Origin: Bacillota bacterium
Lineage (GTDB): Bacteria > Bacillota_I > Bacilli_A > ML615J-28 > CAG-698
NCBI GenBank assembly: GCA_016280895.1
Contig: JAEEHM010000087.1
Span: 1 to 45,241, forward strand
Length of the DNA: 45,241 nucleotides
Reading direction: 5' to 3'
Under the pieces are notes generated by a model. It did no database searches. It saw only the letters and a list, made by a program, of their open reading frames with translations, and was not told the origin of the DNA. Shown piece after piece: positions 1 to 45,241 of this stretch. The position numbers were made by a program, and so were the translations under genes. Positions within the stretch are counted from its first letter, which is position 1. The number at the start of each line of letters is the position of its first letter.

Positions 1-40
1 CCATTTTATTTTGTTTTACTATTTCAATATCTGTTAACAT
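1..40 (-). CDS. 5' end of probable formate-tetrahydrofolate ligase (partial)
   Basis: Thirteen codons are visible before the window edge, reading MLTDIEIVKQNKM. They follow a strong GGAGG about seven bases before the ATG at 40. An N-terminus of the form M-x-x-D-I-E-I followed by a Met-containing segment is typical of formate-tetrahydrofolate ligase, the ATP-dependent enzyme that charges tetrahydrofolate with formate. A folate-type ECF S component lies nearby, which fits folate metabolism. The call rests on very few residues, so it is an inference; the existence of a gene start here is better supported than its identity. Confidence 0.45.
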   Translation of the reverse strand, partial: MLTDIEIVKQNKM

Positions 41-118
41 TTTATGCCTCCATCACTATATATTATTTTATCACATTATACTAGTCTTTTCAATTTATTT
101 TAATAGTATTCATAAATA

Positions 119-143
119 AAAACCAAGATAAAAATCTTGGTTT
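119..143 (-). terminator. Intrinsic terminator of the Na/Pi transporter gene
   Basis: A perfect 10-bp stem (AAACCAAGAT / ATCTTGGTTT) with a 4-nt loop lies just past the stop codon of the transporter gene. On the minus strand it runs into TTTTTATTTATG, as expected of a Rho-independent terminator. Confidence 0.8.
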
Positions 144-148
144 AATCT

Positions 149-1774
149 TTATTCAATTGAATCAGAAATATAAGTTAAGTGGTCAGCTGCACGTTCTAGA
201 TTATTAACTAAATTGATAAATACACCACTTGATTGTGGTTGGCATGTACCAGCTTTTAATCTTTCTAGATGTCCATTAACAAGATCTGCACGCATTGCAT
301 CGATTGATTCTTCTATCTTATCAATTTCTGGTTTTAATGATTTATTTCTTGCCATGAAATCAGCTTCAACTAATTTATACATTTCATTAATTTTTTCAGT
401 CATTTGACCAATTTCTACGATAACTTTATCAGAGAATTCTAATTCCTCTCTTATTCTTTGTTGCGTATATTTCGCAATATTATCCGCAATTTCACCAATA
501 CGTAATACATCATTTAAATTATGATGATATGCTGATACTGTACATTCTTCTGCATAAGATATTTTCTTAGCCGCAATTTTTACTAAATATTCAATTACTG
601 CTGCATTTGTGTGTGTAAGATTTGTGTTGATCTCTTCTATTTCATCACGACGATCATCTTTATCAAAGAAAGAATTAACAGCAAGGTTTAATGCTTGAAT
701 AGCTTTATAGCTCATATTAGTTATTTCTTTAGAAAGCATTCCTAAAGCAACAGATGGATATTGTAACATACGCTCATCCATAAATTCTAGTTCAATTGGA
801 GCCTTCTTAACCTTCTTATCCTTAATTAATAATTTAGAAATCTTCACAAAGATTCCTGGGAATGGTAAGAAGATTGCTGTACAGATTACATTGAAGAATG
901 TATGGAACATCGCAATTTGTGTTGCTGGTAAATTAGGGAACCATACATCAAATGTGTTTGCTTTAAATGATGGGAAGATTAGTAAAATAATTGTGAATAA
1001 TATTGATCCAAATACATTGAATAGTAAGTGAATTAAACTTGATCTTCGCGCATTAGCATTTGTACCTATTGATGAAATTAATGCAGTAACGCAGGTACCA
1101 ATGTTTGTACCTAATACTACAAATAATACACCATTACCACTTGAACCACCAACCATAATTCCTGCAGCAACCATTGAAATGATGATTGTTGTTATGGCTG
1201 CAGATGATTGAACTAATGCAGTAGCTGCTGCACCAAATAATAATAACAAGAATGGGTTTTTAATAGCTTCTAACGCATTGGAGATTGTTTCTGATTCAGA
1301 GAAACCAACCATTGCGTTTTTCATATATTGCATACCAAGGAATAGTAAACCCATACCAGCAATTGCCATACCGATTGTTTTACCTTTATCTTTTTTCGCA
1401 ATCATATTTACAAATACACCAATGAATGAAAGCAATAATAAATAGATTGACATATCAAAGCTTGATAAAGCAGCAATTTGTGCAGTGATTGTAGTACCAA
1501 TATTAGCACCCATTATGACTGTTGTCGCCTGAAACAAATCGATAATGCCGGAATTTACTAAACCGACAACAAGGACAGTAGTTGCAGCTGATGATTGAAC
1601 TAGTGCTGTCGCAAATGCACCAATACCAACGCCTGCAAATCTATTTTTACCGACCTTGTCAAATAATTTGTTTAAACCTTTATTTGCAAGCTTTTCCATG
1701 TTTTCTGATAAGATTTTAAATCCCATCATGAAAGCACCAATACCTGCTAAAAATTTAACTATCGTTTCTACCAT
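149..1774 (-). CDS. Na/Pi cotransporter family protein with PhoU-like C-terminal domain
   Basis: This 541-aa membrane protein belongs to the NptA/PF02690 sodium-phosphate cotransporter family. The two inverted transport repeats are visible: QSSAATT with GANIGTT in the first half, and QSSAAIT with GTNIGTC in the second. After about residue 350 the protein becomes soluble and helical, with a PhoU-like four-helix pattern, as in many bacterial members. A longer frame begins with TTG at 1822 but has no ribosome site. The ATG at 1774 starts MVETIVKFLAG and has AGAAGGG upstream, at a rather long spacing, so I chose it. It stands alone between two terminators. The likely role is sodium-coupled phosphate uptake, although some family members move other anions. 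Confidence 0.9.
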   Translation of the reverse strand: MVETIVKFLAGIGAFMMGFKILSENMEKLANKGLNKLFDKVGKNRFAGVGIGAFATALVQSSAATTVLVVGLVNSGIIDLFQATTVIMGANIGTTITAQIAALSSFDMSIYLLLLSFIGVFVNMIAKKDKGKTIGMAIAGMGLLFLGMQYMKNAMVGFSESETISNALEAIKNPFLLLLFGAAATALVQSSAAITTIIISMVAAGIMVGGSSGNGVLFVVLGTNIGTCVTALISSIGTNANARRSSLIHLLFNVFGSILFTIILLIFPSFKANTFDVWFPNLPATQIAMFHTFFNVICTAIFLPFPGIFVKISKLLIKDKKVKKAPIELEFMDERMLQYPSVALGMLSKEITNMSYKAIQALNLAVNSFFDKDDRRDEIEEINTNLTHTNAAVIEYLVKIAAKKISYAEECTVSAYHHNLNDVLRIGEIADNIAKYTQQRIREELEFSDKVIVEIGQMTEKINEMYKLVEADFMARNKSLKPEIDKIEESIDAMRADLVNGHLERLKAGTCQPQSSGVFINLVNNLERAADHLTYISDSIE

Positions 1775-1900
1775 ATAAATAATACTTATTCCCTTCTGAT
1801 ATATTATACCATAATTAATCAATTAAGAAAATATTATTCTCTCAAATAGATAAGTAAAATGTTTTCTTTCTTATTACATATATGTTTCAAATGTAATAAA

Positions 1901-1924
1901 AAAGCTTATATTTTTATAAGCTTT
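1901..1924 (-). terminator. Intrinsic terminator of the ECF S-component gene
   Basis: AAAGCTTATA / TATAAGCTTT forms a perfect 10-bp stem with a 4-nt loop. Read on the minus strand, it is followed by a T-rich tail (TTTTATTAC) just past the stop codon of the S-component gene. Confidence 0.8.
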
Positions 1925-1935
1925 CATTTAATGTT

Positions 1936-2598
1936 TTATTGTTCATCATTTGTTTGATCATCTTTTTCATCTTTCTTCAATTTCTTATTAAAAAATACTA
2001 CATTTTTACTGATGTTTTCATCAATGAGCTTTAATTGCTTAAATACTGGTAAGAGTGCACTTAGAATTAATACTAAGATAACTGTCTCAATTGGCCACAT
2101 AATGATATTTTTAGTAAAGCCACCAATTACATAAGTATTAAATGCCTCACCTAAATGCCAAGCCATTATATCATTCATAAAAAATGATTCAATTCCAACA
2201 TGAACTCCAATATCTAAAATAAATTCAAAGATAATTAATTTAAGAATTGTTACATTAGATTTGTAAAAGAATAAACCACTAATAAATACTACCAACATCT
2301 CAGCTAAAGTATAGCCTAAATAGAAAGGATATCCAGTAGGGAAAATAAAGAATTGTAGAACATCTACTAATATCGCAATTGATAGTCCTGATATTGGCCC
2401 AAATAATATTCCAATTAATGGCCAAAAGATAAATATTAAAGACACTGTTCTATTCGCAATCTTAAAAGGATTAAGAGAAAGTACTCCTCCGATTACAGTC
2501 ATTAAGGCCACAAAGATTGACATTAACACAATGCTTTTCACATTAGTGAATTCTTTTATACTTGCTTTATAAAATTCTTTTGAAAATATTCTTTTCAT
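1936..2598 (-). CDS. ECF transporter S component, folate (FolT)-type
   Basis: This is a 220-aa integral membrane protein with about six hydrophobic segments between residues 20 and 195 and a charged tail. The segments FGPISGLSIAILVD and FPTGYPFYLGYTLAEML match the pattern of ECF-family substrate-binding (S) components. The F-x-x-G-Y-x-x-x-x-G-[YF]-T-L-[SA] stretch is characteristic of the FolT folate family. S components bind a vitamin and dock onto a shared EcfA/A'/T energizing module, which is not encoded here. GAGGAT precedes the ATG. No folate riboswitch is visible upstream. A probable folate-using enzyme begins at the left edge, consistent with folate as substrate. Substrate assignment is an inference; another vitamin is possible. 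Confidence 0.75.
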   Translation of the reverse strand: MKRIFSKEFYKASIKEFTNVKSIVLMSIFVALMTVIGGVLSLNPFKIANRTVSLIFIFWPLIGILFGPISGLSIAILVDVLQFFIFPTGYPFYLGYTLAEMLVVFISGLFFYKSNVTILKLIIFEFILDIGVHVGIESFFMNDIMAWHLGEAFNTYVIGGFTKNIIMWPIETVILVLILSALLPVFKQLKLIDENISKNVVFFNKKLKKDEKDDQTNDEQ

Positions 2599-2653
2599 AT
2601 TATCCTCATTTATATTTTTTTATAATTATATACTAATTATTCAAAATATGCAA

Positions 2654-3721
2654 TTAAAATAAAGATGTTGCTGTTATTAATTCAACAAGTACCAGCATTA
2701 CTGGCATTGATATCATCGCAATTATCGTAGATATCAAGCTTACATCAGACACAAAATATTGATCTTTATCATATTCAACTGCATATGATACAATAACAAC
2801 AGATAGTGGTGCAGATAGTGTTAATACACAGGCTGCAAAACCATACTTAGTAAGTTGAATAACATTTAAATATTGAAGTAATAATACAAATCCAAAAATT
2901 AATGCTGGTATTATGATTGTTCTAAAAATTGATGCAAGCCATACTGATATATTTTTAACAGCTGATTTAAATGGCATCTCACCAATTGTGATACCAACTA
3001 AAATCCATGAAAGTGGAGTTGTCATTCTTGATATAAATACTACTGGTTTATAAATGAATGGGATAGTTTGATCAATTCTAAAGATACAAACAGATACTTC
3101 TTCTCCTAATTCATTTGTGATATTAACTTGTGGTAGCACATTTTGTAGTGACCATATTAAAATACCTAAAAATGTTGCAATAATGATTGGATTAAATATA
3201 AATTTCTTAATTGACGCAAAGATATGATGCTTATCTACCTTAGTTCCACTCATTACAAAGAAAGCATAGGTATATAAGAATAATCTAAATGCTACAATCA
3301 TTAAATATTCTGGGATTTTTATAGCATCACCATAAAATCCTTCAATAATGGGAGATGAAAAGAAGGTACAATTACCAAAGATTGCAATCATTGATAAAAC
3401 ATCTCTTCGATTCTGATCTAATTTTTTTGATGCTAATTTAAGTATTAAAAAAGATCCTATTATTAAAAATATGTATAAACATATTCCAAGTATTAATACC
3501 TGCATATTTGATTTAAATTCATTTTCATTTAAATCAGTCATAAAAGCAGAAAATGCCATTGCAGGAAGACCTAATTTTAACACAAGTGATGATATTACTG
3601 TCTTTGCGTTTTCTTTTATTATATTCTTTCTTCTTAAAAAGAAGGCAAGCATAATCACAAAAATAGTTGAAAATACAGCAGCTAAAAAATCATGGTTTGT
3701 GATTATATCAATTAGTTTCAT
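2654..3721 (-). CDS. AEC (auxin efflux carrier)-family permease
   Basis: This 355-aa protein has about ten hydrophobic segments and the two-fold layout of the AEC family (PF03547). The motif LVLKLGLPAMAFSAF lies in the first half; SWILVGITIGEMPF and LTLSAPLSVVIVSYAVEY lie in the second. Bacterial AEC members carry malate, malonate or other small organic acids, but substrate cannot be read from sequence. A GTG at 3730 is in frame, but AGGTG stands six bases before the ATG at 3721, so that start is preferred. It lies downstream of the ftsZ terminator and is probably transcribed alone. Confidence 0.85.
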   Translation of the reverse strand: MKLIDIITNHDFLAAVFSTIFVIMLAFFLRRKNIIKENAKTVISSLVLKLGLPAMAFSAFMTDLNENEFKSNMQVLILGICLYIFLIIGSFLILKLASKKLDQNRRDVLSMIAIFGNCTFFSSPIIEGFYGDAIKIPEYLMIVAFRLFLYTYAFFVMSGTKVDKHHIFASIKKFIFNPIIIATFLGILIWSLQNVLPQVNITNELGEEVSVCIFRIDQTIPFIYKPVVFISRMTTPLSWILVGITIGEMPFKSAVKNISVWLASIFRTIIIPALIFGFVLLLQYLNVIQLTKYGFAACVLTLSAPLSVVIVSYAVEYDKDQYFVSDVSLISTIIAMISMPVMLVLVELITATSLF

Positions 3722-3751
3722 TTTGTTCACCTATTTTTAAATCAAATTAAA

Positions 3752-3774
3752 ACTGTCAATGGGAAATTGACAGT
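3752..3774 (-). terminator. Intrinsic terminator of ftsZ
   Basis: A 9-bp perfect stem (ACTGTCAAT / ATTGACAGT) with a 5-nt loop is followed on the minus strand by TTTTAATTTG. It lies 11 bases past the ftsZ stop codon. Confidence 0.75.
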
Positions 3775-3784
3775 CTTAATTCTC

Positions 3785-4918
3785 CTATTTGAAACGGTTT
3801 TTCAACCATTCAGGAATTCCTTCTCCAGCTTCTCTCTTCTTTCTTGCAACTGGCACATCATTTTGTGCTTGTGTATTGTTGGAACCAAAGATTTGATCAA
3901 CTGAATTATTATTTTCAAATACTTCAGGATTCTCTTCTTGGCCCTCAGCTTGAAGTGCAGCAGTCTTATCAAAGCCTGTTGCGATTACAGTTACAATTAA
4001 TTCTCCTTGTAAATCAACATTGAAACCAGCACCAAAAATAATGTCAATATCTGATGATGATGCATTTCTAATTTCATTGATTACATCATATACTTCTTGC
4101 ATTGTGATATCAATATCAGATGTAATAAATACGATAGCATCTGTAGCACCATTGATATCAATTTCAAGTAATGGACTTCTAATTGATTTTCTTGCAGCTT
4201 CAATTGCACGATTAGGTCCTGATGCAACACCAATACCCATTAAAGCTGTACCTTTATTCTTCATAACATTTCTAACATCAGCAAAGTCAGCATTGATTAG
4301 TCCTGGTACATTGATGATTTCTGCAATACCTTGAACACCTCGACGTAGAACATTATCTACTTCTTTAAATGCTTCTAACATTGTTAGATTTTTATCTGTC
4401 ATTTGAATCAATTTATCATTTGGAACAACAATTAAAGTATCTACAAATGGTTTTAAGTTAGCTAAACCTTTTTCAGCTTGTGTTTGACGTTTACGTCCTT
4501 CAAATGTGAATGGTTTAGTAACAATACCAATAGTTAAACATCCTAATTCTTTCGCAATTTTAGCAACAACTGGACTTGCTCCAGTTCCTGTTCCACCACC
4601 CATACCAGCTGTGATGAATACCATATCACTACCACGTAGTAATTCTCTGATATCATCTTCTGATTCCTCAGCTGCTTGACGGCCAATTTCAGGATCAGCT
4701 CCAGCTCCTAGTCCTTTAGTAAGTAATTTACCAATTTGAAGTCTAGTGTTTGCTTTAGCAAGTCTTAATACTTGAGCATCAGTATTGATAACAACGAAGT
4801 CTACTCCTCTTACGTCATTTTCAATCATACGGTTTACAGCATTACCGCCACCGCCACCGACGCCGACAACTTTAATTATTGGATGTTCATTAAATGATTC
4901 TTGTTGGTTGAAATTCAT
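3785..4918 (-). CDS. ftsZ: Cell division protein FtsZ
   Basis: This 377-aa tubulin-like GTPase polymerises into the division Z-ring. The tubulin signature [10 protein letters not shown] lies near residue 108 and the phosphate-binding [12 protein letters not shown] near residue 20. The T7 catalytic loop ([11 protein letters not shown], about residue 207) is complete. A variable acidic/Gln linker leads to the conserved C-terminal tail [10 protein letters not shown], which binds membrane tethers such as FtsA or SepF. AGGAGGG precedes the ATG at ideal spacing. No ftsA or other division gene adjoins it, and it has its own terminator, so it is a single-gene unit here. All key residues are present. 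Confidence 0.98.
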
Positions 4919-4995
4919 ATATTTACCCTCCTGTAAATAGGATATATTACTCTTGTCTTATTATATCATATTTTCAAATAAAAATAAATATTTTT

Positions 4996-5385
4996 TTATT
5001 TTTTTTCATTTCTTATAATTTTTGATTCATCCTTAAAACTATAATCACTAAATAAATCATAACTTATCATTATTTTAATTGCTTTTGTGATATCTTTATC
5101 TTTTTTATTTAAAGCTTCAGCAAGTTTAAATGTAGAATCAATATTATCATATTTTATCATTTTATAAATTTTGTGATAAAGGCACCATGATGCAAAATTA
5201 AACCACATTAAAGGAAGCATATATATGCCTAAAAATGTTAACATAAGGCCGATTACCACAAGTGCTATTTTAGAGGTTTTAAAACCTAATATCATCAAAA
5301 CAATAGAAATAATAAAGATAATCGAGAAAACAATTGCTGCAATCAATCGATTTCTTTTTATTTTTTTTAATTCTTTTTCTTTCAT
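4996..5385 (-). CDS. Small membrane protein of unknown function
   Basis: This 129-aa protein begins with a Lys/Arg-rich stretch followed by two adjacent hydrophobic segments (about residues 14-33 and 38-58) and a charged cytosolic C-terminal half. I do not recognise a family. Its start overlaps the stop of the preceding gene by one base (TAATG), so translation is probably coupled. It is the last of three genes in the operon running from 6141, next to ftsZ but in a separate unit. The two-helix hairpin plus a soluble tail is all that can be said. Confidence 0.7.
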   Translation of the reverse strand: MKEKELKKIKRNRLIAAIVFSIIFIISIVLMILGFKTSKIALVVIGLMLTFLGIYMLPLMWFNFASWCLYHKIYKMIKYDNIDSTFKLAEALNKKDKDITKAIKIMISYDLFSDYSFKDESKIIRNEKK

Positions 5386-5693
5386 TATTTATTTCTCACG
5401 TATTTTGTGCCATCAGGAGTACGAGATAACAATCCATAATCTACCATACTTCTTCTTAATATCACAAAATCATCTTTATAAAATGGTTTTAATTTAAAAT
5501 TAACTGCAAGTTCAGAATATTCCTTATCAAATTCAAACATTCTTGAACAATATATGAATATACAAACTCTTGGCACTTCTTTAGATGGAAAATCTTTTAA
5601 AACACCATCTTTAATAAATTTATTCAAATTTTCTTGGTATAATTCTTCATTTAATGAAAATCTTTCAAATAATATTTCTTCTATTTTTGTCAT
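5385..5693 (-). CDS. Unknown 102-aa soluble protein
   Basis: This small, charged, probably cytosolic protein (MTKIEEILFERF...) is preceded by AAGGAG six bases before the ATG. The C-terminal half (FKLKPFYKDDFVILRRSMVDYGLLSRTPDGTKY, quoted in parts: DDFVILRRSMVDYGLL and RTPDGTKY) resembles the DUF2087 winged-helix fold. That domain recurs in Firmicutes regulators and typically ends in R-x-x-x-G-x-x-Y. It touches the genes on both sides, so it is co-transcribed with two membrane proteins. Assignment to DUF2087 is from pattern memory only; a DNA-binding role is an inference. Confidence 0.72.
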   Translation of the reverse strand: MTKIEEILFERFSLNEELYQENLNKFIKDGVLKDFPSKEVPRVCIFIYCSRMFEFDKEYSELAVNFKLKPFYKDDFVILRRSMVDYGLLSRTPDGTKYVRNK

Positions 5694-5694
5694 A

Positions 5695-6141
5695 TTAATC
5701 TCCTTGAATTGCTTTTAAAATAATTGTGAAAAGCATAATTAATAAAATAGTTATGCCTGCTATTAATAAAGATGCTACAACTTTTAACCAAATTTGTTTG
5801 ATGCCTCTCATCACTATTAAATTGATAATACCTAGTATTGCTGCAATTAATGATGACAAGACATAATTATCGCCATAAAATACAAAACCAATATACGCAA
5901 ATGTTAGTAGATATTCATACCATCTAATTGATTTTACAAGGATTGTTTCTTCATTATCCTTAATAGCTTTTACACCATTAAGTAAGCTTCCTTGAATTTC
6001 AATTTCTTGAATATCATCTGCTTGCTTATATTCGTATTTACCACTTTCACCTTTAAAACATTCTTGACCTTTATAGAATAATCTCTTTCTTCCCGAAAAG
6101 AAATATTCTATATAAATATAATCACTAATATTAACTCTCAT
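5695..6141 (-). CDS. Small membrane protein, first gene of a three-gene operon
   Basis: This 148-aa protein has an N-terminal soluble beta-rich half (about residues 1-75) and two or three hydrophobic segments from about residue 78 to the end (LLTFAYIGFVFYGDNYVL, LIAAILGIINLIVM, VVASLLIAGITILLIM). The frame opens earlier at 6168, but GGTGA lies six bases before the ATG at 6141, which begins MRVNISDYIY, so I chose that start. I recognise no family. It leads the operon whose next genes are the DUF2087-like protein and another small membrane protein. The promoter is divergent from the acyltransferase-like gene at 6224. Confidence 0.7.
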   Translation of the reverse strand: MRVNISDYIYIEYFFSGRKRLFYKGQECFKGESGKYEYKQADDIQEIEIQGSLLNGVKAIKDNEETILVKSIRWYEYLLTFAYIGFVFYGDNYVLSSLIAAILGIINLIVMRGIKQIWLKVVASLLIAGITILLIMLFTIILKAIQGD

Positions 6142-6223
6142 ATTTTCACCATATAAATAGTATAACATATTTTACTTTAAAAATGAATGAAAATTTGATA
6201 TAATATTTAAAGGAGAAAAGATT

Positions 6224-7417
6224 ATGTTAACTTACAATGAATTAATTAAAAATATTGGTTATAAGAAAGTACCAAAAAAATATGAATTAGCTTATGATAA
6301 TTTTATTGAATATGTAAAAAAAATAGATTTATCATATTTTTTAAATAAAGCTTATTTAGATGCTTTAAGAACAGCAATAAATTTGAATGATGATGCTTAT
6401 AATTATTATGTATCGCATTTAGATAGTTTCAATAAAAATAAAGATTTAGTCATAACTTGCTATTTCTTGAAATATCTTCTTTTCTATTTTGAAGAGCCTT
6501 CTTTAAATGATATCTTTCAAACTCCTAAATGTGCTTTATATCAAAATGATGTCTTTGAATCATATGTTTTAGCATCAATTGTGTTAGAAAGAATTGATAT
6601 TTTAAAAGCAAGAGGTATGAATGATGAGATCTTAAAACCAAGACTTGGCTTAATCAAGCGAATATTAGAACATCACATAAACAGAGATTTTGGTAATTTT
6701 AGATGGGCAAGCTTTGATTTCTATATTAATCTTTTCAATATTGATTATTTATCATTCATGATTCCATACATCTTTGATGCTAATTTGCATATATTTAGAT
6801 CAAATGACAATGAAATGATAATCCTTGCAGGTAGTGGTGAAAAAATAAGAAAAGATGGCCAAATCGATGGGGTAAATGGTATTTCCGATTATGCTTTTAC
6901 GACAACATATAAAGAAACTAATAAATCATATATTGGCTATTATATTACTAAAGATGGTATTATCACTAATAATAAAATCAAGCTTGATAAAAATAAATGG
7001 ACTGAATATATTAAAGAGGGTGATTACATCCTAGAAATGCATGTTGGTAATCACTATAAATATGAAGATAATATTATCGCATTTAAAAAGGCTGTAGAAT
7101 TTGCGAAAAAATACTTCCCTGAATATCAATTCAAAGCAATCTATGGTTATTCATGGTTATTTTCACCACAAATACCGAAATTAATCGATAATGAGAATTC
7201 AAATATCTTAAGAATGTTTAAAAGTGGATATATCGTACCATGTGCATCAGGTGATCATTTAGCTTTTGATTTTATTTATGGAGATCCTAATATGACTGTA
7301 GATAAGATGCCTACTAATACATCTTTACTTAAAAGTATTAAAGATTTCTATTTACAAGGAAATAGAATCAATTGTGGAATGTATTATTTGTTGATTGAAG
7401 ATTTATATAAGTTATAA
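6224..7417 (+). CDS. Acyltransferase-domain protein (GNAT_C-like C-terminus)
   Basis: This 397-aa soluble protein is preceded by AAAGGAG. The C-terminal part, EMHVGNHYKYEDNIIAFKKA followed by AKKYFPEYQ and YGYSWLFSPQI, matches the pattern of the GNAT_C / acyltransferase C-terminal domain. In that family a histidine-containing start (HI-P or HV-x-x) and an S-W-L-[LF]-x-P-x-[IL] motif recur. The N-terminal half is helical and matches the less conserved N domain of the same proteins. Such proteins are annotated as GNAT-related acyltransferases of unknown substrate, common in gut Firmicutes. It is a single-gene unit ended by the terminator at 7422. Confidence 0.75.
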   Translation: MLTYNELIKNIGYKKVPKKYELAYDNFIEYVKKIDLSYFLNKAYLDALRTAINLNDDAYNYYVSHLDSFNKNKDLVITCYFLKYLLFYFEEPSLNDIFQTPKCALYQNDVFESYVLASIVLERIDILKARGMNDEILKPRLGLIKRILEHHINRDFGNFRWASFDFYINLFNIDYLSFMIPYIFDANLHIFRSNDNEMIILAGSGEKIRKDGQIDGVNGISDYAFTTTYKETNKSYIGYYITKDGIITNNKIKLDKNKWTEYIKEGDYILEMHVGNHYKYEDNIIAFKKAVEFAKKYFPEYQFKAIYGYSWLFSPQIPKLIDNENSNILRMFKSGYIVPCASGDHLAFDFIYGDPNMTVDKMPTNTSLLKSIKDFYLQGNRINCGMYYLLIEDLYKL

Positions 7418-7421
7418 AAAG

Positions 7422-7456
7422 AAAGTTTAGTGCATTGCATTAAGCTTTTTTTCTTT
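7422..7456 (+). terminator. Intrinsic terminator of the acyltransferase-like gene
   Basis: A 12-bp stem allowing G-U pairs spans 7422-7433 and 7437-7448 with a 3-nt loop. It runs straight into a T-rich tract (TTTTCTTTC). Confidence 0.75.
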
Positions 7457-7487
7457 CAAAATTGATAGAAAAATAAGACTTAAAAAG

Positions 7488-7504
7488 TACTTGATTTACA
7501 AGTA
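7488..7504. promoter_or_regulatory. Palindromic operator candidate upstream of nrdD
   Basis: TACTTG-ATTTA-CAAGTA is a perfect 6-bp inverted repeat (7 of 8 if one more pair is taken on each side) about 45 bases upstream of the nrdD -35 box. It does not match the NrdR box consensus, so a different regulator is implied. Confidence 0.45.
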
Positions 7505-7547
7505 TTACACAATGAAAAAAATATTTCGTTTTCATTTTGCAAATGCT

Positions 7548-7576
7548 TTGACTATTAGCTCAAAACATTGTATAAT
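7548..7576 (+). promoter_or_regulatory. Strong sigma-A promoter of nrdD
   Basis: TTGACT at 7548-7553 and TATAAT at 7571-7576 are separated by exactly 17 bases. The nrdD ATG follows 33 bases after the -10 box with GGAGG in front of it. Confidence 0.85.
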
Positions 7577-7608
7577 GATAGTACTTATTTAGTGTTGGAG
7601 GTTTTTTT

Positions 7609-9993
7609 ATGTTGAATGTTAAAAAGCGTGATGGTAGTGTCGTAGAATTTAATTTAAAGAAAATTGAATCTGCAATTGAGAAAGCATTTGTATCTGTAAA
7701 TAGATTCTATACTACAGATATTATTGAGTTGTTAGCCTTAAGGGTTACAGCTAATTTTAAGGATAAAATTGTAGATAATACAATATCAGTTGAAGATATT
7801 CAAGATACAGTTGAAGTTACATTGATCCAAGCTAATTATACTGATGTTGCTAAAAGCTATATCATTTATAGAAAGCAACATGAAAATATTAGAAAGGCTC
7901 AAGAAACTGTTCTTGACTATAAGAGAACTGTTGATAATTATCTAAACATCAATGACTGGAGAGTTAAAGAGAATTCGACAGTTACATATTCAGTTGGTGG
8001 TTTGATTTTATCTAACTCAGGAGCAATTACAGCTAATTACTGGTTATCAGAAGTATATGATAAAGAAATTGGTGATGCTCATAGAAATTGTGATATTCAT
8101 ATTCACGATTTATCAATGCTTACTGGATATTGCGCTGGTTGGTCTTTAAAACAATTAATTACTGAAGGTTTAGGTGGTGTACCTGGAAAGATTACTTCTT
8201 CTCCTGCTAGCCATTTATCAACTTTATGTAATCAAATGACTAACTTCTTAGGTATCATGCAAAATGAATGGGCTGGTGCACAAGCATTTTCATCATTTGA
8301 TACTTATTTAGCACCATTCGTTAAAAAAGACAATTTAACATACAAAGAAGTTAAACAATGTGTTCAATCATTCATTTATGGTGTTAACACTCCATCTAGA
8401 TGGGGAACACAAGCTCCTTTCACTAATGTAACATTAGACTGGACAGTTCCAAATGACCTAGCAGAGCTTCCTGCAATCGTTGGTGGACAAGAACAAAACT
8501 TCAAATACAAGGATTGTCAAGAAGAAATGAAGATGGTCAATAAAGCTTTCATCGAAATTATGATTGAAGGTGATGCTAATGGACGTGGTTTCCAATACCC
8601 TATCCCTACATATTCAATCACTAAAGATTTCGATTGGAGCGAAACAGAAAATAATCGATTATTATTTGAAATGACTGCTAAATATGGTACTCCATATTTC
8701 TCAAATTATATCAATTCTGATATGGAACCATCTGATGTTAGATCAATGTGCTGTCGATTAAGATTAGATTTAAGAGAACTTAGAAAGAAATCTGGTGGTT
8801 TCTTCGGTTCTGGTGAATCTACTGGTTCTGTTGGTGTTGTTACTATCAACATGCCAAAGCTTGCATATTTATCAGAAAATGAAACTGAATTCTTTGATAG
8901 ATTAGAAAAGATGATGAATATTGCGGCTAGAAGCTTGAAGATTAAACGTAATGTTATCACTAAGCTATTAGATGCTGGCTTATATCCATATACTAAACGT
9001 TATTTAGGTACTTTCAACAACCACTTCTCTACAATCGGACTTGTTGGTATGAATGAATGTTGCTTAAACGCTAAATGGTTACGTAAAGATTTAACAAACA
9101 AAGAAGCTCAAGAATTTACTAAGAAGACTCTTAACTTCATGAGAAATAAATTATCAGATTATCAAGAACAATATGGTGATCTATATAATCTAGAAGCAAC
9201 TCCAGCTGAATCTACTTCATACAGACTTGCAAAACATGATAAGAAGAACTTCCCTGATATCATTACTGCATCAGGAAATGATAAAGTTCCTTATTACACA
9301 AATTCAAGTCATTTACCAGTAGGTTATACTGATGATATCTTCAGTGCTTTAGATATTCAAGATGAACTTCAAACACTTTATACATCTGGTACAGTATTCC
9401 ATGCCTTCTTAGGTCAAAAGATGCCATCTTGGCAAGCTACTGCTAATTTAGTTAGAAAGATTGCAGAAAATTACAAATTACCATATTACACAATCTCTCC
9501 AACATATTCAGTATGTGCTAAACATGGTTATATCACAGGTGAGGTTTATACTTGTCCAGTATGTGGTGAAAAGACTGAAGTATATTCTCGTATCACAGGT
9601 TACTACAGACCAGTTCAAAACTGGAATGATGGTAAAGCTGAAGAATTCAGAGAAAGAAAAGTATATAACATCAATACATCAGTTTTAAAGAAAAAGGAAG
9701 AAAGTCCAGTTGAAGATAACAAACAATGCGAATGCAATGAAGAAAAAGCAAGCTTTGATGAAAAATTAGTTCTTTTTGCAACAAAGACTTGTCCAAACTG
9801 CAAAATGAGCAAGATGATGTTAGATAAGGCTGGTATTAAATATCAAGTAGTTGATGCTGAAGAAAATCCAGATTTAACTAGACAATACAATGTTAAAAAA
9901 GCACCAACACTTCTTGTATTTAAAGATGATGAAAACTTTGATGTTTATGATAATGCATCAGAAGTTAAGCGTTATATTGAATCTAGAAAATAA
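7609..9993 (+). CDS. nrdD: Anaerobic ribonucleoside-triphosphate reductase with fused C-terminal glutaredoxin-like domain
   Basis: This 794-aa class III ribonucleotide reductase makes deoxynucleotides from NTPs without oxygen. Domains in order: an ATP-cone (about 1-95), the ten-stranded barrel with NECC and CDIHIHDL segments, then a zinc site (CAKHGY and CPVCGE) and the glycyl-radical loop RITGYYRPVQNWN near residue 675. After a Cys-rich linker (CECNEE) come 76 extra residues, 719-794. They carry CPNC at 728-731 and a K-K-A-P-T-L-L-V-F stretch typical of NrdH/glutaredoxin folds. This suggests the NrdD2 group, which is reduced by redoxins rather than formate. The flavoprotein reductase gene follows nine bases on; the activase nrdG is at 15869 on the other strand. 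GGAGG precedes the ATG. Confidence 0.97.
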   Translation: MLNVKKRDGSVVEFNLKKIESAIEKAFVSVNRFYTTDIIELLALRVTANFKDKIVDNTISVEDIQDTVEVTLIQANYTDVAKSYIIYRKQHENIRKAQETVLDYKRTVDNYLNINDWRVKENSTVTYSVGGLILSNSGAITANYWLSEVYDKEIGDAHRNCDIHIHDLSMLTGYCAGWSLKQLITEGLGGVPGKITSSPASHLSTLCNQMTNFLGIMQNEWAGAQAFSSFDTYLAPFVKKDNLTYKEVKQCVQSFIYGVNTPSRWGTQAPFTNVTLDWTVPNDLAELPAIVGGQEQNFKYKDCQEEMKMVNKAFIEIMIEGDANGRGFQYPIPTYSITKDFDWSETENNRLLFEMTAKYGTPYFSNYINSDMEPSDVRSMCCRLRLDLRELRKKSGGFFGSGESTGSVGVVTINMPKLAYLSENETEFFDRLEKMMNIAARSLKIKRNVITKLLDAGLYPYTKRYLGTFNNHFSTIGLVGMNECCLNAKWLRKDLTNKEAQEFTKKTLNFMRNKLSDYQEQYGDLYNLEATPAESTSYRLAKHDKKNFPDIITASGNDKVPYYTNSSHLPVGYTDDIFSALDIQDELQTLYTSGTVFHAFLGQKMPSWQATANLVRKIAENYKLPYYTISPTYSVCAKHGYITGEVYTCPVCGEKTEVYSRITGYYRPVQNWNDGKAEEFRERKVYNINTSVLKKKEESPVEDNKQCECNEEKASFDEKLVLFATKTCPNCKMSKMMLDKAGIKYQVVDAEENPDLTRQYNVKKAPTLLVFKDDENFDVYDNASEVKRYIESRK

Positions 9994-10002
9994 GAGGTTA
10001 AT

Positions 10003-10956
10003 ATGAAAACTATAAATGATAATATCAAATTAGATGATATAATTATTATAGGAGCAGGAGCAGCAGGTATGACTGCTGCTCTTTATTCTCTAAGAGCTGG
10101 TAAAAATGTAAGAATCTTTGAATGTGAAGGAATTGGTGGTCAAATAGCAACATCACCTCGTGTAGAAAACTTCCCAAGCATTAAAGAAATCTCAGGCTCT
10201 GATTTTAGTGATAATTTATCAAATCAAATTATGGACTTAGGTGCTGAATTTGAATTTGAAAAAATCATAAAAGTTGAGAAAGCTCTTTATAATGATAAAG
10301 AAATATTTGAAATAATATCAGAATATGATAACATCTTCTATTCAAAAGCCTTAATTATCGCAACTGGTGCTAAACACCGTCACATTGGTGTCGAAGGTGA
10401 AGAAGATTTAATCGGTAAGGGTGTAAGCTACTGTGCTACCTGTGATGGTGCTTTTTATAAGGGACAGGAAGTATGCTTAATTGGAGATGCAAATACTGCC
10501 CTTCAATATGCTCTTCTTCTTTCATCTTATTGCACAAAGGTTTATATGAATACCTTATTTGATAAATTCTTTGGTGAAAAAGCTTTAATTGATTTAGTTA
10601 AATCAAAAGAAAACATCATCATTGAACATAATCTTAATTTGATTAAATTCAATTATGATGATGAATTAAAATCATTAATCTTTGAAAACACAAAAACAAA
10701 AGAACAAAAAGAATTCAAAGTTCCTGCTTGTTTCATTTGCATCGGCCAAATCCCACAAAATGAGAATTTCGCTAATTTAGTTGATTTAGAAAAAGGTTAT
10801 ATTGTAACTGATAATGATATGCAAACTAAAACAGTAGGTTTATATGCAGTTGGTGATTGTAGAAGCAAAAAGATCAGACAACTTACAACAGCTGTCAACG
10901 ATGGTTCTATTGCTGCTATTAATGCATGTAGTTATATTGATAAATATTATAATTAA
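10003..10956 (+). CDS. Thioredoxin-reductase-like flavoprotein lacking NADPH motifs
   Basis: This 317-aa protein is of the TrxB family. The FAD motif GAGAAG is at 17-22, the redox CATC at 144-147 and the C-terminal FAD motif AVGDCR near 284. The second Rossmann motif, normally G-x-G-x-x-A followed by H-R-R, reads IGDANTA at 160-166 and is followed by YMNTLF. Both NADPH signatures are therefore lost. The family precedent is ferredoxin-linked, pyridine-nucleotide-independent flavin thioredoxin reductase of clostridia, which lacks the same motifs. The gene sits nine bases behind nrdD with AGAGG before its ATG. The natural inference is that it reduces the glutaredoxin domain fused to NrdD. Electron donor is inferred, not seen. 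Confidence 0.85.
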   Translation: MKTINDNIKLDDIIIIGAGAAGMTAALYSLRAGKNVRIFECEGIGGQIATSPRVENFPSIKEISGSDFSDNLSNQIMDLGAEFEFEKIIKVEKALYNDKEIFEIISEYDNIFYSKALIIATGAKHRHIGVEGEEDLIGKGVSYCATCDGAFYKGQEVCLIGDANTALQYALLLSSYCTKVYMNTLFDKFFGEKALIDLVKSKENIIIEHNLNLIKFNYDDELKSLIFENTKTKEQKEFKVPACFICIGQIPQNENFANLVDLEKGYIVTDNDMQTKTVGLYAVGDCRSKKIRQLTTAVNDGSIAAINACSYIDKYYN

Positions 10957-10981
10957 AAAAACTTATATAAATAATTTAAAC

Positions 10982-11020
10982 GACTGATTATATTAAAGAT
11001 ATAATAAATCAGTCTTTTTT
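10982..11020 (+). terminator. Intrinsic terminator of the nrdD-reductase operon
   Basis: GACTGATT / AATCAGTC form an 8-bp stem, with a further AT-rich inner pairing, followed by TTTTTT. It lies about 25 bases after the reductase stop. Confidence 0.8.
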
Positions 11021-11021
11021 A

Positions 11022-11050
11022 TTGACATGCCATAATAATTATGGTATAAT
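11022..11050 (+). promoter_or_regulatory. relBE-type promoter with built-in operator
   Basis: TTGACA (11022-11027), a 17-base spacer and TATAAT (11045-11050) form a consensus sigma-A promoter. The spacer contains a perfect 15-bp palindrome, CCATAAT-A-ATTATGG (11030-11044). A second ATTATGGTATAAT repeat follows. Antitoxin autoregulation here is expected from the family and inferred from position. Confidence 0.8.
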
Positions 11051-11087
11051 TATGGTATAATAAAGATACAAAAAGGAGATATTTAAC

Positions 11088-11375
11088 ATGCAATCTTTAC
11101 CAAGAATTTTACCAATCAATGAACTAAAAAACACTGCCAATATTTCTAAAATGTGTAAAGAAAATGATGGTCCTATTGTTATTACAAAAAATGGCTATAG
11201 CGATATGGTGATTATGAGTGTAGATTATTACGAGCAAAAAATCTTAAAGCTTCAAGAAGCAATTGCTTTAAATGAAGCGTTAAATGATCCAAACAGGCAT
11301 GAAGGAAGAATGGATTTAGATTCTTTCATTAAAGAGGTCATTAGAAATGGACATAAAGTATCAAGTAATAATTGA
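11088..11375 (+). CDS. Type II antitoxin, Phd/YefM family
   Basis: This 95-aa protein has the Phd/YefM N-terminal dimerisation and DNA-binding layout (PINELKNTANISKMCKEN... followed by PIVITKNGYSDMVIMS). Its charged, probably disordered C-terminus would bind the toxin. AAGGAG precedes the ATG. It overlaps the toxin gene by 29 bases. Its promoter carries an exact palindrome between the -35 and -10 boxes, as expected for autorepression. Antitoxins of this family block a RelE/ParE partner by wrapping its active surface. Confidence 0.88.
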   Translation: MQSLPRILPINELKNTANISKMCKENDGPIVITKNGYSDMVIMSVDYYEQKILKLQEAIALNEALNDPNRHEGRMDLDSFIKEVIRNGHKVSSNN

Positions 11376-11664
11376 AAAATGTGCGCAAAAAGATATAATC
11401 AACATTTACAATTATATTGCCTTTATTTTGGGTAATATTTTTGCTGCAGACAAATTAGTAAATAGAATATATGAGAAATTCGATGAGATTTCTTTGTTTC
11501 CAAAAAGTGCTCCAGTACTAAGTAATGAATTTGTCAATAATAGCAATATTAGAAAAATTTTAATAGACAATTACATTGCATTTTACGAGATTGATGAAGC
11601 CAGCAAAGAAATTATTATATTAAGGATTTTACATTGCTCCATGAATTATAATGAAATGTTCTAA
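11347..11664 (+). CDS. Type II toxin, RelE/ParE superfamily
   Basis: This 105-aa basic protein has the RelE/ParE pattern: an N-terminal strand (YQVIIEKCAQKDI), two helices containing A-A-D-K-L, and the C-terminal strands IRKILIDNYIAFYEID and IIILRILHCSMNY. Its ATG lies inside the antitoxin gene, eight bases after AAGAGGT, so translation is coupled. RelE members cleave ribosome-bound mRNA and ParE members poison gyrase. Motifs do not decide between them; the F-Y-E-I-D and I-L-R-[IV]-L-H spacing is common in both. Confidence 0.85.
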   Translation: MDIKYQVIIEKCAQKDIINIYNYIAFILGNIFAADKLVNRIYEKFDEISLFPKSAPVLSNEFVNNSNIRKILIDNYIAFYEIDEASKEIIILRILHCSMNYNEMF

Positions 11665-11688
11665 AGAATGGAGTTATATCAATACTAA

Positions 11689-11717
11689 AAAATGGTCAGA
11701 TTAATTCTGCCCATTTT
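11689..11717. terminator. Bidirectional terminator between toxin and flavodoxin genes
   Basis: AAAATGG / CCATTTT pair around an inner CAGA / TCTG stem with a small loop. The hairpin stands between two convergent genes, with T-rich sequence on both sides, and overlaps the flavodoxin stop codon. Confidence 0.6.
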
Positions 11718-12159
11718 CATTTTCTAACAACGATAATTTATTCAATTCTTCTTCATATTTCTTAGGTTCTTTTAAAATAATCACTTTACTTTCATGAAAG
11801 TTCTTATCTAAATATTTAAGTGCATGCTTAGCTGTACCACTACCACTATATAACACAAAGCTAGGTCTCACAAATTCATACTTTTTTAAAATGGTATTAA
11901 TAGGACTAGCAAGTCTAGCATTCCATATAGGAGAACCGATTACTACCTCGTCATCCATATTTAAATTTAAATCTAAATCATTGATTTTTGATTTAGCATG
12001 AATAGATGCTAAAAAACCACCTTGCATCATCTTAAAGAAAAATGATTTAGCAAGTCTCTTCTTCATTTCAATCTTTATTATTTGAAAATCTTTTTCTTTC
12101 AAATAATCAGCTACTACATCACCATTTCCTGTTTCACTAAAATAAATAAAATATTTCAT
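11701..12159 (-). CDS. Flavodoxin-like protein
   Basis: This 152-aa protein of the flavodoxin fold binds FMN and carries single electrons. The phosphate loop FSETGNGDVVADYL is at the N-terminus, and the isoalloxazine-side loop VIGSPIWNARLASPINTIL at about 74-92 follows the P-I-W-x5-P-[IV]-x-x-[FI] pattern of small flavodoxins. A third segment, YSGSGTAKHALKYL, would close the site. AAAGG stands before the ATG, which follows the acyltransferase stop by one base, so the two genes form an operon. Partner enzymes cannot be read from context. Confidence 0.82.
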   Translation of the reverse strand: MKYFIYFSETGNGDVVADYLKEKDFQIIKIEMKKRLAKSFFFKMMQGGFLASIHAKSKINDLDLNLNMDDEVVIGSPIWNARLASPINTILKKYEFVRPSFVLYSGSGTAKHALKYLDKNFHESKVIILKEPKKYEEELNKLSLLENENGQN

Positions 12160-12160
12160 G

Positions 12161-12982
12161 TTATAATTCTACCTTTCTATCATTTTTAAATATTGGATTA
12201 TATGGATTATTTTCTATTTTACCACATTTAATCATTTCATTAAATGTATCTATTGTCATTTTATCTATTGCATCATTTTTATCTAAGCTTTTATCAATTT
12301 CTTTAATTTCACATATTGTCAAATTTATGCAAGCTTCTTGTTTAAATATAGTTCTTCTTATCCAATTAGGTTTTCTAAAGGTGAAAATAATAGGTAAGAT
12401 CTTTTTATCATATTCATACGCAAATCTAAATGCGCCTTTTTTAAATGGTCTAAGGTATGGATACAATTCCCACATACTCCCTTCTGGATATACGTGTAAA
12501 CACTTATTATTTTCTAAGATTTCCTTAATAGCACCTAAGAATGTTTTTTTAGCTTTTACAGTTTCAACGGGAATTGGTATACCACCAACTAATCTAACTA
12601 AATTTCCACTTTCACCATTGATGTTCTTATCCCACACAATTACATATGGCTTAATTGGTTTAACTAGTCTTAAAATAGCTAAATAATCCCACATATGAAT
12701 ATGATTAGATACAGTGATAAGTCCATTCTTTAAATCTTTTTTATATTTCTTTAATAATTTTTTATTATATATTTTTATTCCAAGTCTTATTTTTGTCATT
12801 AGAAATACAAGCAAATATAATAATATTCTTACTAAGAATCTTTTAAATCTAAAAGATTTAGATTTATCAATATATGGATAATTCTCATCAAATATTAATT
12901 TCTTATCTTTTTTTATTTTTAAATAATGCATATCTGTATATTCAGGATATGGATATTTTTTACTTTTTGGATCAAACATCAT
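12161..12982 (-). CDS. 1-acyl-sn-glycerol-3-phosphate acyltransferase (PlsC-type)
   Basis: This 273-aa membrane-associated acyltransferase makes phosphatidic acid from lysophosphatidic acid. The catalytic N-H-x4-D motif appears as NHIHMWD near residue 93. The second motif is YPEGSMWE, where family members have F-P-E-G-T, and GGIPIPVE matches the third conserved block. One hydrophobic segment (RILLYLLVFLMTKIRLGI) precedes the catalytic part. Two adjacent ATGs (12982 and 12979) follow AAAGG. It shares its upstream region with the divergent HipB-like gene, so the operators there could act on both. The flavodoxin gene follows in the same operon. Confidence 0.85.
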   Translation of the reverse strand: MMFDPKSKKYPYPEYTDMHYLKIKKDKKLIFDENYPYIDKSKSFRFKRFLVRILLYLLVFLMTKIRLGIKIYNKKLLKKYKKDLKNGLITVSNHIHMWDYLAILRLVKPIKPYVIVWDKNINGESGNLVRLVGGIPIPVETVKAKKTFLGAIKEILENNKCLHVYPEGSMWELYPYLRPFKKGAFRFAYEYDKKILPIIFTFRKPNWIRRTIFKQEACINLTICEIKEIDKSLDKNDAIDKMTIDTFNEMIKCGKIENNPYNPIFKNDRKVEL

Positions 12983-13053
12983 TACTACCTTTATATTTAT
13001 AATTATTATATCATTTATTGATAGTATTGTCTACTTGCATTCTATTATATCAT

Positions 13054-13079
13054 AAAATATTACCTTTCGGTAATATTTT
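13054..13079. promoter_or_regulatory. HipB operator 1
   Basis: AAAATATTACC-TTTC-GGTAATATTTT is a perfect 11+4+11 palindrome in the intergenic region between the PlsC-type gene and the HipB-like gene. Confidence 0.75.
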
Positions 13080-13103
13080 ATCTATATTTCAATATTTCTT
13101 ACA

Positions 13104-13129
13104 AAAATATTACCGAACGTAAATATTTT
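13104..13129. promoter_or_regulatory. HipB operator 2
   Basis: It has the same left arm as operator 1, spacer GAAC, and a right arm with 9 of 11 matching bases. Its centre is 50 bases from that of operator 1. Confidence 0.7.
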
Positions 13130-13130
13130 C

Positions 13131-13178
13131 TTGATTTTTTGCTTTTATCGTGTTATAATATTACCGAGAGGTAATATT
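13131..13178 (+). promoter_or_regulatory. hipBST-like promoter with operator 3
   Basis: TTGATT (13131-13136) and TATAAT (13154-13159) are 17 bases apart. Operator 3 (13157-13178, AATATTACC-GAGA-GGTAATATT, perfect 9-bp arms) overlaps the -10 box, the expected start point and the GAGAGGT ribosome site. Bound repressor would block both transcription and, in a DNA sense, the whole short leader. Its centre is 51 bases from that of operator 2. Confidence 0.8.
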
Positions 13179-13179
13179 T

Positions 13180-13392
13180 ATGAAAACAATTGGTGAAGTA
13201 ATAAAAGAAAACAGAAAAAGAATGAAGTTAACCCAAAAACAAGTGGCAGTATATGCTGATGTAAGTCCTAAATTTATCATTGAGTTAGAAAATAATAAAC
13301 CGACAATTCAACTTGATAAATTATATGATGTTTTAAATGTTTTTGATTTAACATTACTAGTAGTAAGTAAAAAGGAGATTGAGAATAAATGA
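13180..13392 (+). CDS. HipB-like XRE-family antitoxin/repressor
   Basis: This 70-aa protein is a single helix-turn-helix domain: VIKENRKRMKLTQKQVAVYA at the start, then SPKFIIELENNKPTIQLDKL. It ends with a short strand-like VVSKKEIEN tail. It matches HipB-type repressors that lie before split HipA kinases. The ATG follows GAGAGGT, which itself lies inside an operator. Three copies of the AATATTACC palindrome upstream are its probable binding sites. It overlaps the next gene by four bases (ATGA). Confidence 0.88.
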   Translation: MKTIGEVIKENRKRMKLTQKQVAVYADVSPKFIIELENNKPTIQLDKLYDVLNVFDLTLLVVSKKEIENK

Positions 13393-13715
13393 AAATAGGA
13401 TATGTTTATTATGATGAAATATTTGCTGGTAAGATAATACAAGATGATAACAATGAGTTCATTTTTGAATATGATGATAAATATTTTGATGATAAAAACT
13501 GCAAAGCTATCAGCTTGACACTTCCAAAAGACAAAAAAAGATATACAAGTAATATTTTATTTCCGTTTTTTGATGGTTTGATTCCAGAAGGATATTTACT
13601 TGAAGTAGCTTTAAAGAAATTCAATATTTCCATAAATGATAGAATGTCGCTTCTTCTTAAAACATGTAAAAATCCAATTGGTATCGTGAGTGTAAGGGAG
13701 GAATATTATGAATAA
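13389..13715 (+). CDS. HipS-like protein (HipA N-terminal subdomain on its own)
   Basis: This 108-aa protein matches the N-terminal 'Couple_hipA' subdomain (PF13657): YYDEIFAGKI, ISLTLPKDKKRYTS, FPFFDGLIPEGYLLEVALKK and NPIGIVSV. In classical HipA this is fused to the kinase; here it is a separate gene. That is the layout of the three-component HipBST systems known from enteropathogenic Escherichia coli, in which HipS acts as the antitoxin. GGAG precedes the ATG, and it overlaps HipT by eight bases. The antitoxin role here is by analogy. Confidence 0.85.
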   Translation: MKIGYVYYDEIFAGKIIQDDNNEFIFEYDDKYFDDKNCKAISLTLPKDKKRYTSNILFPFFDGLIPEGYLLEVALKKFNISINDRMSLLLKTCKNPIGIVSVREEYYE

Positions 13716-14622
13716 TAAGATTTGTATGTGTTGTGGCAAAATATTAAATGATGCACAAATGTATTGGCATCCATCATGTATCAAGAAAATGTTTGATTCA
13801 TATACAATTCCTAAAATAGATATTGATGAAGAAAAAATAATTGATGAAAATTTAAATGCTGGAAAAATTCTTACTGGTGTACAAAAGAAGTTTTCTTTAG
13901 ATATTAATGTGAGAAAAGCACGTAAAACAGTATCAGTAATGAATCAAGAATATATCATAAAAACACAGCAAGCTAATTTAAATAATATTGTATATTATGA
14001 ATGGATAGGCATGAAGCTTGCAAATATTTGTGGAATTGATACTGTTGATTGTGGAATTATAAAAAATAATAATGATTTATTATTTATTATCAAAAGAATT
14101 GATCGACAAAATAATAAAAAAATACCAATGGAAGATTTTTGTCAGTTATCAAATAGCCAAACTGAATATAAATATAATGGTTCTTATGAAAGATGCTATA
14201 AGAATGTTATAAATAAATATTCTTTTTATGAAAACATTGATAAAATAAAGTTTTATAAAATCATCTTATTCTCATATATCATTGGCAATACAGATATGCA
14301 CCTAAAGAATTTTTCATTATATGAAATTGATGGAAAATATCAACTTACACCTGCATATGATTTAGTTCCAGTTTTAATGATCTTCAATCAAGAAGAAATG
14401 GCTCTTTCTATCAATGGCAAAAGAAAAAATATCACAAAGAATGATTTCTACCAATTTGGGCTTAGTATGGATATAGATAAAAGATTTATCGATTTAATTC
14501 ATAATGATTTCAAAAATAATAGAATCAAAATGAATGATTTTATTAATAATACCGATTTAAGTAATGAGGAAAAAGTAAAATTTATTAATTTTATCAATGA
14601 TAACATTAATAAATTATGTTAA
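13708..14622 (+). CDS. HipT-like serine/threonine kinase toxin
   Basis: This 304-aa HipA-family kinase lacks the N-terminal subdomain, which the previous gene provides. It opens with a Cys/His cluster (CMCCGK, then WHPSC) found in stand-alone HipT-like proteins. A Gly/Lys loop follows (TGVQKKFSLDI), then FIIKRIDR. The catalytic N-x-D-x-H-x-K-N motif reads GNTDMHLKNFS near residue 195, and the metal-binding PAYDLVPV lies near 217. All catalytic positions look intact. HipA-type kinases phosphorylate an aminoacyl-tRNA synthetase (GltX for HipA, TrpS for E. coli HipT) and stall translation; the target here is unknown. GGGAGG precedes the ATG. Confidence 0.9.
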   Translation: MNNKICMCCGKILNDAQMYWHPSCIKKMFDSYTIPKIDIDEEKIIDENLNAGKILTGVQKKFSLDINVRKARKTVSVMNQEYIIKTQQANLNNIVYYEWIGMKLANICGIDTVDCGIIKNNNDLLFIIKRIDRQNNKKIPMEDFCQLSNSQTEYKYNGSYERCYKNVINKYSFYENIDKIKFYKIILFSYIIGNTDMHLKNFSLYEIDGKYQLTPAYDLVPVLMIFNQEEMALSINGKRKNITKNDFYQFGLSMDIDKRFIDLIHNDFKNNRIKMNDFINNTDLSNEEKVKFINFINDNINKLC

Positions 14623-14628
14623 TAACAT

Positions 14629-14661
14629 AAAATGCAATTTCTTAAAAGGAAATTGCATTTT
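14629..14661. terminator. Bidirectional terminator
   Basis: A perfect 13-bp stem (AAAATGCAATTTC / GAAATTGCATTTT) with a 7-nt loop lies between convergent genes. There are A-tracts on one side and T-tracts on the other, so it serves both strands. Confidence 0.85.
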
Positions 14662-14664
14662 AAT

Positions 14665-15867
14665 TTAATTATATTTAAAGAATACTAATGCCATACAATT
14701 ATATAAATCACTCAGCCATGTATTATATGTATGACCAAGTGTTCCTTTATCTACAAAACATGTATTATCTTCTCTTAGTTTTCCATTAATGTTCATAAAA
14801 TAATTGTATGCATTTTTATGATCTGAGTATAGTGAATCATTTGTTGCACAAGCGTTGTATACAAATTTTATGTCATATTCTGTGTTTTTAAGTGTATTAG
14901 ATAAATCTGTATGTAGATAAGTTAAATCGATTAAACCGCCAGAAAACATGCCAAAATACGCAAAATATGGTAGGTCATAGGCCATAATTGTCCATGCTAT
15001 TTTAGAACCATATGACAAACCTGCAAATGCTCGATAATATCTTGATGAGATAAAATCTTCTGGTTTTATCTCATTTTTGTTTTTGTTGTAAAGACCAGCC
15101 TTAGTACGATATCTTGATTCACATTCTACCATGATATTATTGATTAATTCTTTATGGAAGTTTGCACTTTTGTTTAAATTAAAGGTTGGTGTAACAACAA
15201 TTGTTTCTTCACATTCTTTATTTTTGTGTAAATTATCAAGTAAGACCTTTGTTGCCTCAGTATATCCGCCTTTATATGAAAGTTGTGCTAACCAATATGC
15301 TGCATTTTCTCCACTTCCATGTAGTAGATATATTACATTATATTCTTTAGTTGTATCTTTATAATAAGAATTAGGTAAATACACAAAGAAGGTATTTTCA
15401 AAAGGATTGTTGTTGGCATAATCATAGCTTTGAAATACTACTTTTTCAACACTACCTGCATCTGTATCTGCAACTTTTGATTTATATTTAGAATTTAGGC
15501 TTCCTGTTTCATAATTCATAATATCACCACAATATATACATTTACCATCCACATATTCATGTTCTCTCACATAACCACAAATTGAGCACATTTGATTGCA
15601 TTTTTCAATATCATGAACACATTCATATCCACATTCGATACATTTTCCTCTTAAGAAATGATGTTTATGTGCTGGCATAACTTTACCACAAATCTTACAT
15701 TTTCCATTTATTATTATATCATGTTCACACATTAGTCCACAGTGAATACAAAAACCATCTTGAAATTCATGAACATGTCCTTTTGGTTCTTCCTGTTCTT
15801 CTGCTTTACAGCCAAATAAGCATAATAAACATAAAAATAATATCAATATCGTTCCTGTTTTTTTCAT
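14665..15867 (-). CDS. Lipoprotein esterase with N-terminal Cys-rich repeats
   Basis: This 400-aa exported protein has signal peptide MKKTGTILILFLCLLCLFGC, with the lipobox cysteine at residue 20. Residues 30-120 hold five short units of the form H-x-[FHY]-x-G-x-C-x-x-C-G, resembling zinc-ribbon knuckles common in gut surface proteins. From about 140 it is a putative esterase (PF00756, feruloyl-esterase/esterase-D type): LLHGSGENAAYWLAQL, nucleophile Ser285 in GLSYGS, and a likely catalytic His379 in LGHTYNTW. It is the last gene of the tgt operon, with AAGAGGAT before its ATG inside the end of nrdG. Hydrolysis of a carbohydrate or cell-wall ester outside the cell is an inference. Confidence 0.82.
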   Translation of the reverse strand: MKKTGTILILFLCLLCLFGCKAEEQEEPKGHVHEFQDGFCIHCGLMCEHDIIINGKCKICGKVMPAHKHHFLRGKCIECGYECVHDIEKCNQMCSICGYVREHEYVDGKCIYCGDIMNYETGSLNSKYKSKVADTDAGSVEKVVFQSYDYANNNPFENTFFVYLPNSYYKDTTKEYNVIYLLHGSGENAAYWLAQLSYKGGYTEATKVLLDNLHKNKECEETIVVTPTFNLNKSANFHKELINNIMVECESRYRTKAGLYNKNKNEIKPEDFISSRYYRAFAGLSYGSKIAWTIMAYDLPYFAYFGMFSGGLIDLTYLHTDLSNTLKNTEYDIKFVYNACATNDSLYSDHKNAYNYFMNINGKLREDNTCFVDKGTLGHTYNTWLSDLYNCMALVFFKYN

Positions 15868-15868
15868 A

Positions 15869-16567
15869 TTAATATCCTCTTAATGATGCATTAGGCACAT
15901 ATTTCTTTATTATATCTAAATATTCATTTGCGATACTTATGTCAACTTCACTAAATCCATCTTTGATGCAATAACCATGATCAGTGAATTTTTGAAAATA
16001 GAATCTTTTAGCACCTTTCACTAATTCTCCAATTCCTTCAATATCTTCCTTTTCATGTAATTCTTTTACTAATGTACATCTAAATTCATAATCAATATTA
16101 GAATTCTTTAATATTTCAATTGATTCTAATACTTTATCTATTAATTTATTGTTAGTAATTCCTGCCACTTTTTTGTATTTAGCATATGATGATTTAACAT
16201 CCATCGCAATATAATCTACTTTTTTAGCATCAATTAGATGTTTTAGAATTTCTGGTTTTGTGCCATTAGAATCTAATTTAACTAAATATCCTAAAGATTT
16301 AATTCTATCAATGATTTCTTCTAAATTAGCTGTTAGTGTTGGTTCACCTCCGGTGATACACACTGCATCTAGCATCTTCTTTCTTGATTCTAAATATGAA
16401 AATATTTCTTCATCACTATATGCTTGTAAATTATCAGTATCTAAAACTAAAGAACTGTTATGACAAAAAGGGCATCTAAAATTGCATCCTGCTAAAAAGA
16501 TGGTAGCACATAAATGTCCATCATAATCTACAAGTGACATTTTTTCTAAACCATATATTTTATCCAT
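15869..16567 (-). CDS. nrdG: Anaerobic ribonucleotide reductase activating protein (radical SAM)
   Basis: This 232-aa radical-SAM enzyme makes the glycyl radical on NrdD. The iron-sulfur motif is C28-x3-C32-x2-C35 in AGCNFRCPFCHN; SAM-binding segments are ITGGEPTL and the later KLDSNGT and AMDVKSS. The N-terminal VDYDGHLCATIFL matches NrdG of the longer, pyruvate-formate-lyase-activase-like type. GGAAGGAG precedes the ATG. It is about 6 kb from nrdD, on the opposite strand, in an operon with tgt and lipoprotein genes rather than beside its substrate protein. Confidence 0.93.
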   Translation of the reverse strand: MDKIYGLEKMSLVDYDGHLCATIFLAGCNFRCPFCHNSSLVLDTDNLQAYSDEEIFSYLESRKKMLDAVCITGGEPTLTANLEEIIDRIKSLGYLVKLDSNGTKPEILKHLIDAKKVDYIAMDVKSSYAKYKKVAGITNNKLIDKVLESIEILKNSNIDYEFRCTLVKELHEKEDIEGIGELVKGAKRFYFQKFTDHGYCIKDGFSEVDISIANEYLDIIKKYVPNASLRGY

Positions 16568-16586
16568 AATAGTTCTCCTTCCTTAT

Positions 16587-17450
16587 TTATGATAATTTAT
16601 TTAACCAAGTTATTTGAAAACCAGCATCATTTAATTCTACTTGATATTTATTATTTAAATAATCAAAGGTGAATTTATCAGCTCTTTCACTTAAATTATA
16701 ATTAGAATAATAATCCCATACTATATTTTTCTTTTCTTCTAAGCTAGTACCAGATGCATATTCAAAATTATATAGATTTGGTTTTGTGTATGTATCTTTT
16801 TGTAAAATGTTTGAAAGTCTAAGTTCTGGTGTTACATGGATTTTTACCTTGTTTGGAACTGTAAGAATAGTAAGTTCTTTTACACCTTCATTTTCGATTA
16901 CCATAATTGGATAATATAAATACATCGAAATTGATCTTTCATAACACCAAGAATAATATGTTACACCATCACTTACAAATCTACAATAATCAATTGTGAG
17001 CTTTAGACCATTTGAAAGTGGTATATATGCTACTTCATTATATGATACTTCATCATCTAAAGGCATCATCTTATTTTTCACTTTTCCATCTTCTAAATAT
17101 GAAAATTCTCTATTTTTTGATTTCTTTTCTTTGACTACTTCAAATTCTACTTTACCTTCATATTCTTTAAATAGTTTGGTTAAAGCATCACTTAAGATAA
17201 TATCTTCATTGCCACTAAATACAGTATAATAGCTCTTATTCACATTTTTTATTGTGTTTAAGGTGCCATCAAAATATAAAGTAAATGATGGTATTTCTGA
17301 TTTTACATATTCTTTATAATCAGATGATATATCTAGTGTCACTTTACCATCATTTGGTATTGTGTCATTACAGCCACTAAAGAATAGGGTGAAAGTAATG
17401 AGTAATAATATTATTAATAATTTAGAAATCTTTTTGTTGAAAAATTGCAT
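16587..17450 (-). CDS. Lipoprotein of unknown function (287 aa)
   Basis: An N-terminal KKISKLLIILLLITFTLFF helix ends in the lipobox FSGC, so the protein is probably lipid-anchored outside the membrane. The mature part is beta-rich, with no family I recognise. It contains YLYYPIMVIENEGVKELTIL and a C-terminal FTFDYLNNKYQVELN segment. Two AGGA-type sites stand close to the ATG. It follows another lipoprotein of similar size in the tgt-nrdG operon, and the two may act together at the cell surface. Confidence 0.8.
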   Translation of the reverse strand: MQFFNKKISKLLIILLLITFTLFFSGCNDTIPNDGKVTLDISSDYKEYVKSEIPSFTLYFDGTLNTIKNVNKSYYTVFSGNEDIILSDALTKLFKEYEGKVEFEVVKEKKSKNREFSYLEDGKVKNKMMPLDDEVSYNEVAYIPLSNGLKLTIDYCRFVSDGVTYYSWCYERSISMYLYYPIMVIENEGVKELTILTVPNKVKIHVTPELRLSNILQKDTYTKPNLYNFEYASGTSLEEKKNIVWDYYSNYNLSERADKFTFDYLNNKYQVELNDAGFQITWLNKLS

Positions 17451-17477
17451 ATTCCTAAATCCTTTTCTTTTTTTATT

Positions 17478-19320
<1,843 letters not shown>

Positions 19321-19429
19321 TCATATGTATTATACCATAATAGGCTATCTTTTTCAATTTAAATAAAGACTAAGGTTTTTCTGTGAAATATATGTTGATA
19401 GTCTATATATCACTTATATATAAAAATAA

Positions 19430-19457
19430 GAGATATCATCAGATTAGATGATATCTC
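19430..19457 (-). terminator. Terminator-like hairpin between the AbrB gene and tgt
   Basis: A perfect 11-bp stem (GAGATATCATC / GATGATATCTC) has a 6-nt loop and is followed on the minus strand by TTATTTTTAT. It would end transcripts coming through the 46-bp repeats before tgt. Confidence 0.65.
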
Positions 19458-19460
19458 AAA

Positions 19461-19552
19461 ATTTGAGCTCGACCATTTATGAGTCGCATATCGAGAAGCG
19501 ATAGACATTTGAGCTCGACCATTTATGAGTCGCATATCGAGAAGCGACATAC
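19461..19552. repeat. Two tandem 46-bp repeats
   Basis: Two head-to-tail copies (19461-19506 and 19507-19552) differ at only a few positions near their ends, and a third copy seems to start with ATTTGA. Each unit holds CTCGA and TCGAG 18 bases apart; the second copy also has GTCGC / GCGAC. The rest of the 19312-19648 gap has no gene that I can see. Confidence 0.85.
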
Positions 19553-19648
19553 ATTTGAAAGATTTTTCAACCTTCGTTTATAATATACACTAATTTACAT
19601 CTTATTGTCAATAGTTAAAGAATAATTCGTTAGCCTAGATACCTATTT

Positions 19649-19897
19649 TTACTTTAAATCTTTAATTAAATCATCTGTATTATCAAATGATTTATTATTA
19701 AGAGATTTACTTTTTAATTCTTTTATTTCTTTTTCAAGTTTTGAAATATATTCTTTAGAATATACAGCAACTGGTTGTAATAATATACATCCATTTTCCA
19801 CAATTACTTCAAAACTATCACCTTCATTTAAACACAATTGTTTTACTATTTCTTTTGGTAATGTTATTTGTGATTTTTTTCTTAATTCTACTATCAT
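19649..19897 (-). CDS. AbrB/MazE-type swapped-hairpin DNA-binding protein (orphan antitoxin-like)
   Basis: This 82-aa protein has an N-terminal SpoVT/AbrB domain (ELRKKSQITLPKEIVKQLCL, then GDSFEVIVENGCILLQPV). A Lys/Glu-rich helix follows, compatible with a coiled coil or a toxin-binding tail. Proteins of this size usually act as antitoxins or transition-state regulators. No toxin gene adjoins it, so it looks like an orphan antitoxin or a stand-alone regulator. AGAGGAA precedes the ATG. Confidence 0.8.
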   Translation of the reverse strand: MIVELRKKSQITLPKEIVKQLCLNEGDSFEVIVENGCILLQPVAVYSKEYISKLEKEIKELKSKSLNNKSFDNTDDLIKDLK

Positions 19898-19985
19898 GTT
19901 ATTTCCTCTTTTCCGATTTTCTTACTTTCCTACTAATATTATACCATATTTATTGTAGAAAACAAGTGTTTTATATAAATTTTTT

Positions 19986-20185
19986 ATTTAAAACAAAAAC
20001 AAGCCCGAAGGCTTGTTTTTAAGAAAGGAAAATTAATGATTGAAAAACAACATACATATTTTTCTTATGAACAACTTGAAAACTTATTTATTAATTGAAA
20101 GGAGGTGTAAAGTGAAAAATATGTAATCACGAAATAGATTGGAAATTAGTTATACGAAACACAACAACGTTTTTATTTATTTTAC
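19986..20185 (-). ncRNA. Candidate small RNA A (duplicated 3' element)
   Basis: This fills the gap between the AbrB gene and the XRE gene. On the minus strand a -10 TATAAT (20197-20192) lies 35 bases past the XRE stop. A transcript of about 200 nt would end at a terminator with an 11-bp stem and a UUCG loop closed C-G (19995-20020), then GTTTTAAATAAA. A 12-bp inverted repeat (20053-20064 and 20114-20125) would form a long-range stem whose loop contains the anti-Shine-Dalgarno ACACCTCCTTT. Copy B at 21655 keeps the stem, loop motif and terminator. It may also be released as part of the XRE mRNA 3' end. On the plus strand only tiny non-conserved frames exist. Confidence 0.6.
19995..20020 (-). 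terminator. UUCG-loop terminator, copy A
   Basis: AAAAACAAGCC-TTCG-GGCTTGTTTTT, read on the minus strand, is an 11-bp stem capped by a C(UUCG)G tetraloop, followed by GTTTT. The UUCG loop appears only in the minus-strand reading, which fixes the direction. Confidence 0.85.
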
Positions 20186-20191
20186 AACATT

Positions 20192-20225
20192 ATTATATCA
20201 TTAACGATGTATCAAATTTGATACA
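20192..20225 (-). promoter_or_regulatory. Shared-motif promoter A (candidate small RNA A)
   Basis: TGTATCAAATTTGATACA (20225-20208), a perfect 18-bp palindrome, is followed after 10 bases by TATAAT (20197-20192). The same geometry occurs at four other places in the window. Confidence 0.75.
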
Positions 20226-20234
20226 ATATATTTT

Positions 20235-20891
20235 TTATTCTTCTACCTGTGGATTTTCTAATAATTCTTCGACTTCACATCCGAGAACTAATGATAATTT
20301 ATACAAAGTTTGTGCTTGTGCTTTATCAATATCATTTATTCTTTGTTCATAGAGTTGAATTGATCGTTTATTTACACCTGATAAGACTGATAGTTCATTT
20401 TGTGATAATTTTCTAGCCTCTCGTATTGTTTTTAATTTAGTTTTAAAAGGAGAATGCTCATATTTTTTATTCATATCTTCTACAAAATTAGTAATGTCCA
20501 TTTCATGATATACCTTATACATTGACATGATTTCATTTAATGATATATGTGAAAATATGTCTTTGAATCTTTTTGCACTATACCATTGGTAATAAGCAAG
20601 GGCCCAACCAGCCCAATATGCCATAGATCTATCCTGTTTAAAAGATGCTTTAGGAAAATGTTCATCAGGTAATACTGTATTTAAAATGTCTTTTATGATT
20701 TCTTCTGCTGCTTTACCAGATACGAAAGAGGGGTTTCCTCTTTCTATTTCTTTTGCTTCTTTAGATGATGCAAAAATATTGGAAAACCATTCAGGTGATT
20801 GTTTACAATCATTTAATGCATAGTCAAATGCATTAGCAAGTAATATTTGTGCATCATTTAAGTATAATTCGTTGTATGCGCGGATCATCAT
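20235..20891 (-). CDS. XRE-family antitoxin/regulator with N-terminal helical domain
   Basis: This 218-aa protein pairs with the DUF3990 gene. Residues 1-145 are helical, with no known motif (SMAYWAGWALAYYQWYSAKR stands out). Residues 150-210 are a clear helix-turn-helix: KLKTIREARKLSQNELSVLS, then GVNKRSIQLYEQR and a C-terminal GCEVEELL typical of XRE domains. Its start overlaps the toxin-like gene by 38 bases, with GGAGAGGTG upstream. The order toxin-then-antitoxin is seen in several HTH-antitoxin systems. Two near-identical operators in the operon promoter are its likely targets. The N-terminal part presumably contacts the partner; that is an inference. Confidence 0.85.
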   Translation of the reverse strand: MMIRAYNELYLNDAQILLANAFDYALNDCKQSPEWFSNIFASSKEAKEIERGNPSFVSGKAAEEIIKDILNTVLPDEHFPKASFKQDRSMAYWAGWALAYYQWYSAKRFKDIFSHISLNEIMSMYKVYHEMDITNFVEDMNKKYEHSPFKTKLKTIREARKLSQNELSVLSGVNKRSIQLYEQRINDIDKAQAQTLYKLSLVLGCEVEELLENPQVEE

Positions 20892-21552
20892 TTTTCACCT
20901 CTCCTCTTAAAATATCCATTACAAAGATATCATCTTTGTATGATTTACTTTTCTTTACTTCAGAATTGTATTCTTCTCTTGCTTGTATATCTCTTGCAAG
21001 GAATTTAGAATAATATATTTCTTTATCAACTGGCTCTGCTTTAACAAATTTTATTTTTTCAAAAGCTTTTTTTGAGACAAGTACAGTTTGTTGTCCAAGT
21101 TTTCCAAGCTGCAAGGCTTTAGAAAGACCACGTAGAGGGAGAGCATTATGAATAAAAGATTGAGCATAAGAAAAATATGAATCATCTGCTCGATATCCAA
21201 TAATAATATCATACAAACTTGTATCAATTGAAAAATGTTGTATCAAATAATCTTTAGCATCTTGACCAATTTCATCATTGATAGTAAATATTCGATGTGC
21301 TAAAAGTAACGCAATCCAATTTAATACTGTATGATTACCATCTAATAAATTTAAAACCTTCAATTCACTATCATCCAATAAATATTCATTCATAAAACCA
21401 TTTGTATTTCTTTTACATGCCCATTCTTTTGCCATATCAGGAATCATTGTACAATAGAATCCTCTACCATAATCATTAGTTTTTTTGCCTAATTCATATT
21501 CAGGTTTTTTAATAACATGATCTGAACCATGAAATAATGTAATGTATGCCAT
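20854..21552 (-). CDS. DUF3990 protein, ADP-ribosyltransferase-like toxin candidate
   Basis: This 232-aa protein opens with ITLFHGSDHVIKKPEYELGK followed by NDYGRGFYCT, the hallmark of DUF3990 (PF13151). That family has an ADP-ribosyltransferase-type fold in which the initial histidine and GRGFYxT bind NAD. Further family blocks are KVLNLLDGN and YDIIIGYRADDSYFSYAQSF. Homologues usually sit beside a small partner; here the partner is the XRE protein, with overlapping reading frames. The promoter has operators between and after the -35/-10 boxes. An NAD-dependent toxin blocked by the HTH protein is the natural inference. Catalytic activity is not proven by sequence. Confidence 0.85.
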   Translation of the reverse strand: MAYITLFHGSDHVIKKPEYELGKKTNDYGRGFYCTMIPDMAKEWACKRNTNGFMNEYLLDDSELKVLNLLDGNHTVLNWIALLLAHRIFTINDEIGQDAKDYLIQHFSIDTSLYDIIIGYRADDSYFSYAQSFIHNALPLRGLSKALQLGKLGQQTVLVSKKAFEKIKFVKAEPVDKEIYYSKFLARDIQAREEYNSEVKKSKSYKDDIFVMDILRGEVKNDDPRIQRIILK

Positions 21553-21569
21553 ATATTATCTCCTTTTTA

Positions 21570-21621
21570 TATCATTGCAACGATACAATATAATTATATC
21601 ATTGTAATGATACAATTTCAA
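21570..21621 (-). promoter_or_regulatory. DUF3990-XRE promoter with two operators
   Basis: On the minus strand TTGAAA (21621-21616) and TATAAT (21598-21593) are 17 bases apart. Operator 1 (21597-21612, TATCATT-GT-AATGATA) fills the spacer; operator 2 (21570-21585, TATCATT-GC-AACGATA) covers the start point. Both are followed by CAAT and are centred 27 bases apart. Confidence 0.8.
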
Positions 21622-21654
21622 GTATTTTTTCTTTTTCAATATCATAAAATATTT

Positions 21655-21853
21655 AAAATTAAAAAAAACAAGCCCGAAGGCTTGTTTTTAAGAAAGGTAA
21701 AAAAATGTTAAAAACAACATACATATTTTTCTTATGAACAACTTGAAAGAATTAGTTATGAATTGAAAGGAGGTGTAAGTTGAAAAATATGTAATCACGA
21801 AAGGAATTAGAACTAAAACAATACGAAACACAACAACGATTTATTTATTTTAC
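21655..21853 (-). ncRNA. Candidate small RNA B (duplicated 3' element)
   Basis: This is the second copy of the element at 19986, placed directly behind the CpXC gene. It keeps the -10 box (21865-21860), the 12-bp long-range stem (21720-21731 and 21782-21793) and the anti-Shine-Dalgarno loop (opposite 21766-21778). The CGTTGTTGTGTTTCGTAT segment and the UUCG terminator (21664-21689) are also conserved. Sequence between these parts has diverged and carries small indels that destroy any shared plus-strand frame. That favours an RNA over a protein gene. It would be about 200 nt. It fills the gap between the CpXC and DUF3990 genes. Confidence 0.6.
21664..21689 (-). terminator. UUCG-loop terminator, copy B
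   Basis: It has the same 11-bp stem and C(UUCG)G loop as copy A, followed on the minus strand by TTTAATTTTAAA. Confidence 0.85.
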
Positions 21854-21859
21854 AACATT

Positions 21860-21893
21860 ATTATATCATTAACGATGTATCAAAATTGACACA
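21860..21893 (-). promoter_or_regulatory. Shared-motif promoter B (candidate small RNA B)
   Basis: TGTGTCAATTTTGATACA (21893-21876), 10 bases, then TATAAT (21865-21860). It starts eight bases beyond the CpXC stop codon. Confidence 0.72.
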
Positions 21894-21900
21894 TCAATAG

Positions 21901-23325
21901 TTATTTTACGATATTTGGAACATTTTTATTTTCTATTATCGCTTCGACAATCAAATTATCTCTTGATGTTTTCTTTTCACCAAAGCGATAACCAATTAAT
22001 TGATCATAATCATTTATTCCCTTTAGATCCAATATGTAAGTAGAACTAGATGCAGCCTTTATATATTTCGATACTTTATCATATATTTCATTATTATCTT
22101 TATAAGATACTTCAATTTTATTCATCAGCACTGCATCTTTATTAAATAAAGCTAATAAGATAATGAAATAGATTCCATCTATTTCTTCTTTCCCTATTAC
22201 CTTAAAATATTTATATTCGATATTCATTGTTCTTATCATTTTTTCTTTTGTTAAAAAAATGGTGTCTTTTGGGGATACAATTATATATCTACAATTACTA
22301 TCACATTTAGACTCATCGATGAAAGTCAAAACATTTTCTTTTTGCTCTAATACTTCATTTAATTCATAACTATCATAAATATCTTTAGTTATAATCGCAT
22401 CCTTATATGATAGTGTAAAATTCGAATTAATTCCGGTTAATAATCGATTTAATAAGTCATCATATTCTTTATAAGTAAAAATATATTTAGATATTCTTTT
22501 TAATTTTTTGAAAGGAAAACCTAATTCTTCTTCAGTTAATGATTCTACTTTGATAATATGGCCTTTTTTTATTTCTGATTTTACTCTTACTAAAACATCA
22601 ACATTAACTAAATCATTATCTGTCTTATAATATAAATCTATATTTAAATCATCTATTCTAACCAATACAACATCTCTACGTTCTTTTTTTAATAATTCAT
22701 GCACTGGCAATTGATCTTTAGTGTTATAAATAGAATTAACAAACAAATCATCAACAATATAATCATTATTCCTTGTAAAAAAGTTTTCATCCTTTATATC
22801 ATTATAAATATCCTCTAATAATTGCTTATTAATCAATGATGAATAGATACTATCTTTGATTTTAGCATTTACTAGTAGTTTTTCACCAAGCAAACTAAAA
22901 GTAATATAGTTTGTACTTAATATTTTTTTTAATTCATGCCTGTATATTTCTAACAATTTATCATCCATGCCACTATACATAATATCAAATTTTTCACTAA
23001 ACCTATTTGTATCTCCTATTACTAGTCGATGCTTATAATCACTAATTTTATTTGTTACCCTTAAAAATTCATTTAAAAATCCTATTGATGGGACATAATT
23101 AATTGTTAGTTTATTGATATTATCTACATAAATTAGTGGCATATTTACTTTAAAAACTTCATAACAATACGGACACTCATTTAAATAATTATCGGCATTC
23201 CTTATTTTAGTTATTAAGCTTAATCTTTCTTCCTCTTTATCTACTCTTACTACATTAGATATTCTTTTCATAAACATTTTTTGACAATGCGGACAAACGA
23301 ATGCTTTCATTTCATATTCGACCAT
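21901..23325 (-). CDS. CpXC-domain zinc-ribbon protein
   Basis: This 474-aa protein begins with two CxxC pairs, CPHC (about residue 12) and CPYC (about residue 54), bracketing a basic segment. That is the layout of the CpXC domain (PF14353) of gut Firmicutes. The remaining 400 residues are mixed alpha/beta with no motif I recognise. There are no membrane segments. AGAGGTGAT precedes the ATG at 23325, only 22 bases after a TATAAT box that belongs to the shared-motif promoter set. Candidate small RNA B begins just after its stop. Function unknown; a zinc-binding cytosolic protein under accessory control is all that can be said. Confidence 0.75.
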   Translation of the reverse strand: MVEYEMKAFVCPHCQKMFMKRISNVVRVDKEEERLSLITKIRNADNYLNECPYCYEVFKVNMPLIYVDNINKLTINYVPSIGFLNEFLRVTNKISDYKHRLVIGDTNRFSEKFDIMYSGMDDKLLEIYRHELKKILSTNYITFSLLGEKLLVNAKIKDSIYSSLINKQLLEDIYNDIKDENFFTRNNDYIVDDLFVNSIYNTKDQLPVHELLKKERRDVVLVRIDDLNIDLYYKTDNDLVNVDVLVRVKSEIKKGHIIKVESLTEEELGFPFKKLKRISKYIFTYKEYDDLLNRLLTGINSNFTLSYKDAIITKDIYDSYELNEVLEQKENVLTFIDESKCDSNCRYIIVSPKDTIFLTKEKMIRTMNIEYKYFKVIGKEEIDGIYFIILLALFNKDAVLMNKIEVSYKDNNEIYDKVSKYIKAASSSTYILDLKGINDYDQLIGYRFGEKKTSRDNLIVEAIIENKNVPNIVK

Positions 23326-23350
23326 AAGATCACCTCTTTTTTACACTACC

Positions 23351-23384
23351 ATTATATCAAAAATGATGTATCAATTTTGGAACA
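23351..23384 (-). promoter_or_regulatory. Shared-motif promoter C (CpXC gene)
   Basis: TGTTCCAAAATTGATACA (23384-23367), 10 bases, then TATAAT (23356-23351). Because a gene with a good ribosome site follows at once, this is the best evidence that the motif is part of a working promoter. Confidence 0.8.
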
Positions 23385-23498
23385 TAAGTTAAACTTTTCT
23401 CGCGTAAAAATCAAGTTCTTTTATAGAAAGGAATTTTTTAAAAAAGATATTGCGTGTTCGCTACGAACAAGTTTATCATAAAATTGATTAATAAATGT

Positions 23499-23834
23499 AT
23501 GAAAGAAAAAGAATTAGAAAAAATAACAGGACTAAGTAGAAGACAAATAATACAACTACAAAAACGTGTTATCACAAGAAAAAATAAATGCATGGTTGGC
23601 ATAGCTTATGAATATAGTGATGAGGAAGTTGACGAATTCATGATTTCTAAATTCTTAAAGGATTGTGGCTATTCATATAGCAAAATAAAAGATTGTTTAA
23701 TCAAATTTAAAACTCATCCAGAACAAGTTATTAGTGAAGCATTATTTCAAATGCAAATTGAAATTAAAAAAATGCAAAATAATATGACTATAGGGAAACT
23801 AATGCTTGAAGAAATTAAAAAAAAACAAGTATAA
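23499..23834 (+). CDS. MerR-like helix-turn-helix regulator
   Basis: This 111-aa protein starts MKEKELEKITGLSRRQIIQL, then has YEYSDEEVDEFMISKFLKDC, the MerR-type winged helix with its second helix pair. A C-terminal amphipathic helix (about 70-110) would dimerise. The frame opens with GTG at 23454, but the ATG at 23499 begins the recognisable domain. Neither start has a good ribosome site, so the start is uncertain. It may be the first gene of a plus-strand group with the zinc-ribbon proteins that follow. Effector binding residues are absent, so it is a small, MerR-like DNA-binding protein. Confidence 0.7.
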   Translation: MKEKELEKITGLSRRQIIQLQKRVITRKNKCMVGIAYEYSDEEVDEFMISKFLKDCGYSYSKIKDCLIKFKTHPEQVISEALFQMQIEIKKMQNNMTIGKLMLEEIKKKQV

Positions 23835-23861
23835 TTAACATGAAAGATGAGGATGATTTTG

Positions 23862-24227
23862 ATGTTTTGTAAGAATTGTGGAAATAAAATTGATGATGAT
23901 GCTCGTTTTTGCAAAAAATGCGGTATTCAAATAAGTAATAATGATAGTACTAAAAAAGATGATTCTTTACATGTGGTACATGAATTTCATTATAGTAACT
24001 ATGGCAAAGAATATGAAGAACGGATGAGGACAAAAAGAAATTTAAAAAGTAGTGTTAGAATCTTAGCATTTAAAATAACACTTTCTATATTTTTGGGTTT
24101 GGTCACATCATTATCACTTTTGTTTGGTAACGAATATAGTTCGTTATATGTTTATGGGTTGCTTTCAGTTGTGCTCATAATTGGCATTTGGGCTTTACCC
24201 ATCATAATAAAAAGAATAAAAAAATAA
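23862..24227 (+). CDS. Zinc-ribbon membrane protein (paralogue 1)
   Basis: This 121-aa protein starts MFCKNCGNKIDDDARFCKKC, a classic zinc-ribbon (C-x-x-C ... C-x-x-C, PF13240 type). A polar linker follows, then two hydrophobic segments (about 70-90 and 95-115). An earlier in-frame ATG exists at 23847, but GAGGATG eight bases before the ATG at 23862 favours the latter. A paralogue with nearly the same ribbon lies 600 bases downstream. Such proteins are common in gut Firmicutes and have no assigned function. Confidence 0.8.
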   Translation: MFCKNCGNKIDDDARFCKKCGIQISNNDSTKKDDSLHVVHEFHYSNYGKEYEERMRTKRNLKSSVRILAFKITLSIFLGLVTSLSLLFGNEYSSLYVYGLLSVVLIIGIWALPIIIKRIKK

Positions 24228-24243
24228 AGATTGGAGAAGGATT

Positions 24244-24438
24244 ATGTTAAAAAAATTAATTAAAGTTGTTACTGCTACTGCAACTGTTGTTACAGGAGTT
24301 GTCAAATTTTGTGAAAGGCATCCAGAGGTCACACACTATATTGGTGAAAAAGTTAAAGATAAAATTATTGAATCAAATCGTAATAATAAGACTATAAGTT
24401 ATTCTTATAGTAGTGAAGATGAAAACAAAAATAGATAA
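24244..24438 (+). CDS. Small unknown protein (64 aa)
   Basis: GGAGAAGGAT stands before the ATG. A hydrophobic N-terminal half (LIKVVTATATVVTGVVKFC) is followed by a charged half (ERHPEVTHYIGEKVKDKIIE). It lies between two zinc-ribbon membrane proteins in the same direction and is probably co-transcribed. The first half could be one membrane helix. No family is recognised. Confidence 0.65.
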   Translation: MLKKLIKVVTATATVVTGVVKFCERHPEVTHYIGEKVKDKIIESNRNNKTISYSYSSEDENKNR

Positions 24439-24466
24439 TTATTTATTAAAAGTGAGGACTAATATA

Positions 24467-24796
24467 ATGTATTGCAAGAATTGTGGAAGTAAAATTGATG
24501 ATGATGCGCTTTTTTGTCCAAAATGTGGAAATGAAGTGGCTGGAAATGATAATTCAAATGGAGTATTTGATTCTATTGAAAACTTATTTAAAAGCAAAGT
24601 CAAAGAAGAAAAAAAAGAAGTAATTAATTATTTTAAACTCAAATTATTTATATTCTTATCTGGCATTTTAGTTATAATTGCATTAGCCTTGTTATTAATA
24701 GGATTTATCGAAGAAAATGAGACATTCTACTTTTTTGCAATCATTCCAGCATTATTAATAGCAGGTATATGGAGTTTATTTTGGGACAGAGATTAA
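24467..24796 (+). CDS. Zinc-ribbon membrane protein (paralogue 2)
   Basis: This 109-aa protein starts MYCKNCGSKIDDDALFCPKC, almost the same ribbon as the protein at 23862. A linker and two hydrophobic segments follow (LKLFIFLSGILVIIALALLL and FFAIIPALLIAGIWSLF). GAGGA lies ten bases before the ATG at 24467, so the upstream in-frame start at 24413 inside the previous gene is not needed. The shared ribbon with diverged tail indicates an old tandem duplication. Confidence 0.8.
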   Translation: MYCKNCGSKIDDDALFCPKCGNEVAGNDNSNGVFDSIENLFKSKVKEEKKEVINYFKLKLFIFLSGILVIIALALLLIGFIEENETFYFFAIIPALLIAGIWSLFWDRD

Positions 24797-24850
24797 AAAA
24801 TTTTAATTCGAAAAGAATTTATACTTGAATAGTAATGTTTATGATAATAA

Positions 24851-24880
24851 TGAAAACCCCATTAATTAATGGGGTTTTCA
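24851..24880. terminator. Bidirectional terminator
   Basis: A perfect 15-bp palindrome arm (TGAAAACCCCATTAA and its complement) lies between convergent units and ends in GGGGTTTT on either strand. Confidence 0.85.
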
Positions 24881-24885
24881 TTTAC

Positions 24886-25863
24886 TCAAATATTATAATT
24901 TTTATTTACTTCTTTTATCTTTTCAATTATTGCATTTCTTACACTTTCTGGTGATACTACTTCACATATATCTCCATATTGAAGTGCCCAGTACACAAAT
25001 GCTTCTGGTGATGATTTGATTGTAACTTCAATCATATTATTATCTTTCTTTTCAATAAATGATTCAAATCCAAACCAATCTACGATTTGATCATAATACT
25101 TTTCATCACATCTTATTTTAATATCACAAGATTTATCAGCAAACATGTACGGTCTTGATACTGATAAATCTTTATAATCAATATCTTTTCCACCATTTAT
25201 ATCCTTATATGGTGTTAATGGTTCATCTAATATGTCAACTTTGATCATTTTATCGATTCTTAAAAATGTCATTTTCTTATGATAGTTATTGTATCCCATT
25301 AAATAATACTTTTGATTATGAAGCAACATTAAATATGGACTTACTTTTTGAGAATATCTAGATACAAGTTCATTCTTCAAATTGTATTTACCATATTTAA
25401 TTAATATTTGGCTATTTCTTTCTATTGCTTCATCAATAATATCAATATTTAATAAAACTGCTTGATTTTCAGTTTTCTCCCATTCATTGATAGAATAGAT
25501 GTGTTTGACATGGCTTCTATATCCAAATCCACCAAACTTAACTAGCTTTTGAATTAAATCTTTAGAATGATGACTATTCAAATATCTTGAACATAATATA
25601 GAATCTATCAATATTCTTATTTCTGATTTTTCAAATACATTAGATATCAAATAAACACCTTTACTGGTTCTTTCAATATCATATTCAGCATCTTCTAATA
25701 ATTGAATATAGTTAGAAATAGCTTTTCTTTCTAATTCTATTCCGTATTTATTTCTTAATATTTCAGATATCTCACTTTGTGTTAATGGATATGCTTCACT
25801 ACTTTTTTCTTGTAGTATTTGAAGAATACGTAAAGCTGCAAATTTCTTAGGTTCGTATGGCAT
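24886..25863 (-). CDS. WYL-domain transcriptional regulator
   Basis: This 325-aa protein has an N-terminal winged helix (ALRILQILQEKSSEAYPLTQ, then ISEILRNKYGIELERKAISN) and a WYL domain from about 150 (VSPYLMLLHNQKYYLMGYNN, then TFLRIDKM). A C-terminal WCX-like segment follows (VTIKSSPEAFVYWALQYGD). WYL proteins are ligand-sensing regulators, often controlling defence islands (BrxR and CapW are examples). It follows the macro-domain gene by one base, behind the restriction-modification cluster. It is a reasonable candidate for the protein that reads the shared promoter motif, but nothing in the sequence proves that. Confidence 0.88.
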   Translation of the reverse strand: MPYEPKKFAALRILQILQEKSSEAYPLTQSEISEILRNKYGIELERKAISNYIQLLEDAEYDIERTSKGVYLISNVFEKSEIRILIDSILCSRYLNSHHSKDLIQKLVKFGGFGYRSHVKHIYSINEWEKTENQAVLLNIDIIDEAIERNSQILIKYGKYNLKNELVSRYSQKVSPYLMLLHNQKYYLMGYNNYHKKMTFLRIDKMIKVDILDEPLTPYKDINGGKDIDYKDLSVSRPYMFADKSCDIKIRCDEKYYDQIVDWFGFESFIEKKDNNMIEVTIKSSPEAFVYWALQYGDICEVVSPESVRNAIIEKIKEVNKNYNI

Positions 25864-25864
25864 A

Positions 25865-27346
25865 TTATTTTTTTATCCTTTCGTATTCATTTAAATAAGC
25901 TTGATATGTAGTTTCGTTAAAGCATACGATTCTTACTAATCTTATACTTTGATAATCAAAAGACATAATAGCATCTAAAGCTATTCTTGCAGCTTCTTCT
26001 AATGGATATCCGTATATACCAGTAGAAATTGAAGGAAATGCAATAGATTCTAGTTTCTTTTCTTCTGCCGCTTTCAAACTATTTATATATGCATTTTTTA
26101 AATATGGTGCAGATGATTCACCTCTATAAATAGGACCAGCAGCATGTATAATGTATTTAGCAAATAGATTATAGCCTGATGTACAAACTGCTTCGCCTGT
26201 CTTTATTGGTGATAACTTATTACATTCTTCTTGCAACTCTCTATAACCAGCTTTTTCAAATATGGCACCACAAACGCCTCCGCCTGCCATAAGATCTTTA
26301 TTAGCAGCATTTACGATAGCATCAGTTTTTTCATTTGTTATATCGCCTAAAACAATTTCTATTTTTACTTTTTCATTCGGAACATACCCACCAGGAGGAG
26401 CATATTCTATATATTGCTCATTAGTAAGCATGATGTGTCCCGAAGAAAAAATATCGTATCCATAATCTACAAATGCGTAAGGGTAAATGCCTTCATCTAC
26501 ATACTTAAGCACCATTTTAAACCATTTTACATATTCACGATCATGTCCTTTAGATTGTTTAGCCAGCTCAGGATACTCGACTAATAACCTCTCTCCTATT
26601 TCTCTCTCTGTTCTGTCTTCAAAAGATTCTTCATTATTGAAAAATCTACAATTCTGGCCGCTACTATATCTATAAACAGGATTATTATAATCCATTAAAA
26701 CAAATCCAGTCTTATTATCAAAGCATTCTTTTGCAGCTAGTTCACAACGAAAATAAAACCCAGAAGGACTATAATAAGACATAATTCTTAGTTTTTCATA
26801 TCCTTGTTCATGTAAATATCCAACAACTTTAAATAATTTCGCAATAGGATCATCAAATTGATTGTTATCATTTTCCTTTTGATCATCTTCATCAATCAAA
26901 CACTTGTTTAGCATGTCTGGATATGCTTCTTCATTTGGAATTAAATCTAGGAAAGCACTTGCGATAGCATCATAACCGACCATGCGAAAACTGCCTAGCT
27001 TATGAAAATCAATATGACTATTATCATTAAAAGTTATTCTAATATTAAAACTACCGCAATCGGTCATTTGTTTTCCTTCGGCAGGATTATTATATTCTTC
27101 GTTTAAAACATTAATCAAGCTTATAAATTTTTCTTTCAAAGCATTTGAAGAAGATTTATAACTCCACGAGCATACATTTTTTTTAGTGTGATAATTGGTT
27201 CTTTCATATGATATCCAGCCTTTAGATACTCTCAACAAATCTATATATGCATTATCATCATGGACCATGAAAATATATTTAGTCACTAGTGATACTTCTT
27301 TTACATTGTCGTATGAAATATTAGTTTTTGATTGTTTATAGTCCAT
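25865..27346 (-). CDS. Macro-domain protein with large unknown N-terminal domain
   Basis: Residues from about 325 to 493 form a complete macro domain, which binds or removes ADP-ribose: GDITNEKTDAIVNAANKDL, then GGGVCGAIF, IIHAAGP and SISTGIYGYP. Residues 1-320 are a mixed alpha/beta region with no motif I recognise; FHKLGSFRMVGYD and LRIMSYYSPSGFYFRCELAA stand out. AGAGGAAGAT precedes the ATG. It sits 94 bases behind the last restriction-cluster gene, with no strong terminator between, and one base before the WYL gene. It could process ADP-ribose marks, possibly including those made by the DUF3990 protein 4.3 kb away; that link is speculative. Confidence 0.85.
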   Translation of the reverse strand: MDYKQSKTNISYDNVKEVSLVTKYIFMVHDDNAYIDLLRVSKGWISYERTNYHTKKNVCSWSYKSSSNALKEKFISLINVLNEEYNNPAEGKQMTDCGSFNIRITFNDNSHIDFHKLGSFRMVGYDAIASAFLDLIPNEEAYPDMLNKCLIDEDDQKENDNNQFDDPIAKLFKVVGYLHEQGYEKLRIMSYYSPSGFYFRCELAAKECFDNKTGFVLMDYNNPVYRYSSGQNCRFFNNEESFEDRTEREIGERLLVEYPELAKQSKGHDREYVKWFKMVLKYVDEGIYPYAFVDYGYDIFSSGHIMLTNEQYIEYAPPGGYVPNEKVKIEIVLGDITNEKTDAIVNAANKDLMAGGGVCGAIFEKAGYRELQEECNKLSPIKTGEAVCTSGYNLFAKYIIHAAGPIYRGESSAPYLKNAYINSLKAAEEKKLESIAFPSISTGIYGYPLEEAARIALDAIMSFDYQSIRLVRIVCFNETTYQAYLNEYERIKK

Positions 27347-27440
27347 AAGATCTTCCTCTTTTATTATTTATTTTTTTTACAACGAATTTCATTTTCGCCA
27401 AAATATAAATGAAAAATCAATAATTAGGCTTAAAAAAGAT

Positions 27441-27872
27441 TTACAAAATCAACTCATTTGGGTCTTTAAATCTAATTTGTTTATTTAGAAAATCAACTAC
27501 AATTAACATTTGAGTGAAATCAAATTCTTTCATTCTATCGAATGAATAATTAGTAGTCAATCTAAACATTGTTCCATCTTTCATAATCTTTATTTGAATT
27601 TGTCCTTCCGCATTTAAGTTGCATACCACATTAACAACTTCATCGCCACATTGCATATCAAAATTTTTATTTGATATATTTGAAATATGCTTTACATCAA
27701 ATAAACTACAAAAAATGTTTTCGAGTTCTTTATTTCCAACCATCCCAAAATACAAGCTATTATCAGAACCATGCGGTTTAATGTTTGATTTTGTAGGAAA
27801 TCTAGCAATTGTTCTTCTCTCTAAATCATAATAAAAACACGTATTGCCAGATAAAATATAACAATTAAGCAT
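27441..27872 (-). CDS. Unknown 143-aa protein ending the restriction cluster
   Basis: This is a soluble beta-rich protein (MLNCYILSGNTCFYYDLERR; FDFTQMLIVVDFLNKQIRF). The frame opens at a TTG, but GGAGG lies six bases before the ATG at 27872. That site is inside the end of the nuclease gene, so the two overlap by eight bases. No family is recognised. Tight coupling to the PD-(D/E)XK gene suggests a partner or inhibitor of the nuclease; that is an inference. Confidence 0.72.
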   Translation of the reverse strand: MLNCYILSGNTCFYYDLERRTIARFPTKSNIKPHGSDNSLYFGMVGNKELENIFCSLFDVKHISNISNKNFDMQCGDEVVNVVCNLNAEGQIQIKIMKDGTMFRLTTNYSFDRMKEFDFTQMLIVVDFLNKQIRFKDPNELIL

Positions 27873-28761
27873 CATTTTCCTCCTCAAAAGTCTTATAATT
27901 TAGACCATCAAGCAATATTGTATATTCATATTTAATGACATTGTTAGGTATTTTTCCGTCAACAAATGAATTCTTTGTTATAGACGGAAAATTTTCATCA
28001 ACCTTATATAACCTTATTTCATGAATTATAAATTGCTTATATCTCTCGGTCTTGCCCTCATAGTATCCATTATCTCTCAAATAATTTTCCAAAACATTTT
28101 TATCATAGCCAGCATCTATTAACTGTTTTGCTAATGAATCTAATGACTCACCTGCATTATTATCTTCTACCTTTACATATGCTATATAGAGGTCCTTGTT
28201 AAGGCCTTCAACATCCAGTTGAAACTGATTATGGATAGTAATCGCTTCATAAGTCTTCACTTTAGATGTTTTAACTTCATAAATTTTATCATCAGTCGAG
28301 ATATCAAATGTTCCTTTCTCAATAGAATTCCAAACAGGCTTTTTTCCAAAACTTTGTAATTTTAATAGAACCGCCATCTCACCTATAAAATCATAAATTG
28401 TTTTTTTCTTTGAAGAATCTCCAAGTAGGTCCTTCCACTCATTAAACCATTTCAAAGGGTCCTCAAGAATTGTTTGTCTTGCTTCTTTACTCAAGAAATT
28501 TAAACATAGAGAACCATAATTATAATTCATTTTTTCTTCTTTTGTATATAAGAATACTACCTTAGTGTCAATATCATCAATTTTAAAAGTGAGATTTTCA
28601 ATAGAAACTTTATTAAATCTTTCTTTTATAATATGTTCATCGGCAACAGGAATAGCAACTCCTATCATACCACCTGTTTTAACAGCGTAAGCATTGTATT
28701 CATTAAGCTTAATTGACTTAACAAGTGTATTAAGCGTATCAATTAATTCTTTTTCCGTCAT
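27865..28761 (-). CDS. PD-(D/E)XK motif nuclease (DUF4420-like)
   Basis: This 298-aa protein has the ordered catalytic set of a PD-(D/E)XK nuclease: Glu128 in IGEMAVLLKL, Asp153 in GTFDIS, and Glu162-x-Lys164 in YEVKTSK, followed by a helix with H-x-Q-[FL]. This matches the 'PD-(D/E)XK motif protein' family (PF14390/DUF4420) that accompanies Z1 and GHKL ATPases in restriction-like loci. AAGGAG precedes the ATG. It is the probable DNA-cutting subunit of the island, presumably cutting DNA not marked by the two methyltransferases. Family match and catalytic residues are seen; target recognition is inferred. Confidence 0.85.
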   Translation of the reverse strand: MTEKELIDTLNTLVKSIKLNEYNAYAVKTGGMIGVAIPVADEHIIKERFNKVSIENLTFKIDDIDTKVVFLYTKEEKMNYNYGSLCLNFLSKEARQTILEDPLKWFNEWKDLLGDSSKKKTIYDFIGEMAVLLKLQSFGKKPVWNSIEKGTFDISTDDKIYEVKTSKVKTYEAITIHNQFQLDVEGLNKDLYIAYVKVEDNNAGESLDSLAKQLIDAGYDKNVLENYLRDNGYYEGKTERYKQFIIHEIRLYKVDENFPSITKNSFVDGKIPNNVIKYEYTILLDGLNYKTFEEENDA

Positions 28762-28772
28762 AATAATTCTCC

Positions 28773-29447
28773 TTATATTTGATACAACATATCAACGTAT
28801 GCATTTATACCACCTTCATATAATTCAGGCCTAATAGAGACAAGTTTTGCAGTATTCTTCATCATGACTGCTCTAAATACCTTTTGTCGACTTTTTGGAT
28901 TAATTAGTGATAATTTATACATTATCCTTCTATACAAAGCTAAATTTACACCAATAGAACTAGGTCTATCTACTAATTGCAATATTTGATCTTCCAAATT
29001 ATCTTTTAAAACATTTTTTGTGTCTTCTTTATTTCCTTGCCAAGAAAGATTGATATACCAGTATATTTGGAACGGATATATAGCGGTAGGTTTACTATAA
29101 AAATGGTCACTCTTTTCAACATTCCATCTTTTAGCTATTAAATCAGGAATTACACAAACTGCGAAATACCTCCAAAAATCATAGTTAGATTCATATTTTG
29201 CAGTAAAATCTTCTTGGCTTTTTAAATACTCAAAAATAAAGAAACCGAAATTTAAATCAATGTAATATTTTTTTGAGTCACCATTTAATGCTTGTGATTC
29301 GCTTTCCAATTTTGCGTATTCTTCTATGCATATATTTCTAAGTTCACGAAAATTCGGATCTAATGTTGATTCGTCAACTGTAGAATCTACTAAGAAGCGA
29401 TTGTAAATCTCTTTTATCTTTTCAAGTCTTAATGTCTTATATGCCAT
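28773..29447 (-). CDS. DUF6339-like component of the restriction island
   Basis: This 224-aa all-helical protein has FWRYFAVCVIPDLIAKRW, HFYSKPTAIYPFQIYWYINL and LVDRPSSIGVNLALYRRIMY, the pattern I associate with DUF6339, a family found next to Z1 ATPases and PD-(D/E)XK proteins. There is no catalytic motif I can name. AAAGGTG precedes the ATG, two bases after the previous stop. The constant two-base spacing to its upstream neighbours argues for a shared complex. Confidence 0.78.
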   Translation of the reverse strand: MAYKTLRLEKIKEIYNRFLVDSTVDESTLDPNFRELRNICIEEYAKLESESQALNGDSKKYYIDLNFGFFIFEYLKSQEDFTAKYESNYDFWRYFAVCVIPDLIAKRWNVEKSDHFYSKPTAIYPFQIYWYINLSWQGNKEDTKNVLKDNLEDQILQLVDRPSSIGVNLALYRRIMYKLSLINPKSRQKVFRAVMMKNTAKLVSIRPELYEGGINAYVDMLYQI

Positions 29448-29449
29448 AA

Positions 29450-30376
29450 CTACTCACCTTTTTCCGAAAATTTATGAACACTGTCACAAATTGTAGTGAT
29501 ACTGTCAAAATTTATATTCAATCTATCCTTACAATACTTGGCATAAGCAAGTATTGTTCCTTCCTCATATGATCCGTCCAAATCAAATTCTAAAGATTGT
29601 TTTAGTTCATATAAAAATAAAATAATGGCATTTGTAACAATTTCATCAGCCAACCTATCACAATAAGTTTTCGAATTTGGGTCAACAAATTGGTAGTCTT
29701 TGTGTGCAGAATTAAATACTAAGACCATTCCTTCAGAAACTTGTTTTATATCAGGTTCATCAAGCTGTAGAACCAGCTTCCATAGTCTTTCATATGTTGG
29801 CATAGGTTCAATTCTAATAGGGAATAGAGAGCCATCGCCTGTCATAAATACAGTTTTTTTCATAATATTACCAATTAAAACTCCAGTTTCGTTATTAAGT
29901 TTCTTTTCATTGTCTTCTACATTTTTTGCTGATTTAGATAAATATAATAAACTATTTACAAATACAACTCCCGTAAATGTTTGTTTAGGCAGTGTAAAAT
30001 CAAAGAAAAAACTTTTTTCATCATCATTTGATAATATTTTTTCTTTTGCTTTGATTACTTGTCTTATTTTACCTTGTGCAGAATACCACTCAATGCATAA
30101 ACCTATTTCAGAATTTAATGGAGCAATACCGTCCTTCCCAAAAAGGTTAGAGAGGTTTTTCAATTCAATACATATGCCAACTTTTAAATCATAATCATCA
30201 CAATTCCAATTACTCTTTTTATCGAAGCTTATTCTATCGTTATCATCGGTATAATTAACTTCAGTTAGTTCTCCCCCAGCTTGATAAGAAAAATCAATCG
30301 ATATTCCTTTAACTATTTTTTCATATAATTTTTCAGTAAGTTGAGGATAAAAACAAATATTTTGTAATTTAGACAT
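29450..30376 (-). CDS. Unknown 308-aa component of the restriction island
   Basis: This soluble protein is rich in beta strands in its first 170 residues and helical in the last 90 (LADEIVTNAIILFLYELKQ). It has no motif I recognise. It lies two bases after the GHKL ATPase gene and two bases before the DUF6339-like gene, with GAGGAGG before its ATG, so it is a core member of the operon. It may be an adaptor or DNA-binding subunit; the function is open. Confidence 0.75.
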   Translation of the reverse strand: MSKLQNICFYPQLTEKLYEKIVKGISIDFSYQAGGELTEVNYTDDNDRISFDKKSNWNCDDYDLKVGICIELKNLSNLFGKDGIAPLNSEIGLCIEWYSAQGKIRQVIKAKEKILSNDDEKSFFFDFTLPKQTFTGVVFVNSLLYLSKSAKNVEDNEKKLNNETGVLIGNIMKKTVFMTGDGSLFPIRIEPMPTYERLWKLVLQLDEPDIKQVSEGMVLVFNSAHKDYQFVDPNSKTYCDRLADEIVTNAIILFLYELKQSLEFDLDGSYEEGTILAYAKYCKDRLNINFDSITTICDSVHKFSEKGE

Positions 30377-30378
30377 AA

Positions 30379-32403
30379 TTAACTATCCTCCTCAAAAGAG
30401 AAAACAAATGTTGATTGAATAAGCTTATCAATACTATCAAAAGATAAACGTAAAACAAAATCAATTGGCTTAAAGTCCGACTTAACATCCATTTTATAAC
30501 CATAGACAGTACCTTTGTTGGTTTTCAATTCAGTAATTTCAAAATACTCAAACATATTGTTTGTATTTGAATACATAACTATTGCTTTATTGACTTTCTT
30601 TTTTTCCAACATATTGCATCGAAAAGCAATTGCTTTTAAATTAATTGGATATGTCATGCCAAGATCCTCCCATTTTTGGGCTTGGCAATCTTTTCCAACT
30701 GTAGTAATTATATTTTTTATAACTATAGAATTGATTTTATCGTTTATTATAATATTATAATCTAGCATAATTCCATCATCTGTGAACTTGCTTTCATCCA
30801 TTTTTATATAATTGCTTTTGTGCGAAAGGATTGTTTTTTTACCTCCACCACCACCATTTTTTTTGCTCTTGCCAAAACCATAACCCTCATCAGGCATAAA
30901 TTTTTTTCCGAATTTTTGAGCTAAAACTGTATTAAGCTCTGCTTGTCCTGAAACTGGATTATTTTCACCAAAACTCTTTTCAAGTTCGGCTTTTATTTGA
31001 TTTATAATAGTGCCAACAATTGCGACTTGCCTTTTGTTTTGCACTATAACATGATCAGACCAATGCATATGATCCGATTTTTCGCTCTGTCTAACATATT
31101 CATCCAAATTTATTATAGCCGGACTTGTTATACTATTTAACGAGTTAAGAACAAAGACACCGAGAACTATTTCGTTTGGGTTAGTCTTAATTGAGTATTC
31201 ATTACTATAATTTATAATCATTCCTGGTTTTCTACAATAGCATATAATTGGTGTATTATATTCCTTATTATCTTGCTTGACTTGACAATAAGAATAAGGA
31301 CTAGGTAAGTTATTTGGCATTATTTCATCCTTATTTATTTTTGTATACATAAACCAACCAATCTCTTTTTCGCTAATATTATTACTTCTAGTTATAGCCT
31401 TTTTTGTAATCCATTCAGGAATTTTATCTAAAAAAGCAGCAGCATACATGTCAGTCAATTTTCTAAATATTGGAACATTAGAGTCTAATGAAACAGCTTC
31501 ACCATTAATTGTTGCAAGCAATCTACAACCATATGTATAGTCTTTTGATATTCTTGGAAAATACCATCTAAATATTGAAACTTTCAAATATTGTTCAACA
31601 CTATCATACCACCATAATTTTTCTAAGCCCTCAGGTATATTATCTTGCAAAACTTTTTCTTCATCTATATATGGAATAATAATTGTAGTACCTGTTTTTT
31701 CTCCAGTTAGTGGTTTTAAGTCAAAGATTTCTAAAAACTTCTTTATATAATTACTATCCGTCATTGCTCGCAAATTATTAATTTGATCTTCTTCTTCAAC
31801 TCCGAAAAAAGCAGCTCCCAATGAATCAGGATACTTGTTTTTTAATAACCCATCACTCTTATTCTCATCTTCTACTAAGGCTGCAACCAATCTATTTTCA
31901 AATTCACCATTCTCTTTTTTTATTCTAGAATAGTATATTATTAATCCTAATCCGAGCCTATAATATACAGTTTTTCCTATTCCCCATGAGCCACCTGATC
32001 CTTCGTTGTCTTGTGGCTTCATTATTTGGAAAACTAGCTTACCCAAATGTTGATTTTTTTCATTTACATTAAAAATACCATTTAGGTTCCCTGTTAATCC
32101 TATAGTATTAGTATCTGTTATTGATAAAAATTTATTAGCTTTGGTATCAAGTTTATGCAATTGAGAATTAATGCCTTCTAATTCATCTGCCAGCAGTTTT
32201 GAATCAAAAGTACTATATTTAAAGTCAACTCTAATTTTATCTTTAGTAATATCTAAAGATTTCATTCCCGCATCCAAGCTATTTTGTAATGATTCTCTAA
32301 CAATTAAATCTAATACTGGTGTACTAACATTTTGCATCATCCTTAGCAAGGAACTTCCGCTTGTAGTCATCCACCCTTTTTTTAGAAGTTTTATATTTAA
32401 CAT
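30379..32403 (-). CDS. GHKL (Hsp90/MutL/MORC-like) ATPase
   Basis: This 674-aa protein has a Bergerat-fold ATP site. The N box is RESLQNSLDA (Glu37, Asn41, Asp44), the G1 box is SITDTNTIGLTG near residue 95-105 and the G2 box is GSGGSWGIGKTVYYR near 135. A middle region and a Gly-rich linker (about 520) lead to a C-terminal beta domain. Related GHKL ATPases occur in restriction-modification operons with Z1 helicases and methyltransferases, described in work on MutL/MORC homologues. CAGGAG precedes the ATG, two bases after the Z1 stop. It probably acts as an ATP-gated clamp that couples recognition to cutting. Confidence 0.88.
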   Translation of the reverse strand: MLNIKLLKKGWMTTSGSSLLRMMQNVSTPVLDLIVRESLQNSLDAGMKSLDITKDKIRVDFKYSTFDSKLLADELEGINSQLHKLDTKANKFLSITDTNTIGLTGNLNGIFNVNEKNQHLGKLVFQIMKPQDNEGSGGSWGIGKTVYYRLGLGLIIYYSRIKKENGEFENRLVAALVEDENKSDGLLKNKYPDSLGAAFFGVEEEDQINNLRAMTDSNYIKKFLEIFDLKPLTGEKTGTTIIIPYIDEEKVLQDNIPEGLEKLWWYDSVEQYLKVSIFRWYFPRISKDYTYGCRLLATINGEAVSLDSNVPIFRKLTDMYAAAFLDKIPEWITKKAITRSNNISEKEIGWFMYTKINKDEIMPNNLPSPYSYCQVKQDNKEYNTPIICYCRKPGMIINYSNEYSIKTNPNEIVLGVFVLNSLNSITSPAIINLDEYVRQSEKSDHMHWSDHVIVQNKRQVAIVGTIINQIKAELEKSFGENNPVSGQAELNTVLAQKFGKKFMPDEGYGFGKSKKNGGGGGKKTILSHKSNYIKMDESKFTDDGIMLDYNIIINDKINSIVIKNIITTVGKDCQAQKWEDLGMTYPINLKAIAFRCNMLEKKKVNKAIVMYSNTNNMFEYFEITELKTNKGTVYGYKMDVKSDFKPIDFVLRLSFDSIDKLIQSTFVFSFEEDS

Positions 32404-32405
32404 AA

Positions 32406-35174
32406 TTATTGCTCCTGATATTCATCTTCATCAATAGATAAATCAATTCCGATGTAACTATTACTTTTTGCATTACTTTCATTTTCAGGAATTAATACCA
32501 TTAATCCAATAACGTCATTAATTGTATTCATCTTAAATCTCTTCTTTGTTTGAGGCTGTGAATCATGATCAATGACATAAATAACAAGTAATGGTGTAGT
32601 ATTTAAACCAACCTTAGTTCTAATTTCTTGAAAAGCAGTTGTTGATTTTTGATTAATCGCATTTTGATCTTGTTGTGATGAGACATTTGGATTTGTTGAA
32701 TCAATATCTATATATAAATCTTTTGGTGATCTTAATGCTCCGATTCTAATTATTCCATCACCCTTATTGCTCTTTCTAGAACGATTAACAAGATTTACTG
32801 TGTATTTACCGAAAGAAACTGTCCTTGTATTAGAGGCACCAGATATTGCCACATTCCAATTTCCTAATTTTCCTTGTGAGTTCAACTTATTAAACCACTT
32901 ATCAAATAACTTGACATCTAATGACTTTGAATCGCCATTTGGAAATTTCAATTTTTTTAAGTAATTATTTACGATATTATAATCAACATCTTTCCATAAT
33001 AGACTAGATTCAACTTGATTTGGCTGTAATTGAATGCTATCGATGAATGATACTGTTTCAACATAATTGTTTTTAAGAATAGTTTCATCATCAAAGAACA
33101 TTGTATTTTGAGTAACAAGACCGCCAAATTCCTTTGAAAGAGCAACAGCAGCTTTACTTTTATTTTTAGCAGTTACTTGAAACTTCTTTGTTGCATAATT
33201 TAATATTCCAATCCCACATTTTTCTGGACTAATATTATAATCTTGCATCTCCTTCATCTTTATTCTCAATTCATAATCCATTTCTGACAAGAATTCAAAT
33301 TTATTTTTTGTGTCTTCACTAAGCCAAACTCGCGGTAATAGCTCATAGCCTTTTCTATAGCCAAACCAGCGTCCCATTTGCATTAAAGTATCCGCCTGTC
33401 TTACTGTTCTAACAAAATACGTACTTATTAACCCTTCTATTGTCAAGCCTCTAGATAAAGTAGCACCGCCAATTACAATGAATCCAGAAGCATAACTTAA
33501 AGGTGTTTCAGGATATAATAATCTAATATGCTCATCATTGTTTTCCAAATAGTTGTGAGCACAGTTATCTATACATAAATGAACGCCTCTCGAATACTTT
33601 GGTTCATCGTTTTGATCAATTAGAATTGACTTCAAGCCATTAGTATATAATGATGCTATTTCATTTGATATTTCTTTAAAAGAAAGGTAATCATTTATAG
33701 GTTTATTCCCATATTTTGGATATGCTTCGTCAAAATCTTCTAAAGTAAATTGTTTAACTTGCTCGTTATAAATATCTTCACACTTCTTAACAAAAGAGAT
33801 GGGATCCATTTGATTGAACCAATCTTTTACTAAATCCGCGACAATTTGATGATGTTCCTGTTTTTGGCTTGTATGAATTAACATGCTAAATGGTTTATTA
33901 ACTTTTTTTACCCTCATTGTCGCCAATCCACAATAGAACCATAATATAGCATCTTTTAATGAATCGGGTAATTTATTAGATTTATGTTCATTAACTTCTT
34001 TTAATTTTGCAAGGTCACTTACGCTAACTTCATTAATCACACTCATGCCATCAAAGTTTTCTGATTCAAGTCCAAATATTTGTTGTGGCCCAAAGTATTC
34101 ATTTGATACTCCCAAGCTACCAACAAAATTAGAAGGATAAATGCTATTAGGACCTGGTTTTTCATTTAAAACATTAGCATATGGGGTTGCTGTATACGCC
34201 ACATAATTTATTGCTGCAAATTTTACATTTGCTACCTTATGATCAGCATCTTTATTGTTTAATAAATCAACAATTGCTTTATTAATTATTGTTCTTTCAA
34301 TATCCTCTGGATCTTTTGAAGATTTCTTTATTTTTGAAATAGCATTTATGCCTGCTTGATCAGCCTCATCATCAATTACTAGTATTTTCAAAAGTTTTCT
34401 ACTTTTATCATCTTTATTCATCCATGTTAGAAGATTTTGAAGTCGTGTTGAATTTTTCAAACACACCATTAAGTATCTTTCCCTTGAATCATGGTTTAAT
34501 TGTAATTTGCTCAATGCAAATTCATATGATGTTTTAGTGCTAACATTATTTATAGGAGTCCATGTAACATCAGTTGATCCGCTTAAATCTGATATTAACC
34601 TATCTTGTGTTTGAATTCTTAAATTTTCAATTGAACCGGATAGAACAATAAACAAATTAAAACCTATGTCAGCTCCCATAGCTAGCAAAGCAGCCATGTT
34701 AGCTGTTTTACCTGATTGAACATTTCCAACAATAAGACCTTTAACAGGGCCAGATGATCGTGTATCAAGACTTAGGTGATTTAAAGTTCTATGTGCAGAT
34801 TCCTCAATAGAATTAACTGTATCAATTTTAAATCCTTTTTGTAATAGTTTTTTCTTATAGGCAGTCCATGCACTACCAGGATTATTATTCAAATTATAAT
34901 CAAATCCAAGTGTTGCTGGTATCATAGTCGGTTTAACAACGACAATATCAACTTCTGCTTCTTTGTCTTGTTTTACGTGGTCAAATATTTTATACCATTC
35001 TTCTAATGTTAGACCTTCTAATTCTACTACATCGACAAAATTTTCAAACGCATTTTTCAAATCCTCTTCATTGTCTGTATTAAAGGATCTAATTTGTTCC
35101 CATGTCTTTCCTTTATCATATTTATTCAAAATATATGTTGAGCAAACTTTATATTCATTACTTAATAAATCCAT
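32406..35174 (-). CDS. Z1-domain SF2-type ATPase/helicase
   Basis: This 922-aa protein has Walker A GNVQSGKT at 150-157, Walker B DDEAD at 268-272, and a later helicase-type motif QMGRWFGYR preceded by GGATLSRGLTIEGL. The order and the G-R-W-F-G-Y-R block are diagnostic of the Z1 domain (PF10593). Such proteins are found with methyltransferase, GHKL ATPase and PD-(D/E)XK genes and are taken to be the motor of an ATP-dependent restriction complex. CTAGGAGGAG precedes the ATG, 12 bases behind the second methyltransferase. It is full length, with no disruptions. Confidence 0.92.
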   Translation of the reverse strand: MDLLSNEYKVCSTYILNKYDKGKTWEQIRSFNTDNEEDLKNAFENFVDVVELEGLTLEEWYKIFDHVKQDKEAEVDIVVVKPTMIPATLGFDYNLNNNPGSAWTAYKKKLLQKGFKIDTVNSIEESAHRTLNHLSLDTRSSGPVKGLIVGNVQSGKTANMAALLAMGADIGFNLFIVLSGSIENLRIQTQDRLISDLSGSTDVTWTPINNVSTKTSYEFALSKLQLNHDSRERYLMVCLKNSTRLQNLLTWMNKDDKSRKLLKILVIDDEADQAGINAISKIKKSSKDPEDIERTIINKAIVDLLNNKDADHKVANVKFAAINYVAYTATPYANVLNEKPGPNSIYPSNFVGSLGVSNEYFGPQQIFGLESENFDGMSVINEVSVSDLAKLKEVNEHKSNKLPDSLKDAILWFYCGLATMRVKKVNKPFSMLIHTSQKQEHHQIVADLVKDWFNQMDPISFVKKCEDIYNEQVKQFTLEDFDEAYPKYGNKPINDYLSFKEISNEIASLYTNGLKSILIDQNDEPKYSRGVHLCIDNCAHNYLENNDEHIRLLYPETPLSYASGFIVIGGATLSRGLTIEGLISTYFVRTVRQADTLMQMGRWFGYRKGYELLPRVWLSEDTKNKFEFLSEMDYELRIKMKEMQDYNISPEKCGIGILNYATKKFQVTAKNKSKAAVALSKEFGGLVTQNTMFFDDETILKNNYVETVSFIDSIQLQPNQVESSLLWKDVDYNIVNNYLKKLKFPNGDSKSLDVKLFDKWFNKLNSQGKLGNWNVAISGASNTRTVSFGKYTVNLVNRSRKSNKGDGIIRIGALRSPKDLYIDIDSTNPNVSSQQDQNAINQKSTTAFQEIRTKVGLNTTPLLVIYVIDHDSQPQTKKRFKMNTINDVIGLMVLIPENESNAKSNSYIGIDLSIDEDEYQEQ

Positions 35175-35186
35175 GTTAATCTCCTC

Positions 35187-36311
35187 CTAGTTCCAAAAAG
35201 TCATAATATATTGGACTATTTTCATCATGACATCAACAACAATAGAATTACCTGCTTGTTTATATGCCTGTGCAACTGAAACAGGCATAATAAAATCATC
35301 AGTATAACCCATCAATCGTAAGCACTCTCTTTCAGTCAGCATCCTAATTCTTCCATTATCGGTTACATAGTTGTCGACACCAGCCCTATGACAATTACCC
35401 ATTGTTTTCAATAAAGTCCTGGCAATAGGCAAGTCAATTTCAGGTTTTTGATGCCAATTCTTAGTTCCATCTTTTAATACATATTTTCTAACAGCATTTG
35501 ATAAATAATATCTTTCTCCAATTTTTCCCTGACCTACTTTTTCAATTTTTAATGAACCATCACTGTTGTGAGTAAAACATCCATATTTACAATTATTCAA
35601 TAAAAAATCTTGCATCGTATAATCAGGCCTTTCATAAGTTTCATTAATTTTGCTTGGAAGATTAGGAGAAATATCATACTTTTTATCAAATCCTAAAACA
35701 AATAAACGGCTTCTCTTTTGAGGAATATTAAAATTAACAGCATTTAATATTTTAAAATCTATTTTATATCCTAGTTCATCAAATGAATTTTTTATGACGT
35801 CCCATGTTTTTCCATTATCATGATTAAGTATATTTCTAACATTTTCAAAAATGAAGACTTTTGGTCTTATTTCCATTACTAATCTTGCAAATTCATAAAA
35901 TAGAGTACCTCTTGCATCTTCCAATCCTTTTTGATATCCTACACTTGAAAAGCTTTGACATGGGCTCCCTCCAACAAATAAATCAACTTGTCCCTTGAAG
36001 TCTCTTCCGTCAAGCAAATTGATATCTTGGAAAAAGAGACCATCTTTAATCTTGTAGTTTGCTAAATATGTGTCTTTAACGAAATTATGTTTACGAGTTT
36101 TTCCGCTATATAAATCATCAACATATTTCATTTTTTCTTTAGGATTATTAAGATTTCTAATTATTCCAAGTTCCTCTTCCTTGTTATAATCAATTTCAAC
36201 TTCACCAGTATCACAAGCAAAGACTATTTCGTGAGGAATATTTAACCTTTTTAAAGCAAATTCTATAGATCCAATTCCACTAAATACAGTAGCCAATCTT
36301 ATTTTATTCAT
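35187..36311 (-). CDS. DNA cytosine-5 methyltransferase (second of a tandem pair)
   Basis: This 374-aa Dcm-family enzyme has motif I ATVFSGIGSIEFAL, motif IV GGSPCQSFSS with catalytic Cys118, motif VI FENVRN, motif VIII PQKRSRLFVLGF, and motifs IX-X RMLTERECLRLMGY and QAGNSIVVDVM. The target-recognition region lies between VIII and IX (about 225-320) and differs fully from that of the neighbour. GAGGA six bases before the ATG at 36311 sets the start, overlapping the first methyltransferase by eight bases. It probably protects host DNA from the nuclease complex. The site cannot be read from sequence. Confidence 0.93.
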   Translation of the reverse strand: MNKIRLATVFSGIGSIEFALKRLNIPHEIVFACDTGEVEIDYNKEEELGIIRNLNNPKEKMKYVDDLYSGKTRKHNFVKDTYLANYKIKDGLFFQDINLLDGRDFKGQVDLFVGGSPCQSFSSVGYQKGLEDARGTLFYEFARLVMEIRPKVFIFENVRNILNHDNGKTWDVIKNSFDELGYKIDFKILNAVNFNIPQKRSRLFVLGFDKKYDISPNLPSKINETYERPDYTMQDFLLNNCKYGCFTHNSDGSLKIEKVGQGKIGERYYLSNAVRKYVLKDGTKNWHQKPEIDLPIARTLLKTMGNCHRAGVDNYVTDNGRIRMLTERECLRLMGYTDDFIMPVSVAQAYKQAGNSIVVDVMMKIVQYIMTFWN

Positions 36312-37407
36312 TAAAATCCTCAACTTTCATTATTTCACTCATTATGGCTTCTAAAACATTAACTATAATAGAATTACCTGCTTGTCTATATCTCCATAGG
36401 TTGCTAACTTTCGTATAGTCATAAGAGTCATCAAAGCCCATCAATCTATAACATTCTCTATAAGTCAATTGTCTTATTACGCCTTTTTTACCATTCCAAG
36501 TTCCAACATAAGCTCTTTTTAAAACATCTACTCTATCTTTAATCTTATCATACTCCTCAAAAACAAAATCTCCATTCCAATTAAATTGCTGATTTGCCTT
36601 TTGAGTTCTTATGATTTCATTATTGACAACAGCCCTTCCCCTATATTTTGGGTTTGTAACAAACTCAAAACCTTTTTGACCCAAATAGTGTCTTACTGCT
36701 GCATTTTCTTCTAAATAATCAAACAATGTTGTTTGTAATTTTGTTGCTTTAGGAAATGAAAAAGATCTATCTTTTTTAAAACCTACAACAAATAATCTAT
36801 TACGTCTTTGAGGTATACCGTAATCAATACCATTTAAAATAGCATCGTAACATTTATAATTTAAGTTTATAAATATTTCTTTTATTCTTTTCCAGGTATC
36901 TCCACCATCATGATTTAGCATTCCTGGAACATTTTCGTAAATAAACACTTTGGGCTTTATTTCATCAATCAATTTAGCATAATTATAGAATAAAGTTCCT
37001 CTTGCATCTTCAAGCCCTTTTCTTCTTCCCATGTTGGAAAAACTTTGGCAAGGACTTCCACCAACAAAAATATCCACTTTATTAGTATATTTTTTACCAT
37101 TAATAAATCTTATATCCTCATACCATCTATCTTCTGAAATATCATAATTTGCAAAATAAGAAGTTTTCATACGATTTTCTTTTCCTGTAGAATCATAGAG
37201 GGACTTTACATATTTTGACAATTCTTCGTCACTTAGATTATTTTCGCTTGCGTAATTCATTATTTCTTCATATGAAGTACTTAGTTCTCGTTCACCATTA
37301 TCACACGCAAAAACAATTTCATATGGTATATTATCTTTTTTTAACGCATGTTCGAATGCTCCAATTCCACTAAATACTGTTGCAATTCTTAATTTTTTGC
37401 TTAACAT
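36304..37407 (-). CDS. DNA cytosine-5 methyltransferase (first of a tandem pair)
   Basis: This 367-aa enzyme has all Dcm-type motifs: TVFSGIGAFEHAL, GGSPCQSFSNMGRRKG with catalytic Cys120, YENVPG, PQRRNRLFVVGF, then QLTYRECYRLMGF and QAGNSIIVNVLEA. It shares with its neighbour an unusual 60-70 residue insertion between motifs I and IV (about 38-105), so the pair arose by duplication, while the recognition regions differ. It is the first gene of the restriction island. TGGAG precedes the ATG. The operon has a shared-motif promoter at 37516-37549 and a second possible -10 closer to the gene. Confidence 0.93.
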   Translation of the reverse strand: MLSKKLRIATVFSGIGAFEHALKKDNIPYEIVFACDNGERELSTSYEEIMNYASENNLSDEELSKYVKSLYDSTGKENRMKTSYFANYDISEDRWYEDIRFINGKKYTNKVDIFVGGSPCQSFSNMGRRKGLEDARGTLFYNYAKLIDEIKPKVFIYENVPGMLNHDGGDTWKRIKEIFINLNYKCYDAILNGIDYGIPQRRNRLFVVGFKKDRSFSFPKATKLQTTLFDYLEENAAVRHYLGQKGFEFVTNPKYRGRAVVNNEIIRTQKANQQFNWNGDFVFEEYDKIKDRVDVLKRAYVGTWNGKKGVIRQLTYRECYRLMGFDDSYDYTKVSNLWRYRQAGNSIIVNVLEAIMSEIMKVEDFNE

Positions 37408-37515
37408 ACTAACTCCATTTTAGAATTCTTATATTGTCTTATGATATTTATTATAACATTTTATTTTATAAAAATAAAGAATTATTAAATATGGAAACGC
37501 CCATATTATATTATT

Positions 37516-37549
37516 ATTATAAAACTCAACATGTGTCAAATTTGGTGCA
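37516..37549 (-). promoter_or_regulatory. Shared-motif promoter D (restriction island)
   Basis: TGCACCAAATTTGACACA (37549-37532), 10 bases, then TATAAT (37521-37516). The leader to the methyltransferase ATG is about 100 bases. It contains a 7-bp hairpin (AATATGG / CCATATT) and a second TATAAT with a TTTATT -35 at 17 bases. Confidence 0.7.
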
Positions 37550-37553
37550 TTAA

Positions 37554-37581
37554 TAAAAAAAAGAGGATTATTAATCCTCTT
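37554..37581 (-). terminator. Intrinsic terminator of the HEPN-like gene at 37586
   Basis: AAGAGGATT / AATCCTCTT forms a 9-bp stem with a 3-nt loop, followed on the minus strand by TTTTTTTATT. Confidence 0.85.
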
Positions 37582-37585
37582 ATCA

Positions 37586-38275
37586 TTATTTTTGCTTCAA
37601 ATATCCTCTCTTATTTTCACATATTCCAGCATAATCAAGCAATGCTGTAACAAGATGAACGGTATCAAATACTGACTCGCCATCTTCTTTCATAAAATAA
37701 TTATAACCTATAGCACCAGCTACAGTATGTTTATTACAATTCTCATCACCTAGTTTGTTATAGCCTCTACAACTTCCTTTCTTGGCTTTTCCACCTTCTT
37801 TTTTAAGTAATTCAATTACTACATCAAAAATTTCAAATCCAATTTTGTAATTGTGTAAAGCTTTATCAGAAGAAAAATAATTGTCATCAATTAGATATAC
37901 ATCATAATCTTTATTGTTAAATGATTTAACATTTATCTTACCATCATTGTTTTTTAGTAAATTATAAATTATAACTGATGGCTTATCTTCTTTTTCCGTC
38001 TTTTGACTAGTTGATATACCTAAAATATTATTAATAATATTTATATATTTATCTAATTTCTTAATATCATCATCAAAAACATTAATTCTATCTGATCCGC
38101 CATGGCTAATAAGGTTTCTCATATTAATAAATTTGATAATCTCTTCTTTCTCTTCAAATTTCAATACACCATTTGAATAACAATACTTTGCTAATTCTTT
38201 TCCATTCACAAAATTGTATTCAATAGCTATTGAATTGATATAACTAATTTTATTTAAAAAGATATCTTTTAACAT
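37586..38275 (-). CDS. HEPN-like domain fused to an unknown Cys/His-containing C-terminal domain
   Basis: This is a 229-aa protein. Residues 1-90 are helical and carry R53-NLIS-H58, the R-x4-H signature of HEPN ribonucleases, in the usual place between two helices. Residues 100-229 form a separate domain with KKGSCRGYNKLGDENCNKHT, then VFDTVHLVTALLDYAGIC, which I cannot assign. GAGGT precedes the ATG. A TTTACA / TATAAT promoter (38336-38307, spacer 18) drives it, and it has its own terminator. It lies just upstream of the restriction island, in the same direction. RNase activity is inferred from the motif; a nuclease-linked toxin or sensor is plausible. Confidence 0.72.
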   Translation of the reverse strand: MLKDIFLNKISYINSIAIEYNFVNGKELAKYCYSNGVLKFEEKEEIIKFINMRNLISHGGSDRINVFDDDIKKLDKYINIINNILGISTSQKTEKEDKPSVIIYNLLKNNDGKINVKSFNNKDYDVYLIDDNYFSSDKALHNYKIGFEIFDVVIELLKKEGGKAKKGSCRGYNKLGDENCNKHTVAGAIGYNYFMKEDGESVFDTVHLVTALLDYAGICENKRGYLKQK

Positions 38276-38306
38276 ATAATTTACCTCAACTTAGAAATCT
38301 ATCTTT

Positions 38307-38336
38307 ATTATAACATAATTATAAATCCTATGTAAA
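38307..38336 (-). promoter_or_regulatory. Promoter of the HEPN-like gene at 38275
   Basis: TTTACA (38336-38331) and TATAAT (38312-38307) are 18 bases apart, 32 bases before the ATG. It lacks the shared palindrome. Confidence 0.65.
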
Positions 38337-38346
38337 CATTAAAAAT

Positions 38347-38420
38347 GCTTCCTTGGGAAGCCTATCTCATTTTACATTGAGTATACTCCATGTATTTTTA
38401 GATAAGCTTGCCAGGGAAGC
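38347..38420. repeat. 74-nt hairpin repeat, copy 1
   Basis: A 21-bp outer stem with two mismatches (starting GCTTCC and ending GGGAAGC) encloses an inner hairpin around GAGTATACTC. The same element, same length and orientation, occurs at 41590-41663. Apart from this element the 38276-38739 gap shows only the promoter at 38307. No gene is visible in 38421-38739. Confidence 0.85.
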
Positions 38421-38739
38421 AATAGAGTAGCTATAACCATACTTCGCTACCCTATTTAAGTTTTTTATTTAAGTACAATTATTGTTGTTATTTGTTTGTT
38501 TAATTGAAAATTCTAGACCTTTTCTAGTCATTTTATTCCTAAATCGTAATCTTTAAAACATATAATAACATTACACATATAATCAATAATTGATAATTCT
38601 AATCTTAAAGTCTTATTCAATATATGAGATCTCTATCATCAATATTGAAAATATATTTATTTAGTGTTTATATAAATTCATGTAATAAATTATACTCATT
38701 TATATCCTCACAATAATTGTGCTTGAATATGGATTTTTT

Positions 38740-39249
38740 TTAACATTCAATTAAATTACAAAGATTAGTTCTATCAATTGCTACTTGTAATTGATGAATC
38801 TTTTCTTTTACTTCTTTGATTTCAATATCAACTTTCTTTAAGTCGTAAAGATATTCAGTTACTAATACTCTATCTTTATCACCTTCAAATTTAGCATGTT
38901 CAATTCTTTTAATGATTTGATTATTCTTCTTTAAAACTAAAATAGTGCTTAAATAAGAATTTAATTCAGCTAGTTTTACTAGTCCCTCACCAATAGTAAT
39001 GTCATCACTATAATTAATTAATTTAGTGGTTGCATTACTATAAGCAAGTGATCTTTTAATGTTTTGTTCTTGATTAAATAATTCTTTGATTTCATCTGTT
39101 AAAGCTTCATAATTAAATGATTTGTCTGGTTCTTCCTCATTTTCATAATATCTTACAACAGATTCATTAACAACTCTTGCTTTCTTTTCTGACAATTCTT
39201 CTTGGATTCTCTTTAGTTCTTTCATTAATTCAGCATTACATTTTTTCAT
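38740..39249 (-). CDS. DIP1984-family protein
   Basis: This 169-aa helical, coiled-coil-rich protein contains the DIP1984 hallmark INxTN-like SNATTKLINYSDDITIGEGL, then AELNSYLSTI and a C-terminal DIEIKEVKEKIHQLQVAIDR followed by TNLCNLIE. The family is widespread but has no established function. AAGGAGAG precedes the ATG. It is driven by shared-motif promoter F, whose palindrome also forms the terminator of the gene upstream. Confidence 0.82.
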   Translation of the reverse strand: MKKCNAELMKELKRIQEELSEKKARVVNESVVRYYENEEEPDKSFNYEALTDEIKELFNQEQNIKRSLAYSNATTKLINYSDDITIGEGLVKLAELNSYLSTILVLKKNNQIIKRIEHAKFEGDKDRVLVTEYLYDLKKVDIEIKEVKEKIHQLQVAIDRTNLCNLIEC

Positions 39250-39290
39250 GATTTCTCTCCTTTTTTATATAATGTTTTTTATACACTTAT

Positions 39291-39324
39291 ATTATACGAA
39301 AAAAGATGTGTCAAAAATGACACA
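39291..39324 (-). promoter_or_regulatory. Shared-motif promoter F (DIP1984 gene), doubling as terminator
   Basis: TGTGTCATTTTTGACACA (39324-39307), 10 bases, then TATAAT (39296-39291). As RNA the same palindrome, extended to AGATGTGTCA / TGACACATCT and followed by TTTTTC, is a good terminator for the gene at 39336. Confidence 0.75.
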
Positions 39325-39335
39325 TCTCATTAAAA

Positions 39336-39770
39336 TTATTCTTTAGATTCTATTACATTTATACAGTAATCGATTCTAATTTTTTCTAATTGTTGGTATA
39401 TATTTTCAATAAGCTTATAGTCTTTTTTTAATTTATCAACTTCTTTACGATATTCTTTAGTCTTTTCAAAGTTTTCTTCATACATGAAATTTTGGAAAAC
39501 TTCATGAGCCCAATGATTTCTATGTCCGTTTAGTTTCATTAATAAATCATAACTTTCACTTGTTAAAAGTGGGCTATTATCTGAATTATCTAATTCTCTT
39601 AAAGATTCAATTGCCTTCTTTAATGGATACAATCTTATTTCTTCTTTAATGCTTCCATCTTCATCGTTATCATTAATCATATAATAGTATATTAATTTTA
39701 TATCGTGCTCTATTGCTTGATAATCCATCATTAAATCAGCATACATTATTCTAAAATCAACAAAATTCAT
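39336..39770 (-). CDS. HEPN-like helical protein in the RNase III operon
   Basis: This 144-aa all-helical protein has R84-NHWA-H89, an R-x4-H motif between two helices as in HEPN ribonucleases. The segment LMKLNGHRNHWAHEVF also resembles DUF4145/HEPN-type proteins. The frame opens at a TTG, but GGGGC lies six bases before the ATG at 39770 (MNFVDFRIMYADL). It is the third gene of a tight operon headed by the accessory RNase III. RNA cleavage or RNA-end binding is an inference from the motif and the context. Confidence 0.7.
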   Translation of the reverse strand: MNFVDFRIMYADLMMDYQAIEHDIKLIYYYMINDNDEDGSIKEEIRLYPLKKAIESLRELDNSDNSPLLTSESYDLLMKLNGHRNHWAHEVFQNFMYEENFEKTKEYRKEVDKLKKDYKLIENIYQQLEKIRIDYCINVIESKE

Positions 39771-39782
39771 ATTGTGCCCCAA

Positions 39783-40220
39783 TTACTTACTCATTGCAAT
39801 TAATAATGCAAATAATGCTATTAATGCTGAAAAGCATGAAAGAATAAAGTTTCTATTCTTTTCCTTTCTAAAACTTAATCCAATGCTTAAGAATATAAAA
39901 GAAATCATTACATAATCAATTGTTAAAACTATTTTATTTCCTAATGTATCATCTTTAGTGAAAACAAAATAAATGCCTCCTAAAAAAACAAAAGCCAAAA
40001 GATAAAATATCACATTAATTGTCCACTTAATTATTGAATCAAATACACCATGAATTTCATTTTCTTTTTTGTTTTTCTCATAAAGATCATTTAAAATTCT
40101 TTCTAATTCTTTATTATTTCTATCGTTTTCTCTTCTTATTTCCTCAATAAGTAAATTAACATCTATATTTGTTGAACTATTATTAACAACAGTATTTTTA
40201 CTTTTTCTTTTTCTACTCAT
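39783..40220 (-). CDS. Membrane protein with N-terminal coiled coil, RNase III operon
   Basis: This 145-aa protein has a basic start (MSRKRKSKN) and a charged coiled-coil stretch (LIEEIRRENDRNNKELERIL). Three hydrophobic segments follow (about 68-88, 97-117 and 123-142). AGGGGGAA precedes the ATG. It lies nine bases after the RNase III gene and 12 bases before the HEPN-like gene. It could anchor the operon's products at the membrane or act as a pore; no family is recognised. Confidence 0.75.
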   Translation of the reverse strand: MSRKRKSKNTVVNNSSTNIDVNLLIEEIRRENDRNNKELERILNDLYEKNKKENEIHGVFDSIIKWTINVIFYLLAFVFLGGIYFVFTKDDTLGNKIVLTIDYVMISFIFLSIGLSFRKEKNRNFILSCFSALIALFALLIAMSK

Positions 40221-40229
40221 AATTTCCCC

Positions 40230-41324
40230 CTAAAAACTTATCGTTCCATCATATTTGTCTTTATATCCCATTAAATCACATATACACAAATAAGCAGCAT
40301 ATTTCTTTGCTAATTTCTTATTTGTTGCATGAACTACTCTTTCAATGTTTTCACTTTCAATTATACAAGTACATTCCCAACGTGAATTACCTTCTTCATC
40401 ATATACTTCTTTATCTGGAATTATATATTCAGGCATTGAAATCCATTCTTTTTGAGCTAATTCTTGAAGTGCATTTATTGAATTATCTATTGTTAAATCT
40501 TCTTCTTTCGGACAATCATCCTCAATTGATGCTAAAAAGCCTTCTCTCTCCAAATATAAATATGCATGTTTAGCACATTCATATCTTGCTTCTGATTTTG
40601 TTCTTCCAAGTCCTTGAAAATCTCTATAGGTATTATTATCACCTACTAAGCGCATCTCAACACTAAACCTGTTAAATCTTCCTTCATAAAGAAAACCTCC
40701 TGGTAATTCCTTGTAATAGTATTCTGGTGTCCTCTTAAATTCCTTTTGATACCATTGTTGTAGAAGTTGAACATAGTCAGTATCTTTAATAAATCCATTG
40801 TTAAAATAGAAATCAATATTTAACATAGCACATACAGAATTATATAAGCTTTCTTGATTCCAATTTGAATCAATTGCGATAGCACCAAGAATTGCTTCAA
40901 ACAAATCTGCTTTGGTTTTCATTTCATCTTTAACTTTTTGTTTTGTAGCACCTTTTCCTAAATACAGGAATTCTTCTAAGTGTCCCATTAGTTCAATTCG
41001 ATGTGCAAGCATCTTATTATCAACTAATGATTTCTTTATTTCAGTTAAATCCGATTCGTCAATGTTTTTCTCTGTCAAAAACTCATCAAATTCTTGAGAT
41101 GTAAGATTTCTTTCTGAACTTTTTAAGAATCCATAGCGATTTATAAGAATCTTAGTTACATAAAAATCTAATACCTCATCCCCTATAAATTCTAATACCT
41201 GATTTGACGCCCATCCATTTTCTTTAGCAAATGTTTTTTGGGTGAATGCTTGATCCAACAAATCCTTATTTCTAAAACGATAATTGATTTGTTCCTGAAT
41301 AAATTTTAAAGCTTCTTTTTCCAT
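40230..41324 (-). CDS. Accessory ribonuclease III with two double-stranded-RNA-binding domains
   Basis: This 364-aa protein is longer than housekeeping RNase III (about 230 aa). The catalytic domain has NQVLEFIGDEVLD (44-53 region) and ADLFEAILGAIAID (about 139-152). The positions equal to E. coli Glu41, Asp45, Asp114 and Glu117 are intact, while the Glu38 position is Gln. An insertion separates the motifs. Two dsRNA-binding domains follow, about 183-261 and 280-353. The ATG at 41351 lies inside a leader stem; AAGGAG before the ATG at 41324 sets the start. It heads an operon with a membrane protein and a HEPN-like protein. It is probably a dsRNA-processing defence or regulatory enzyme, not the housekeeping copy. 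Confidence 0.88.
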   Translation of the reverse strand: MEKEALKFIQEQINYRFRNKDLLDQAFTQKTFAKENGWASNQVLEFIGDEVLDFYVTKILINRYGFLKSSERNLTSQEFDEFLTEKNIDESDLTEIKKSLVDNKMLAHRIELMGHLEEFLYLGKGATKQKVKDEMKTKADLFEAILGAIAIDSNWNQESLYNSVCAMLNIDFYFNNGFIKDTDYVQLLQQWYQKEFKRTPEYYYKELPGGFLYEGRFNRFSVEMRLVGDNNTYRDFQGLGRTKSEARYECAKHAYLYLEREGFLASIEDDCPKEEDLTIDNSINALQELAQKEWISMPEYIIPDKEVYDEEGNSRWECTCIIESENIERVVHATNKKLAKKYAAYLCICDLMGYKDKYDGTISF

Positions 41325-41338
41325 TTTTTTCTCCTTTT

Positions 41339-41531
41339 CTAGAGAAAACAAAAAGACCTAGATCCACTACCCCTATGTTCGACAAAAAAGGAGTATTTCT
41401 AAGTCCAACTAATTAAAATATAAATTTACTTAATTCATTTTGACTTATTATTTATCACTTGCATAATAAAGAATAAGTGTACATAAATTATGTCTAAAAT
41501 ATTTAGATTAACCAGACTTTGTTTTCTCTAG
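41339..41531 (-). promoter_or_regulatory. Self-complementary 5' leader of the RNase III mRNA
   Basis: CTAGAGAAAACAAA at the predicted 5' end (41531-41518) is perfectly complementary to the 14 bases at 41352-41339, which directly adjoin the AAAAGGAG ribosome site. Inside the loop, CTCCTTTT (41393-41386) is complementary to that ribosome site. The leader could therefore form a double-stranded target or switch. There is no gene in the leader. Confidence 0.75.
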
Positions 41532-41535
41532 CATT

Positions 41536-41564
41536 ATTGTATCATACAAATAAAAATATGTCTA
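41536..41564 (-). promoter_or_regulatory. Promoter of the RNase III operon
   Basis: TAGACA (41564-41559), 17 bases, then TACAAT (41541-41536). The expected start falls within one or two bases of the first base of the leader stem. Confidence 0.7.
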
Positions 41565-41589
41565 CATTAAAAATTTATTTTTTAAAAAA

Positions 41590-41663
41590 GCTGCCCTGGT
41601 AAGCCTATCTCATTTTACATTGAGTATACTCCATCTAAATTTAAATAAGCTTACCATATAAGC
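41590..41663. repeat. 74-nt hairpin repeat, copy 2
   Basis: It has the same length and orientation as copy 1 at 38347. The shared core is the 27-nt segment between AAGCCTATC and TACTCCAT, while arms vary. In the arm, TGGTAAGC pairs with GCTTACCA where copy 1 has TGGGAAGC facing GCTTGCCA, so pairing changed along with sequence. Confidence 0.8.
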
Positions 41664-41673
41664 AATTTCCAAA

Positions 41674-41705
41674 ATAAAAAAAGCTGCATTAAAACTAATG
41701 CATCT
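41674..41705 (-). terminator. Terminator-like hairpin
   Basis: TGCATTA / TAATGCA with a 4-nt loop is followed on the minus strand by GC and TTTTTTT. No gene directly precedes it except a possible 21-codon frame without a ribosome site. Confidence 0.6.
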
Positions 41706-41782
41706 ATTTCTTCATCTTAAAATTTCTAAGATATTCCACCAACAACAAAATTATATCATTATTATTCATAAAAATAAATATA

Positions 41783-41820
41783 AATCCCAAAAAAGACCCT
41801 TACGGGTCTTCTTTGGGATT
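41783..41820 (-). terminator. Strong two-part terminator hairpin
   Basis: AGACCC / GGGTCT (loop GTAA on the minus strand) is enclosed by AATCCCAAA / TTTGGGATT. On the minus strand the inner stem is followed by TTTTTT. It would end any transcript coming from 41.8-42.3 kb. Confidence 0.8.
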
Positions 41821-42099
41821 AATCTTTCTCCTGTATCTATTTCAAAAAAACAAAAAGTAACTTGCATCATACAATGCTGAATAAAAAAGGTTCAAAGTCA
41901 CTATTGTTTAATCAAAATAATCTTAAAAATAATAATTTAACGGAATCAGGCTTGCAGGGCAATGCAAGCCTGTAATCCTTATAAAGAGGGTTGAATAATC
42001 AAAGAAAAAAATAAACAATTTGTTTTCGAGAAAAGGATTTATTTATGAAGTTATATTTTTTTCTTTACATTTATTCTTGGTCTTGAACTTCAAAACCCG
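41783..42099 (-). ncRNA. Candidate structured RNA of about 315 nt
   Basis: On the minus strand TTGACA (42134-42129), 17 bases, then TAAACT (42111-42106) form a plausible promoter. The transcript would end at the hairpin at 41783. Inside it a perfect 10-bp stem, CAGGCTTGCA / TGCAAGCCTG (41947-41973, loop of 6), stands out in otherwise AT-rich DNA. No protein frame with a ribosome site fills the region. It does not match RNase P, tmRNA or SRP RNA signatures that I know. Confidence 0.4.
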
Positions 42100-42171
42100 A
42101 GTATTAGTTTACTCTTTTTAATCTTATTTGTCAATAAAAATTTACATGAAAACATTTACACATGTATACTT

Positions 42172-42342
42172 CTATTTACTTAACTTTTCAATAATACTAT
42201 TCACTAAATTTAATTCAGCTTTAAGACTATCTTTGTCTTTAGCATCAGCTTCAGTATCAATTAAATTTTTTAAATTATCTTGATACTCCTTTAAAATTGA
42301 TTGTAATTCAAATACTTCATTGTTTGATAAATCGATTTTCAT
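42172..42342 (-). CDS. Small charged helical protein (56 aa)
   Basis: An ATG at 42342 follows GGGGGA at ideal spacing and opens 56 codons (MKIDLSNNEVFELQSILKEY ... VNSIIEKLSK). The product is acidic-basic and helical throughout, compatible with a coiled coil. No family is recognised. It stands alone between a terminator at 42377 and the candidate RNA at 42099. The strong ribosome site and amphipathic pattern make it a likely real gene. Confidence 0.65.
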   Translation of the reverse strand: MKIDLSNNEVFELQSILKEYQDNLKNLIDTEADAKDKDSLKAELNLVNSIIEKLSK

Positions 42343-42365
42343 ATCTTCCCCCTTTCATCCATATT

Positions 42366-42403
42366 ATAAAAAAAGAAAGGGCATTAAATAAATATTTGCC
42401 CTT
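42366..42403 (-). terminator. Intrinsic terminator of the gene at 42453
   Basis: AAGGGCA / TGCCCTT with a 13-nt loop is followed on the minus strand by TCTTTTTTT. Confidence 0.75.
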
Positions 42404-42452
42404 CTCTGTATGTATTATTATACTACTTTATTTCAAAAAAAGAAATACTTTT

Positions 42453-42947
42453 TTATAAATCTTTTGCTTTTATTGCTTCCTTTTCTTTTCTAATACGATC
42501 TAACTCAAATCTATTGATATTTTTATCAATAAAAATATCTAGGTTCTTCGCATATTGATTAAAATCATATTTTAATTCGATACCCTTAAATCTTTGTAAG
42601 TAATATCTAGTGAAAGCATCACAATCTAATTTAGATTCAGAATATGATAATTCCTTTTCAATTCTATTATCTGATACCCAAGCACGATATTCATAGCTTG
42701 TATCCTTAAATTTACCTTTAGCATGTGCTAATCTTTCTTTCATTTGATATAATTTACGATATTCTACACAAATGATTTCCATTAATTTAATTTCATCTTT
42801 TTTTAATTTCTTATTAATGGCTAAATAATTATCATGTAATAATAATTTATAAGGTGTATCTTCACCTAAATTTTCAAATTTGATTTTGTATATTTCTATT
42901 TCTAGAAAATCTGCCACTTCTTTTTGAAATTTTTTGATTTTAAACAT
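42453..42947 (-). CDS. Unknown 164-aa protein, degenerate metallopeptidase-like
   Basis: This soluble, basic-helical protein is preceded by GAGGAT. The segment ESKLDCDAFTRYYLQ recalls the E-x-x-A-D-x-[FY]-A third-ligand helix of ImmA/IrrE or DUF6782-type metallopeptidases. The region where H-E-x-x-H would be expected reads IICVEYRKLYQM, with no histidine pair. It may be a non-catalytic relative, or the likeness may be chance. It is a single-gene unit with its own terminator. Confidence 0.7.
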   Translation of the reverse strand: MFKIKKFQKEVADFLEIEIYKIKFENLGEDTPYKLLLHDNYLAINKKLKKDEIKLMEIICVEYRKLYQMKERLAHAKGKFKDTSYEYRAWVSDNRIEKELSYSESKLDCDAFTRYYLQRFKGIELKYDFNQYAKNLDIFIDKNINRFELDRIRKEKEAIKAKDL

Positions 42948-43020
42948 TATTATATCCTCGCATTATAAATAGTATTTCTCCTCTTACTATTTTTATTTTA
43001 GTTCTTTAATGTTTGAATAA

Positions 43021-43509
43021 TTATTGTTGATTCTTTTCTGCTAATAATTTGTTGATTTTTTCTTCTAATTCTTTATTTTTTATTTCTAGACGTCTAATAT
43101 CATCTTGCATTTCTAGTATATATGACTTTGTGAGAAAATCAATTCTTTCAGTATTAGCTGAAATATAATGTAGAATAGTAAGTTCTATAACTAAAGCAAG
43201 TATATATATTATAAAAGTAATAAAAGCATCAATTTGAAAATTAACAAGCGAAATAATTGCAAATATTATACAAAATATTAAGGCTATAATGATGAATACT
43301 GAATAAACAGTAATTGCAACTCGATTATTATTCCATTCAGGAATTCTTCTTTTTATCGGTTTTTGTTGATAATTGGTGAAAATATTATTTTCATTTTTCT
43401 TTTGATCTACTTTTATTTTTAATTTAGTTTGACAAAAAGGACATTCTGCTACCTCAGTTCCTTCTTTTACCTCAAATACTTCATGACATTTAAAACACTT
43501 AATCTTCAT
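43021..43509 (-). CDS. Zinc-ribbon, membrane and coiled-coil protein (162 aa)
   Basis: The N-terminus has CFKCHEVFEV and CPFCQTKLKI, a two-CxxC zinc ribbon. Two hydrophobic segments follow (about 67-90 and 95-113), then a C-terminal coiled coil (MQDDIRRLEIKNKELEEKIN). AAGGAG precedes the ATG. The layout resembles the plus-strand zinc-ribbon proteins at 23862 and 24467, but the sequence is different. Function unknown. Confidence 0.78.
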   Translation of the reverse strand: MKIKCFKCHEVFEVKEGTEVAECPFCQTKLKIKVDQKKNENNIFTNYQQKPIKRRIPEWNNNRVAITVYSVFIIIALIFCIIFAIISLVNFQIDAFITFIIYILALVIELTILHYISANTERIDFLTKSYILEMQDDIRRLEIKNKELEEKINKLLAEKNQQ

Positions 43510-43638
43510 AAATCATTCTCCTTGAAACTTTTTATTCTATTTGTTTGTATTATTAAGAAAATCAAATAAAGCTGTGCATCCCATTTTAATAATATAGATA
43601 TAGATTAAATCTTGCTAATCAAGAAAACTCCTAAATAG

Positions 43639-43664
43639 CACTACTAGAGTAACTTCTAGTGGTG
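43639..43664 (+). terminator. Terminator-like hairpin next to the AlbA_2 gene
   Basis: CACTACTAGA / TCTAGTGGTG (one G-U pair, 6-nt loop) is followed on the plus strand by TTTTTAT. On the minus strand no T-tract follows at once, so its role after the AlbA_2 gene is uncertain. Confidence 0.5.
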
Positions 43665-43667
43665 TTT

Positions 43668-45005
43668 TTATCTTTCAAGAACTTTCCAATAACCGTTATA
43701 ATCATCGCCTACACGTTCAATATATTTTAATTCTTTCAACTTCTTAATAGCTCTTGAAACTGTTTTGTCACTTTTCTCTATTGTTTTAGCAATTTCACTT
43801 ATTCTGGCATAATTATTTTTCTTTATAGCAGATAAGACCTTTGTTTCTGTCTTAGTCATTTGGTCTTGGACATATTTTTGTCCTAGAGGTCGATAGAATG
43901 TAAATTTAAATCCTGATTTAGTATTTTCATATTCATATTTTACTTTAGCGAGTTTACATTCTTTAAATGCATTATCAAAACCATATCCGAATGATTCTAT
44001 TTCACATGTTTTAAATAATACATTTATAATTTTAGGGTTTAACATAATAGGTTCTTCATGTTTGATTGCAAAATCTTCAGGAGTATATCCATTTGGGAAA
44101 AAGCCAGGACTATATATGGTAACTCTATCTTTAAATACATTTATTTCAAAAGCCGTGTTTGAATCATATTTAGCATGACAAAATGCATTAACAACGATTT
44201 CTCTTAAAGCTTTTTGAGGAATTTCTGGATATTCTTTCCTTTGAGCAGAACCATCTAAAATTATCTTCCACTCAATAGAACTTAATACGAAAGTCAAAGC
44301 TTGTTCTATACATTCATAAATATTGCCTTCGAAATGATCTAATTTTAAGAAAGTATCTTTTGTTTCAGTTGCGAATGTAGCAAGTTTTAACAGTATAGGC
44401 TTATTCTTTGAAAATAATACATTACCAGCATTATTTAATGTGTCTTTAGAAGCAGAAATTAGACCAAACTTTTTTAAAACATCAATCGAACCACTATATT
44501 CAAAAGGAATTCTTTTATTAGAGAAGCCTCTATTAACTTCATCTCTTAACAATTTTTCATCTACGTCATTTAAAGAAACATTTGAATCATCTTTTTCCCA
44601 TGAAGAATAATCTTTTTTTAAATCTTGAAATAATTTTTCTAATTCTTGATTAGTCATTTGTTTATCTTCATCTGAAAACCTTAAAAAGTACTTTCCATCA
44701 GCAGAGTATGGAACCCTATTACCACTAAAATAAACCTCAATAAAAGTTCTTCCATCGTCTGATGATTTCTCATTAACTTCAAATTCACATTCAGGTTTAA
44801 GTCTAGATCTTATAGCTTTTGAAATATCTCTCAACGTTTCTTTTCCAATATCTTGACCGATTACATCTCCATTATCTCTTACTCCAAAATATAAATATCC
44901 GTTTTGATGTTTATTTAATATAGCAGAAATTGATTGTATCCCTTCTTTAATTTCAGCAGTTGTTTTCTTGAATTCGATAAGTTCATTTTCTTTTCCAATA
45001 TTCAT
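43668..45005 (-). CDS. AlbA_2 / Schlafen-like regulator with GHKL-type and winged-helix parts
   Basis: This is a 445-aa protein. The N-terminal AlbA_2 domain (about 1-125) shows ENELIEFKKTTAEIKEGIQS, then GYLYFGVRDNGDVIGQ. A central ATP-binding-like part has ALREIVVNAFCHAKY and INVFKDRVTIYSPG, and a C-terminal winged helix has ILSAIKKNNYARISEIAKTI-type turns (VLSAIKKNNYARISEIAK). This is the common 'ATP-dependent DNA helicase RecG-related/putative transcriptional regulator' architecture. AGAGGT before the ATG at 45005 sets the start, rather than the earlier one at 45044. A palindrome in its promoter suggests self-control. Confidence 0.85.
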   Translation of the reverse strand: MNIGKENELIEFKKTTAEIKEGIQSISAILNKHQNGYLYFGVRDNGDVIGQDIGKETLRDISKAIRSRLKPECEFEVNEKSSDDGRTFIEVYFSGNRVPYSADGKYFLRFSDEDKQMTNQELEKLFQDLKKDYSSWEKDDSNVSLNDVDEKLLRDEVNRGFSNKRIPFEYSGSIDVLKKFGLISASKDTLNNAGNVLFSKNKPILLKLATFATETKDTFLKLDHFEGNIYECIEQALTFVLSSIEWKIILDGSAQRKEYPEIPQKALREIVVNAFCHAKYDSNTAFEINVFKDRVTIYSPGFFPNGYTPEDFAIKHEEPIMLNPKIINVLFKTCEIESFGYGFDNAFKECKLAKVKYEYENTKSGFKFTFYRPLGQKYVQDQMTKTETKVLSAIKKNNYARISEIAKTIEKSDKTVSRAIKKLKELKYIERVGDDYNGYWKVLER

Positions 45006-45042
45006 AGCAATACCTCTTGGACATTTTAAATTTCTCAAGGAC

Positions 45043-45071
45043 ATTATATCATGTCTTAGACAAAATTACAA
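45043..45071 (-). promoter_or_regulatory. Promoter of the AlbA_2 gene with palindromic spacer
   Basis: TTGTAA (45071-45066), 17 bases, TATAAT (45048-45043). The spacer holds the perfect palindrome TGTCTTAGACA (45052-45062), a likely operator. Confidence 0.65.
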
Positions 45072-45215
45072 CAAAAGCACTAGATTTTTTAGCAGATAAT
45101 TGTTATATTACAATACATATGAGACTTTTGTATATTGTATAAAATGCAAAAATGATTTATACTCTTAATGAAGAAGAAACAACCAAAATAATTCTTCAGA
45201 AAGGATATAAATCAC

Positions 45216-45241
45216 ATGTCTATTATAGCACACTTTCAATA
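45216..45241 (+). CDS. 5' end of an unidentified gene (partial)
   Basis: AAAGGAT stands ten bases before an ATG at 45216, and the frame (MSIIAHFQ) is open to the window edge. Eight residues are too few to name a product. Confidence 0.4.

Follow-up and report, generated by a model that had tools for sequence, protein, structure and literature searches.

A conserved structured leader RNA before an accessory RNase III gene as a candidate switch at the ribosome site

Results

An accessory RNase III gene beside a defence island

The window (the whole 45,241-nucleotide stretch of DNA that was analysed) carries on its reverse strand an accessory RNase III gene, preceded by the leader whose parts are listed in Table 1. 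The product is an RNase III enzyme by its Pfam RNase III domain and by four acidic residues (Glu45, Asp49, Asp140, and Glu143) that are invariant in nine aligned homologues (alignment A1), and which we assign to the four catalytic acidic positions of such enzymes. Pfam also found two dsRNA-binding stretches, as had been claimed in an earlier reading of the sequence alone (hereafter, the sequence-only reading), and the region of the first is missing in four of the nine aligned homologues. The NCBIfam RNase III score (132.6 bits) lies below the cut-off of 166.25. Two further RNase III-domain genes, with open frames of 233 and 134 aa, are present on other contigs of the genome, and we therefore consider the window gene to be accessory, a label that the sequence-only reading had already given it. 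PADLOC models produced no match to it at E ≤ 0.01, and by this search it is not recognised as a known anti-phage defence protein.

A conserved operon partner was rejected, because the neighbours vary between homologous loci. A protein family that, read from its sequence, appears to be serine-recombinase-like lies near the RNase III gene in 12 loci, and the window gene itself sits beside an Mza-like defence island (24886-37407, reverse strand) that also holds a macro-domain protein and a WYL protein. Given these recombinases and this island, the module seems to move together with DNA of mobile elements or defence systems. Elsewhere in the neighbourhood, a small protein encoded two genes after RNase III (39336-39770, reverse strand), which has no Pfam family, contains a motif (RNHWAH) resembling the HEPN nuclease motif. 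The long intergenic stretch at 41535-42165 has several hairpins, two of them ending in an identical GCAGCTTTTTT, as well as a terminator-like site at 41820-41783, and it may hold further small RNAs. A HipA-type kinase gene (13389-14622, forward strand), with a 108-aa frame immediately before it, looks like part of a toxin-antitoxin pair with that frame.

Table 1. Positions of the leader, its parts, and the neighbouring genes within the window
Feature	Positions	Strand	Basis or comment
Predicted promoter: TAGACA (41564-41559), 17-nt spacer, TACAAT (41541-41536), TG before -10	41536-41564	-	Consensus scan
Structured leader RNA	41339-41531	-	Covariance model match 41513-41344; fold z -5.7
P1 5' strand, CTAGAGAAAACAAAG	41517-41531	-	Partner 41353-41339
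Long arm P2/P3	41409-41515	-	Predicted helices; homologous helices covary
Hairpin UAUGCAAGUG, GCAA loop (GNRA-type), tip of P2/P3	41465-41456	-	Loop motif in most homologues
Arm P4	41354-41406	-	Predicted helix; outer P4 pairs covary in alignment A2
P4 outer stem	41406-41398 / 41362-41354	-	Predicted helix
P1 3' strand; doubles as arm able to cover ribosome site	41339-41353	-	Dual role in 69 of 70 leaders
Alternative hairpin over ribosome site	41327-41348	-	TTTTCTC (41348-41342) with GAGAAAA (41333-41327); excludes P1
Ribosome site AAAAGGAG	41331-41338	-	Sequence
Accessory RNase III gene; product of 364 aa with an RNase III domain plus two dsRNA-binding domains	40230-41324	-	Pfam, alignment A1
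Z1 protein	32406-35174	-	PADLOC MzaC, E 1.6e-56
DUF4420 protein	27865-28761	-	MzaD
Two C5 cytosine methylases	35187-37407	-	Mza-like island

Architecture of the window leader

From P1 to P1', the leader RNA spans 193 nt. It is bounded by CTAGAGAAAACAAA (41531-41518) and its exact 14-base complement TTTGTTTTCTCTAG (41352-41339), the second of which directly adjoins the ribosome site; the sequence-only reading had placed all three elements exactly. Counting an innermost G-U pair, the resulting stem (P1) has 15 pairs. When the leader was shuffled 200 times with its dinucleotides preserved, exact inverted repeats separated by at least 60 nt grew to 12 bases at most, and 14 was never reached. The predicted promoter upstream scores 10/12 against the consensus, where comparable matches are frequent in this AT-rich DNA, and places the start at about 41531-41528. 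This lies within the first bases of the P1 5' strand, and not downstream of 41518, in keeping with the proposal that the transcript begins with the repeat. Moreover, a -10-like box precedes the P1 5' strand by no more than 25 nt in 71 of 82 homologous leaders, typically at a distance of 5-11 nt.

Folding of the window leader predicted a stable structure (-56.4 kcal/mol; z -5.7; none of the shuffles equally stable) in which P1 is formed and closes a three-way junction between (i) an arm carrying the UAUGCAAGUG hairpin and (ii) the second arm, P4, which is followed by a T-rich tract. P4 contains GGGGTAGTG, which is common to homologues, as well as CTCCTTTT (41393-41386), for which the sequence-only reading had suggested pairing with the ribosome site. 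While the position of CTCCTTTT and its pairing on paper are correct, the pairing is absent from the predicted folds, and no counterpart of a CTCCTTTT/AAAAGGAG pairing was noticed in the homologues. We therefore rejected CTCCTTTT as a regulatory arm, since it sits inside P4 in the fold and is not conserved. The better-supported alternative partner of the ribosome site is the 3' strand of the 14-base stem, which that reading had overlooked.

Two other readings of the inverted repeat were also rejected: a transposon end or MITE, because the leader has no further copy in the genome, and a retron-like arrangement of terminal inverted repeats around a folded RNA, because the downstream gene encodes RNase III. 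No reverse transcriptase was found among the window proteins scanned, which cover part of the window's frames.

Covariation and recovery by an independent model

To the sequence-only reading, homologous leaders should carry complementary arms with compensatory changes, and they do. In an alignment of 39 Clostridia-type leaders of distant homologues (A2), from which the window leader was excluded, 92.5% of the pairings at 36 base pairs are standard, and 24 of the 36 pairs show compensatory (two-sided) changes. The covariation score of A2 was 0.444, compared with 0.215 for shuffled alignments (0 of 500 as high) and at most 0.149 for slid controls. Because relatedness inflates the shuffle test, we give more weight to the slid control and to an independent search. 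For the latter, a covariance model (R1) was built from A2, and thus without the window sequence or any member of its subgroup. R1 nevertheless recovered the window leader (41513-41344) with 53.7 bits and an E value of 1.4e-9, compared with 0.29 for the next match in the window, and a search of the window's genome returned no match besides the window leader. Further, 40 of 52 homologous loci outside the model were matched at E ≤ 0.01, and in every one of them the match lies immediately ahead of the RNase III gene. With covariation above both controls and recovery by an independent model, the leader belongs among conserved structured RNAs.

No Rfam 15 family matched in the window at gathering scores, 13 homologous loci yielded nothing except a distant tRNA, and permissive scans gave sub-threshold, chance-like matches only; a known Rfam RNA was accordingly rejected. 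The literature searched, which included two genome-wide surveys of structured RNAs, describes no such RNA, though it may have been listed earlier without a name. As far as Rfam 15 and this literature can tell, the leader would therefore represent a new RNA class.

Distribution of the leader

Among 100 relatives of the host, the matches were mostly to housekeeping RNase III; close homologues are scarce in the near relatives and, in a class-wide search, present across the class. Single-protein scans of genome contigs and viral contigs found nothing, whereas alignment-based scans yielded 320 related stretches, the 80 best being retained, and 12 loci on viral contigs. The records carrying homologous loci come mainly from Bacilli and Clostridia of the gut and rumen, and the leader RNA is common to many gut and rumen Firmicutes. 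Named strains with the module include Ruminococcus bromii 5AMG, Agathobacter ruminis JK623, and Butyrivibrio sp. AE3009. The homologous leaders share the UAUGCAAGUG hairpin, the second arm, and a closing stem that runs from near the promoter to near the ribosome site; the UAUGCAAGUG loop motif is altered in one subgroup (L041/L056). In 35 whole genomes, the leader RNA occurs at exactly one site each, additional listed matches being the same place on the opposite strand. In 395 genomes of the window's class, at least four sites exist, of which three precede the RNase III gene and the fourth is a truncated copy; the number is a minimum, since the stricter filters of this search drop weak matches.

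The truncated copy (L162; G016:C2:2424-2562) runs from the P1 5' strand into P4; the RNase III gene is missing there, and a small cysteine-rich frame follows the copy immediately. In three loci (L057, L037, and L068), the 5' half of the leader is absent upstream of the RNase III start, with insertion-sequence-like repeats in its place, and in the latter two, the RNase III gene also carries an internal stop. These loci are natural tests of the switch described below, which is predicted to be off in them. In L042, a tRNA-Cys gene (1034-1108) ends precisely where the 5' half of the leader would be expected, while the RNase III frame is intact, reflecting either recombination or a join made during assembly. 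In a congeneric genome, the accessory RNase III gene (32% identity; L007/L034, positions 1-96) lies at a contig start; the preceding 93 bases look like P4 and the 3' strand of P1, so that this genome probably has the RNA in a form cut off by the contig start.

Mutually exclusive pairing at the ribosome site

The 3' strand of P1 has a second role in 69 of 70 leaders, where it can join a hairpin that covers the ribosome site or lies next to it. Across these 70 leaders, mean pairing of the ribosome site was 0.86, compared with 0.51 in shuffles, and the hairpin energy was -11.3 kcal/mol, compared with -4.7 kcal/mol; a weak case is L036, where site pairing is 0.26. The arms of the hairpin differ between subgroups (CCTTCTTATAG/CTATAAGGAGG, CCTTTTGGTA/TACCGAAAGG, and TCTCCAAG/CTTGGAGGA, with TTTTCTC/GAGAAAA in the window), and five of its seven consensus pairs show two-sided changes. 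Since P1 and this hairpin share bases, they are mutually exclusive. Consistent with this, folding predicted the window ribosome site to be unpaired with a probability of 1.00 in the full leader and 0.18 when the P1 5' strand was omitted. The corresponding means in 73 leaders were 0.35 and 0.14, with noise added by a wrong automatic choice of P1 in a few of them (L036, for example), and the site stayed mostly open despite removal of the P1 5' strand in a single leader. In many Clostridia leaders, the plain energy model prefers the hidden ribosome site even at full length, so that something else must stabilise P1 in these leaders. In two homologues (L076 and L078), a terminator-like hairpin occupies the position of the ribosome-site hairpin. 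By folding, the leader thus has the riboswitch-like opposition of a closing stem to a ribosome-site hairpin or terminator, and by location, it resembles rncO in lying in the 5' leader of an RNase III gene. We infer that this pairing controls expression of the gene.

Discussion

Computation establishes that the fold is conserved, that the RNA is tied one-to-one to the gene, and that the two pairings exclude each other, and the leader is very probably a cis-acting switch of the accessory RNase III gene. The sequence-only reading had proposed a leader able to form a double-stranded RNA at its own 5' end, and had suggested autoregulation or a switch in which double-stranded RNA competes for the enzyme. 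A structured regulatory leader is upheld by the homologues, the compensatory changes, and the alternative pairing, but the structure is not simply a long duplex, being instead a three-way junction with a switch at the ribosome site, a feature that the sequence-only reading had missed. In the mechanism that we propose, the first bases of the transcript would become the P1 5' strand, closing the junction. With P1 formed, its 3' strand would be occupied, leaving the ribosome site open and the gene on; with P1 lost, the same strand would cover the ribosome site and turn the gene off. RNase III, by binding or cutting the leader, would destabilise P1 and so lower its own synthesis, which would rise when the enzyme is occupied by other double-stranded RNA.

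We infer that RNase III is the trigger, and regard it as the likeliest one, because the RNA is tied one-to-one to the gene, the active site is conserved, and RNase III is known to control itself elsewhere, as documented in E. coli and Streptomyces (PMC3997798), as well as in S. aureus, through a cut in a stem-loop inside the coding sequence (PMC3386247). Taken as a whole, a cis-acting switch dedicated to this gene with RNase III as its trigger has, in our estimate, a probability of roughly 0.5. Our doubt about cleavage stems mainly from the Clostridia arms, which are short and loop-rich (∼7+6 pairs with internal loops) and poorly suited to ordinary RNase III cutting. Also counting against the enzyme as trigger, a nick in an arm would keep the P1 strands paired. 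An extension of the proposal, in which foreign dsRNA draws the enzyme off the leader, P1 forms, and a burst of enzyme follows, would make the leader RNA the sensor and RNase III the effector of a mobile RNA-protein module, giving an inducible dsRNA response borne by mobile elements; we consider this speculative and rather doubtful.

That many homologues require P1 to be stabilised could instead point to a riboswitch-type leader, in which the gene is turned on when the junction and P1 are stabilised by a ligand other than the enzyme, be it a metabolite, an ion, or a molecule produced in the course of infection or of element transfer. The expression platform is of the riboswitch type, in both translational and terminator-like versions, and the hairpin loop is conserved, yet this motif varies in the L041/L056 subgroup, unlike a strict binding pocket, and no regulon is seen in 35 genomes, each of which has the RNA at a single place that invariably precedes the RNase III gene. 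Such a ligand is a possibility that we take seriously, while thinking it unlikely. The presence of one RNA for each RNase III gene would suit a leader that is mainly a stable RNA partner, which the enzyme processes and retains within a ribonucleoprotein to serve as guide, decoy, or inhibitor, possibly against phages. The serine recombinases in 12 loci, the adjoining Mza-like island, and the potential of P4 and the T-rich tract to terminate transcription in the Bacilli versions would all fit this reading. However, the common 3' feature is the ribosome-site hairpin, for which a free RNA has no need; most Clostridia versions lack a T-rich tract after P4; and no variable, guide-like segment was seen. 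We judge an RNA partner of this kind improbable. In such AT-rich sequence, one might suspect an inverted repeat that arose by chance or that marks the ends of a small transposable element, as element ends often carry inverted repeats, but a 14-base repeat never arises in the shuffles, a second copy is absent from the genome, and conservation with compensatory changes, together with recovery by an independent model, contradicts this explanation, which we hold to be barely credible.

The preferred reading, a switch that responds to RNase III, is as a mechanism a new variant on known leader control. The leader adds a widespread class of structured RNA, which covaries strongly, has a switch layout of unusual clarity, and is placed before a nuclease rather than a metabolic gene. 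Together, leader and enzyme offer a testable system for the restraint of a dsRNA-cutting enzyme on mobile DNA, and the leader is a candidate means by which bacteria may detect double-stranded RNA.

Among known systems, the E. coli rnc leader, rncO, is likewise a structured leader before an RNase III gene, and both leaders are considered to set the amount of enzyme. In the work of Bardwell et al. 1989 and Matsunaga et al. 1996, both cited in PMC3997798, rncO reportedly acts via cleavage that speeds mRNA decay. Unlike rncO, the window leader has a three-way junction, a pairing switch at the ribosome site, and an accessory gene, and its cleavage is putative. S. aureus RNase III resembles the proposed system as a Firmicute RNase III acting on its own mRNA, but its cut site lies within the coding sequence, whereas the window system has a conserved leader RNA. 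Riboswitches with translational or terminator expression platforms share the layout of a junction closed by P1, whose 3' strand can otherwise cover the ribosome site, with a terminator-like form in two homologues; unlike them, this leader RNA would control an RNase III gene only, has no Rfam family, and has no known ligand. Finally, the leaders of autogenously controlled ribosomal proteins are likewise folded RNAs tied to one gene with an RNA-binding product, whereas here the product is a nuclease, often near mobile DNA, whose binding to the leader is putative.
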